Shown: in pieces, positions 1-46,770 of the stretch | How the letters are laid out: each line of letters begins with the position of its first letter | Numbering within the stretch: position 1 is the first letter of the stretch | Assembly: GCA_009886115.1 (NCBI GenBank) | Contig: VFJJ01000066.1 | Span: forward strand, 1 to 46,770 | Origin: Actinomycetota bacterium | GTDB taxonomy: Bacteria > Actinomycetota > Acidimicrobiia > IMCC26256 > VFJJ01 | Reading direction: 5' to 3' | Length of the DNA stretch: 46,770 nucleotides | The notes under the pieces: generated by a model | The model's input: the letters and a program-made list of their open reading frames with translations, nothing else | Database searches by the model: none | Told to the model about the DNA's origin: nothing | Position numbers and translations under genes: made by a program

Positions 1-1066
<1,066 letters not shown>

Positions 1067-1074
1067 CGGAGCTC

Positions 1075-1080
1075 ACGCTA
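1075..1080 (-). promoter_or_regulatory. -10-like box of the kinase gene
   Basis: TAGCGT (fits TANNNT) ends 8 nt before the kinase ATG, so transcription would begin at or next to the start codon. No convincing -35 box is seen. Confidence 0.4.
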
Positions 1081-1105
1081 GTCGCAACATGAGCAACATT
1101 GGTAG

Positions 1106-1138
1106 TCATCCACAACTTTGTTCACAGGCTGTTGACAA
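1106..1138. promoter_or_regulatory. Cluster of three DnaA-box-like 9-mers
   Basis: In the 119-bp divergent intergenic region, TCATCCACA (1106-1114, +), TTGTTCACA (1118-1126, +) and TTGTCAACA (1130-1138, minus strand) each differ by one base from a DnaA-box form (TTATCCACA or TTGTCCACA). No dnaA, dnaN or other origin gene is nearby, so this is not argued to be oriC. A DnaA-titrating or DnaA-regulated promoter is possible. The match could be chance. Confidence 0.35.
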
Positions 1139-1185
1139 CCGCCGGGGTAGGGTCGACGTGTCCCCGGGGAGCAGGAGCCGCTGCG

Positions 1186-1620
1186 ATGAGCCGAACGCCC
1201 AAGGTGATCACCGACCGGGGCTTCGCTGTGCGCATCGGGATCGTCAGCGCGATCTTCGCCCTCGGCATCTCGCTGGCGGTCATCGCCATGGGCTTCGACA
1301 GCGTGCAGGTCACGCTGCCCGACGAGGTGCAGCAGGTGTTCCCGACGCCCAACTCGATCGCACTCCCCCAAGCGGCGATCGGCGTCGACCTCGACGACGC
1401 CTACACCGGCGTCCTCATCCTCGACGGGGTCGAGCTCCCCGAAGACCAGTACGTGCGCATCCTGGAGCTCGGACAGCTGCAGTGGATGCCCGGTGACGGC
1501 CAGGAGTTCGACGAGCTCGACGCCGTGAACCATTCCGTGACGGTCGTGTACTGGCTTCGAACCGAGACCCGCGAGGCCGGCAACGAACGCTTCCGCTGGA
1601 CCTTCCAGACCAAGGCCTGA
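1186..1620 (+). CDS. Small membrane-anchored protein of unknown function
   Basis: This encodes a 144-residue protein. The ATG at 1186 was chosen because AGGAG lies 8 nt upstream and the protein starts well there; an earlier in-frame ATG (1099) would run through the DnaA-box-like region. Residues about 15-38 form one hydrophobic segment (RIGIVSAIFALGISLAVIAM), so the protein is probably a single-pass membrane protein with its C-terminal part outside. The outer part is acidic, contains a repeated Leu-Asp-Gly/Glu pattern and ends in a beta-rich stretch (VTVVYWLRTETR). I do not recognise a family. It is divergent from the kinase and convergent with ligA, with 38 nt between stops. Confidence 0.7.
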   Translation: MSRTPKVITDRGFAVRIGIVSAIFALGISLAVIAMGFDSVQVTLPDEVQQVFPTPNSIALPQAAIGVDLDDAYTGVLILDGVELPEDQYVRILELGQLQWMPGDGQEFDELDAVNHSVTVVYWLRTETREAGNERFRWTFQTKA

Positions 1621-1658
1621 CGACGCGACGGGGCGTCTCCACGGTCCCGCACCACCGT

Positions 1659-4651
<2,993 letters not shown>

Positions 4652-4708
4652 GCGAGCGGCGCAAGCCACGAGGTCGAGGGCGCTTCGGGGCACGGCTGGA
4701 GCCCTCCG

Positions 4709-4714
4709 TAGGAT
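4709..4714 (+). promoter_or_regulatory. -10-like box before the 4721 gene
   Basis: TAGGAT ends 6 nt before ATG 4721, which fits a leaderless or nearly leaderless transcript. No clear -35 is seen. Confidence 0.4.
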
Positions 4715-4720
4715 GATCGC

Positions 4721-5590
4721 ATGCGTCGAGACCCCCTGCTGTGGGCTGCCCGGGTGGTCTGGGCGCTCCAGCCGGTCACGATGGGCTCGGCCCTGAGCGA
4801 CGCCATCGCCGACTGGGGCGACTGCCCGCGGGCGACGGCCGCCGTGCTCGTCTGGGCGGCCTGGGTGGTGGGCCTGATCGGGGTGCTCCGCCCGTCGCCG
4901 GCAGGACTCACCGTCGCTCGCACCGGCTCCGGGCTGGCACTGGTGGTCGCGGCGATCGTCGCGTTCGGCGACGTGAGCACCGGTGCTGCCGCGCTCGGCC
5001 TCGCCGGAGCGGCACTGGCCTTGGCCGTGGTGGCCCAGCCCGGTTTCGCCGATCGTTGCATCGACGCCGCGTCGTACGGCGACGAGCGCCGGTTCTGCCT
5101 GCGGATGCCCCCGGCGCTGATGCTCGGACCCGTGCCCGTGGCCGTGCTCGTGGTCGGTGCCGGGATCGCCAGCGGACCGCTGCTGCTCGCCGATCGCCGG
5201 TGGATCGCTGGGGCCGTCGTCACGGTCGTCGGCGCCACGCTGGCCGTCGGTGCTTCGCGTTCGCTGCACTCCCTCGCCCAGCGGTTCGTGGTGCTCGTCC
5301 CCAATGGGCTCGCCATCCACGATCCGACCGGGCTGGGCGATACGACGCTCTTCCTGCGCCAGGTGATCCTCCGCCTCGGGCCCGCCGATCTCCACGACAC
5401 GGGAACCGACCTCAGGGCCGGCGCGGTGTCGGGCGCACTGCTGCTGGAGCTCCGTGAGCCCTTGCGGCTCTTGAGGTCGACGGGGCGACGCCGCAGCGAG
5501 GTGACCGAGACCGACCGCATCCTGTTCACGCCCACGCTGGCCGGGACGTTGCTCGCCCGCGCCGGCGAGCGCAAGATCACCGTGGCTTGA
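4721..5590 (+). CDS. Integral membrane protein of unknown function
   Basis: This encodes 289 residues. Hydrophobic segments lie at roughly 40-58, 68-86, 88-105, 131-152 and 162-180, suggesting about five membrane spans. A soluble C-terminal domain of about 100 residues follows, beginning near QRFVVLVPNGLAIHD and looking beta-rich. That layout, membrane bundle then a PH-like or small beta domain, occurs in actinobacterial proteins of unknown function, but I do not recognise a named family. The start is set by a TAGGAT box 6 nt upstream. It is divergent from the MetE-like gene (69 nt) and ends 4 nt from the stop of the convergent S9 peptidase. Confidence 0.75.
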   Translation: MRRDPLLWAARVVWALQPVTMGSALSDAIADWGDCPRATAAVLVWAAWVVGLIGVLRPSPAGLTVARTGSGLALVVAAIVAFGDVSTGAAALGLAGAALALAVVAQPGFADRCIDAASYGDERRFCLRMPPALMLGPVPVAVLVVGAGIASGPLLLADRRWIAGAVVTVVGATLAVGASRSLHSLAQRFVVLVPNGLAIHDPTGLGDTTLFLRQVILRLGPADLHDTGTDLRAGAVSGALLLELREPLRLLRSTGRRRSEVTETDRILFTPTLAGTLLARAGERKITVA

Positions 5591-5594
5591 ACGC

Positions 5595-7499
5595 TCACAG
5601 CGGGGGCGGGCTCCCGTGGTGGCGGTGCAGGAAGTCGAGAACGACCTCGACCTGACGGATCGACTCGTCGACCACCAACGAGCCGTGGCCCGCGTCGTAG
5701 CGGTACACCTCGTACGCCTTTGCCTTGTCGCGCAAGGCTTCGAGGTAGTTGCCGATCTGACGGATCGGGCAGCGGGGATCGTTCTCGCCCGCGAGCACCA
5801 GCACCGGCACGGTGACGTCGTCGACGAACGTGATCGGCGAACGCGCTCGGTACGCGTCGGGGACCTCAGCGGGCGAACCGCCGAACAGGGCCCGGTCGTA
5901 GGCCTTGAGCGGCTCCATCTCGTCCTCGAACGCGGCGACGTAGTCGGCGACCGGCACCACGGCGACTCCCAGCGACCACGCCGCGGGCTGCGTCCCGAGA
6001 CCGAGCAGCGTGAGGTAGCCGCCCCACGACCGGCCCGACAGCACCAGCCGCTCGGGGTCGGCCACGCCCGCCGTCACGAGGTGGTCGCGCAGCGCGAGCA
6101 GGTCTTCGAGCTCGGTGAGGCCGGGATTGCCGACGATCGCGTCGCGCCAGGCCTTGCCGTAGCCGTCGCTGCCCCGGTAGTTGACGAGCACCACCGTCCA
6201 GCCGTGGTCGACCCAGGCCTGCGCTCGCGGATGGAAGGCGTCGACGTCGTGGGCCTCGGGTCCGCCGTGGATGTCGAAGATCGTCGGCTGGGGTCCGGCG
6301 CCGTCGGAGTGCGGCGACGGCTCGAGCACGAAGGCCTGGATCGACCCGGCGGGGCCCTCCACCGTGACCGACCGACACGGCACGCCCCGGGGCGCGGCCT
6401 GGCCGTCCGGCTCGATCAGCGTCGTATCGGACACCCCGCCAGCCGCGTCGAACGAGGCGATCGCCCTGATCTGCCAAGGGTTCGCGGCATCCGACCACTG
6501 GTACCAGAGCTCCCCGTCGGGCCTCACGGCTGCCGCGGTCACCGAGCCGGCCGGGGTGGCGATCGGCTCGAGAGGACGGCCTCCGCGACCTCCGCGACCG
6601 GGCCCGGTCGGGTCGTCGAGGGGCAGGCGGTAGAGCTCGCTGCGCCCGAGATGGTCGTGGGTCACCAGCAGCGCCGCACCGTCGGGGAACCACGACACCC
6701 ACACCTCACCCGGGAGATCGACCTGAATCTCCGTGACGGCGCCCGTCCGCGGGTGCCACAGCAGCGGACGGGGCTGGTCGCTCCGATCGTGCACGACCAG
6801 CAGGCGCTCGTCTCCGGGGACGGGTGACCATTCGACGGGCGCCAAGCCCCGGCCGGGACCGTCCCACAGCTCACCCACGATCGCGCCCGGCTCGGCCGTG
6901 GTGCGCCCGTCATCGCCGCGGTCGCCGCCGACGCTCACGACGCGCAGCGCGCGGTTGCGGGCGTCGCCGTGCTCGGAATGGGCGATGACCACCAGGCGCT
7001 CGGCGCGATCGAGGGGACCCACGTGGGCATCCTGGGGATGCCGATAAAGCTCGGTGGTCGCGCCGTCTGACGAGTGACCCTCGATCAGGACGACCGTCGA
7101 CCCGCTCTTGGTCGAGGTCCCGACGACCGTTCGGTTGGCCCCGAGCGCCAGACCCGCCTGGTAGCCCACGGGCACGGCGTCGGGCACGGCAGGGGCCGGG
7201 GCTCCACCCGAGAACGGCTCGACCCGCCAGCGACCGAGCTCGTTACCGTGATCGTCGTCGAACCACCAGACGAGCGTGCCGGACGGGTCGAGCTCGCCCG
7301 AGGTGGTCCCGAACCGGCGGCTCGTGACCTGGCGGTGGGTTCCCGCACGCCGGTCCCAGGCGTAGAGCTCGGTCACGCCGCTGCCGTTCGAGCGATACAG
7401 GCACCGCTCGGGCTCGTCGCGCGCCCAGATCGGAAGCGAGATCCGGGTGGCCCGGAAGCGCCGTCGCCAGGGTGCCTCGTCCACGGATGCCTGGTTCAC
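5595..7499 (-). CDS. S9 family prolyl oligopeptidase-type peptidase
   Basis: This 634-residue serine peptidase is of the prolyl oligopeptidase/acylaminoacyl peptidase group. Residues about 20-370 look like a WD/beta-propeller with repeated W-x-P-D-G-like blades; the C-terminal third is an alpha/beta hydrolase. The catalytic triad is visible: Ser491 in SGRSWGG, Asp574 in GENDPRCP and His605 in DAGHGS. IHGGPEAH near 400 supplies the oxyanion region. The GTG start at 7499 overlaps the stop of the upstream M20 gene as GTGA; the longer open frame upstream only shadows that gene. No signal peptide, so cytoplasmic. It is the last gene of the iscS-mnmA-M20-S9 operon and probably acts in peptide recycling. 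Confidence 0.93.
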   Translation of the reverse strand: MNQASVDEAPWRRRFRATRISLPIWARDEPERCLYRSNGSGVTELYAWDRRAGTHRQVTSRRFGTTSGELDPSGTLVWWFDDDHGNELGRWRVEPFSGGAPAPAVPDAVPVGYQAGLALGANRTVVGTSTKSGSTVVLIEGHSSDGATTELYRHPQDAHVGPLDRAERLVVIAHSEHGDARNRALRVVSVGGDRGDDGRTTAEPGAIVGELWDGPGRGLAPVEWSPVPGDERLLVVHDRSDQPRPLLWHPRTGAVTEIQVDLPGEVWVSWFPDGAALLVTHDHLGRSELYRLPLDDPTGPGRGGRGGRPLEPIATPAGSVTAAAVRPDGELWYQWSDAANPWQIRAIASFDAAGGVSDTTLIEPDGQAAPRGVPCRSVTVEGPAGSIQAFVLEPSPHSDGAGPQPTIFDIHGGPEAHDVDAFHPRAQAWVDHGWTVVLVNYRGSDGYGKAWRDAIVGNPGLTELEDLLALRDHLVTAGVADPERLVLSGRSWGGYLTLLGLGTQPAAWSLGVAVVPVADYVAAFEDEMEPLKAYDRALFGGSPAEVPDAYRARSPITFVDDVTVPVLVLAGENDPRCPIRQIGNYLEALRDKAKAYEVYRYDAGHGSLVVDESIRQVEVVLDFLHRHHGSPPPL

Positions 7500-8704
7500 G
7501 GGCGCGACCCCGTGAACGACAGGGCCACACGGGTGTGCAGCGCCGCTCCGGTGATCATCGCCCGCTCGTCCATCACCATGCGGTTGCTGTGGATCGGGGC
7601 GGGATCGCTCACCCCCGGAGGCGCCGCGCCCAGGAACACCATCGCCCCGGGGACCCGTTGCAGAACGTAGGAGAAGTCCTCGGCGCCCATGACCGGGTTG
7701 CGCATCAGGTGCGAACGGTCGGGCCCCAACAGCTCGCCGGCCAGGTCGAGGACCCAGGTCGCGAACTCGTCGTCGTTGACCGTGACCGGATAGCCCTGCG
7801 GCAGGTCGACCTCGGCCGTCGCCCCGTGCGCCGCGCACACGCCGTCGGCGACGCGCCGGATCCCGTCGAGCATCTTCTCGCGAGTCGACTCCGACAGCGT
7901 GCGCAGCGTGCCGAGCAGATGCGCCGCCTCGGGGATCACGTTGTCGGTGGTGCCGCTGGTGATCTTGGCGATCGTGAGCACCGCCGGATCGAAGATGTCG
8001 ATCCGGCGGGTGACGAGCGACTGCAGGGCCAGCACGAGCTCGCAGGCGACCGGGATCGGGTCGAGGGCGTTGGCCGGCCAGGAGGCATGACCGCCCCGGC
8101 CCCGCACGGTGATGTTCACCGTGTTCGTGGACGCGAGCTGGGGGCCGGGCCGGGTGAACACCGATCCGGACGGCATCGAAGGCGTGACGTGGATGGCGAA
8201 GGCGCCGTCGATCGGGGGCCCGTCGAGGAGTCCTTCGTCGATCATGAAGCGAGCGCCGTGATGGCCCTCCTCGCCGGGCTGGAACATGAACCTGACCCGG
8301 CCCGCCAGCGCGCCGCGGCGGGAGCACAGCATGCGAGCCGCCCCGACGAGCATGGCGACGTGACTGTCGTGTCCGCAGGCATGCATGGCCCCGTCGACCG
8401 TCGACGAAAACTCGAGCCCGGTGTCCTCGGGCATCGGGAGCGCGTCCATGTCGCCCCGCAACAAGACGCTCCGACCCGGGTCCGACCCCGCCGAGCGGGC
8501 GGAGGCCTCGCCGTGGAGCGTGGCCACCACCGACGTGGTCGAGCGGCCGGTGGTGATCTCGAGCGGCAACCCGTCGAGCGCGTCGAGGATCTTCTCCTGG
8601 GTACGCGGCAGCTGGAGGCCCACCTCGGGCTCACGATGGATGCGCCGGCGCAGCTCGACCATGTCGCCGAAGAGCTCCTCGGCCTGGGTCAGCAGCTCGC
8701 TCAC
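7496..8704 (-). CDS. M20 family amidohydrolase/peptidase
   Basis: This encodes 402 residues of an M20D-type metal-dependent amidohydrolase (hippurate/N-acyl-amino-acid hydrolase group). Metal and catalytic motifs are visible: GDMDALP (about 84-90), HACGHDSH (108-115), the catalytic Glu pair in PGEEGHHGA (143-151), and MGAEDFSY near 345. The start is GTG at 8704, overlapping the mnmA stop as GTGA; the stop overlaps the GTG of the S9 peptidase in the same way. It is predicted to remove acyl groups from N-acyl amino acids or peptides in the cytoplasm. The exact substrate cannot be told from sequence. Its place inside the iscS-mnmA operon is not part of the widely conserved core of that cluster. 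Confidence 0.93.
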   Translation of the reverse strand: MSELLTQAEELFGDMVELRRRIHREPEVGLQLPRTQEKILDALDGLPLEITTGRSTTSVVATLHGEASARSAGSDPGRSVLLRGDMDALPMPEDTGLEFSSTVDGAMHACGHDSHVAMLVGAARMLCSRRGALAGRVRFMFQPGEEGHHGARFMIDEGLLDGPPIDGAFAIHVTPSMPSGSVFTRPGPQLASTNTVNITVRGRGGHASWPANALDPIPVACELVLALQSLVTRRIDIFDPAVLTIAKITSGTTDNVIPEAAHLLGTLRTLSESTREKMLDGIRRVADGVCAAHGATAEVDLPQGYPVTVNDDEFATWVLDLAGELLGPDRSHLMRNPVMGAEDFSYVLQRVPGAMVFLGAAPPGVSDPAPIHSNRMVMDERAMITGAALHTRVALSFTGSRP

Positions 8705-9810
8705 CGGCTCTCCTGCCGGGCGATCCCGCCGCCGAGCAATCGGTCACCGTCGTAGAAGGCGACGACCTGGCCGGGCGCGATGCGAGGCTGGGGCTCGTCG
8801 AAGGACACCACGACATGATCGGCGCCAGTGTCGACAGCGCTGGTGTCCGTGGACGTGTCGACGGCATCGAGGGGTGGGACGTCGATCCGAGCCGGGACCG
8901 GCACGCCGTGGGCTCGCGCCTGCACCTCGACGCGGGTGCCGCTGGCGAGCGGTAGCCCGTCGACGAAGCGAAGGGCGCCGACCTTCACCGACGGGACGAG
9001 CAAGCGGCGCTTGGGTCCGATGACGACGGTCCGCTCGGCGGGGAGCACGTCGACCACGTACCGACGCTCACCCTGGGCGACGGCGAGACCCCGACGCTGC
9101 CCGATGGTGACGGTCGCGATCCCGGCGTGAGTGCCGACCACCGCTCCGGTCTCACCGTCGACCACGGGTCCCGCTTCGAGCACCCCGCGATCGGCCAGGA
9201 ACCGTTCGCGGCCGCCCTTGGTGATGAAGCAGACATCCATGCTCTCGGCCTTGTCGGCGGTGCGCAGGCCCAGGCGCCGGGCGTGCTCGCGCACGGCGGC
9301 CTTGGTGAGGTGACCCACCGGGAAGAGCGTCAGCGCCAGCTCGGCCTGACCCAGCATGTAGAGCACGTAGCTCTGGTCCTTGGCCGCGTCGACGGCCCGG
9401 TGCAGCGCGAGCCGTCCCGTGGCGCCGTCGACGATCCGGCGGACGTGATGGCCTGTCGCCACGGCGTCGAATCCCAGTTCCGTGGCTCGCGTGAGCAACC
9501 GGTCGAACTTCATGTGGTCGTTGCATGCCACGCAGGGGTTCGGGGTGGTGCCCGCCGCGTACGCGGCCACGTACGGGTCGACGACCCGGGCCTCGAAGTC
9601 GTCGGCGAAGTTGAACACGTAGTGGGGCATGCCGAGCTGGGCTGCGACCCGCCGGGCGTCCTCGACATCGGAGACCGAGCAGCAACCCGAGTCGGATGCC
9701 CCACCCCAGAGCTTGAGCGTGACCCCGGTGACCTCGTGTCCCGCCTTGACGAGCAGCGCCGCAGCGACCGACGAGTCGACGCCACCGCTCATCGCCACGA
9801 GCACGTTCAC
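8701..9810 (-). CDS. mnmA: tRNA-specific 2-thiouridylase MnmA
   Basis: This 369-residue enzyme inserts sulfur at position 2 of wobble uridine 34 in tRNAs for Lys, Glu and Gln, using ATP and persulfide from a cysteine desulfurase. Motifs: PP-loop SGGVDSSVAA (residues 8-17), a Cys in NPCVACND (first catalytic Cys), the second Cys in MDVCFI, and a C-terminal beta-barrel domain. The GTG start at 9810 overlaps the stop of iscS as GTGA, so sulfur donor and thiolase are translationally coupled. A longer frame reaching 10155 only shadows iscS. A linker with repeated Asp-Thr-Ser (VDTSTDTSAVDTGAD) near residue 330 is an unusual insertion in the C-terminal domain. Confidence 0.97.
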   Translation of the reverse strand: MNVLVAMSGGVDSSVAAALLVKAGHEVTGVTLKLWGGASDSGCCSVSDVEDARRVAAQLGMPHYVFNFADDFEARVVDPYVAAYAAGTTPNPCVACNDHMKFDRLLTRATELGFDAVATGHHVRRIVDGATGRLALHRAVDAAKDQSYVLYMLGQAELALTLFPVGHLTKAAVREHARRLGLRTADKAESMDVCFITKGGRERFLADRGVLEAGPVVDGETGAVVGTHAGIATVTIGQRRGLAVAQGERRYVVDVLPAERTVVIGPKRRLLVPSVKVGALRFVDGLPLASGTRVEVQARAHGVPVPARIDVPPLDAVDTSTDTSAVDTGADHVVVSFDEPQPRIAPGQVVAFYDGDRLLGGGIARQESR

Positions 9811-11063
9811 GACGGGCCCCGGCCCGGCGATCTCGGGGCGCCGCGACCAGCCCGGGCCCGGGACCGCTCCCTCGTCCGGCTCGCCGAGCGCGCTCGCGAC
9901 CCATCCCGGAGCTGAGCCACCGCAGCCGGGATCGCTTCGAGCGCACGGTCGACGTCGGCGTCGGTCGTCGACCAGCCCAGGCTCAACCGTATGGCCGAGA
10001 GCGCCGCCTCCTTGGGGAAACCCATCGCCAGCAAGACGTGCGACGGGTCCATCGAGCCCGACTGGCATGACGAGCCGGCCGACGCGCACACGCCGTCGCG
10101 GTCGAGCAGGAGGAGCAGTGACTCGGCCTCGACCTTGGGAAACGTGAGGTGGCATGTACCGGCCACCATGGGAGCGCCCGCGGCCGTGGGCCGGGCGTCG
10201 GGGATCGCACTGATCAGGCCGTCGCGAAGGCGATCGCGCAACCCGCCGATGCGGGCCACGTCGTCGGCGCGGCGTTCGACGACGACCCGCAGCGCAGCGG
10301 CCATCCCCACGATCCCGGCGACGTTCACCGTGCCGCTGCGGAGGTTGCGCTCCTGCCCGCCGCCGTCGATGACCGCCTGGAGCTGCGTACCCCTGCGCAC
10401 CACGAGCACCCCGACACCCTTGGGACCCCCGACCTTGTGGGCCGAGATGGCGACCAGGTCAGCGACGGCGGCGTCGCGGGCGACGTCGGCCCAGGCCATC
10501 GCCTGCACGGAGTCGGTGTGCAGCACGGCTCGGGGCGAGCGCTCGCGGACGAGAGCGGCGATCTCGGCGAGAGGCGCCACGGTGCCCACCTCGTTGTTGA
10601 CGAGCATCGTCGAGACGACGACGGTCCGCTCGTCGAGCGCCTCGGCCAGAGCCGCCAGGTCGATCACGCCGTCGGGCGTGACGCTCACCTCGCGGAGGCG
10701 GAAGCCGTCGCGCTCGAGTCGAGTGCCGGAGTGCAAGACGGCGTGGTGCTCGAAGGCGGTGACGACCACACCATCTCCGTTGCCGCCCAGACGGGCAGCC
10801 AGCGCGGCGCCCTTGACGGCCAGGTTGTCGGCCTCGGTCCCGCCGCCGGTGAAGACGATCTCGGCCGGCTGGCAGCCGAGCGCTGCCGCGGTGATCTCAC
10901 GGGCCTCTTCGAGCGCTGTCTTGGCCGTCCGGGCGATCGAGTGCATGCCGGAGGCGTTGCCGTGGTGCTCGGCGAGAAAGGGCAGCATCGCCTCGAGCGC
11001 CTCGGGCCGCAGGGGCGTGGTCGCAGCATGGTCGAGATAGACGACGGGGCGACCGGAGGGCAT
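9807..11063 (-). CDS. iscS: Cysteine desulfurase (IscS/NifS family)
   Basis: This PLP enzyme turns cysteine into alanine plus enzyme-bound persulfide, the sulfur source for MnmA and Fe-S assembly. In 418 residues: N-terminal YLDHAATTPL, PLP-binding lysine in SAHKVGGPKG, RSGT motif, and the catalytic Cys in SAGSSCQSG on the mobile loop. About 30 C-terminal residues after the usual end are Arg/Ser-rich (SRARSASRTRERS...), a basic tail not needed for catalysis and of unknown purpose. The start is ATG 11063, with a TACACT box 7 nt upstream, suggesting a leaderless transcript that also covers mnmA and the two peptidases. No ferredoxin or isc scaffold gene adjoins. Confidence 0.95.
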   Translation of the reverse strand: MPSGRPVVYLDHAATTPLRPEALEAMLPFLAEHHGNASGMHSIARTAKTALEEAREITAAALGCQPAEIVFTGGGTEADNLAVKGAALAARLGGNGDGVVVTAFEHHAVLHSGTRLERDGFRLREVSVTPDGVIDLAALAEALDERTVVVSTMLVNNEVGTVAPLAEIAALVRERSPRAVLHTDSVQAMAWADVARDAAVADLVAISAHKVGGPKGVGVLVVRRGTQLQAVIDGGGQERNLRSGTVNVAGIVGMAAALRVVVERRADDVARIGGLRDRLRDGLISAIPDARPTAAGAPMVAGTCHLTFPKVEAESLLLLLDRDGVCASAGSSCQSGSMDPSHVLLAMGFPKEAALSAIRLSLGWSTTDADVDRALEAIPAAVAQLRDGSRARSASRTRERSRARAGRGAPRSPGRGPS

Positions 11064-11070
11064 CTGGGGA

Positions 11071-11076
11071 AGTGTA
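11071..11076 (-). promoter_or_regulatory. -10 box of the iscS-mnmA-M20-S9 operon
   Basis: TACACT ends exactly 7 nt before the iscS ATG, matching TANNNT. The expected transcript would start at or beside the A of the start codon. Confidence 0.5.
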
Positions 11077-11151
11077 CCGACGGGTGCCGGCGGGCCCGAC
11101 GGCCAGCCTGGTCAACCCTGTCGTGCCAGACTCCTGGCCCGGCCCGGCCAG

Positions 11152-11310
11152 GTGGGCCGAGGAGGTGCATCGAAGGTTCCCACCGACGTCACCGAGGATG
11201 TCGTTCGTGCGGTCGTGCTCCCCCACGGGCTCGTCGACGTAAAGGTCTGTGCAAACGACGACGTGTGGTCGGGCCTCAAGCTGATGTGGCGCAATGAGCG
11301 GCGTCGCTGA
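11152..11310 (+). CDS. Possible small protein, uncertain
   Basis: This open frame of 52 codons starts at GTG 11152. The C-terminal 40 residues look protein-like (VRAVVLPHGLVDVKVCA, DDVWSGLKLMW) and third positions are mostly G/C. A GAGGAGG at 11158-11164 lies just inside the frame rather than in front of it, so the start is doubtful. It could be the end of a decayed gene. No family was recognised. Confidence 0.3.
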   Translation: MGRGGASKVPTDVTEDVVRAVVLPHGLVDVKVCANDDVWSGLKLMWRNERRR

Positions 11311-11403
11311 GCTGCCGCGCTCCCGCGGTCTGCGCGGTCTGACCTGCTGAAATGCCCCGGGGACTCGATCCTCGAGGTGCCGAGCGCCCTGCTCCGGGGG
11401 TTT

Positions 11404-11426
11404 CTGTCGTACCCCCCTGTCATGCT
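11404..11426 (+). promoter_or_regulatory. Promoter of the 11433 gene, PafBC/RecA-NDp-like
   Basis: CTGTCGTAC (11404-11412), 8 nt, then CATGCT (11421-11426), then 6 nt to ATG 11433. The spacing equals that of the actinobacterial RecA-independent DNA-damage promoter (TTGTCRGTG-N8-TANNNT) and the TGTCR core matches. Three of the nine upstream bases and the first -10 base do not. Confidence 0.35.
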
Positions 11427-11432
11427 CGATCC

Positions 11433-11702
11433 ATGAGCGCACAGCCTGCACATGCAGCACCCGATCAGGCCCCTTCCGCCGACACCGAGCCCTTCACTGC
11501 CAGCCCCGCCGGCCGCCAACTCGTCCTCCTCGAAGGCGGCGAAGCCACGCTGTGGTCGTTGAGCCCTCGCACCCGAGCCGTCGGCAAGCGGGGCATCGCC
11601 GAAGCCCGAGCGGTCCTCGCCCGATCGAGCCGGGTCGCTCTGGGCGCCCCGCTCGAAGCTCCCGACGTGGCCGCACGCCCCAGCGAACGCAAGGCCGGCT
11701 GA
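11433..11702 (+). CDS. Small hypothetical protein
   Basis: This encodes 89 residues, starting at ATG 11433, 6 nt after a CATGCT box. Codon third positions are strongly G/C, supporting a real gene. The first 28 residues are low-complexity (Ala, Pro, Gln, Ser). The middle, RQLVLLEGGEATLWSL, looks like one beta-rich segment, and the rest is basic and helical. There is no signal peptide, membrane span or recognised motif. It ends one base before an ATG (11704) of a short open frame with a hydrophobic segment that later overlaps the mutase gene; I do not call that frame. Confidence 0.5.
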   Translation: MSAQPAHAAPDQAPSADTEPFTASPAGRQLVLLEGGEATLWSLSPRTRAVGKRGIAEARAVLARSSRVALGAPLEAPDVAARPSERKAG

Positions 11703-11927
11703 GATGGCCGAGTTCGAGGTACTCGATCTGATCCGGTCCCTCCGTCCACTTGCGTGGCCTGCGTTCGTTCTCGCGGCGGTGGGCGGCTGGGCCTGGCTGC
11801 TGCGAACCACGTCAGATCCCATCTCCGACGGAGCCGGCCCGGCTGAGAGCGGCACCCGGGGTGTCCTCTACGCTCGCAGGCAACCACTCGTGGCTCCCTG
11901 CACGCCCCCATCCGGCCGGAGGATCCC

Positions 11928-14069
11928 ATGTCCGACCCCACGCTCGATGCCTGGCGGGCGACCGCCAGCAAGGAACTGGGTGGAGCCGATCCCGACTCGC
12001 TCACGCGCCTCCGACCCGAGGGCCTGGCCGTCAAGGCGCTGTACACCGAGGCCGACCTCGAAGGCATCGAGTTCGTGGGCTCGCTCCCGGGCCTCGACCC
12101 CTTCGTACGCGGCGTCCGAGCGACCATGTACTCGAACCGGCCCTGGACGATCCGGCAGTACGCGGGTTTCTCAACCGCTGAAGAGTCGAACGCGTTCTAC
12201 CGCAAGAACCTGGCGGCTGGGCAGCAAGGCATCTCGGTGGCGTTCGACCTGGCGACGCATCGCGGCTACGACTCCGATCATCCACGAGTGGTTGGCGATG
12301 TCGGCAAGGCCGGCGTCGCGATCGATTCCGTCGAAGACATGCTCGTCCTCTTCGACGGGATCCCGCTCGACACGATGAGCGTGTCGATGACCATGAACGG
12401 CGCCGTCCTACCCGTGCTCGCGGGGTACATCGTCGCCGCCGAGGAGCAGGGAGTCAGGCAGGATCAGCTCAACGGGACCATCCAGAACGACATCCTCAAG
12501 GAGTTCATGGTCCGCAACACCTACATCTACCCGCCGGCGCCGAGCATGAGGATCGTTGCCGACATCATCGAGTACACCTCGGCCCACATGCCGAAGTTCA
12601 ACTCGATCTCGATCTCCGGCTACCACATGCAAGAAGCCGGAGCCACCGCGGTCCAGGAGCTGGCCTTCACCCTCGCCGACGGGCTCGAGTACGTACGCAC
12701 CGCGACGGCACGCGGTTTCGACATCGATGCCTTCGCCGGGCGGCTCTCGTTCTTCTTCGCCATCGGCATGGACTTCTTCATGGAGATCGCCAAGCTGCGG
12801 GCGGCCCGGCTCCTGTGGGCACGGATCATCGGCCAGTTCGAGCCGAAGAAGCCCGGGTCATCGATGCTGCGGACCCACTGCCAGACCTCGGGCGTGTCGC
12901 TCACCGAGCAGGACCCGTACAACAACGTCGTTCGCACGACCATCGAAGCCCTCGCCGCTGTCCTCGGCGGCACCCAGAGCCTCCACACCAACAGCTTCGA
13001 CGAGGCCATCGCCCTGCCCACCGAGTTCAGCGCCCGGATCGCCCGCAACACCCAGCTCATCCTGGCCGAGGAGACCGGCGTCACCCACGTCGTCGACCCG
13101 TTGGGCGGCAGCTACTACGTCGAAGCGCTCACCGACTCGCTCGCCGCGGCCGCCTGGGCGCTCATCCAGGAGGTCGAGGAGCTCGGCGGCATGACCAAGG
13201 CCGTCGAGTCGGGCATGCCCAAGCTGCGGATCGAGGACTCGGCAGCCCGTCGCCAGGCCCGGGTCGACCGCGGTGAAGACGTCATCGTCGGGGTCAACAC
13301 GTACCGGTTGGCCGAGGAAGCGTCGTTCGACATCCTCGATGTCGACAATGCTTCGGTGCGCGAGCAGCAGATCACCCGGCTGGCGCATCTCCGGGCCAAC
13401 CGCGACGAAGCTGCCTGTCAAGCAGCGCTCCAACGCCTCACCGAGGGCGCGGCGGGCACCGCGAACCTCTTGGAGCTCTCGGTCGAGGCCACCCGGGCCC
13501 GGGCCACCGTGGGCGAGATCTCCGACGCCCTCGAGCAGGTCTTCACCCGCCACAAGGCGGTCATCCGCTCGATCGCCGGCGTGTACGGATCGGCGTACGA
13601 GGACGACGCCAACTTCCAGCGCATCGTGGCCGACATCGAGGTCTTCGCCAAGGAGGAAGGGCGCCGACCCCGCATCCTCGTGGCCAAGATGGGCCAGGAC
13701 GGCCACGACCGCGGCGGCAAGGTCATCGCCACAGCCTTCGCCGACCTCGGCTTCGATGTCGACATCGGCCCCCTGTTCCAGACCCCCGGCGAAACCGCTC
13801 GCATGGCCATCGAGCACGACGTCCACGTCGTCGGGGTCTCGAGCCAGGCGGCGGGGCACAAGACCCTGGTGCCCGAGCTCATCGGCGAGTTGGCCCGCCT
13901 CGGCGCCGGCGACGTGATCGTCGTGTGCGGCGGGGTGATCCCTGCGCAGGACTACGAGTTCCTCCGGCAAGCGGGCGTGGCCGCGATCTACGGTCCGGGC
14001 ACGAACATCCCGGCAGCGGCCGGCGAGATCCTCGCGATCCTCCGGCAGCAGCGTCGACCGGCGGCGTGA
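11928..14069 (+). CDS. scpA: Methylmalonyl-CoA mutase, single-chain (large subunit type)
   Basis: This enzyme interconverts (R)-methylmalonyl-CoA and succinyl-CoA with adenosylcobalamin, linking propionate and odd-chain or branched substrates to the TCA cycle. It has 713 residues. The N-terminal TIM barrel has [17 protein letters not shown], typical of the substrate-binding region of true mutases rather than isobutyryl-CoA mutase subunits. The C-terminal B12 domain carries GQDGHDRGG with the cobalt-binding His at residue 593. No small subunit (MutA) gene precedes it, so a homodimer of the ScpA kind is likely. The start follows GGAGG at the usual distance. The stop overlaps the GTG of meaB as GTGA. 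Confidence 0.97.
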
Positions 14070-15121
14070 GCGACCCCGACCCCGAGGTGCCGGCCCTGGT
14101 CGCCGGCGTCCGCGCCGGCGACCGGCGCTCGATCGGGCGCGCCATCACCCTGGTCGAGTCGACGCGCCCCGACCATCGCCCCCTCGCCGAGGCCCTGCTC
14201 GCCGAGCTGCTCCCCCACACGGGGAGCTCGATCCGCATCGGGATCTCGGGGCCTCCCGGGGTCGGCAAGTCGACCTTCATCGAGACCTTCGGGCTGCACG
14301 TCATCGAGCGAGGTCATCGGATCGCGGTCCTCGCGGTCGATCCTTCCTCAGCACGCACCGGTGGCTCGATCCTCGGTGACCAGACCCGGATGGAGGAGCT
14401 GTCGCGCGACGAACGGGCGTTCATCCGGCCCTCGCCCAGCGGCGGAACCCTCGGAGGGGTGACTCGCCGAACCCGCGAGGTCCTCCTCGTCTGCGAGGCG
14501 GCCGGCTTCGACGTGGTCATCGTCGAGACCGTCGGCGTGGGCCAATCCGAGTTCGCGGTGGCGGACATGGTCGACGTGTTCGTCCTCCTGCTCTCACCCG
14601 GGGGCGGCGACGAGCTCCAGGGCATCAAGCGGGGGATCATGGAGCTCGCCGACGTGCTGATCGTCACCAAGGACGACGGCGACCTGGCGCCGGCGGCCCG
14701 TCGAACCGCCGCCGAGTACGCCAGCGCGCTGGCGCGGATGCGGGCCCGCTCACCCCACTGGAAGCCCCGGGTCCAGACGGTGTCGGCGATCGTGGGTATC
14801 GGCGTCGCCGAGGTCTGGAACACGATCGAGCAGTTCCGGACCGGGCTCTCGACCTTCGGCGCACTCGAAGAACGCCGCCGCGACCAGGCCCACGACTGGC
14901 TGATGGCCGAGCTCGTCGACGGCCTCGTCGATGCGCTCCACGACGACCCCGCGACCGCCGAGCAGGTGGCCGAGCTCGACGACGAGGTCCGAGCCGGACG
15001 GCTCGCGGCCCCGGTCGCGGCTCGCACGCTCCTCGCCACCTTCCTCGGTCGCTCGCGCCCGACGCCGATACCCGCACCCGCATCGGGCGCCGACGGAGGC
15101 CCTCCGCTACCTCCGATGTAG
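14066..15121 (+). CDS. meaB: MeaB/ArgK-type G-protein chaperone of methylmalonyl-CoA mutase
   Basis: This 351-residue GTPase gates adenosylcobalamin loading and protects the mutase from inactivation. Motifs: Walker [10 protein letters not shown] (62-70), AVDPSS and the ETVGVGQSE switch segment, and TKDDGD in place of the usual NKxD guanine-recognition motif, as is common in this family. The GTG start overlaps the mutase stop, so chaperone and client are coupled translationally. The C-terminal dimerisation region ends in a Pro/Ala-rich tail. An earlier in-frame start at 13925 would lie inside the mutase gene and is rejected. Confidence 0.96.
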
Positions 15122-15165
15122 TTACACGATCTTTCATTGACTTTCATGATTCCCCGTGCGATCGT

Positions 15166-15181
15166 GTGATCAAGTGATCAC
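15166..15181. repeat. Tandem octamer GTGATCAA-GTGATCAC, possible operator
   Basis: Two directly adjacent copies of GTGATCA lie in the 135-nt gap after meaB; the second, GTGATCAC, is a perfect palindrome. The flank (15121-15150) is unusually AT-rich for this genome and contains TTGACT at 15137. This looks like a promoter/operator region for the 15257 gene, but no clear -10 is placed. Confidence 0.35.
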
Positions 15182-15256
15182 GGAGAGCGCGAGGCTCCGT
15201 GCCCGATCGACGGTGCCGCCGACCCGGCGCCGTCCCCCCACGGAGGTCTGCTCCCC

Positions 15257-15955
15257 ATGCCCGTCACGCTGCGCGTCCTGCCCTGGCCCGATCCGATCAT
15301 CGACACCCTGGGGCACGATCCCCGCTCGCTCTACGTCGAGACGTTCCTGCTGCCGACCCTGGGTCCGACCTGCGTGCTGCTCGGACGTCACCTGGCCCAG
15401 CGCTTCGAGCACGAGCCCGACGGCTTCGAGCTCGACGTGGCCGAGACCTCGGTCGTGCTCGGGCTCGGCCCCCGGGAGGGCAACCAGTCGCCCGTCATGC
15501 GGACCCTGCTCCGACTGGCCCAGTTCGACCTGGCCGCCCCGCAGACCCCGGGCCCTCCCACGCCGATGCCGCCCACACCCGGCCCGCCCACCCCGACGCC
15601 CAGCCCTCCGCATCCGCCCTCGCCAACGGTCCGGCCGGCCGACGTCACGTCGTGGCTCGTCCGGCGGGCGTTCCCGCCGGTGAACCGCCGTCACGTGGGC
15701 AGGCTCACTCCCCGGCTCCAGGTCGCGCTCCAGGCGTGGAACGATCCACAGGCGGGAGCCACCGGGCTCGAGCAGGCCCGGCGCCGGGCCCGCCAAAGTG
15801 CTTTCGTGCTGCTCGAGGCGGGATCCGATGTCGACGTGACCGAACGCCGCTTGGTCGGCATGGGGTTCCATCCCGCCCTGTGCCGCCCGGCGGTCGAGTG
15901 GGCAGCAGCTCGCCACCGAGGGGCCGACGAGCTGCTGAGCGCTGCGAAGGGCTGA
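15257..15955 (+). CDS. Protein of unknown function with Pro/Thr-rich linker
   Basis: This encodes 232 residues. An N-terminal domain (1-95) contains PWPDPIIDTLGHDPRSLYVE and a short segment LLGLGPREGNQSPVM. A repetitive Pro-Thr-Pro-Gly linker (about 98-128) joins it to a C-terminal helical domain (130-232) rich in Arg, Ala and Leu. No signal peptide or membrane span is apparent, so cytoplasmic. The two-domain layout with a flexible linker suggests a protein that tethers partners. I do not recognise a named family. It ends 39 nt before the sirtuin start. Confidence 0.75.
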   Translation: MPVTLRVLPWPDPIIDTLGHDPRSLYVETFLLPTLGPTCVLLGRHLAQRFEHEPDGFELDVAETSVVLGLGPREGNQSPVMRTLLRLAQFDLAAPQTPGPPTPMPPTPGPPTPTPSPPHPPSPTVRPADVTSWLVRRAFPPVNRRHVGRLTPRLQVALQAWNDPQAGATGLEQARRRARQSAFVLLEAGSDVDVTERRLVGMGFHPALCRPAVEWAAARHRGADELLSAAKG

Positions 15956-15981
15956 CCGAGATACTGCTCGCAGAGGCCGGA

Positions 15982-15987
15982 TATCGT
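15982..15987 (+). promoter_or_regulatory. -10 box of the sirtuin gene
   Basis: TATCGT ends exactly 7 nt before ATG 15995, again the leaderless geometry. Confidence 0.45.
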
Positions 15988-15994
15988 CGCGCTG

Positions 15995-16759
15995 ATGAAC
16001 GACGAACGCGAGACCGTCGCCCAGATCGCGGGCTTGCTCCGCGGCGCCCGATCGGTCGTGGCCCTCACCGGCGCCGGGATCTCGACCGAGTCCGGTATTC
16101 CCGACTTCCGCGGGCCCGACGGCGTGTGGACCAAGAATCCCGAGGCCGAGAAGACGGCGAACCTGCAGCACTACCTCGCCGAGCGCGAGGTCAGGATCCG
16201 ATCCTGGCGCCAACGCATCGACACCGACATGTGGACCAAGACGCCGAATGCCGGCCATCGGGCCCTGGTCGATCTCGAACGACGCGACCGTCTCGACACG
16301 CTCGTCACCCAGAACGTCGACTCGCTCCACCACAAGGCGGGATCGTCACCGGCGCGGGTGATCGAGATCCACGGCACGGTCCGCGACTACGAGTGCCTCA
16401 CCTGTCACGACCGGGGGCCCATCGAGATCGTGCTCGACCGGGTGCGCGCTGGAGACCCCGATCCGGCGTGTCTGGCCTGCGAGGGCATCCTCAAGTCGGC
16501 GACGATCAGCTTCGGTCAGAACTTGGTCCCCGCCGATCTCGACCGGGCCCAGAGCGCGGCCGAGCGCTGCGACGTGTTCATGGCCATCGGCACGTCGCTC
16601 ACGGTCCATCCGGTCGCGCTCCTCCCGGAGATGGCCCTGCGCTCGGGCGCCCATCTCGTGATCGTGAACGCCCAGGCCACCCCGTTCGACCGCGCGGCCA
16701 CCGCCGTCACCCGGGGTCAGATCGGGTCCGTGCTCCCGGCCATCGTCGCCGAGCTCTGA
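15995..16759 (+). CDS. Sirtuin (SIR2 family NAD-dependent protein deacylase)
   Basis: This enzyme uses NAD+ to remove acyl groups from lysines, making O-acyl-ADP-ribose and nicotinamide. In 254 residues: GAGIS (26-30), PDFRG, QNVD (106-109), catalytic His126 in EIHGT, and a four-Cys zinc site CLTC (134/137) with CLAC (159/162). GTSLTVHP and the late IVNAQ motif complete the Rossmann fold. The family often controls acetyl-CoA synthetase and other acyl-CoA enzymes, which would fit the nearby mutase, but no substrate is shown here. There is no Shine-Dalgarno sequence; a TATCGT box 7 nt upstream sets the start. Confidence 0.95.
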   Translation: MNDERETVAQIAGLLRGARSVVALTGAGISTESGIPDFRGPDGVWTKNPEAEKTANLQHYLAEREVRIRSWRQRIDTDMWTKTPNAGHRALVDLERRDRLDTLVTQNVDSLHHKAGSSPARVIEIHGTVRDYECLTCHDRGPIEIVLDRVRAGDPDPACLACEGILKSATISFGQNLVPADLDRAQSAAERCDVFMAIGTSLTVHPVALLPEMALRSGAHLVIVNAQATPFDRAATAVTRGQIGSVLPAIVAEL

Positions 16760-16831
16760 GGCGGGCACGACCCGAGAAGGGCGGGAAACGCGCCCGTCGG
16801 CGCCGAAACAGACGACCCGGCCTCGCCGGAA

Positions 16832-16852
16832 TACCCGACAGATTGGTAGGGT
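16832..16852 (+). promoter_or_regulatory. Operator-like dyad and -10 upstream of moeB
   Basis: TACC (16832-16835) and GGTA (16845-16848) form an inverted repeat with a 9-nt centre, overlapping a possible -10 TAGGGT (16847-16852). The arms recall Rrf2-type sulfur regulator sites (CymR/IscR class ATACC..GGTAT). That is an inference only. Confidence 0.3.
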
Positions 16853-16914
16853 TTCCGTCGCGTCGTGCGTCCCTCGGGCGCGCGCATCCGCAATCACCTC
16901 CGGAGGGCCCAACG

Positions 16915-18099
16915 ATGGCCAGCTTCCGCGATCTTCTCGCCCGCACCAAGGCCGAGATCAGCGAGATCCAACCCTCGGACGCCGAGCCTCTCATGGGCGA
17001 CGGCACCGTGTTCCTCGACGTCCGCGAGGGCGACGAGTTCGAGCAGGGAACGATCCCGGGAGCGCTGTTCATCCCCCGGGGCCACCTCGAGGCGCAGATC
17101 GAGAACAAGCTTCCCGACAAGGAGACCTCGATCGTCGTCTACTGCGCCGGCGGTGTCCGCTCGGCGTTCGCGGCGAAGACCCTGGGTGAGTTGGGCTACG
17201 AGTCGGTCAGATCTCTCGTCGGCGGCTTCGGGAAGTGGAAGAACGAGGGCCGGCCGTGGATCACGCCGGCGGTGCTCTCGGGGGAGCAGCGCAACCGCTA
17301 CCACCGTCACATCCTGTTGCCCGAGGTGGGCGAGGCCGGTCAGCAGAAGCTGCTCGAGGCCAAGGTGCTCATGCTCGGCGCCGGCGGGTTGGGATCGCCC
17401 TCGGCGTTGTACCTCGCCGCCGCCGGGGTGGGCACGCTGGGGATCGTCGACATGGACGTCGTCGACGCCTCGAACCTCCAGCGACAGATCCTCCACAACA
17501 TGGACCGCATCGGTGACCGGAAGGTCGACTCGGCGAAGAAGACCCTCACCGCGCTCAACCCCGACGTCAACGTCGTCACCTACGACACCCGCTTCGGCGC
17601 CGACAACGTGCTCGACATCATCGACGGCTACGACGTGATCGTCGACGGCACCGACAACTTCCCCACCCGCTACCTGCTCAACGACGCCGCGCTGCTCAAG
17701 AGGATCCCCGTGGTGCACGGCTCGATCTTCCGCTTCGAGGGCCAGGTCTCGGTGTTCAAGCCCTACGAGGGCCCGTGCTACCGCTGCCTGCTGCCCGAGC
17801 CCCCGCCGCCGGAGCTCGCCCCGTCGTGTGCCGAGGCCGGCGTGCTCGGCGTGCTGCCCGGCATCGTCGGCTCGCTCCAGGCGCTCGAGGCCATCAAGCT
17901 CATCCTCGGTCTCGGCGATCCCCTCGTGGGCCGGCTCTTGGCCTACGACGCCCTCGAGGTGTCGTTCCGGTCGTTCAAGGTGCGGCGCGACCCGCACTGC
18001 CCGGCCTGTGGCGAAGGGGCCCAGATCGTCATCGGCGAGTACGACGACCACTGCCTCCCGCACGCCGTGCTGGCCGACGGGACCGTCCTGGGCCACTGA
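16915..18099 (+). CDS. moeB: MoeB/MoeZ-type adenylyltransferase with N-terminal rhodanese domain
   Basis: This enzyme adenylates the C-terminal Gly of a small sulfur carrier (MoaD, ThiS or CysO type) and passes it sulfur. In 394 residues: a rhodanese domain (about 15-118) with active-site loop YCAGGVRSA (Cys77), then an E1-like ThiF/MoeB domain (120-394) with GAGGLGS (155-161), the Arg finger region NLQRQ, DGTDNFPTRYL, and Cys pairs CYRC and CPAC for zinc. In the well-known MOCS3/Uba4/MoeZ proteins the rhodanese is C-terminal; here it is N-terminal. The start follows CGGAGGG about 8 nt upstream. The sulfur source could be the cysteine desulfurase at 9.8 kb. No MoaD/ThiS gene is in the window. 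Confidence 0.93.
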   Translation: MASFRDLLARTKAEISEIQPSDAEPLMGDGTVFLDVREGDEFEQGTIPGALFIPRGHLEAQIENKLPDKETSIVVYCAGGVRSAFAAKTLGELGYESVRSLVGGFGKWKNEGRPWITPAVLSGEQRNRYHRHILLPEVGEAGQQKLLEAKVLMLGAGGLGSPSALYLAAAGVGTLGIVDMDVVDASNLQRQILHNMDRIGDRKVDSAKKTLTALNPDVNVVTYDTRFGADNVLDIIDGYDVIVDGTDNFPTRYLLNDAALLKRIPVVHGSIFRFEGQVSVFKPYEGPCYRCLLPEPPPPELAPSCAEAGVLGVLPGIVGSLQALEAIKLILGLGDPLVGRLLAYDALEVSFRSFKVRRDPHCPACGEGAQIVIGEYDDHCLPHAVLADGTVLGH

Positions 18100-18134
18100 G
18101 GCCGCGAGGCCCGGCCACTCTGTGCGTCACGCGT

Positions 18135-18162
18135 CGAGGGGCGGCTCACCAGCCGCCCCTCG
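18135..18162. terminator. Bidirectional hairpin terminator
   Basis: A perfect 12-bp stem (CGAGGGGCGGCT / AGCCGCCCCTCG) with a 4-nt CACC loop sits between convergent moeB and the peroxiredoxin. There is no T-tract, as is common for actinobacterial terminators. Confidence 0.75.
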
Positions 18163-18213
18163 TGCGCATCTCACCGACGCCGGTGGCGCCGCCCGTGTCC
18201 GAATGCGCGAGCG

Positions 18214-18849
18214 CTACACGCCGGGCTGGGGCACGTAGCGCAGGTAGGGCTTCACCGCGTTCCAGCCGTTGGGGAACTTCTCCTTGGCCATCTCGTCGGT
18301 GACCGACGACGCGATGATCACGTCCTCGCCGTGCTTCCAGTTCACCGGGGTGGCAACGGAGTACTTGGCCGTGAGCTGCAGCGAGTCGACAACCCGGAGG
18401 ATCTCGTCGAAGTTCCGGCCCGTCGACGCCGGATACGTGATGATCAGCTTGATCTTCTTGTCGGCGCCGATCACGAACACCGACCGCACCGTGAGCGTGT
18501 CGTTGGCGTTCGGGTGGATCATGTCGTAGAGGTCCGACACCACACGATCGGAATCGGCGATCAGCGGGTAGTTGAGCGCCGTGCCCTGGGTTTCCTCGAT
18601 GTCGCCGACCCAGCCCCGGTGCGACTCGATCGGGTCGACCGACAGGCCCAGCACCTTCACGTTGCGCTTGTCGAACTCGGGCTTGAGCTTGGCCACGTAG
18701 CCCAGCTCGGTCGTGCAGACCGGCGTGAAGTCCTTGGGGTGCGAGAACAGGATCCCCCAGCCATCGCCGAGGTAGTCGTAGAGGTTGATCTTTCCATCGG
18801 TGGTCTCGACGGTGAAGTCGGGTGCAGCGTCACCCAGGCGAAGGGCCAT
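18214..18849 (-). CDS. 1-Cys peroxiredoxin (Prx6 class)
   Basis: This 211-residue enzyme reduces hydrogen peroxide and organic hydroperoxides. The peroxidatic Cys45 lies in HPKDFTPVCTTELG, the Prx6-type form of the motif. No resolving Cys is seen later in the protein, so a small thiol or other external reductant is expected. The C-terminal domain with DEMAKEKFPNGW and PYLRYVPQP is typical of Prx6. The ATG at 18849 has a strong AAGGAG 8 nt upstream; the longer open frame reaching 19233 shadows the opposite-strand gene and is rejected. Confidence 0.95.
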   Translation of the reverse strand: MALRLGDAAPDFTVETTDGKINLYDYLGDGWGILFSHPKDFTPVCTTELGYVAKLKPEFDKRNVKVLGLSVDPIESHRGWVGDIEETQGTALNYPLIADSDRVVSDLYDMIHPNANDTLTVRSVFVIGADKKIKLIITYPASTGRNFDEILRVVDSLQLTAKYSVATPVNWKHGEDVIIASSVTDEMAKEKFPNGWNAVKPYLRYVPQPGV

Positions 18850-18932
18850 CGGTGTCTCCTTGGCAGGTTCGGTTGTCCGAAGCCGGCGCGCGGGCTCCGG
18901 TGGTCGAACACTACCGAGTCGCCGACACGACA

Positions 18933-18961
18933 TCGACCCCTGAATTGCCGTCCGATACGCT
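18933..18961 (+). promoter_or_regulatory. Promoter of the CapA-like gene
   Basis: TCGACC (18933-18938), 17 nt, TACGCT (18956-18961), then 7 nt to GTG 18969. The spacing is ideal for a housekeeping sigma factor and a leaderless transcript. Confidence 0.45.
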
Positions 18962-18968
18962 CCCGTGC

Positions 18969-20126
18969 GTGCCCGGCCGCCCCAGCGTGACCAGACGTTC
19001 CGCCCGGTGGTCGTGCGCCTCTGCGGTGGCGCTGTGCGCGGTGCTCGTCGGATGCTCGAGCGCGGCCGGCGATCCAGGCAGCGCACCCACCGACGACACC
19101 CGTCCCCTCCCGTCGAGCCCGCCGGCGTCGGCACCCGCACCGGTGGAGATCCTCCCGGCGTCGACCGCCTCGACGGCTCCGCCGAGCACCACCACCACGG
19201 CGGCGCCGACCACCACGACCGAACCACCGCCACCGGAGTGGTCGATGCTCATCGCCGGTGACGTGCTGATGGACTGGACGGAGGCCGCCCGGCAGGATCC
19301 CTTCGCGGGCGTGGTCCCGGCGCTGTCGAGTGCCGACGTGGCCGTAGTCAACTCCGAGCAGGCGATCGGCGCCGGCGGGGTCGCCGACGCCAAGGAGTTC
19401 ACGTTCATCGCGCCACCGTCGGCGGCCACGACACTGGCCACAGCCGGGATCGACGTCGTGAGCCTCGGGAACAACCACGCCAAGGACTTCGGCCCCGACG
19501 TGTTCGGGCAGACCCGCCAGCTCCTCGCCGACGCCGGCATCGTCAGCATCGGCGGCGGGGCCAACGTGGAGGAGGCCTTCGCTCCGGCGTCGCTCGACGT
19601 GAAGGGCGTGAAGGTCGCCATCTTCGCTGCCACCACGATCCTCCCGGGAGGCTTCGCTGCCGGGCGCGAACGACCGGGTGTGGCGTCAGCCGACGACGAT
19701 GCCGGCAAGGACCGTCTGGTTGCCGCGGTCCGAGCCGCCAAGGCGTTCCACCCGGTCGTGATCGTCTTCCTCCACTGGGGGATCGAGCGCGACGTCTGTC
19801 CGAGCCCGGAGCAGACCACGCTCGCCGACCGCCTGGTGGAGGCCGGGGCGACGGTGGTCGTCGGAGCCCATCCCCATGTGCTGCAACCAGTCGTGGCCCG
19901 ACCGGGCTCGCTCGTCGCCTACTCGCTCGGGAACTTCGTGTTCCACAATCGCACCGGCCCGGCCGGAGAGACGATCGTCCTCGAGCTGCGCTTCACCGGC
20001 CCCACCCTCATCGGCTTCGCGGGCCATCCTCACGAGCTCGGGACGGGCGTCCCGCTCCCCGCCAACCCCGACGCCGCCCAGCGCATCGCCGACCGTCTCA
20101 ACCCACTGGGGTGCAACCTCGCCTGA
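18969..20126 (+). CDS. CapA-family lipoprotein (poly-gamma-glutamate synthesis/metallophosphatase fold)
   Basis: This encodes 385 residues from GTG 18969; GTG 18987 is a possible alternative that gives a tighter signal. A lipoprotein signal peptide ends at the lipobox LVGC followed by SSAAG, so the protein is anchored outside the membrane. A Ser/Thr/Pro-rich stretch of about 60 residues spans the wall, followed by a CapA domain: IAGDVLMD, SLGNNHAKDFG, FLHWGIE, GAHPHVLQP and YSLGNFVFHN, with conserved Asp, Asn and His metal ligands. In Bacillus CapA belongs to poly-gamma-glutamate export; in actinobacteria the substrate of this family is mostly unknown, and no capB or capC gene is nearby. A cell-surface hydrolase is the safest reading. 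Confidence 0.88.
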   Translation: MPGRPSVTRRSARWSCASAVALCAVLVGCSSAAGDPGSAPTDDTRPLPSSPPASAPAPVEILPASTASTAPPSTTTTAAPTTTTEPPPPEWSMLIAGDVLMDWTEAARQDPFAGVVPALSSADVAVVNSEQAIGAGGVADAKEFTFIAPPSAATTLATAGIDVVSLGNNHAKDFGPDVFGQTRQLLADAGIVSIGGGANVEEAFAPASLDVKGVKVAIFAATTILPGGFAAGRERPGVASADDDAGKDRLVAAVRAAKAFHPVVIVFLHWGIERDVCPSPEQTTLADRLVEAGATVVVGAHPHVLQPVVARPGSLVAYSLGNFVFHNRTGPAGETIVLELRFTGPTLIGFAGHPHELGTGVPLPANPDAAQRIADRLNPLGCNLA

Positions 20127-20163
20127 CCCAGCCAGGAGCGACCGACGTCCACCCCACCCCACT

Positions 20164-20215
20164 CGAACACCTGTCGCTCAACCGCACCAGGCGCCCTTCG
20201 AGCGACAGGTGCTCG
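20164..20215. repeat. Palindromic element A (shared with 34.6 kb)
   Basis: Left arm CGAACACCTGTCGCTC (20164-20179) pairs with right arm 20200-20215 over 16 bp with one mismatch and a 20-nt loop. It lies between convergent capA-like and pepA and may act as terminator. The same arms occur at 34562-34608. Confidence 0.8.
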
Positions 20216-20227
20216 CCCGGGAAACGG

Positions 20228-21736
20228 TCAGGGCTTGGAGTACGAGCAGCAGAGCTCGACGAGCGTGCGCACGGCGAATCCCGTGCCGCCCTTGCGGTTG
20301 TAGGCGCCGTCGGACGCGGCTCGGGCGGGGCCGGCGATGTCGAGGTGCACCCAGGGAACCGATCCGACGAACTCCCTGAGGAACAGGGCCGCGGTGATGG
20401 CCCCGCCGTAACGGCCGGCGCCGGAGTTCTTGATGTCGGCGACGTCGGAGACGATCAGCGGCTTGTAGAACTCGGGCATGGGCATCGGCCACATCGATTC
20501 GGCCGTGCGGTCGGCGGCGGCCTTCACCTGTTGGCCCCAACCGTCGTGCGAAGCGAAGAGGCCGGCGATGTCGGAGCCCAGGGCCACCATGCAGGCGCCC
20601 GTGAGCGTGGCCAGATCGATGATCGCCTCGGGCTCGTCCTCGACGGCGAGCGAGAGGGCATCCGCGAGAATCAGCCGGCCCTCGGCATCGGTGTTGAGCA
20701 CCTCGACGGTCTTGCCGTTGCGGATCCGCAACACGTCACCGGGCTTGACCGCGGAACCCGACGGCATGTTGTCGGTGAGCGGGATGTACCCGGTGACCTT
20801 GACCCGACAGTCGATGGCCGACAGCACCGACATCGCGGCCAGAACCGCCGCCGCCCCCGACATGTCGGTCTTCATGGTCTCCATGCCGTCGGCCGTCTTG
20901 AGCGACAGACCGCCCGAGTCGAAGGTGACGCCTTTACCCACCAGGGCCAGGTTTCCCTTGGCCTGCTTGGGCGGGACGTACTCGAGCTTCACGAACCGGG
21001 GCGGTTCGGTGGAGCCCCGGTTGACGCCCAGCAGCCCGCCGAGCTTGAGCCGCTTGATGGCCGCCTCGTCGAGCACGGTCACCTTGAGCCCCGAGGCCTT
21101 ACCCACCTTGACGGCGTCGGCCGCGAAGTCGACGGCGCTGAGCGAGCCTCCCGGCTCGTTGACGAGGTCCCGGGCCCTGATGACCGCTCCGGCGATGGCG
21201 CTACCCCGGGCCAGACCGGCCTTGACCGCCTTGACGACGGCCGCGTTCCCGCCACCGAGGGCAACGACCTTGGTGAGCGACGTCGGCTTGCCCTCGGGCT
21301 TGTACCGGAGGAACTCGTAGGCCCCGAGATGCACGCCTTCCGCGACAGCCTGGGCCACCGAACCCGAGTCGGCTCCCTCGGGACCGGCCCCGAGCAGGGT
21401 CGTGGCCACCGTGGTCACCTTGTTGGCTCGACGGGCCACGGCTGCCGCGGCGCGACGCAGCGTGTCGAGCGTGACGGCCTCCCTCTTGCCCAAGCCCACG
21501 AAGGTGATCGCGGCGGCGGCCACACCCCCGTTCGAGACCGGGACGGTGATCGTGGAGCCGACCTTGCCCTCGAAACCAGCCCCGACCATGAACGCGTCGA
21601 GACCGGCGCCGCCGCACGCCGCCCGGGCGAGCTCGCCGCCGACACCGAGCTCGCGCCCTTCATAGACCGGGATGGCCAGCATGTCGGCCTTGACCTTCTC
21701 GGGCGCGCTGGTGCTGGATGTGATGCTGATGGTCAC
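20228..21736 (-). CDS. pepA: Leucyl aminopeptidase (M17)
   Basis: This 502-residue cytosolic two-metal aminopeptidase removes N-terminal amino acids, mainly in peptide turnover. The M17 signature NTDAEGRLILADAL is exact. GKGVTFDSGGLSLK supplies metal-binding Lys and Asp, and KTDMSGAAAV the rest of the metal site. The N-terminal domain (1-170) is the less conserved regulatory part. Start GTG 21736 has a strong GGAGGAA just upstream; a longer frame to 21862 overlaps the adenosyltransferase 3' end and lacks protein-like character. It lies 20 nt downstream of the adenosyltransferase and is probably co-transcribed with it. Confidence 0.96.
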   Translation of the reverse strand: MTISITSSTSAPEKVKADMLAIPVYEGRELGVGGELARAACGGAGLDAFMVGAGFEGKVGSTITVPVSNGGVAAAAITFVGLGKREAVTLDTLRRAAAAVARRANKVTTVATTLLGAGPEGADSGSVAQAVAEGVHLGAYEFLRYKPEGKPTSLTKVVALGGGNAAVVKAVKAGLARGSAIAGAVIRARDLVNEPGGSLSAVDFAADAVKVGKASGLKVTVLDEAAIKRLKLGGLLGVNRGSTEPPRFVKLEYVPPKQAKGNLALVGKGVTFDSGGLSLKTADGMETMKTDMSGAAAVLAAMSVLSAIDCRVKVTGYIPLTDNMPSGSAVKPGDVLRIRNGKTVEVLNTDAEGRLILADALSLAVEDEPEAIIDLATLTGACMVALGSDIAGLFASHDGWGQQVKAAADRTAESMWPMPMPEFYKPLIVSDVADIKNSGAGRYGGAITAALFLREFVGSVPWVHLDIAGPARAASDGAYNRKGGTGFAVRTLVELCCSYSKP

Positions 21737-21756
21737 GATTCCTCCACGATGGACGG

Positions 21757-22368
21757 TCAGTTCTCGGGGACGCTGTTCGGCGACCGGGCCGACGCGGGCG
21801 CGTCGTGGTCGGCGCGGGCCGGGCGGAACTCGCCCTCTTGCCAGCGCGCCAGGGTCCAGCACAAGTCGGAGAGGCGGTTCAGGTAGCGCACGACGTTGCT
21901 CTCAGGCGGGATCCAGCCGTCCCGCACCGCCGTCACCGCCGACCGCTCGGCCCGACGCACGACCGAACGAGCAAGGTCGAGACCCGCAGCACGTCGGTTC
22001 TGCCCGGGCAGCACGAACTCCTGCGGCATCTCGAACCGGTCCGTGACGTCGTCGATGATCGGCTCCAGGGCCTCGACCATCCCGGTGGTCACCAGCCACT
22101 GACCAGGCTTGAGCTTGTGGCGGTTCTCGGGTGCGGTCGCCAGCTCGGCGCCGACCACGAAGAGCTCCCGCTGCAGCCGGACGAGCAGCTCGTCGAGCTC
22201 GGAACCCCGATCGCACTCGGCCCGGGCGATGCCGAGCGCCGAGACGGCCTCGTCGACGTCTCCGTACGAGCGGGGACCGACATCGTCCTTGGAGACCCGT
22301 CCGGCGAAGAACAGTCCCGTCGTCCCGTCGTCACCCGTCTTGGTGTACACCTTCATCTCAGACGTCAT
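21757..22368 (-). CDS. Cob(I)alamin adenosyltransferase, PduO type
   Basis: This enzyme transfers adenosyl from ATP to cob(I)alamin, making the coenzyme needed by the mutase at 11.9 kb. In 203 residues: the N-terminal ATP-binding motif KTGDDGTTGL (near 9-18), YGDVDEAVSALG, and the signature SVVRRAERSAV with catalytic Arg, plus YLNRLSDLCWTLAR. All are typical of the PduO family. Start: ATG 22368 (MTSEMKVY) or ATG 22356 (MKVY); the family usually begins close to MKVYTKTGD. The start region is a perfect 17-bp duplication and two tiny ORFs precede it. It is divergent from metH, with pepA just downstream. The C-terminal 20 residues are low-complexity. Confidence 0.94.
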   Translation of the reverse strand: MTSEMKVYTKTGDDGTTGLFFAGRVSKDDVGPRSYGDVDEAVSALGIARAECDRGSELDELLVRLQRELFVVGAELATAPENRHKLKPGQWLVTTGMVEALEPIIDDVTDRFEMPQEFVLPGQNRRAAGLDLARSVVRRAERSAVTAVRDGWIPPESNVVRYLNRLSDLCWTLARWQEGEFRPARADHDAPASARSPNSVPEN

Positions 22369-22387
22369 CGCATCTCAGACGTCATCG
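22354..22387. repeat. 17-bp perfect tandem duplication over the start codon
   Basis: CATCTCAGACGTCATCG occurs twice, at 22354-22370 and 22371-22387, with no mismatch. It covers the start codons of the adenosyltransferase. Because 17 is not a multiple of three, the upper copy gives a separate six-codon frame rather than a longer protein. Confidence 0.95.
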
Positions 22388-22407
22388 CACGACAACCGGG
22401 GCCCCAT
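22375..22407 (-). other. Ten-codon upstream ORF
   Basis: ATG 22407 opens MGPRLSCDDV and then stops, 8 nt after a TAGACT box (22421-22416). It could be translated from a leaderless transcript ahead of the adenosyltransferase. A second mini-ORF MTSEMR (22385-22365) ends in TGA overlapping ATG 22368 as ATGA. Confidence 0.35.
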
Positions 22408-22467
22408 CAGGTCCGAGTCTACGAGGCCCGGCCCGAGAGTCGTGCCCGAAGCAGCCCCTGGGCGCCG

Positions 22468-22473
22468 TAACCT
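22468..22473 (+). promoter_or_regulatory. -10 box of metH
   Basis: TAACCT ends 7 nt before the GTG start of metH. It sits about 47 bp from the opposing TAGACT box of the adenosyltransferase, so the two cobalamin genes have back-to-back promoters. Confidence 0.45.
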
Positions 22474-22480
22474 GTCCGCG

Positions 22481-25400
22481 GTGCAATCCTCGTTCCTCAC
22501 ATCGCTGCGCGATCGCGTCCTCGTCTTCGACGGCGCCACGGGCACCAACCTCCAGCTCCGCGACCTCACCGCCGACGACTTCGGCGGGCCATCCCTCGAG
22601 GGCTGCAACGAGATCCTGGTGGCCACCCGGCCCGACGTCATCACCGACCTGCACGACAGCTTCTTCGCGGTCGGCTGCGATGCCGTCGAGACCGACACGT
22701 TCGGCGCGTTCCCCATGGTGCTGGCCGAGTACAACATCCCCGAGCGCGCGTACGAGCTCAACGTCACCGCGGCCCGGATCGCTCGCGAGGTCGCGTCGGG
22801 GTACTCGACACCCGACCGTCCCCGCTGGGTCATCGGCTCGATGGGCCCCGGTACCAAGTTGCCGTCCCTGGGGTTCACGACCTTCGCCGAGTTGCGAGAC
22901 GGCTACGAGCTCCAGACCGAAGGTCTGCTCGCCGGGGGCGCCGACGTGCTCCTCATCGAGACGGTCTTCGACCTCCTCCAGGCCAAGGCAGCCATCGTCG
23001 GCGCGCGCCGAGGCATGGCCAAGGCCGGGCGCCGGGTGCCGATCATGGTGCAGGTCACGTTCGAGACCACGGGCCGGATGCTCGTCGGCACCGAGATCGG
23101 CGCTGCGCTCACCACGCTCGAGGCCATGAAGCCCGACGTGATCGGGATGAACTGCGCCACGGGCCCCCGCGAGATGATCGAGCACCTCCGCTACCTGTCG
23201 CGCCACGCGGGGACGTTCCTCTCGTGTCTGCCCAACGCCGGGCTGCCGTCGGTCGTCGACGGGCACACGCACTACGACCTCACACCCGTTGGCTTGGCCG
23301 ACGCCCACGAGCGGTTCGTCACCGAGTTCGGGCTCAACATCGTCGGCGGCTGTTGCGGCACGACCCCGGCCCATCTCCGGGCCGTCGTCGAGCGAGTCGG
23401 TTCACGACAGCCCGTCATCCGGACGCCCGTCCTCGAGGCGGGTTGCGCTTCGATCTACAGCCACGTGCCGTTCAACCAGGAGCCGTCGTTCATGGTGATC
23501 GGTGAGCGCACGAACGCCAATGGTTCCAAGGCTTTCCGCGACGCGATGCTCGAGGGCGACTGGGACTCCTGCATGCTCGTGGCGTCGAACCAGGTGAAGG
23601 AAGGGGCCCATGTCCTCGACCTGTGCGTCGACTACGTGGGCCGCGACGGAGCCGTCGACATGCACGACCTGACCTCGCGCATGGCCACCCAGGTGCCGCT
23701 GCCCCTGGTCATCGATTCCACCGAGCCGCCCGTCATGGAAGCGGCGCTGCAGCTCATCGGCGGCAAGCCCATCCTCAACTCGGCCAACCTCGAGGAAGGC
23801 GTTGGCGAGGGCAAGCGCTTCGACCGGGTGATGAGCCTGGCGGCCGAGTACGGGGCGGCGGTCATCTGCCTGGCGATCGACGAGGTGGGCCAGGCCCGCA
23901 CGGCCGACTGGAAGTTCGACGTCTGCAAGCGGCTGTACGACCTCGCCACGCAGAAGTACGGCATCGCGCCCACCGACCTGATCTTCGACGCGCTCACCTT
24001 CCCGCTCGGCACCGGTCAGGACGATCTCCGCAACGACGCCGTCGAGACCATCGAGGCCATCCGGCGAATCAAGGCCGAGCTCCCCGGCGCCTGGACCACC
24101 TTGGGTGTCTCGAACGTGAGCTTCGGGTTGAAGCCCGCCATCCGCCACGCGCTCAACAGCGTCTTCCTCCACGAGTGCCAACAAGCGGGCCTCGATTCGG
24201 CCATCGTGCACGCGGCGCGCATCATGCCGCTCAACAAGATCGACCCGCAGGCGCTCGAGGTCTGCCTCGACCTCATCTACGACCGGCGCCGCCCCGACGA
24301 CGGCTACGACCCGCTGCACGCGCTCCTCGGGCTCTTCGAAGGGGTCGAGGCCGCCTCGGTCGTGAAGGAAGATCGCAGCGACTGGCCGATCGAACGTTTG
24401 TTGGAAGCCCGCATCGTCGACGGCGACCGCAACGGGCTCGAAGCCGACATCGAGCGGGCCCTGGCCGAAGGGCGCACGCCGCTGTCGATCATCAACGACG
24501 TGTTGCTCGAGGGGATGAAGACCGTCGGCGAGCTCTTCGGGTCGGGCCAGATGCAGCTGCCGTTCGTGCTCCAGTCGGCCGAGACGATGAAGACGTCGGT
24601 CGCCTACCTCGAGCCCCTCATGGAGAAGGCCGACGCCGGCGGCAAGGGCGTGGTCGTGCTGGGCACGGTGAAGGGCGACGTGCACGACATCGGCAAGAAC
24701 CTCGTCGACATCATCCTCACCAACAACGGCTACGAGGTCCACAACATCGGGATCAAGGTGCCCGTCACCGAGTTCATCGACAAGGCGCGCGAGGTGAACG
24801 CCGACGCCATCGGCATGAGCGGCCTGCTCGTCAAGAGCACGCTGATCATGCGCGAGAACCTGCAGGAGTTCAACGAGCTGGGCCTGTCGGACTGGCCCGT
24901 CATGCTCGGCGGCGCCGCGCTCACCCGCACCTATGTCGAGCGCGACCTGCGCGGCGTCTACGAGGGACGGGTGTTCTACGGACGCGATGCCTTCGAGGGC
25001 CTGCGCACCATGGACACGCTCATGGCGGGCAAGCGCTCGGGCACGCTCGATCCGGCGTTCGGGCGTGAGATCACCGAGCGGGTGCTCCCGGCATCGGCAT
25101 CGAGCCGCGCTGCGGCTGCCGAAGCCGCGGGCGAGATTCCCGGGCTCGACGACACGACACGATCCGACGTCGCGGTCGACAACCCGGTCTTCGTCCCTCC
25201 GTTCCTCGGAGCCAGGCACGCCAAGGGAATTCCGCTCGCCGAGATCGCCGAGTACGTGAACGAGACGGCACTGTTCCGCAACCAGTGGCAGTTCCGACCC
25301 GAGGACGGCGAGACCGACGTCGAGTTCAAGACCCGTATCCGGCCCATCCTGCGCCAGAAGCTGGCCGAGGCCGCGCGCGGCGGATGGCTCGTGCCCGCCG

Positions 25401-25975
25401 TCGCGTACGGGTACTTCGCCGTGAACAGCGAGGGCAACGACCTCGTGGTGTGGAAGGACGACGACCGCACGTCCGAGTGGCTGCGCTTCAACTTCCCGCG
25501 CCAGCGCACCGACCGCCGTCTGTGCATCGCCGACTTCTTCCGCCCGGCCGACTCGGGCCAGGCCGACTACGCCGCGTTCCACGTCTGCACCATGGGCTCC
25601 GCGGTCTCCGAGCACGAGCGTTCGCTCTTTGCCGAGAACCGCTACCAGGAGTACGTGCTGACCCACGGCATCGGCGTCGAGATGACCGAAGCCCTGGCCG
25701 AGCACTGGCACCACCGCATCCGCGAGGAGTGGGGTTTCGTGGCCGACGACGGTCCGTCGCTCGCGGGCCTGTTCCGCCAGCAGTACCGGGGTGGGCGCTA
25801 CTCGTGGGGCTACCCGGCCTGCCCCGATCTCGAGGATCAGGCCAAGCTCATCGACCTCCTCGGCGTCGAGACCATCGGTGTCACGCTCACCGAGGAGTTC
25901 CACCTCGAGCCCGAGCAATCGACCTCGGCGATCATCTGCCACCACCCCGACGCCAAGTACTTCATCGCGAGGTAG
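22481..25975 (+). CDS. metH: Cobalamin-dependent methionine synthase MetH
   Basis: This enzyme makes methionine from homocysteine and 5-methyltetrahydrofolate through methylcobalamin. It has 1164 residues with four modules: homocysteine-binding barrel (1-320) with zinc ligands Cys225 in GMNCATG and Cys291/292 in GGCCGTT; pterin-binding domain (about 330-620, VIGERTNANGSKAF); cap and B12 domain (about 630-870) with GDVHDIG (cobalt His735); and AdoMet-binding reactivation domain with RYSWGYPACPD (from 1106). The start is GTG 22481, where conservation with the family begins and where a TAACCT box lies 7 nt upstream; the open frame upstream to 22109 shadows the divergent gene. Complete and apparently intact. 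Confidence 0.97.
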   Translation: MQSSFLTSLRDRVLVFDGATGTNLQLRDLTADDFGGPSLEGCNEILVATRPDVITDLHDSFFAVGCDAVETDTFGAFPMVLAEYNIPERAYELNVTAARIAREVASGYSTPDRPRWVIGSMGPGTKLPSLGFTTFAELRDGYELQTEGLLAGGADVLLIETVFDLLQAKAAIVGARRGMAKAGRRVPIMVQVTFETTGRMLVGTEIGAALTTLEAMKPDVIGMNCATGPREMIEHLRYLSRHAGTFLSCLPNAGLPSVVDGHTHYDLTPVGLADAHERFVTEFGLNIVGGCCGTTPAHLRAVVERVGSRQPVIRTPVLEAGCASIYSHVPFNQEPSFMVIGERTNANGSKAFRDAMLEGDWDSCMLVASNQVKEGAHVLDLCVDYVGRDGAVDMHDLTSRMATQVPLPLVIDSTEPPVMEAALQLIGGKPILNSANLEEGVGEGKRFDRVMSLAAEYGAAVICLAIDEVGQARTADWKFDVCKRLYDLATQKYGIAPTDLIFDALTFPLGTGQDDLRNDAVETIEAIRRIKAELPGAWTTLGVSNVSFGLKPAIRHALNSVFLHECQQAGLDSAIVHAARIMPLNKIDPQALEVCLDLIYDRRRPDDGYDPLHALLGLFEGVEAASVVKEDRSDWPIERLLEARIVDGDRNGLEADIERALAEGRTPLSIINDVLLEGMKTVGELFGSGQMQLPFVLQSAETMKTSVAYLEPLMEKADAGGKGVVVLGTVKGDVHDIGKNLVDIILTNNGYEVHNIGIKVPVTEFIDKAREVNADAIGMSGLLVKSTLIMRENLQEFNELGLSDWPVMLGGAALTRTYVERDLRGVYEGRVFYGRDAFEGLRTMDTLMAGKRSGTLDPAFGREITERVLPASASSRAAAAEAAGEIPGLDDTTRSDVAVDNPVFVPPFLGARHAKGIPLAEIAEYVNETALFRNQWQFRPEDGETDVEFKTRIRPILRQKLAEAARGGWLVPAVAYGYFAVNSEGNDLVVWKDDDRTSEWLRFNFPRQRTDRRLCIADFFRPADSGQADYAAFHVCTMGSAVSEHERSLFAENRYQEYVLTHGIGVEMTEALAEHWHHRIREEWGFVADDGPSLAGLFRQQYRGGRYSWGYPACPDLEDQAKLIDLLGVETIGVTLTEEFHLEPEQSTSAIICHHPDAKYFIAR

Positions 25976-26011
25976 CAACTCCAGACCCGAGCGCGCGGCC
26001 GACCGTGCCGG

Positions 26012-26325
26012 TCAGAGGCCGGCCCGACGCGCAACCGCGGCTCGGTCGATGACGTGGATGGCGCCGCGCTCGAGGGCGAGCAGGCCGTCACGCACACCGG
26101 CCTGCAGCACCCGGCTGGCCGTCTCACGAATGGTGCCGGCCCCTTGGGCCAGCTCGACCTGCGACATGCGGATGGGTTGGTCGCCATACGCCGCAGCCAA
26201 TCGGGCCAGGCGCCGCCACACCCGGTGCTCTGGGCGATGGTGGTGACGTGCACGTCGAGGCGACCCGACTGCACGATTACACACGATTCGTTTATGGTTG
26301 CCTCGAGTTGCCCACCAGCAGCCAC
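26012..26325 (-). pseudogene. Decayed Crp/Fnr-family regulator
   Basis: One minus-strand frame (from about 26230 down to the stop at 26012) encodes a clear Crp C-terminal helix-turn-helix: RRLARLAAAYG, then MSQVELAQGAGTIRETASRV and a wing ending HVIDRAAVARR. Immediately upstream, in a different frame, SCVIVQSGRLDVHVTT (about 26290-26240) resembles a beta-strand pair of the cyclic-nucleotide-binding domain. About 60-70 middle residues and the N-terminus are missing. This fits internal deletion plus frame change. A short HTH-only protein from ATG 26284 is possible but its first 20 residues look random. With its flanks it accounts for the 373-base gap between metH and the 26349 gene. Confidence 0.5.
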
Positions 26326-26348
26326 GACCAACAACGAGGGGAAATCAC

Positions 26349-26975
26349 ATGTTGCTCTTCTCACGTATCGTCACCTTGAACGGTGGCCCTCGACGAATCA
26401 TGCCATGGGTCGGCGAGATCACGGCCTACGTCAACGCCAACAGCTCGCTGGAGGTGACCGCCTGGGCGGGAACGTTCGGGCATCCGATCGGCACCGTGGC
26501 GTGGAGCGCCATCGTCGACTCCGAAGCCTCCCTGTCGGCCGCGACGGGAGCACTGCTCGGTCAGGGCGCGTACCTCGACCTGGTCGAGGGCGCCGCTGAC
26601 ATGATCACGGTTCCGGGCCATGACCTCCTGCGCCAGATCGTCCACGGCGAGCCCTCTGATCCGCCGCCGCTCGGCGCCGTGGCGAGGATCGTCACCGCAA
26701 CCGCCGTGCTCTCGCGATTCGGCGACGCGATCACCTGGGGGCTCGACATGGCCCAGTACATGGAGAAGCTCAACGCGGTCCCCACCGCCGTGCTGACCGA
26801 CGTGTTCGGCACCATGGGCGCGATCACCTTCATCACCATCGCCACCGACTCGGCGACCTCCGACACCCAGCGCGAGCGTCGCGGCGACGACGGCTACATG
26901 AGCCGCCTCGCCGTCACGAAGGACCTGTTCCTCGAAGGCTCGGTTCAGGTCCAACAAGCAACCCGCGTCGCCTGA
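26349..26975 (+). CDS. Protein of unknown function, two tandem alpha/beta domains
   Basis: This encodes 208 residues; ATG 26349 follows GAGGGGAAATCAC, a good ribosome-binding site, and earlier in-frame ATGs are rejected. The N-terminal half (EITAYVNANSSLEVTAWAG ... GTVAWSAIVDS ... YLDLVEGAADM) and C-terminal half (TWGLDMAQYMEKLN ... GAITFITIATDS ... GYMSRLAVTKDLFLEGS) each show beta-alpha-beta patterning like dimeric ferredoxin-like (dABB) folds. No catalytic residues or named family were recognised. It lies divergently beside the decayed Crp-like regulator, which may once have controlled it. A second, broken copy of its 3' end lies at 27309-27401. Confidence 0.7.
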   Translation: MLLFSRIVTLNGGPRRIMPWVGEITAYVNANSSLEVTAWAGTFGHPIGTVAWSAIVDSEASLSAATGALLGQGAYLDLVEGAADMITVPGHDLLRQIVHGEPSDPPPLGAVARIVTATAVLSRFGDAITWGLDMAQYMEKLNAVPTAVLTDVFGTMGAITFITIATDSATSDTQRERRGDDGYMSRLAVTKDLFLEGSVQVQQATRVA

Positions 26976-27033
26976 GACTGAGCCTGAGCTGAGCCGATCG
27001 CAGCATCTCAACCCTCGTAAATGGAGCGTGGAC

Positions 27034-27297
27034 ATGGCAACAGTTTTGATCGTGCACGAGGTGGACGATGTAGAGCACTGGGTGCAATCGCCCAAGCGCA
27101 GCGAGGTCTTCGGGCCGATGGGTGTCACGGTGCAGACGTTTGTCAACTCGGCCGGGGCGAATCGGGTTGGGCTGATCGCGGACATCCCCGATATGGACGC
27201 ATTCAACGCGATGCTGGAGTCGCCGGTGGGTGTGGCGGCCATGCAGTTCGATGGCGTTCGTCCAGAGACCATCCAGATCTATGTCCGGTCGGCCTGA
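27034..27297 (+). CDS. Small ferredoxin-like (dABB-type) protein of unknown function
   Basis: This encodes 87 residues from ATG 27034 (GTG 27028 is an alternative); TGGAG lies about 8 nt upstream. Pattern: beta strand MATVLIVHEV, helix DDVEHWVQS, then GPMGVTVQTFVN, RVGLIADIPDMDAFNAML and PETIQIYVRS, the one-domain dimeric alpha/beta barrel layout seen in YCII-like and monooxygenase-like small proteins. No function can be assigned. Third positions include many A/T (GCA ACA GTT TTG, GAT GTA), lower in G/C than neighbouring genes, suggesting a separate origin. It sits exactly between the intact 26349 gene and the leftover copy of that gene's 3' end. Confidence 0.65.
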   Translation: MATVLIVHEVDDVEHWVQSPKRSEVFGPMGVTVQTFVNSAGANRVGLIADIPDMDAFNAMLESPVGVAAMQFDGVRPETIQIYVRSA

Positions 27298-27308
27298 GTA
27301 GGGTCGAG

Positions 27309-27401
27309 GCCACGACGGGCTACATGAACCGCCTCGCCGCCTCGGCTGGGCTCTTCCTCGAGGGGACGCTCAGGTCCACGAGGCGGCCCACCCTCGCCTG
27401 A
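27309..27401 (+). pseudogene. 3' remnant of a second copy of the 26349 gene
   Basis: The frame ending at TGA 27399-27401 reads TTGYMNRLAASAGLFLEG... and closes with PTLA, matching the C-terminus of the 26349 product (DDGYMSRLAVTKDLFLEG... and RVA). DNA similarity continues past both stops (GCCTGA followed by a TGAGC stretch). No start or upstream part of this copy remains; the 27034 gene occupies that place. Confidence 0.7.
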
Positions 27402-27461
27402 ACCTGAGCGTGGCCCGAGCCTCGGTCTGATACTTCCCACGGTCCGCCGCCTGAGCGGGGC

Positions 27462-27483
27462 GGTAGTAACACGGTGCTACCAT
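27462..27483 (+). promoter_or_regulatory. Promoter/operator of the vapBC-type module
   Basis: An imperfect dyad GGTAGTA (27462-27468) / TGCTACC (27475-27481) with CAC-G-GTG at its centre overlaps a -10 TACCAT (27478-27483), which ends 6 nt before ATG 27490. Overlap of dyad and -10 is what antitoxin autorepression would need. Confidence 0.45.
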
Positions 27484-27489
27484 CCCGGC

Positions 27490-27735
27490 ATGGCTGTGAA
27501 GAAGCTGTCGGTGTCGTTGGAGGTCTCAGTTGCCACGGCCGCCATGCGAGCGGCCGAGCGTCGGGGTGTGAGCGTGTCGGCGTGGCTGAATGCGGCCGCA
27601 GAGCGGGCACTCGTCGTGGAGGAAGGGCTCGCCGCGGTGCGGGAGTGGGAGGCGGAGCACGGTGCACTCACCGTAGGCGAGTTGGCCTGGGCCGACGCGG
27701 TGCTCGATGCGTTCGGCGATCGATTGGCGTCGTGA
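27490..27735 (+). CDS. Antitoxin of a VapBC-type module
   Basis: This encodes an 81-residue protein. The N-terminus KKLSVSLEVSVATAAMRAAERRGVSVSAWLNAAAERAL has the strand-helix-helix pattern of a ribbon-helix-helix (CopG/MetJ-like) DNA-binding domain. The acidic C-terminal half (VEEGLAAVREWEAEHGALTVGELAWADAVL) is likely the toxin-binding tail. The stop is 3 nt before the GTG of the PIN-domain gene, so the pair is an operon in the usual antitoxin-first order. A dyad overlapping the -10 upstream would allow autoregulation. The start is leaderless-like: TACCAT then 6 nt then ATG. Confidence 0.8.
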   Translation: MAVKKLSVSLEVSVATAAMRAAERRGVSVSAWLNAAAERALVVEEGLAAVREWEAEHGALTVGELAWADAVLDAFGDRLAS

Positions 27736-27738
27736 CCG

Positions 27739-28119
27739 GTGGCGGGCCTGACGTATGACGCGGGTGCGCTCATCGCCGCGGAGCGCAACGACCGTCGGTT
27801 GTGGGCGCTGCATCGGCGGGCGCTCGATCGGGCGATCGTGCCGACGGTACCTGCCGGGGTTCTTGGGCAAGCCTGGCGGGGTGGTCCCCAGCCGCAGATT
27901 TCGCGTGTGCTCGCGGGTTGTCGGATCGAGGCTCTCGACGAGTCCCGGGCCCGTTCTGCCGGCGCAGCCTGCGCTGCCGCGGGAACCTCCGATGTGGTCG
28001 ACGCGTCCGTCGTCGTCGGTGCTGCGGCGCGATCGGATCTCGTGATCACCAGCGACGAAATCGACCTCCGCAGGCTCGGCGACGCGCTCGGAGTCGACGT
28101 CCGTCTCCAACCCATCTGA
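27739..28119 (+). CDS. vapC: PIN-domain toxin, VapC type
   Basis: This encodes a 126-residue PIN-domain ribonuclease. VapC toxins cut tRNA or rRNA with Mg2+ when the antitoxin is lost. Acidic active-site residues are in place: Asp7 in GLTYDAGALIAAE, Glu15, a central Asp in SDVVDASVV and the last Asp in ITSDEIDLRRL. All four are present, so the toxin looks intact. The start is GTG 27739, three bases after the antitoxin stop. The module lies in a patch of gene remnants, a common setting for toxin-antitoxin pairs. The RNA target cannot be predicted. Confidence 0.88.
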   Translation: MAGLTYDAGALIAAERNDRRLWALHRRALDRAIVPTVPAGVLGQAWRGGPQPQISRVLAGCRIEALDESRARSAGAACAAAGTSDVVDASVVVGAAARSDLVITSDEIDLRRLGDALGVDVRLQPI

Positions 28120-28152
28120 GATCGACGAGCTGAGCTCCGGGGGGAGATCGAG

Positions 28153-28344
28153 GTGGATCAGCGGCTGCGTGCCCGGCTCGCGTTGCACGGGTTGGCGATC
28201 GTGGTGGCGAGCCTGGTGATCGCCATCCCGTTCGCGATGGTCTTCACCAAGGGCGACGACGAGCCCAGTAGGGTTCTGGCAGCTCATCTCCATGAGAGAT
28301 CGTCGTCGGGAGGGTGCGCTTGGGTACCGACAACGATGAGGTAG
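28153..28344 (+). pseudogene. Truncated membrane-protein fragment
   Basis: GTG 28153 follows a strong GGGGGGAG and opens RLRARLALHGLAIVVASL plus more hydrophobic residues, one good membrane helix (about 10-30). Up to about codon 40 the third positions are G/C-rich. After that the sequence becomes random, overlaps the next gene's start and stops at 28344. It looks like the 5' end of a multi-span protein cut off by a deletion or rearrangement. A 63-residue single-pass protein is possible but less likely. Confidence 0.4.
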
Positions 28345-29231
28345 TCGGCGGATCGGCGCCGCTTCGCCTCGCCGTGATCATCGCCGTGCGCAACGGCGGT
28401 TGGTGCATCGGTGAGCAGCTCGACGCTCTGGCTGCACAGAGCGTCGACGCCGACCTCGTCGAGTCGTGGGAGGTGATCGTGGCCGACAACGGCTCCACAG
28501 ACGACACCCGTCGCGTGGTCGAGGGCCGGATGGCCTCGTTCCCCGAGCTCCGTCTGATCGACGCATCGGGCCAGCGCGGGGCGTCGTTCGCCCGCAACCG
28601 CGCCGTCGACGCCGCCACCGGTTCGCACGTGGCGATCGTCGATGCCGATGATGTCGTCGGCGAAGGCTGGATCAACGGCATGGCCCGGGAACTGGGCGTC
28701 CACCCTGTGGTGGCGGGCTGCCTCGAGTACTCCAGGCTCAACGCGCGAGTCGACGCCACCCTGAAGGCGACGACGGCCCTGTTCGCGAGTGAGGGTTTCC
28801 TCCCGTTTGCCGGCAGCGGGAACCTGGCGATGGACATCGGTATCTACCGTTCGCTCGGCGGCTTCGACGAGCGGTTCCGCAACGCCGGCAACGACGTCGA
28901 CCTCTCGTGGCGCATCCAGCTCACAGGCCACGAGATCTGGTTCGCTCCCGACGTGATCGTGCACGTGCGCGAACGATCGTCACTCTGGTCGTCGTTTCGG
29001 CAGCACCGCATGTACGGCACGCAGGATCCCAGGCTGTACCGGATGTACCGCCAGCACGGAATGCCCAGAGCAACGCTCAAAGTGTCCGTGGCGCGGCTCG
29101 TCATGATGTTCGTGACGGCCCCCCGGGCGTTGAGGAGCCCATCGCATCGCCTGGCCTGGGTAAGACAGTTCGGCAACCGCGTCGGCTGCGTGATCGGCAG
29201 CGTCAGATACCGGACCTGGTACGTCAAGTGA
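28314..29231 (+). CDS. Family 2 glycosyltransferase (paralogue 1)
   Basis: This encodes 305 residues of a GT-A fold enzyme that moves a sugar from a nucleotide-sugar donor. N-terminal LAVIIAVRNGGWCIGEQL, then VADNGSTDDTR and the metal-binding DADD in IVDADDVVG. Later SGNLAMDIGIYRSLGGFDERF and the acidic NDVDLSWR set up acceptor binding. The C-terminal basic part may lie against the membrane, but no clear span is seen. The start is GTG 28314 or, better spaced from GGGAGGG, TTG 28320. It is closely related to the enzyme at 30106: both share WEVxVADNGSTD, P(F/Y)AGSGNLA and a final R-T-W-Y. The two enclose a NodB deacetylase, so surface glycan assembly is likely. Confidence 0.9.
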   Translation: MRLGTDNDEVVGGSAPLRLAVIIAVRNGGWCIGEQLDALAAQSVDADLVESWEVIVADNGSTDDTRRVVEGRMASFPELRLIDASGQRGASFARNRAVDAATGSHVAIVDADDVVGEGWINGMARELGVHPVVAGCLEYSRLNARVDATLKATTALFASEGFLPFAGSGNLAMDIGIYRSLGGFDERFRNAGNDVDLSWRIQLTGHEIWFAPDVIVHVRERSSLWSSFRQHRMYGTQDPRLYRMYRQHGMPRATLKVSVARLVMMFVTAPRALRSPSHRLAWVRQFGNRVGCVIGSVRYRTWYVK

Positions 29232-29330
29232 CCACCCGGACGCCTGAACCCGGGGCGATCCCCCTCTCAGCGGCACCGAGCGTCGCCCGGATGTGCGCCT
29301 GGCCTGGTCCAGGGTTCGCGCCATGCCCGT

Positions 29331-29336
29331 TATGCT
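29331..29336 (+). promoter_or_regulatory. -10 box of the deacetylase-glycosyltransferase operon
   Basis: TATGCT ends 6 nt before ATG 29343. It would drive the deacetylase and the two glycosyltransferases behind it. Confidence 0.5.
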
Positions 29337-29342
29337 GATTCG

Positions 29343-30095
29343 ATGCCTCAGCCGTCGCGCTCCTTCACCGCACTGGCGCATGGTGTTTCCCGCCGAGCCG
29401 CTCGCTACAGCGGGATCTCGGCGGTGGAGCGCCGCGTGCTCGGGTCGATCATGCGGGTCACGGATTCCCCGTCGGTGAGCCTGACCTTCGACGATGGGCC
29501 GCACCCCGACATCACCCCGGCTGTACTCGAGATCCTCGCCCGGCATGGTGCTCGAGCCACGTTCTTCGTCCTGACCGAACCCGCTGCTCGGCACCGGTCG
29601 CTCCTCGCCGAGACCGTCGCCGCGGGGCATGAGATCGCGCTGCACGGGGCGAGCCATGCCCGCCTCACCGGTTCGAGCGATGTCGTGCGGCGGGAGGTCG
29701 TCGACGGCAAGGCCGAACTCGAGGATCTCCTCGGATCGTCGGTGCGCTGGTTCAGACCGTCTTTCGGCGAGCAGACCAAGGCCAGCTTCGCACTCGCCCG
29801 TCGCGCCGGGCTCCAGGTGGTGCTGTGGAGCGTCGACACCAAGGACTACCTCGACGGCGACGTCGACGAGCGCCGGGAACGGCTCCAGGGCGGTTTCACG
29901 CCGGGCGCGATCGTCCTGGCCCACGACGTGCCCACCGGGGGTCACGAGCGGAGCGGCCCCGACGAGGCCAAGCTCCGCTACCTCGAGTGGGTGCTGGACG
30001 CGATCGGGGAGGTCACCTCGACGATCGTCACCGTCACCGACCTGGTGAGCGCCGGACATCCGAAGCGCTCGACCCACTTCCACCGCCCGCGATGA
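29343..30095 (+). CDS. Polysaccharide deacetylase (NodB/CE4 family)
   Basis: This 250-residue enzyme removes N- or O-acetyl groups from polysaccharide. CE4 motifs: TFDDGPH (48-54, catalytic base and metal Asp), HGASH (101-105, metal His pair), RPSFGEQ in place of RPPxG, the Asp/Trp motif in VLWSVDTKDY, and LAHD near the end (general acid His). All catalytic groups look present. No signal peptide is predicted; the Arg-rich N-terminus (SRRAARYSG) suggests a cytoplasmic or membrane-surface protein, so it may act on a lipid-linked sugar at the inner face. It is followed after 10 nt by a glycosyltransferase. Confidence 0.92.
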   Translation: MPQPSRSFTALAHGVSRRAARYSGISAVERRVLGSIMRVTDSPSVSLTFDDGPHPDITPAVLEILARHGARATFFVLTEPAARHRSLLAETVAAGHEIALHGASHARLTGSSDVVRREVVDGKAELEDLLGSSVRWFRPSFGEQTKASFALARRAGLQVVLWSVDTKDYLDGDVDERRERLQGGFTPGAIVLAHDVPTGGHERSGPDEAKLRYLEWVLDAIGEVTSTIVTVTDLVSAGHPKRSTHFHRPR

Positions 30096-30105
30096 TCGGC
30101 GCAGC

Positions 30106-30966
30106 GTGATCACCGTCGTCATTCCGGTACGCAACGGCGCCGAGACGATCGGGGAGCAACTCGTCTCGCTGGCTGCGCAGGAGCATGCCGGCGAGTGGGA
30201 GGTGGTCGTGGCCGACAACGGCTCGACCGACGCGACGCGCAGCGTCGTCGAGCAGTATCGCGACCAACTCCCGGCGCTCCAGCTCGTCGACGCCAGCCGG
30301 CGCCGGGGCCCGGCCCACGCCCGGAACACGGGCGCGGCAGCAGCAGGTGGCGAGATCGTCGCCTTCGTCGACGCCGACGACCGGGTCGAGCCCGGCTGGC
30401 TCGCGGCGATGCAACGGGCAATGGCCGACGAGTCGGTCGGCGCCGTCGGCGGCGCCTTGATCCGGGAGATCGCGGGGAATCCCGTGGGCACCGAAGGTCG
30501 GGCGCTCGGCGACGACCTCGGACGGTGGAGCGGCTTCCTGCCGTACGCGGGGAGCGGGAACCTCGCCGTGAGGCGATCGTTGTTCGAGGAGCTCCACGGG
30601 TTCGACGAGGACTACCTGGCCGACGAGGACGTCGACTTCTCGTGGCGACTCCAGCTCGCCGGCCATCGCCTGGTGTTCGCGCCCGACGCCGTGCTCACCT
30701 ACAAGGAGCGCTCCGACTTCAGGGGCTTGTACCGCCAGTACTACCGGTATGCCCATGAGCATCCCCGCCTTTACCGGCGATTCCGCGGCGACGGCATGAC
30801 CCGTCACGGTCCGAAGCAGGTGCTGAAGAACTGGGCCTCCATCTGCTGGAGGTTCGCTCCGTCGATGACCTCGTACGAGAGCCGACGGCGCTGGGTCCGC
30901 CGCGTCGCCAACGCAACGGGAAGCCTGGCCGGCAGCGTCAAGCACAGAACCTGGTATCTCGATTGA
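30106..30966 (+). CDS. Family 2 glycosyltransferase (paralogue 2)
   Basis: This encodes 286 residues from GTG 30106, 10 nt after the deacetylase stop. GT-A motifs: VVIPVRNGAETIGEQL, VADNGSTDATR, DADD in AFVDADDRVEPGW, SGNLAVRRSLFEELHGFDEDY and DEDVDFSWRLQLAGH, with the acidic EDxDxxWR typical of acceptor binding. Clear similarity to the 28314 enzyme over the whole length points to duplication. Donor and acceptor are unknown. The stop overlaps the TTG start of the next glycosyltransferase as TTGA. Confidence 0.92.
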   Translation: MITVVIPVRNGAETIGEQLVSLAAQEHAGEWEVVVADNGSTDATRSVVEQYRDQLPALQLVDASRRRGPAHARNTGAAAAGGEIVAFVDADDRVEPGWLAAMQRAMADESVGAVGGALIREIAGNPVGTEGRALGDDLGRWSGFLPYAGSGNLAVRRSLFEELHGFDEDYLADEDVDFSWRLQLAGHRLVFAPDAVLTYKERSDFRGLYRQYYRYAHEHPRLYRRFRGDGMTRHGPKQVLKNWASICWRFAPSMTSYESRRRWVRRVANATGSLAGSVKHRTWYLD

Positions 30967-31922
30967 CCACCGAGGATGGCACGACGGCGCATGAGCCGAA
31001 CGACCGACCGACCGTCTCGATCGTCATCCCCACCCACCAGCGGGCCCAGCTGATCGGACGGGCTCTCAGGAGCATCCTGGCCCAGGACATGGTCAGCTGG
31101 GAGGCCTTGGTGGTCGACGACGGCTCGACCGACGGAACCGACGACGCGGTCGCGGCCTTCGCCGATCCGAGGATCCGCTACATCTCCCGCCCGGTGTGTG
31201 GCGGCGTTTCGGCGGCGCGCAACACCGGGCTCGACCACGTCACCGGCGATGTCATCAGCTTCCTCGACTCCGACGACGAGTACCTCCCCGGTGCGCTCAC
31301 GGCGCTGGTCGACGGGCTGCGGGCCTCGCCCGAGGCCTCGGGGGTCAAGGGCCTCATCGAGGGTGACGTCCCGACGCGGGGCCATCCGATGGCGAGCCTC
31401 GCCCGCGTCGAGATGCTCGATCAGCGGACCCACCCAGGGTTGCAGTCGTTCGCGTACCGGCGCTCCCGGGCCGGGCACCTGCGCTTCGACTCGAGCCTCA
31501 GCCGCTCCGAGGACCGGCACTTCATGCTCGAGCTGATGGCCACCGGTCCTGTGGTGACGACCGGGCAGTTCATCGCCCGGCTCCACCACACCTCGGGGAG
31601 CCTCATGTCGTCGCCGTGCTACCAGCCGTGGGCCCGGTTCCTCGCGCTCAACCTCGACGAGATCGCCGCATCGCCGCGCCTGCACAGCTCCTGGGAGCTC
31701 AGGCTGACACGCGTCGCCATCGCCGAAGGCCACGCCCCCGAAGCACGCCGCCACGCCCGTGCCGCGCTCCGCGCCGATCGTCGCAATCCCGAGGCCTGGC
31801 TCGTCGCCGGAGCTGCGGTGTTGGGAGTTGCCCCGCTGCGCTGGGCCGGGGCCCTGATCCGACGCCTGTCGACGAGGCGGGCGCCCGGCAGGCACGGCGA
31901 CGGTTCACGCGCACCACACTGA
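30963..31922 (+). CDS. Family 2 glycosyltransferase, more distant
   Basis: This encodes 319 residues from TTG 30963, a rare start supported by the TTGA overlap with the previous stop. GT-A motifs: VSIVIPTHQRAQLIGRAL, VVDDGSTDGTDD, DSDDEYLPGAL (metal site) and SEDRHFMLEL for the catalytic acidic residue. This one differs from the two paralogues upstream and has a helical C-terminal region (RLTRVAIAEGHAPEARRHARAALR) like a TPR pair, which could bind a partner. It ends 54 nt before the MFS transporter gene. Confidence 0.9.
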   Translation: MTTEDGTTAHEPNDRPTVSIVIPTHQRAQLIGRALRSILAQDMVSWEALVVDDGSTDGTDDAVAAFADPRIRYISRPVCGGVSAARNTGLDHVTGDVISFLDSDDEYLPGALTALVDGLRASPEASGVKGLIEGDVPTRGHPMASLARVEMLDQRTHPGLQSFAYRRSRAGHLRFDSSLSRSEDRHFMLELMATGPVVTTGQFIARLHHTSGSLMSSPCYQPWARFLALNLDEIAASPRLHSSWELRLTRVAIAEGHAPEARRHARAALRADRRNPEAWLVAGAAVLGVAPLRWAGALIRRLSTRRAPGRHGDGSRAPH

Positions 31923-31976
31923 TCGCCCGTCATCACCTCGGGCTCGGTTGATCGCCCGATTACCCTCAGCGGCGCC

Positions 31977-33461
31977 ATGACCAAGACTCCCGACCCGACC
32001 GCGACCGCCCCTGGCGCCGGCGCCGGCGCCGTTGCCGCCGTGCCCGAAACGGGTACCGAACGCGCGGGACCGTCCAGACACGAGCCGACTGCGCGCGATC
32101 TGTTCCGCAACGGTCTGGCACCGTTGACGATCGGCGTGTGCCTCGTCATGACGATCAGCGCCTTCGAGGTGCTGGGCACGGCGACGGCGATGCCCGCCGT
32201 GAAGGACGATCTCGGCGGCCTCAGCTTCTACGGCCTGGCCTTGGCCGCTCCGCTCATCGCTTCGATCGCCGTGATCCCCTACGGCGGAAGGGCCATCGAC
32301 CGGTACGGGCCGGCGCGTCCGCTGGGCGGGGCCCTGGCGCTGTTCGCGGTCGGGGTGCTCTTCGCCGGGGCAGCAACCGAGATGTGGATGGTGGCCGCCT
32401 TCCGGGGTGTGCAGGGCCTCGGTGGAGGCACCCTGTTCGTGCTCCAGCTCGGGATCGTGGGCAAGGCGTACCCGGGGCCGCTGAAGGCCCGGATGCTGGC
32501 ACTGCTGTCAGCCGTGTGGGTCATGCCCGCCCTCATCGGCCCGGGGGTGGCCGGCCTGGTCGCCGATCACCTGAGTTGGCGCTGGGTGTTCTGGGGCGTG
32601 CTCCCCCTGATCGTCGTGTCGGCGGTGCTGTCGATTCCGCCGGTGCGGGCATTGGGCGGCGGGCGTAACCGAGAGGTCCGCACCACCGCCGACGATGCCG
32701 CGCACGCTGGTCTGTTCAGCTGGTGGGGCCCGCCGTTGCTCGCGCTCGGCGTCCTGGCCGTGTCGTCGAGCCTGCGCTCCGACGACGAACGGTTGCTGCC
32801 ATTGGCCGTGGCGGGGACGGTCGCCGGGGCCATCGCGCTCGCCAAGAGCGTGCCCGCGGGGACCCTCGTGGCCCGACCGGGGATCCCGGCCACGGTCGCC
32901 ATGGCCCTGACGGCTGCCCTGTCGTATCTCACCGTCGAGAACTTCGTGCCGCTCGCGCTCACCGACGTGCGGGGACGGTCGAACTCCGAGGCGGGGATTC
33001 CGCTCACCGTCGCCGCGCTGGCCTGGACCGTCGGGTCCGCCGTGGTCGCGAGAACCGCGCCCGAACGCCGTCCGGCTCGCGCCAGCGCCGCCGCGCTGCT
33101 CATCGGCGCCGGCATCACCGCCACCGCAGCCGTCGTCCTGAGCGACGCCCCCTACTGGCTCGTGTACGCGACCCTCGGGATCGCCGCGTTCGGGATGGGC
33201 ATCGTGTTCACGACGGGACAGGTCGTCGCCGTCGAGGCGGCGCCGGCGGGACAGGAGGCCACGGCCGGAGGTGCTGTGCAGCTCGCCAACGAGCTCGGCA
33301 TCGCCGTGGGGGTCGGGATCTCGGGCATCTTCGTCGCCCGCTTCGCCGACGACCTCGAGCGAGGTTTCGTCTGGGCGTTCGCGATGACCATCGCCGCTGC
33401 CGTCACCTGTGCCTGGACGGCCCGGCGCATCCCCACGGGGTCCGGCTCGCGCGAGCGCTAG
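31977..33461 (+). CDS. MFS transporter
   Basis: This encodes 494 residues with about 12-14 hydrophobic spans, beginning after a 40-residue Pro/Ala-rich soluble N-terminus. The first half has FEVLGTATAMPAVKDDLGG and the loop motif YGGRAIDRYGPARPLG (motif A-like, between spans 2 and 3), then FRGVQGLGGGTLFV, typical of the DHA2 drug-efflux branch. It probably exports a small molecule by proton antiport, but the substrate is unknown. A TACCCT box lies 10 nt upstream. It is convergent with the next gene, 13 nt between stops. Placement behind three glycosyltransferases may be incidental. Confidence 0.92.
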   Translation: MTKTPDPTATAPGAGAGAVAAVPETGTERAGPSRHEPTARDLFRNGLAPLTIGVCLVMTISAFEVLGTATAMPAVKDDLGGLSFYGLALAAPLIASIAVIPYGGRAIDRYGPARPLGGALALFAVGVLFAGAATEMWMVAAFRGVQGLGGGTLFVLQLGIVGKAYPGPLKARMLALLSAVWVMPALIGPGVAGLVADHLSWRWVFWGVLPLIVVSAVLSIPPVRALGGGRNREVRTTADDAAHAGLFSWWGPPLLALGVLAVSSSLRSDDERLLPLAVAGTVAGAIALAKSVPAGTLVARPGIPATVAMALTAALSYLTVENFVPLALTDVRGRSNSEAGIPLTVAALAWTVGSAVVARTAPERRPARASAAALLIGAGITATAAVVLSDAPYWLVYATLGIAAFGMGIVFTTGQVVAVEAAPAGQEATAGGAVQLANELGIAVGVGISGIFVARFADDLERGFVWAFAMTIAAAVTCAWTARRIPTGSGSRER

Positions 33462-33474
33462 CCGATCGAAGGGC

Positions 33475-34491
33475 TCAGGGCGACAGCACGGCCCGGGCGA
33501 TCAGATCGGTCCCGAAGGCTGTGAGGATCGCCAGGTACAACAAGCCCGTGGCGCTCATGACCGCCGAGTAGTACTTCTCCCGCAAGGCGATGCGGACCAC
33601 GACCACGAGCGCGATGGTCGTGAGCGCGCACGTCGCCCACGTGTAGCCGAGCACGCCCGACCAGCCGTCGTCGACCTCGCCGCTGAAGACCTGCAGCATC
33701 CCGGTCGGCCACAGCAGCGCCGCGATCTCGACGGGCCAGGTGTAGCCCACCCAACGGTTGATCTCCTCGAGCAGCGATCGCGGCAACCCGGGCTGGGTGA
33801 GATACCAATGGCCGAGCAGCATGGCGTCGGTGACCGCGCCGAGGAAGGCTGCACCGGCGACGAGACGCACCAGGGCCAGGGCGTAGGGGCCGCCAACGGC
33901 ATGGGCTGCGAAGGCCAGACCCACCAGGCCCAGGATGGGAGCCACCAGATCGAGCCCGGGAGCGAACTCGGCGCCGGCGCCGCGGCGGGATGCAGGAGCC
34001 CCCGCCGCCCCGGTGACGACCGAGGAGGCGCGACGTTGGGCTTCGGCCACGGCCACGGGCACGGCTTCGGCCACGGCCACGGGCACGGCTACGGGCTCGG
34101 CCACGGGCTCGGCCACGGCCTCGGCTTCGGCGTCGGCTTCCCGATCCGACGGTCGGTCACGGCCGGCCATGGCCGCGATCGTCTGTCTGCGTTGGGCGCG
34201 GAGGGTTTCACGCCCCGACATCTCGACCGTGCGGCGAGTGATCGAGATGATCAACGCCACGCTCGCCGCCGCGCCCAGGGCGAGCGCCGACACGTCACGA
34301 CCGGCCGCTCCGGCCCCCTCGTGGCCCAGCACGCGACCGAGCACGACACCGAGGAGGGCCATCACGAGGTAGACCGCACGCAGGAGCCAGCCGTAGCCGA
34401 TCCCGGCGATCCGGTGCCGGGTCGTGACCCAGCAAAACGCCAGGCCTCCCGTGGCCCATTGCAGCATCACGGTGGCGGCGTCGAGCTCCAT
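33475..34491 (-). CDS. Conserved-looking membrane protein with Ala/Val/Glu/Pro repeat
   Basis: This encodes 338 residues with about eight hydrophobic segments: roughly three before residue 90 and the rest after 180. The hydrophilic loop between (about 95-175) carries a repeat of the type VAEAVPVA and PVAEPVAV, encoded by 24-bp direct repeats (34040-34087) and decayed copies. The second half has WYLTQPGLPRSLLEEINRW and WPTGMLQVFSG between spans. No motif points to a transport substrate or enzyme activity. The loop is probably cytoplasmic. Start ATG 34491 has no clear Shine-Dalgarno. I do not recognise the family. Confidence 0.75.
   Translation of the reverse strand: MELDAATVMLQWATGGLAFCWVTTRHRIAGIGYGWLLRAVYLVMALLGVVLGRVLGHEGAGAAGRDVSALALGAAASVALIISITRRTVEMSGRETLRAQRRQTIAAMAGRDRPSDREADAEAEAVAEPVAEPVAVPVAVAEAVPVAVAEAQRRASSVVTGAAGAPASRRGAGAEFAPGLDLVAPILGLVGLAFAAHAVGGPYALALVRLVAGAAFLGAVTDAMLLGHWYLTQPGLPRSLLEEINRWVGYTWPVEIAALLWPTGMLQVFSGEVDDGWSGVLGYTWATCALTTIALVVVVRIALREKYYSAVMSATGLLYLAILTAFGTDLIARAVLSP
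34040..34139. repeat. In-frame minisatellite
   Basis: A 24-bp unit (34040-34063) is repeated exactly at 34064-34087 and then decays into GGCCAC/GGGCTC hexamers to about 34139. The unit is eight codons long, so expansion keeps the minus-strand membrane-protein frame. Confidence 0.85.
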
Positions 34492-34561
34492 GCTCCTGCC
34501 ACGATGCCCCGCACGCCCTCACCGGGACGAAACGGGGCACGGGCACCCTCACCCCCGTGCG

Positions 34562-34608
34562 AGCACCTGTCGCTCAAGGGCACCCCACGCCCCTGAGCGA
34601 CAGGTGCT
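34562..34608. repeat. Palindromic element B (shared with 20.2 kb)
   Basis: A perfect 15-bp stem AGCACCTGTCGCTCA / TGAGCGACAGGTGCT with three more G-C pairs across a one-base bulge. It lies between two minus-strand genes, just past the M24 peptidase 3' end, so it may stop that transcript. It shares the 13-mer CACCTGTCGCTCA with element A. Confidence 0.85.
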
Positions 34609-34673
34609 GCAGCGAGGCGCGCTCCGCGACCGGCACGAGCCGCGCGCCGCGGGGCTGTCGCCAGGCGGCGGCT

Positions 34674-35795
34674 TCAGGTCACGATCACGGGTTCGCGGGC
34701 GGCGACGTTGAGGCGATCGGGACCGTCGGGGGTGGCGACGACGATGTCCTCAAGGCGCATCCCCCAGCGCCCGGGCACATAGATGCCCGGCTCGATGCTG
34801 AACGCGTGCCCCGGAGCCACCACCAGCTGGTTGCCCTGCACCATGTAGGGATCTTCGTGGGCCTCGAGGCCGATCCCGTGACCGGTGCGGTGGATGAAGA
34901 ACTCGCCATATCCGTGCTGGGCGATCACGGCCCGGGCCGCGGCGTCGACCGTCTCGCAGGGCACGCCGGCACGGGCGGCCTGCACACCGGCCTCCTGAGC
35001 CGCCGTGAGCACCTCGTAGGCGTCTGCCCACCCGTCGGGCGGACGGCCGACGACGAACATGCGGGTGATGTCGGAGCAATAACCGTGCATGGTGCCGCCG
35101 AAGTCGCACACCACGGCCTCACCCTGCTCGATCACGCGCTCCGACGCCTCGTGGTGGGGGCTGGCGCCGTTGGGGCCACTGGCGACGATGGCGAAGTTCA
35201 CGACGTGGTGACCGTGCTCGAGGATGCGCCGGGCGAACTCGCGGCTCACGTCGGCCTCGGTGCGACCGGCGAACGGGCGATCGCGCATCTCCTCGACGAT
35301 GGCGTCGACCGCGTGGGCGGCGGCGCGAAGCGCCTCGACCTCCACGGGATCCTTGATGCGACGCAACGGGCCCACGACCTCGTTGGCGGCGCTGAAGCGG
35401 GTGTGGGGCAGCGCCTGCTGGAGTTCGAGCACGAACCGACCCCACGTCCGGTCGCCGATGGCCGCCGTCGCCGGTCCGCCCCCGGGCATCGCCTCGTGGC
35501 ACAGACGGGCAACGAGGCGCACCGGGTCGTCGGTCTCGTTCCAGGGCACGATCGTGAAGGCATCGGGTCGTTCGACGACCCGCGGCGCCTCGAGCCTCGG
35601 GACCACGAGCACGGCCTCGCCCTCGCGGGGCAGGACGAGCATCGTGAGCCGCTCGAGCGGCATCGCCTCGTAGCCGGTGAGCCACGGCAGGTCGGCGCCG
35701 ACCGACAACAACGCGACGTCGATGCCGAGCTCGACCATGCGGGCACGCACCCGGGTCATCCGGTCGACGAACGGTGCATGCTCCGAGCGTTCCAT
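34674..35795 (-). CDS. M24 family aminopeptidase (Xaa-Pro peptidase type)
   Basis: This encodes 373 residues. A creatinase-like N-terminal domain (1-140) precedes the pita-bread catalytic domain. All five metal ligands are visible: Asp in CDFGG, Asp in CSDITR, His in RTGHGIG, Glu in FSIEPGIYV and Glu in RLEDIV. It is predicted to release an N-terminal residue ahead of proline in the cytoplasm. The start is ATG 35795, with TACCCT ending 7 nt upstream. It is divergent from the methyltransferase at 35901. The palindromic element B follows its stop. Confidence 0.94.
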   Translation of the reverse strand: MERSEHAPFVDRMTRVRARMVELGIDVALLSVGADLPWLTGYEAMPLERLTMLVLPREGEAVLVVPRLEAPRVVERPDAFTIVPWNETDDPVRLVARLCHEAMPGGGPATAAIGDRTWGRFVLELQQALPHTRFSAANEVVGPLRRIKDPVEVEALRAAAHAVDAIVEEMRDRPFAGRTEADVSREFARRILEHGHHVVNFAIVASGPNGASPHHEASERVIEQGEAVVCDFGGTMHGYCSDITRMFVVGRPPDGWADAYEVLTAAQEAGVQAARAGVPCETVDAAARAVIAQHGYGEFFIHRTGHGIGLEAHEDPYMVQGNQLVVAPGHAFSIEPGIYVPGRWGMRLEDIVVATPDGPDRLNVAAREPVIVT

Positions 35796-35802
35796 CCCCC
35801 AG

Positions 35803-35808
35803 AGGGTA
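35803..35808 (-). promoter_or_regulatory. -10 box of the M24 peptidase gene
   Basis: TACCCT ends exactly 7 nt before ATG 35795, the leaderless geometry seen at other genes here. Confidence 0.5.
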
Positions 35809-35900
35809 GCCCTGCCCGCGATCGGCCCCGACTACCGTTCCCTCGGTCGCGGCGACATCCGTCGGACGCGACACCGCTCCGAGACGGACCACGCCCACCC

Positions 35901-36932
35901 ATGTCATACCGACGGCTCCAACCCGTGATCGCCATGGCCCGCAAGGGTCTGCGTGCCGCGGCGTTCAAGGTCCCCGTCGCCCGACGAGGCATGGAGGCCA
36001 CCCGTCGAGAGCTCACCAGCGCCCTGGCCGACGGGGTGTACGGAGGCAGCTACTTCGGCGACGACCGCGACCCGAACGACCGGATGGGGCTCTCGGGCTA
36101 CGAGCGTTACGACCGGCTCTCGAGCAACGCCGATGTCGCCGCGTACCTGCTCTGGAGGTTCTTCCCGATCACGCGCTCGCTCGATGTGGGCTGTGCGATG
36201 GGTTTCGTGGTGGAAGCCTTGCGGGAGCTCGGGATCGACGCCGCCGGCTCCGACGTGAGCCAGTACGCCGTCGACCACGCCGCCCCGGGTGCCGTCGGAC
36301 ACCTGCGCCGAGGCGACCTGCTCTCACGCCTGCCGTACTCACGCAACCAGTTCGACGTGGTCTCGGCCCTCGAGGTGCTCGAGCACATCGCTCCCGATGA
36401 CGTACCCCGGGCGCTCCGGGAGCTGCGCCGCATCTGCAGCGGTTGGCTCGTCTGTACGATCCCGTCCGCAGGGACCAACGAGCACGGGCCCGGCGGGTGG
36501 TTCAACGTCAAGGTCCGCGACGAGGCGCTGGAGCGCTACCAGACGCTCGGCGACGACTACGACGGACCCGTTCCCTTCGACGACCTGTACCGCGACGCGT
36601 CGGGCGAGCCGATCGAGGGTCACCTCACCGTGGCCTCGTTCCGTTGGTGGACGCGGCGCTTCGAGGAGGCGGGATTCGAGCGGTGTGGCGACGTCGAACG
36701 TCGAATGCACCCGCTGCTCGCCCGGTTCGGGCTCACCAAGTACTGGAACCTCTACGTGCTCCGGGTTCCCGGCACGCCCGTCCCCGACCTCGACCCCGAG
36801 CGACTCCGCACGCCCGACGAGCTCACCGCTCTGGAGCAGCGCTGGCACCTCGACGAACGGGTGGCCGATCCCGCCGACATCGAGGCCGTGCGTTCGGCCC
36901 TCGACCTTCCCGCCGACGCGCCCCTGTGGTGA
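35901..36932 (+). CDS. SAM-dependent methyltransferase (class I)
   Basis: This encodes 343 residues. The Rossmann core begins at LDVGCAMGF (motif I, 94-102), then SDVSQYAVDHA (acidic motif II) and FDVVSALEVLEHI (motif IV). A later insertion (GPGGWFNVKVRDEALERYQ ... HLTVASFRWWTRRFEEAGF) fits the SAM-methyltransferases found in surface-glycan clusters. The C-terminal 70 residues are an acidic extension. The ATG at 35901 sits on a plausible protein start; a long open frame upstream of it to 34557 is a shadow. The neighbours suggest modification of a sugar, but no substrate is shown. A strong hairpin terminator follows. Confidence 0.88.
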   Translation: MSYRRLQPVIAMARKGLRAAAFKVPVARRGMEATRRELTSALADGVYGGSYFGDDRDPNDRMGLSGYERYDRLSSNADVAAYLLWRFFPITRSLDVGCAMGFVVEALRELGIDAAGSDVSQYAVDHAAPGAVGHLRRGDLLSRLPYSRNQFDVVSALEVLEHIAPDDVPRALRELRRICSGWLVCTIPSAGTNEHGPGGWFNVKVRDEALERYQTLGDDYDGPVPFDDLYRDASGEPIEGHLTVASFRWWTRRFEEAGFERCGDVERRMHPLLARFGLTKYWNLYVLRVPGTPVPDLDPERLRTPDELTALEQRWHLDERVADPADIEAVRSALDLPADAPLW

Positions 36933-36938
36933 CGCGCA

Positions 36939-36970
36939 CGACCCGGACACTCAAGTGAGTGCCCGGGTCG
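36939..36970. terminator. Hairpin terminator
   Basis: A 15-bp stem with one mismatch (CGACCCGGACACTCA against TGAGTGCCCGGGTCG) and a 2-4 nt loop lies just past the methyltransferase stop, facing the convergent thiolase. There is no T-tract. Confidence 0.75.
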
Positions 36971-37076
36971 CTTCGAGTACGGCTGATCTGCGGTCTCGCT
37001 GAGCTGCTGAGCTGCTGAGTGACGGGCCGAGGTGTGCGGACGGGACGGGAGACGGGAGTCCCCGCGACGGCGAGCG

Positions 37077-38276
37077 TCAGGCTGCTGACTTCTCGAGGAT
37101 GTGCAGTCCGCACGCCGAGCCCAGGCCGATGACATGGGCCAGTCCGACCTTGGCGCCCTCGATCTGGCGGGGCCCGGCCTCGCCACGCAGGTGGGTCGCG
37201 ATCTCCCAGAGGTTCGCGATGCCGGTGGCGGCGATGGGGTGGCCCTTCGACTCGAGCCCTCCCGATACGTTCACGGGCGTCGAGCCGTCACGCCACGTTG
37301 CACCGGAGTTGAAGAAGTCGACGGCGCCACCCTCGGGGCAGAGCATCAGGTTGTCGTAGTGCACCAACTCGGCGGTGGCGAAGCAGTCGTGCAGCTCGAC
37401 GAGATCGAGGTCGGAGGGGCCGATCCCGGCCTTCTCGTAGGCCTGCTTGGCGGCGTTGCGGGTGAGCGTGTTGACGTTCGGGAGCACCTGGCAGGCCTCC
37501 TCGTAGGGGTCGGTGGTGAGGATCGACGCCGAGATCTTCACGGCCCGTCGACGCTGCTCGACCGAGAGGGTCTTGAGCTTGGCGTCGCTCACGACCACAG
37601 CCGCCGCAGCGCCGTCGCAGTTCGCCGAGCACATCGGACGGGTGTTCGGGTACGAGATCATCACGTCGTTCATGATCTCCTCGAGGCTCATCCGCTTGGT
37701 GTAGGCCGCGAGCGGGTTGAGCGTGGAGTGGGCATGGTTCTTCTCGGAGATCTTGGCGAAGAGCTCGAAGGTGGCGCCGCCGTAGCGGTGGCCGTACTCC
37801 ATGCCGATCTGGGCGAAGGTGCCCGGCATGGTCTCGGTGCCGATCCGCCCGTCGATCGCGGCGATGGCGCCGTAACGCCCCGCCGGCGTCCAGGTCTTGG
37901 AGTCTTCCTTGCGTGATCCCCCGGCGAGCAGGCCCGCGCCGGCGAGCTTCTCGACACCCACCGCGAGGCCCATGTCGCACTCGCCCGCCTTGACGGCCAT
38001 GTAAGCGACGCGAACCGCAGTGGCGCCGGTGGCGCAGGCATTGGCCACGTTGTAGACGGGGATGCCGGTCTGACCCACCTGCTTCTGGAGCTGCTGGCCG
38101 ATCCCGCCGCCCAGCAGGTTCCCAGCGGCGAGCACGCCCATCTCACGCATGCTGACACCGCCGTCTGCGAGCGCACCCATGGTGGCTTCAGCTGCGAGGT
38201 CGACGGTGTCCTTGTCGGGGTGCTTGCCGAACTTGGTCATGTGGATCCCGAGGATCCAGATGTCGTCACTGGCCAT
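37077..38276 (-). CDS. Thiolase-family protein (SCP2/lipid-transfer type)
   Basis: This encodes 399 residues from ATG 38276 (GGAGGAG about 8 nt upstream). Nucleophilic Cys81 lies in NVANACATGAT. The later GHPIAATG supplies His and GLGSACGLH the second Cys. Members of this branch include true thiolases and the retro-aldolases of sterol side-chain breakdown, which pair with a DUF35 protein. That partner is encoded just upstream at 38394, on the same strand with 117 nt between, so the two likely form one complex acting on acyl-CoA. No dehydrogenase or hydratase gene is adjacent, so the pathway is undecided. Confidence 0.92.
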   Translation of the reverse strand: MASDDIWILGIHMTKFGKHPDKDTVDLAAEATMGALADGGVSMREMGVLAAGNLLGGGIGQQLQKQVGQTGIPVYNVANACATGATAVRVAYMAVKAGECDMGLAVGVEKLAGAGLLAGGSRKEDSKTWTPAGRYGAIAAIDGRIGTETMPGTFAQIGMEYGHRYGGATFELFAKISEKNHAHSTLNPLAAYTKRMSLEEIMNDVMISYPNTRPMCSANCDGAAAAVVVSDAKLKTLSVEQRRRAVKISASILTTDPYEEACQVLPNVNTLTRNAAKQAYEKAGIGPSDLDLVELHDCFATAELVHYDNLMLCPEGGAVDFFNSGATWRDGSTPVNVSGGLESKGHPIAATGIANLWEIATHLRGEAGPRQIEGAKVGLAHVIGLGSACGLHILEKSAA

Positions 38277-38283
38277 GGTGTGC

Positions 38284-38356
38284 TCCTCCGCTGTGCTGCT
38301 CGGCTGTCGGGCTGTCGGGCTACGTGGGGCCACGTGGGCTACGTGTGCTACTCGGA
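38284..38356. repeat. Low-complexity GCTGTCGG/GCTACGTG stretch
   Basis: Short near-tandem units in the gap between DUF35 and thiolase genes. CCACGTGG at 38330-38337 is palindromic. No gene is seen; a weak attenuating hairpin is possible. Confidence 0.4.
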
Positions 38357-38393
38357 CGGTTCGGGGACCTCGACCTGGGAGTCGACCGGCACG

Positions 38394-38786
38394 TCAGGCC
38401 GGTTCGTAGCCGAAGCCGATGGCCTCGGTGCCGGCCTCGTCGACGCCCATCGACGAGGTCGTGAGGCGGACCTTCATGCCCAGCGTCACGTGCTCGGGGT
38501 CGGGGGTGACGTTGAGGAGGTTGGCGCGAACGCTCGTGCCGCCACAGTCGACGATGGCCGACACGAACGGGACGGCGATACCCGGAGCGGCGAAGGCCAC
38601 GATGGTGAAGGCCCTGACCTCCCCGGACGAGTCGACGTCGACCTTGCGGAAGTCGGTGGCGAAGCAGCCGGCGCAGGCGTTGCGGCGGTCGAAGAACCGG
38701 GCGCCACACGAGGTGCACTCGTTGGCGACGAGATGGGGCTCGTCACCCAGCACGAGGTAGTCGACGAGCGGGATCGGTGCGGCCAT
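38394..38786 (-). CDS. DUF35/OB-fold zinc-ribbon acyl-CoA partner protein
   Basis: This encodes 130 residues. The N-terminal zinc ribbon has CTSCGARFFDRRNACAGC (C-x2-C ... C-x2-C), followed by an OB-fold with GEVRAFTIVAFA and FVSAIVDCGGT. Known DUF35 proteins bind acyl-CoA or bridge a thiolase to its partner enzyme (ChsH2-Ltp2 in steroid side-chain breakdown; thiolase/HMG-CoA synthase in archaea). The start is ATG 38786; an earlier in-frame ATG at 38888 gives a random-looking extension. It is the first gene of the pair with the thiolase. Confidence 0.9.
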   Translation of the reverse strand: MAAPIPLVDYLVLGDEPHLVANECTSCGARFFDRRNACAGCFATDFRKVDVDSSGEVRAFTIVAFAAPGIAVPFVSAIVDCGGTSVRANLLNVTPDPEHVTLGMKVRLTTSSMGVDEAGTEAIGFGYEPA

Positions 38787-38905
38787 CGAGGTCTCCAGGG
38801 AAGAGCGGTCGTCCCCCGAAGCTAACGCGCCGAGCGACGCCCCGCCCCGATCGAGACATTCGCGTCCGGTCTTCACGCCCACCACCATCGCTCGGCGGCG
38901 CTATC

Positions 38906-41209
38906 TCACAGCGACAAGACGCCCTGCTCGATTCGATGGACAGCGTTCAGATCGATCTCGTCGTCGGCCAGAGCAGGCGTCCCGAAGATGAGACCCTGCG
39001 CGCAATCGCAGCCGAGGCGTCGCAGGACCTCGCGCTGGGCGTCCGACTCGACTCCTTCGGCGATGGACACCATCTCGAAGGAACGCGCGAGATCGATGAT
39101 CGCCTTGATCGCCCGCTGTGCGCTCGAAGAGCTCCCGGGGACGAGGAGTTGGGCCACCAGCGCGGGATCGATCTTGAGCGCATCGGCGGGATCCGCGATC
39201 AGGGCAGCCAGCGGGAGCGCGGTACCGAACCCGTCGATCGCCACGTTGACGCCGTGACGTCGAAGCTCGGCGATGGTGGCTCGGATGGTCTCGTTCCCGC
39301 CAGCCACGACTCGCTCCGGAACCTCCAGGCACAGCCAGGAGGGCTCGACCCCGGTTTCCTCGAGCGCGTCCATGACGATCGCCGGGTAGTCGAACTGCTG
39401 GAGCGTCCGGTCGGAGACGTTGACACACACCGTGAGTGGCCAGTCCTCACGCGACTGCTCATGCCAGCACCGGAGCTGCGCACAGGCTTCCCTGAGCACC
39501 CACCGGTCGATGGGCACGATGAGATCGCACGACTCCGCGACGCCGATGAACTCGGCCGCGGCGATCAACCCTCGCTCCGGGTGCGACCAGCGGACGAGGG
39601 CTTCCATCCCGGCGAGCTCACCGCTGGCCAGTGACACGATCGGCTGGAAGGCGAGCGCGAGATGGTGGTCGTTCTTCGACCCGCAGGGGGAAGCAGGATG
39701 GCATGTGCTGCAGATCACCGCCCGGCGGAGCTGCTGCTCGACCAGCCGGCGCTGGTTGGTGCCGGAGCGGTCGTCGCCGTAGAGCTCCCATCCGCTCCGT
39801 CCGTTCACCTTGGCCCGGTACATCGCGGTGTCGGCGGCTCGCAACAGGTCGTCGGCCGCGCTCAGGTCGGGGGCGACGATGGCGATGCCGATGCTCGCGC
39901 CGATCCTGACCTCCTGCCCGCGCAGATGGAACGGCGTGGCGAAGGCCTGGCTGAGACGCCCGGCGATCCGACCGGCGTCGATCTGCTCGTTGAGCCCGTC
40001 GCACAACACGACGAACTCGTCGCCGCCGAAGCGGGCGACGGTGTCACTGGGCCGGATGGCCCGCCGGAGTCGATCGGCGGCACAGATCAGGAGCTCGTCG
40101 CCGGCCTCGTGACCGAGCGTGTCGTTGACGTCCTTGAACTTGTCGAGGTCGAGGAACAGCACGGCGACGGTCCCGTCGAGCGTGGCGCCGGGGTGCGATG
40201 CTCGGCGCTTGGCCCGGGCCAACGCCAACGCCAGACGGTCCATGAACAGGTTCCGGTTGGGTAGGCCGGTCAGGGCGTCGTGCAGCGCAGCATGCGAGAG
40301 CTGTTGTTGGATGTGGAAGCGCTCGAGGGCGATGGCGACGAGGTGGGCGGCCTGATCGACCAGCCGCTGCTCGTCAAGGGCCGGGCGGCGCGGCTCGCTG
40401 AAGTAGACGGTGAGAGCGCCCAGCACGTGGTCGCCCTCCGGCGCCAGGATGGGCATCGCCCACGCGGCGCGGAAGCCGTGCGCCAGGGCGGCGGCCCGGT
40501 CGGCCTCCCACACGTCGTCGGTCGCGATGTCGGCCGCGATCACCGCCTGATGCCGGTGCAGGCAGGCGCCCGGGCCGGCCGTCGGGCCGATCACCGAGCC
40601 CTCGACACCACTCAGGTACGCCGGCGGCAGGCTCGGCGCCGCCCCGACCTTGAGCGTGCGCCCGTCGTCGGTGAGATACACCCCGCACAGCATCCCGCCG
40701 CCGTGGCGTTCGACGAGCCCAACGATCTCGGTGAGCGTGGTCGAGAGCCCGGCGCCGCGGGCGATCATCTCGAGCACCCGGGCCTGGTCGGAACGGAACG
40801 CCTCGGCCCCGTTGCGCTCGATGGCGTAACGGATCGAGCGGGACAGCGAACGGGCATCGGCAAAACGCCGCGAGAGGAAGTCCTGAGCCCCGGCGTGGAC
40901 CGCGTCGGTTGCGAGCTGGTCGTCATCGAGATCGGTGAGCACGACGATCGGGAGGTTGTACCCGGTGTTGCGCAGCTTCAAGATGGCGGCGAGGCCGGCC
41001 GCGTCGGGGAGCGCCAGATCCAGGATCAGGCAGTCGGGCTGCATCGTCTCGAGCATCTCGACGGCCTCGGTGAGCCGACCGGCCCGATGGACGATCACCG
41101 GACCGTCCCACCCCTCCTCGAGGAGATGGTCGACGTCCGGCGCCAGCACGTCGAGCCCGAGATCGGCTTCGACGACCAGCAATTCGAGTCGACTGCCCGC
41201 CCGTTCCAT
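38906..41209 (-). CDS. Response regulator with GAF, GGDEF and EAL domains
   Basis: This 767-residue cytoplasmic protein is likely to make and/or break cyclic di-GMP. Receiver domain 1-125 with phospho-acceptor Asp64 in LILDLALPD; GAF domain about 150-300; GGDEF domain about 310-475 with intact GGDEF (395-399) and inhibitory-site RPSD (386-389); EAL domain about 518-755 with EAL (536-538). In the EAL domain the usual DDFGTG loop reads DGFGTA (659-664), losing one metal-binding Asp, while KID, AEGVES and CAQG motifs stay. The linker contains CSTCHPASPC (500-509). Start ATG 41209 places the receiver domain correctly; the longer frame from 41290 is not needed. No sensor kinase gene adjoins. Confidence 0.92.
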   Translation of the reverse strand: MERAGSRLELLVVEADLGLDVLAPDVDHLLEEGWDGPVIVHRAGRLTEAVEMLETMQPDCLILDLALPDAAGLAAILKLRNTGYNLPIVVLTDLDDDQLATDAVHAGAQDFLSRRFADARSLSRSIRYAIERNGAEAFRSDQARVLEMIARGAGLSTTLTEIVGLVERHGGGMLCGVYLTDDGRTLKVGAAPSLPPAYLSGVEGSVIGPTAGPGACLHRHQAVIAADIATDDVWEADRAAALAHGFRAAWAMPILAPEGDHVLGALTVYFSEPRRPALDEQRLVDQAAHLVAIALERFHIQQQLSHAALHDALTGLPNRNLFMDRLALALARAKRRASHPGATLDGTVAVLFLDLDKFKDVNDTLGHEAGDELLICAADRLRRAIRPSDTVARFGGDEFVVLCDGLNEQIDAGRIAGRLSQAFATPFHLRGQEVRIGASIGIAIVAPDLSAADDLLRAADTAMYRAKVNGRSGWELYGDDRSGTNQRRLVEQQLRRAVICSTCHPASPCGSKNDHHLALAFQPIVSLASGELAGMEALVRWSHPERGLIAAAEFIGVAESCDLIVPIDRWVLREACAQLRCWHEQSREDWPLTVCVNVSDRTLQQFDYPAIVMDALEETGVEPSWLCLEVPERVVAGGNETIRATIAELRRHGVNVAIDGFGTALPLAALIADPADALKIDPALVAQLLVPGSSSSAQRAIKAIIDLARSFEMVSIAEGVESDAQREVLRRLGCDCAQGLIFGTPALADDEIDLNAVHRIEQGVLSL

Positions 41210-41311
41210 GCCCGTGACCACCAGTCCCCACCGGTCGGCCCAGCACCCCTGGACGAGATGCACAGCTGGCCTGACGGCAAGTATCGGCACGCCGCCCGGC
41301 GACCTTGAGGC

Positions 41312-43519
41312 CTACCTGGCGGGCCCACGATCCTTCGCGTCGGTCGCGTGTTCCGTGACCGTGACGGTGGTATCGGTGGTAGCGGTGGTATCGGTGGTAG
41401 CGGCGGGGCGGCTGGCCGATGCCACGGCCGCCTTCGCGTGATAGCTCGATCGCACGAGCGGCCCGGACTCGACGTGGGCGAACCCCAGCGTGGCCGCGAG
41501 CTCACCGAGCGCCGCGAACTCGTCGGGGTGCCACCAGCGAACGACGGGCAGGTGGGCGGCGGTGGGCTGGAGGTACTGGCCGACGGTGAGGAGCCCGACG
41601 CCGACGCCACGCAGGTCGACCAGGGCGGCGTGGACCTCGGCGACCGTCTCGCCCATGCCCACGATGAGCCCCGACTTGGTCGGGAGCCCGGCGTCGGCGG
41701 CCCGGGCCAGCACCACGAGCGAACGGGCGTACCCGGCCGACGGGCGAGCCGCCCGCTGGAGCCGGGCGACGGTCTCCAGGTTGTGGTTGAGCACGTCGGG
41801 CCGGGCCTCGAAGATCGTGGCCAGCGCAGCCTCGTCGCCCTTCACATCGGAGATCAGCACCTCGACCGTCGTGGCCGGCGAGCGCTCGCGAACAGCGGCG
41901 ATGGTGGCGGCGAAATGGGCGGCGCCCCCGTCGGGCAGGTCGTCACGAGCCACGCAGGTGATGACCACGTGCGCCAGCCCGAGGCGGACCACGGCCTCGG
42001 CAACCTGATGGGGTTCGCCCGCATCGGGCGGCCCGGGCCGGCGGGTGTCGACGAGGCAGAACCCGCAGGCCCGGGTGCAGCGCTGGCCCAGGATCATGAA
42101 GGTGGCCGTGCGGTGCTCGCCCCAGCACTCGTAGATGTTCGGGCATCCCGCTTCCTCGCACACCGTCGTGAGGCCCAGATCGCCCACCAGCCGTTTCATC
42201 TCCGCATAGCCACCGTCCAGCCGGGCTCGAACCCGCATCCACTCGGGCCGCTCGGTGCGCGCCGGTCGGCCCTCGTCGGGCTCGACGACACCGGCCTCGG
42301 CCAGCCGTCCGAGCAGGCGAACGGGCTGGGCTCGGGACGAGGGCCGAGCTCGGGATCCGGGCTCGGCCAGCGGTGTCGCGTCGGCCCGACCGCGAGTGGG
42401 GTGCGACTCGTTCGCTCGCCCGTGATCGCGGTCGTGCTCGCGGACACCGTCGGCCACGCGGACGCCGTCGGCCTCGCGGCCGCCGCGGTCGCCGCCGTGC
42501 TCGTGGGCGCGGTCGTGCTCGCGGGCGCGGTCGTGCTCGCGGAGGCCGTCATGCTCACGGGCGCCGTCAAGCTCGCGAGCGCGGTCGTGCTCGCGGACGC
42601 CGTCGGCCTCGCGGCCGCCGTCAAGCTCGCGGACACCGTCGGCGTCGACGACGCCGGGGCCGCCAGCCTCGGCGCCCGCCGGGGTCTGGGCCAGGCGGCT
42701 GAAGGCGCTGAGATCCTCGGGACGGATCCGCCACGCGACATCGTGGCGGGCGACCTCGGTGTGACCGAATCGCTCGGCGAATCGGTGCGCGAACGCATCG
42801 GCCACCGCCCGCATCTCGACCGGACGGCCCAGCTCGGCCTCGAGCGACGTGACGCCGCGGTCGCGGATGCCGCAGGGGACGATGTGGTCGAACATCGCCA
42901 GGTCGGTGCTCACGTTGAGAGCGATGCCGTGCATCGAACGCCCCCGGCTCACCTTCACCCCGATCGCCGCGATCTTCCTCGGGCGCTCGGGGGCACCCGG
43001 GACACCGGTTCCGGGGGCCGGGTTACCGGCCGCGGCCGCGGGGACACCCGTTCCGGCTGCCGGGTTACCGGCCACGGCTGCGGGGGCACCGGCTCTGGCT
43101 GCGACTGCGGCTGGGCGCCCGTCGACCCAGACGCCGGTGAAGCCGGGCTCGGTGAACGCCGTCTGGCCGAGATCAGCCAGCGCGGCGATCAGCACCGCTT
43201 CGAGATCGCGGACGTAGCGCACCACGTCGGTCATCCCGCCCCGCCACTCGGGGAGCGTGATGATCGGGTAGGCCACGAGCTGCCCGGGCCCGTGGTAGGT
43301 GATGTCGCCGCCGCGGTCGACCTCGACGCACTCCGCTCCCACCAGGGCCGGATCGACCAGCAGGTGCTCTCGCGACGAGCGCGACCCCAGCGTGTACACG
43401 TGCGGATGCTCGAGGAGCAGGAGGTGGTCGACGGGCGAACGCTGGTGCAGCGCTCGCTGGAGCGCCCAGGCCTCCCGGTAGGGCACCCGGCCCAGCCAGC
43501 GAGCGTGCAGCGTGGTCAT
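41312..43519 (-). CDS. LipB-LipA fusion: octanoyltransferase plus lipoyl synthase
   Basis: One open frame of 735 residues holds both steps of lipoate synthesis. LipB (1-275): GGDITYHGPGQ (70-80), Lys182 in RKIAAIGVK, and catalytic Cys216 in HIVPCGI. LipA (about 405-735): auxiliary-cluster cysteines C454, C459, C465 in CEEAGCPNIYEC, the radical-SAM CTRACGFC (481, 485, 488) and RSSYHAK near the end. Between them lies a charged linker (about 285-400) of REHD-type repeats. A second repeat insertion (136-180) interrupts LipB. No stop codon, and no ATG or GTG that would open LipA before its conserved PEWMRVR, is found in the linker. Start ATG 43519 has CACAAT 7 nt upstream. LipB and LipA are usually separate proteins. 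Confidence 0.9.
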   Translation of the reverse strand: MTTLHARWLGRVPYREAWALQRALHQRSPVDHLLLLEHPHVYTLGSRSSREHLLVDPALVGAECVEVDRGGDITYHGPGQLVAYPIITLPEWRGGMTDVVRYVRDLEAVLIAALADLGQTAFTEPGFTGVWVDGRPAAVAARAGAPAAVAGNPAAGTGVPAAAAGNPAPGTGVPGAPERPRKIAAIGVKVSRGRSMHGIALNVSTDLAMFDHIVPCGIRDRGVTSLEAELGRPVEMRAVADAFAHRFAERFGHTEVARHDVAWRIRPEDLSAFSRLAQTPAGAEAGGPGVVDADGVRELDGGREADGVREHDRARELDGAREHDGLREHDRAREHDRAHEHGGDRGGREADGVRVADGVREHDRDHGRANESHPTRGRADATPLAEPGSRARPSSRAQPVRLLGRLAEAGVVEPDEGRPARTERPEWMRVRARLDGGYAEMKRLVGDLGLTTVCEEAGCPNIYECWGEHRTATFMILGQRCTRACGFCLVDTRRPGPPDAGEPHQVAEAVVRLGLAHVVITCVARDDLPDGGAAHFAATIAAVRERSPATTVEVLISDVKGDEAALATIFEARPDVLNHNLETVARLQRAARPSAGYARSLVVLARAADAGLPTKSGLIVGMGETVAEVHAALVDLRGVGVGLLTVGQYLQPTAAHLPVVRWWHPDEFAALGELAATLGFAHVESGPLVRSSYHAKAAVASASRPAATTDTTATTDTTVTVTEHATDAKDRGPAR
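42404..42640. repeat. Degenerate 18-bp coding repeat in the LipB-LipA linker
   Basis: On the minus strand, units such as CGCGAGCACGACCGCGCC encode REHDRA. Variants give RELDGA, READGV and REHDGL. Copies are imperfect but always a multiple of three bases. This is not a CRISPR array: there are no unique spacers. Confidence 0.85.
42980..43114. repeat. Coding repeat inserted in the LipB domain
   Basis: About 45-bp units encode AGNPA(A/P)GTGVP(A/G) twice. They lie between two conserved LipB segments (WVDG and RKIAAIG), where LipB normally has a short loop. Confidence 0.8.
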
Positions 43520-43526
43520 GGTGACG

Positions 43527-43532
43527 ATTGTG
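43527..43532 (-). promoter_or_regulatory. -10-like box of the LipB-LipA gene
   Basis: CACAAT ends 7 nt before ATG 43519; it differs from TANNNT by its first base. Confidence 0.3.
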
Positions 43533-43563
43533 CCCCGCTCGGGCCCCCGTCCCCCACCCGTCA

Positions 43564-43616
43564 GCGTTCTTTGTGGCCACGACCGCGCCGGGAGCGGCCC
43601 TGGACACAAAGAACGC
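43564..43616. terminator. Inverted repeat C after the E2 gene
   Basis: A perfect 12-bp stem GCGTTCTTTGTG / CACAAAGAACGC with a 29-nt GC-rich loop. It lies 5 nt past the E2 stop, so it may end the lpd-E2 transcript ahead of the LipB-LipA gene. Confidence 0.55.
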
Positions 43617-43621
43617 GCTGG

Positions 43622-45199
43622 CTACGCCAGCTCGGTCTCCCAGTCGCGGGTCTCGAGGATCTCCTTCAGGCGCCGCAGGAACGCCGCCGAGTAGGCCCCG
43701 TCGAACGCCCGATGATCGAACGTCTGGCTCACGTAGCCGATGTGGCGCACCGCGATGGAGTCGCCGTCGGGACCCTCGACCACCACGGGACGCTTCTTCA
43801 CGCCGTCGGTCGTGAGGATGGCCACCTGGGGCTGGTTGATCACCGCGGTCGAGATGTGGGTGCCGAAGGGCCCGGGGTTGGTGATCGTGTAGGTCCCGCC
43901 GGCGATGTCGTCGGGGCCGAGCTGACGGGAGCGGGCCTTCTCGGCGAGCTCGCGGATCTCACGGGCGATCTGGCGCAGCCGCTTGCCGTCGGCGTTCCTG
44001 ATCACCGGCACGATGAGCCCGGTGAAGTCGAGGTCGACGGCGACGCCGAGGTTCACAGTCGACCGAACGACGAGGGAGTCGCCCTCGATGCTGGCGTTCA
44101 CCTGGGGGTACTCGGTGATCGTGTCGACGAGGGCCCGGCTCACGAACGGGAGGTAGGTGAGGCTGAACCCTTCCCGGGCCCGCCATTCGGCCTGTGCCGC
44201 CCGCCGGACCCGTTCGATGCGCTCGAAGTCGATCTCCATCGACATCGAGACGTGGGCGCTCGTGTCGAGGGACCGGACCATGTGCTCGGCCGTCCGGCGT
44301 CGCATCGACGTGAACGGCACCACCTGATCGCGGGGCCCCACCTGGACCGCAGCCCGCACGACCGGCACCGATGGGGCGGCGGCCGGAGCGGCCGGTGGGG
44401 GCGCAGCAACCGGCTGCGGGGCCGGCGACGGCGAGGGCGTGGCGACGGGCTGCGGTGCCGCGGCTGCCGGGGCCGGAGCAGCAGGGGCAGGGGGCGGAGG
44501 CGGGGCCTGTGCAGCAGGTACCGGGGCCACCTCGGGGGGCGGGGGTTGTGGAGCGGACGAGGCGGCCGGGGCTGGCTGGGTGCCGGCGGCGCGATCGTCG
44601 ATGTAGTCGAGGACGTCGTTGCGGGTGATCCGACCGCCGGCGCCGGTTCCCGGGATCTGCGCCGAATCGAGACCGTGCTCGACGATCAGGCGCCTGACCA
44701 CGGGAGACAGCACCATCGCGTCGGGGCGGTCGCCACCGGACGCGTCTGCGGGCACAGCAGCGGGCGCTGGCGCGCTCTGAGCAACCGGAGCGGTCTGAGC
44801 AACCGGGGCGGCCGGGGCGGCAGCTGGCGGCACACCAGCCGGCACCGGCGGCGGAGGCGGGGGAGCCGGCGCAACCTCGACCACCGGAGCCGGAGGCGGC
44901 GGTGGCGGTGGCGCAAGTACCGCCTCAGGGGGAGCTGGCGGCGGCGTCGGGGGGTCGACGGCCGCAGCGTCGCCGATCACGGCGAGCGGAGTCCCGACGG
45001 GGACCGTCTCGCCCTCGGCCACGAGGATCGCACTGAGCACCCCGGCCTCAGACGACGGGACCTCGGAGTCGACCTTGTCGGTCGAGACCTCGAACAGGAG
45101 CTCGTCGCGTTCGACCCGATCGCCGACCTGCTTGAGCCACTTGGTGATGGTGCCCTCGGTGACTGTCTCGCCCAACTGCGGCATGGTGATCTGACCCAC
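43622..45199 (-). CDS. sucB: Dihydrolipoamide acyltransferase, E2 of a 2-oxoacid dehydrogenase
   Basis: This 525-residue protein is the core of a 2-oxoglutarate, pyruvate or branched-chain dehydrogenase. One lipoyl domain (1-77) has the lipoylated Lys42 in VSTDKVDSE. A long Pro/Ala linker leads to the peripheral-subunit-binding domain (about 163-200, SPVVRRLIVEHGLDSAQIPG) and, after a second Pro/Ala linker (205-290), the catalytic domain ends in HRAFDG with His496 and Asp500. Which oxoacid is used cannot be told from this gene alone; E1 is not in the window. Start GTG 45199 has GAGGAGAG upstream. It lies 46 nt after lpd, in one operon, and next to the LipB-LipA fusion that lipoylates it. Confidence 0.92.
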   Translation of the reverse strand: MGQITMPQLGETVTEGTITKWLKQVGDRVERDELLFEVSTDKVDSEVPSSEAGVLSAILVAEGETVPVGTPLAVIGDAAAVDPPTPPPAPPEAVLAPPPPPPPAPVVEVAPAPPPPPPVPAGVPPAAAPAAPVAQTAPVAQSAPAPAAVPADASGGDRPDAMVLSPVVRRLIVEHGLDSAQIPGTGAGGRITRNDVLDYIDDRAAGTQPAPAASSAPQPPPPEVAPVPAAQAPPPPPAPAAPAPAAAAPQPVATPSPSPAPQPVAAPPPAAPAAAPSVPVVRAAVQVGPRDQVVPFTSMRRRTAEHMVRSLDTSAHVSMSMEIDFERIERVRRAAQAEWRAREGFSLTYLPFVSRALVDTITEYPQVNASIEGDSLVVRSTVNLGVAVDLDFTGLIVPVIRNADGKRLRQIAREIRELAEKARSRQLGPDDIAGGTYTITNPGPFGTHISTAVINQPQVAILTTDGVKKRPVVVEGPDGDSIAVRHIGYVSQTFDHRAFDGAYSAAFLRRLKEILETRDWETELA

Positions 45200-45245
45200 G
45201 AACTCTCCTCGGTACCGTTGTGCTGCTCTCGCCAGCCTTGCGTTC

Positions 45246-46688
45246 TCAGCCGTGCAGGCCCCGGCCGGTGAGGGCCATGGCCGTCTCGCCGAACAGCTCG
45301 CTGAGGGTGGGGTGCGCGTGCACGAGCGCTCCGACGTCGGCTGCGGTCGCCTCCCAGTTGACGGCCAGGTAGCCCTCGGCGATCAGCTCGGTCGCCCACG
45401 GTCCGGTGATGTGGACGCCCACGATGGGGCCGTTCTTCTCGGCCACGATCTTCACGATGCCGTCGGGCTCGCCGATGATCAACGCCCGTCCGTTACCCAC
45501 GAAATGGTGGATCGACACGTCGATGTCGAGCCCGGCCTCGCGGGCCTGGGCCTCGGTCATGCCGCAGAACGCGACCTCGGGATGGCAGTAGATGCCCCAG
45601 GGCACCTTGGCGTAGTCGACGGGGACGGCATCCTCGCCGAGGATGTCCTTGATGGCCACGATCGCCTCGGCGAAGGCCACGTGAGCCAGTTGCGGCGTGG
45701 CCACCAGGTCGCCGACGGCGTAGACGCCCTCGAGCGAGGTGCGCATGTACGGATCGACGGTCACGAAGCCCCGCTGGTCGACGGCCACGCCCGAGCCGTC
45801 GAGACCGACCGCGTCGGTGCGCGGTCGGCGCCCCACGCTCACCACCACCGCGTCGACCGTCAACACCTGCTCGGCCCCCGAGGCGTCGACGTAGCGGACG
45901 GCCGTCGCGTTGTCGGCCGCGTCGCCATCGGCACGCGAGTGCCCGAGCACGCGCACCCCGGTGTGGGTCGTGATGCGGCGCTTCTTGAAGGCCCGCACGG
46001 CCGCGTTGGCGGCGTCGACATCGACGCCCGTGAGGATCTGCGGGAGCGCCTCGAGGATGGTGACGCTCGCTCCGACGTCGGTGAAGAACGAGGCGAACTC
46101 GCAGCCGATGGCGCCGCCACCGATCACCGCCACCCGGCCCGGAACATGGTCGAGCGCCAGCACCTCGTCCGACGAGAGGATGCTCGTCTTGTCGAAGTCG
46201 AAGCCGGGCAACGCACGGGGCGTCGAGCCCATCGCCAGCACCAGCGCGTCGCCCGAGATCTCGGAGCCGTCGGCCAGGCGCACCCGACGATCAGCCGCGT
46301 GGGCAATCGTCCCCCGCGAGTTGAAGACCGTGACCTTGCGCCCCTTCAGCAAGCTCTCGAGCCCCTTGGTGAGCCGGTCGATGATGCCCTGCTTGCGCGT
46401 CTGGCTCACCGCGAGATCGAGCGTCAGCGTGCCCGGCGTGCCCGGCGTGCCCGGCGCGCCCACGTTCACGCCGAAGTCGGCCGCGTGGCCCACCGTCCGG
46501 AACACCGTGGCCGTCTCGAGCAGCTCCTTGGCCGGGATGCACCCCACGTGCAGGCACGTCCCGCCCACCCGGCTCTCCTCGACCAGCGCCACGTTCAGCC
46601 CCGCCGCCGCCCCGTACAGCGCAGCCGCGTACCCTCCGGGCCCCCCGCCGAGCACCACCACATCGAAGTGCGCCGCACCCTCGCCCAC
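45246..46688 (-). CDS. lpdA: Dihydrolipoamide dehydrogenase (E3)
   Basis: This 480-residue FAD enzyme re-oxidises the lipoyl group of E2 and passes electrons to NAD+. FAD-binding GGGPGGY (14-20), redox disulfide CLHVGC (Cys45/Cys50), NAD-binding GGGAIGCEFAS, and active-site His-Glu in HAHPTLSE near the C-terminus. All catalytic residues are present. A short tract GTPGTPGTPGT near residues 78-89, encoded by three 9-bp repeats, is an insertion in a surface loop. Start GTG 46688, with GAGG about 12 nt upstream. The 82 bases upstream of it to the window end show no gene. Confidence 0.96.
   Translation of the reverse strand: MGEGAAHFDVVVLGGGPGGYAAALYGAAAGLNVALVEESRVGGTCLHVGCIPAKELLETATVFRTVGHAADFGVNVGAPGTPGTPGTLTLDLAVSQTRKQGIIDRLTKGLESLLKGRKVTVFNSRGTIAHAADRRVRLADGSEISGDALVLAMGSTPRALPGFDFDKTSILSSDEVLALDHVPGRVAVIGGGAIGCEFASFFTDVGASVTILEALPQILTGVDVDAANAAVRAFKKRRITTHTGVRVLGHSRADGDAADNATAVRYVDASGAEQVLTVDAVVVSVGRRPRTDAVGLDGSGVAVDQRGFVTVDPYMRTSLEGVYAVGDLVATPQLAHVAFAEAIVAIKDILGEDAVPVDYAKVPWGIYCHPEVAFCGMTEAQAREAGLDIDVSIHHFVGNGRALIIGEPDGIVKIVAEKNGPIVGVHITGPWATELIAEGYLAVNWEATAADVGALVHAHPTLSELFGETAMALTGRGLHG
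46428..46454. repeat. Three 9-bp repeats in lpd
   Basis: CGTGCCCGG occurs three times in direct succession. On the minus strand it encodes Pro-Gly-Thr units in a surface loop of E3. Confidence 0.85.
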
Positions 46689-46770
46689 GTCCCTGTCCTC
46701 GTCTGTGTCGATCGTCCGCGTCGTCGTCCGTCGGCCAGCAACCCCGACGCCCGCAGCTTACGACGACACC

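Follow-up and report, generated by a model that had tools for sequence, protein, structure and literature searches.

A lipB-lipA fusion gene of the Acidimicrobiia probably encodes a single-chain lipoate-assembly enzyme with a locally expanded linker

In lipoate assembly, an octanoyltransferase (LipB) and then a lipoyl synthase (LipA) act on a protein-bound intermediate, and the octanoylated lipoyl domain is usually assumed to diffuse between the two enzymes. Separate LipB and LipA are known to be enough in other organisms. The idea of a lipoyl-attachment enzyme fused ahead of LipA is already found in an NCBIfam family, LplA_LipA_fuse (NF053790). For the individual enzymes, Lys142 and Cys176 have been named as the catalytic dyad of M. 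tuberculosis LipB (PMC9307952), and the roles of the CX4CX5C, CX3CX2C and RSSY motifs of LipA are given in PMC12246082.

The locus described here belongs to a stretch of 46,770 nucleotides, the whole of which was analysed (hereafter the window), from a bacterium of the class Acidimicrobiia. Both enzymes are carried by one gene (Table 1). Its frame starts at an ATG at 43519, preceded by a weak ribosome-binding site, runs through 735 aa devoid of internal stops and closes with a stop codon that ends at 41312; the octanoyltransferase forms the N-terminal part of the chain and the lipoyl synthase its C-terminal part. The initial annotation had proposed such a one-frame fusion with the catalytic residues of both enzymes, and NCBIfam, Pfam and motif alignments agree with it. 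Indeed, the protein passes the Pfam models LplA-B_cat and Radical_SAM, carries the complete set of known catalytic and cluster-binding residues of LipB and LipA, and shows two well-formed domains in its predicted structure. Very probably, this gene specifies a single bifunctional lipoate-assembly enzyme, issued from one fusion in an ancestor of the Acidimicrobiia, whose domains are joined by a neutral, disordered repeat spacer.

Table 1. Features of the fused gene and of its upstream neighbours (window coordinates)
Feature	Position	Strand	Basis or remark
lipB-lipA fused gene	41312..43519	-	single open frame; 735 codons plus stop
LipB (octanoyltransferase) domain, about aa 1-260	42740..43519	-	NCBIfam/Pfam; match to M. 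tuberculosis LipB 1w66; pLDDT
Stretch with catalytic dyad Lys182 + Cys216	42872..42976	-	alignment to 1w66; invariant in 39 fused proteins
Low-complexity repeat insert in LipB loop, about aa 138-180	42980..43108	-	tandem array; loop length; low pLDDT
Linker from LipB to LipA, aa 253-424	42248..42763	-	172 aa; 38 relatives compared
18-bp tandem array coding imperfect REHD hexads	42427..42642	-	12.5 copies
In-frame GTG (aa 355) in linker, possible but weak internal start	42455..42457	-	
Motif PVRLLGRLAEAGV, aa 399-411, near LipA end of linker	42287..42325	-	recurs in relatives
Radical-SAM lipoyl synthase (LipA) domain, about aa 424-701	41417..42250	-	TIGR00510; 5exi; Foldseek
In-frame ATG, Met428 of PEWMRVR, inside conserved LipA N-terminal motif	42236..42238	-	
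Auxiliary-cluster cysteines C454, C459, C465 (CX4CX5C)	42125..42160	-	sequence; invariant in 39 fused proteins
Cysteines C481, C485, C488 of radical-SAM cluster (CX3CX2C)	42056..42079	-	sequence; invariant in 39 fused proteins
RSSY motif, aa 690-693	41441..41452	-	sequence; R690, S691, S692 invariant in 39 fused proteins
Gene of the lipoyl-domain E2 acyltransferase, likely substrate	43622..45199	-	Pfam Biotin_lipoyl, E3_binding, 2-oxoacid_dh
E3 (dihydrolipoyl dehydrogenase) gene, probably first in cluster	45246..46688	-	Pfam; same order in many relatives

The LipB half scores above the thresholds of both NCBIfam models, NF010925 (209.8 for a cut-off of 155) and TIGR00214 (143.4 for a cut-off of 83.55), and matches solved LipB structures in Foldseek searches. 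Alignment with the M. tuberculosis enzyme (1w66) places Lys182 and Cys216 on Lys142 and Cys176, and the pLDDT of the predicted domain mostly exceeds 90, except in the loop insert. The LipA half likewise passes its model (TIGR00510, 336.7 bits for a cut-off of 310.25), aligns with 5exi and is retrieved by Foldseek with a TMt of about 0.9 to 5exk. Among 39 fused proteins, the residues of the LipB dyad and of the LipA motifs are all invariant, with the exception of the final Tyr of RSSY. Judged by homology, the chain would catalyse octanoyl transfer as well as sulfur insertion, its most likely substrate being the lipoyl domain of the adjacent E2.

The initial annotation had suggested that relatives be checked for proteins carrying both domains. 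This check was run, and the fusion proved common to the Acidimicrobiia. The locus is noteworthy as a real single-chain fusion, but the fusion itself is an old, class-wide trait rather than a local one; only the linker expansion and the insert in the LipB loop are local. A scan of named genomes combined with a test of the frames found all two-domain loci of Acidimicrobiia-type genomes to be fused, the examples including Acidiferrimicrobium, Candidatus Microthrix, Candidatus Actinomarina and many MAGs. Over all the loci examined in the class, the exceptions are limited to one contaminant-like contig, truncations at contig edges and a few frameshifts in LipA; among the two-domain loci tested, they come down to that contig and a single LipA frameshift. 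A LipA match was obtained in 276 of the 296 genomes of the class, and nearly all the matches listed sit in frames that could accommodate both domains; in 80 further genomes of the class, with weaker scores, the frames are likewise nearly all long enough among the matches listed. The LipA match is missing or fragmentary in a few genomes of the class, most of which look like incomplete assemblies.

Wherever the LipB-LipA joint can be read among the apparently unfused loci of the class, it is in frame. Four of these loci (L002, L134, L146 and L149) lie at contig ends and three others (L147, L150 and L152) have frameshifts inside LipA. In L134 (G233:C113), LipA is in frame with a PurD-like N-terminus at the contig end, which is probably an assembly chimera. 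One pair of separate genes (G052:C83, L085/L133) probably results from contamination, since its contig measures 5 kb, the tree places it apart from the fused clade and the genome it comes from also has a fused copy. Frames of 780-1375 aa in some members of the class merely reflect GC-rich read-through upstream of the start. A fusion of the Acidimicrobiia type, located inside the fused clade, was also found in a record titled Bifidobacterium breve (L010), probably a mislabelled MAG.

Outside the class, LipA frames of the phylum sample are mostly 290-430 aa in length, and lipB and lipA are separate in the other loci checked from Actinomycetota and Acidobacteriota. The long LipA frames retrieved from other Actinomycetota (G495, G442, G393, G559 and others) all proved unfused: they correspond to separate genes, or no LipB was found nearby.

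This distribution bears directly on whether a lost stop or a frameshift in the repeat could have merged two genes in the assembly. The genome is a draft of 224 contigs and the joint coincides with a repetitive, GC-rich array, both of which would favour such an error; however, the fused frame occurs in dozens of independent assemblies, many of them with short, non-repetitive linkers, and a coding-like GC content at third positions persists through the repeat. Because the fused frame is conserved across the class, an artefact of this kind is effectively refuted and retains a negligible probability.

Quick phylogenetic trees of the two halves were compared. The fused rows of the LipA tree all group in one clade (SH-aLRT 98), which also holds two rows scored as separate that are contig-edge fragments. 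In the LipB tree, a single branch (support 94) divides the fused from the separate rows. Each of the two trees is thus compatible with a single fusion event, during which adjacent lipB and lipA genes were probably joined once, in the ancestor of the Acidimicrobiia.

A fused frame could nevertheless yield two active proteins, LipA being made also or mainly alone by internal initiation or released by cleavage of the linker. The initial annotation had found no in-frame ATG or GTG ahead of PEWMRVR; this needs correcting, as the GTG at 42457 (aa 355) is in frame within the linker. Together with the ATG at 42238, it leaves room for internal initiation, and the linker is predicted to be disordered and hence protease-prone. 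However, no convincing ribosome-binding site was found at either codon. Furthermore, the ATG sits in the PEW motif, and the residue that follows PEW in the fused set is Met in 59 of 78 proteins, Leu in 17 and Val in two, so that about a quarter of the relatives code for Leu or Val there and this ATG is not a conserved start. The linker also shrinks to just 27-39 residues in some fused relatives. A two-product gene is therefore quite improbable, and the full-length chain is inferred to be the main product, with both halves active.

In the window, the linker is much longer than elsewhere. Counted from the end of LipB to PEW, it reaches about 172 residues, instead of the 115 first reported, whereas 38 relatives have between 27 and 84 (median 54). 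The imperfect six-residue REHD repeats pointed out by the initial annotation turn out to be encoded by a genuine tandem array, and this array (42427-42642) accounts for the excess length. The GC content at the third codon position stays between 0.77 and 0.97 all through the linker, which therefore reads as coding, and the span of lengths, from 27-84 residues elsewhere to 172 here, indicates that a given linker length is not required. Near its LipA end, PVRLLGRLAEAGV has a counterpart of the form R-L-x-x-A-G-V in many relatives and is predicted as a short helix both in the window protein and in a relative with a short linker (L001). Two other repetitive regions of the protein had gone unmentioned, the insert in the LipB loop and the C-terminal tail. 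The former stems from a 42-bp/21-bp tandem array (42999-43102) that adds about 43 residues, bringing the loop to a length of 46, compared with 0-18 in the 38 relatives, where the insert has no counterpart.

The long REHD linker might be functional, for example by spacing the domains as a charged helix or by binding E2 or some other partner. The 18-bp repeats preserve the frame, and a low-confidence helix is predicted at aa 308-339; however, the REHD linker is absent from all 38 aligned relatives, most of it has a pLDDT below 50, and the same gene carries two other, unrelated low-complexity expansions. Such a function is thus given little credence. The long linker and the loop insert are best explained as neutral, in-frame, disordered repeat expansions local to this genome, the only one of its family in the collection. 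Even a repeat spacer of 172 residues between LipB and LipA is then probably tolerated.

The gene context is in keeping with the initial annotation, which had placed the fusion next to its E2 gene: this gene lies directly upstream. In most relatives with enough flanking sequence, an E2 gene is found immediately upstream on the same strand, often preceded by E3; in a Microthrix-like group, it is E3, not E2, that directly precedes the fused gene. Apart from the fused gene, neither a LipA nor a true LipB was found in the genome. A second LplA-B_cat protein of 269 aa (L082, C41:16029-16529) weakly resembles octanoyl/lipoyl-GcvH transferases (57.9 bits for a cut-off of 400) and is encoded beside a methyltransferase-like and a sulfotransferase-like gene.

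Other repeats were recorded in the window: a nine-base in-frame repeat in the E3 gene (46427-46461, an APGTPGTPGT stretch), a 24-bp tandem repeat (GGCTACGGCCACGGCCACGGGCAC) at 34039-34131 and a run of CACGAC hexamers at the contig edge (1-46). In addition, the region between E2 and lipBA harbours a 47-bp inverted-repeat element, TTCTTTGTG-N29-CRCAAAGAA, at 43567-43613. This element occupies 52 distinct sites in the genome, this intergenic copy and 51 others; all 52 are exactly 47 bp long even though gaps of 18-36 were allowed, a control search read backwards gave none, and the element is absent from the 147 other genomes of the class that were searched. The copy at 43567-43613 has a hairpin z-score of -4.1, some inner positions being paired in just 40-50% of the copies, and no Rfam match was found in 41000-46770. 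It may be a REP-like element, a terminator or a palindrome bound by a protein through two half-sites.

How the fused enzyme would work can be proposed from the known chemistry of its halves. In the LipB half, Cys216 would accept an octanoyl group from acyl carrier protein, and the lysine of a lipoyl domain would then receive it, the E2 gene just upstream being the most likely source of that domain. On this octanoyl-lysine, the LipA half would add sulfur to C6 and C8 in a radical-SAM reaction that consumes the auxiliary cluster. The tether would set the two steps at 1:1 and hold LipA near the octanoylated domain. Such a physical coupling of the two reactions, and any benefit of proximity, are putative.

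Whether the coupling extends to a direct hand-off can be approached through predicted structures. The model of the window protein has a pTM of 0.77, with 158 residues below a pLDDT of 50, and that of L001 a pTM of 0.90. As this last value is high for loosely tethered domains, it hints that LipB and LipA pack together, and hence that the short-linker relative may have a fixed inter-domain arrangement in which direct hand-off would be possible. In its strongest form, a compact two-site station with fixed LipB/LipA packing, in which the bound lipoyl domain swings between the sites, would make hand-off obligatory in the Acidimicrobiia; this is regarded as unlikely. Somewhat less doubtful, while still tentative, is the opposite proposal that a genuine fusion with two working halves involves no hand-off at all, the only effect being equal amounts of the two enzymes, with octanoylated lipoyl domains diffusing between molecules. 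The sufficiency of separate enzymes elsewhere and the free variation of linker length and sequence speak for it, but the fusion has been kept across the whole class, and the predicted pTM of L001 suggests a defined arrangement of the domains.

Whatever the degree of coupling, this natural, class-wide fusion, probably of single origin, is a ready system for a direct test of LipB-LipA coupling. The fused protein is also a near-universal marker for the Acidimicrobiia, and the fusion explains why annotations of these bacteria may report lipB or lipA as missing.

No description of a LipB-LipA fusion was found in the open-licence literature searched, it being understood that automatic database entries may exist, and no NCBIfam model of such a fusion figures among the hits of the protein. 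The components are known; the fused architecture is the new part. Compared with the LipB family (TIGR00214, NF010925), the window protein has the whole domain, the Lys/Cys dyad, the RGG loop and scores over the curated cut-offs, but adds a C-terminal lipoyl synthase and a repeat insert in one loop. Compared with LipA (TIGR00510), it has the complete radical-SAM enzyme, including RSSY and the two cluster motifs, and a score over the cut-off, but here LipA is preceded in the chain by LipB and a linker and has no start of its own. The protein does not belong to LplA_LipA_fuse, for which it scores 340.1 bits instead of the required 800, only its LipA half (aa 416-697) being matched; members of that family begin instead with the ATP-dependent ligase LplA. 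Finally, five loci of Acidobacteriota (L040, L058, L063, L064 and L074) share the order lipB then lipA, in adjacent genes, but there the two remain separate frames with separate stops, whereas in the window they form one.
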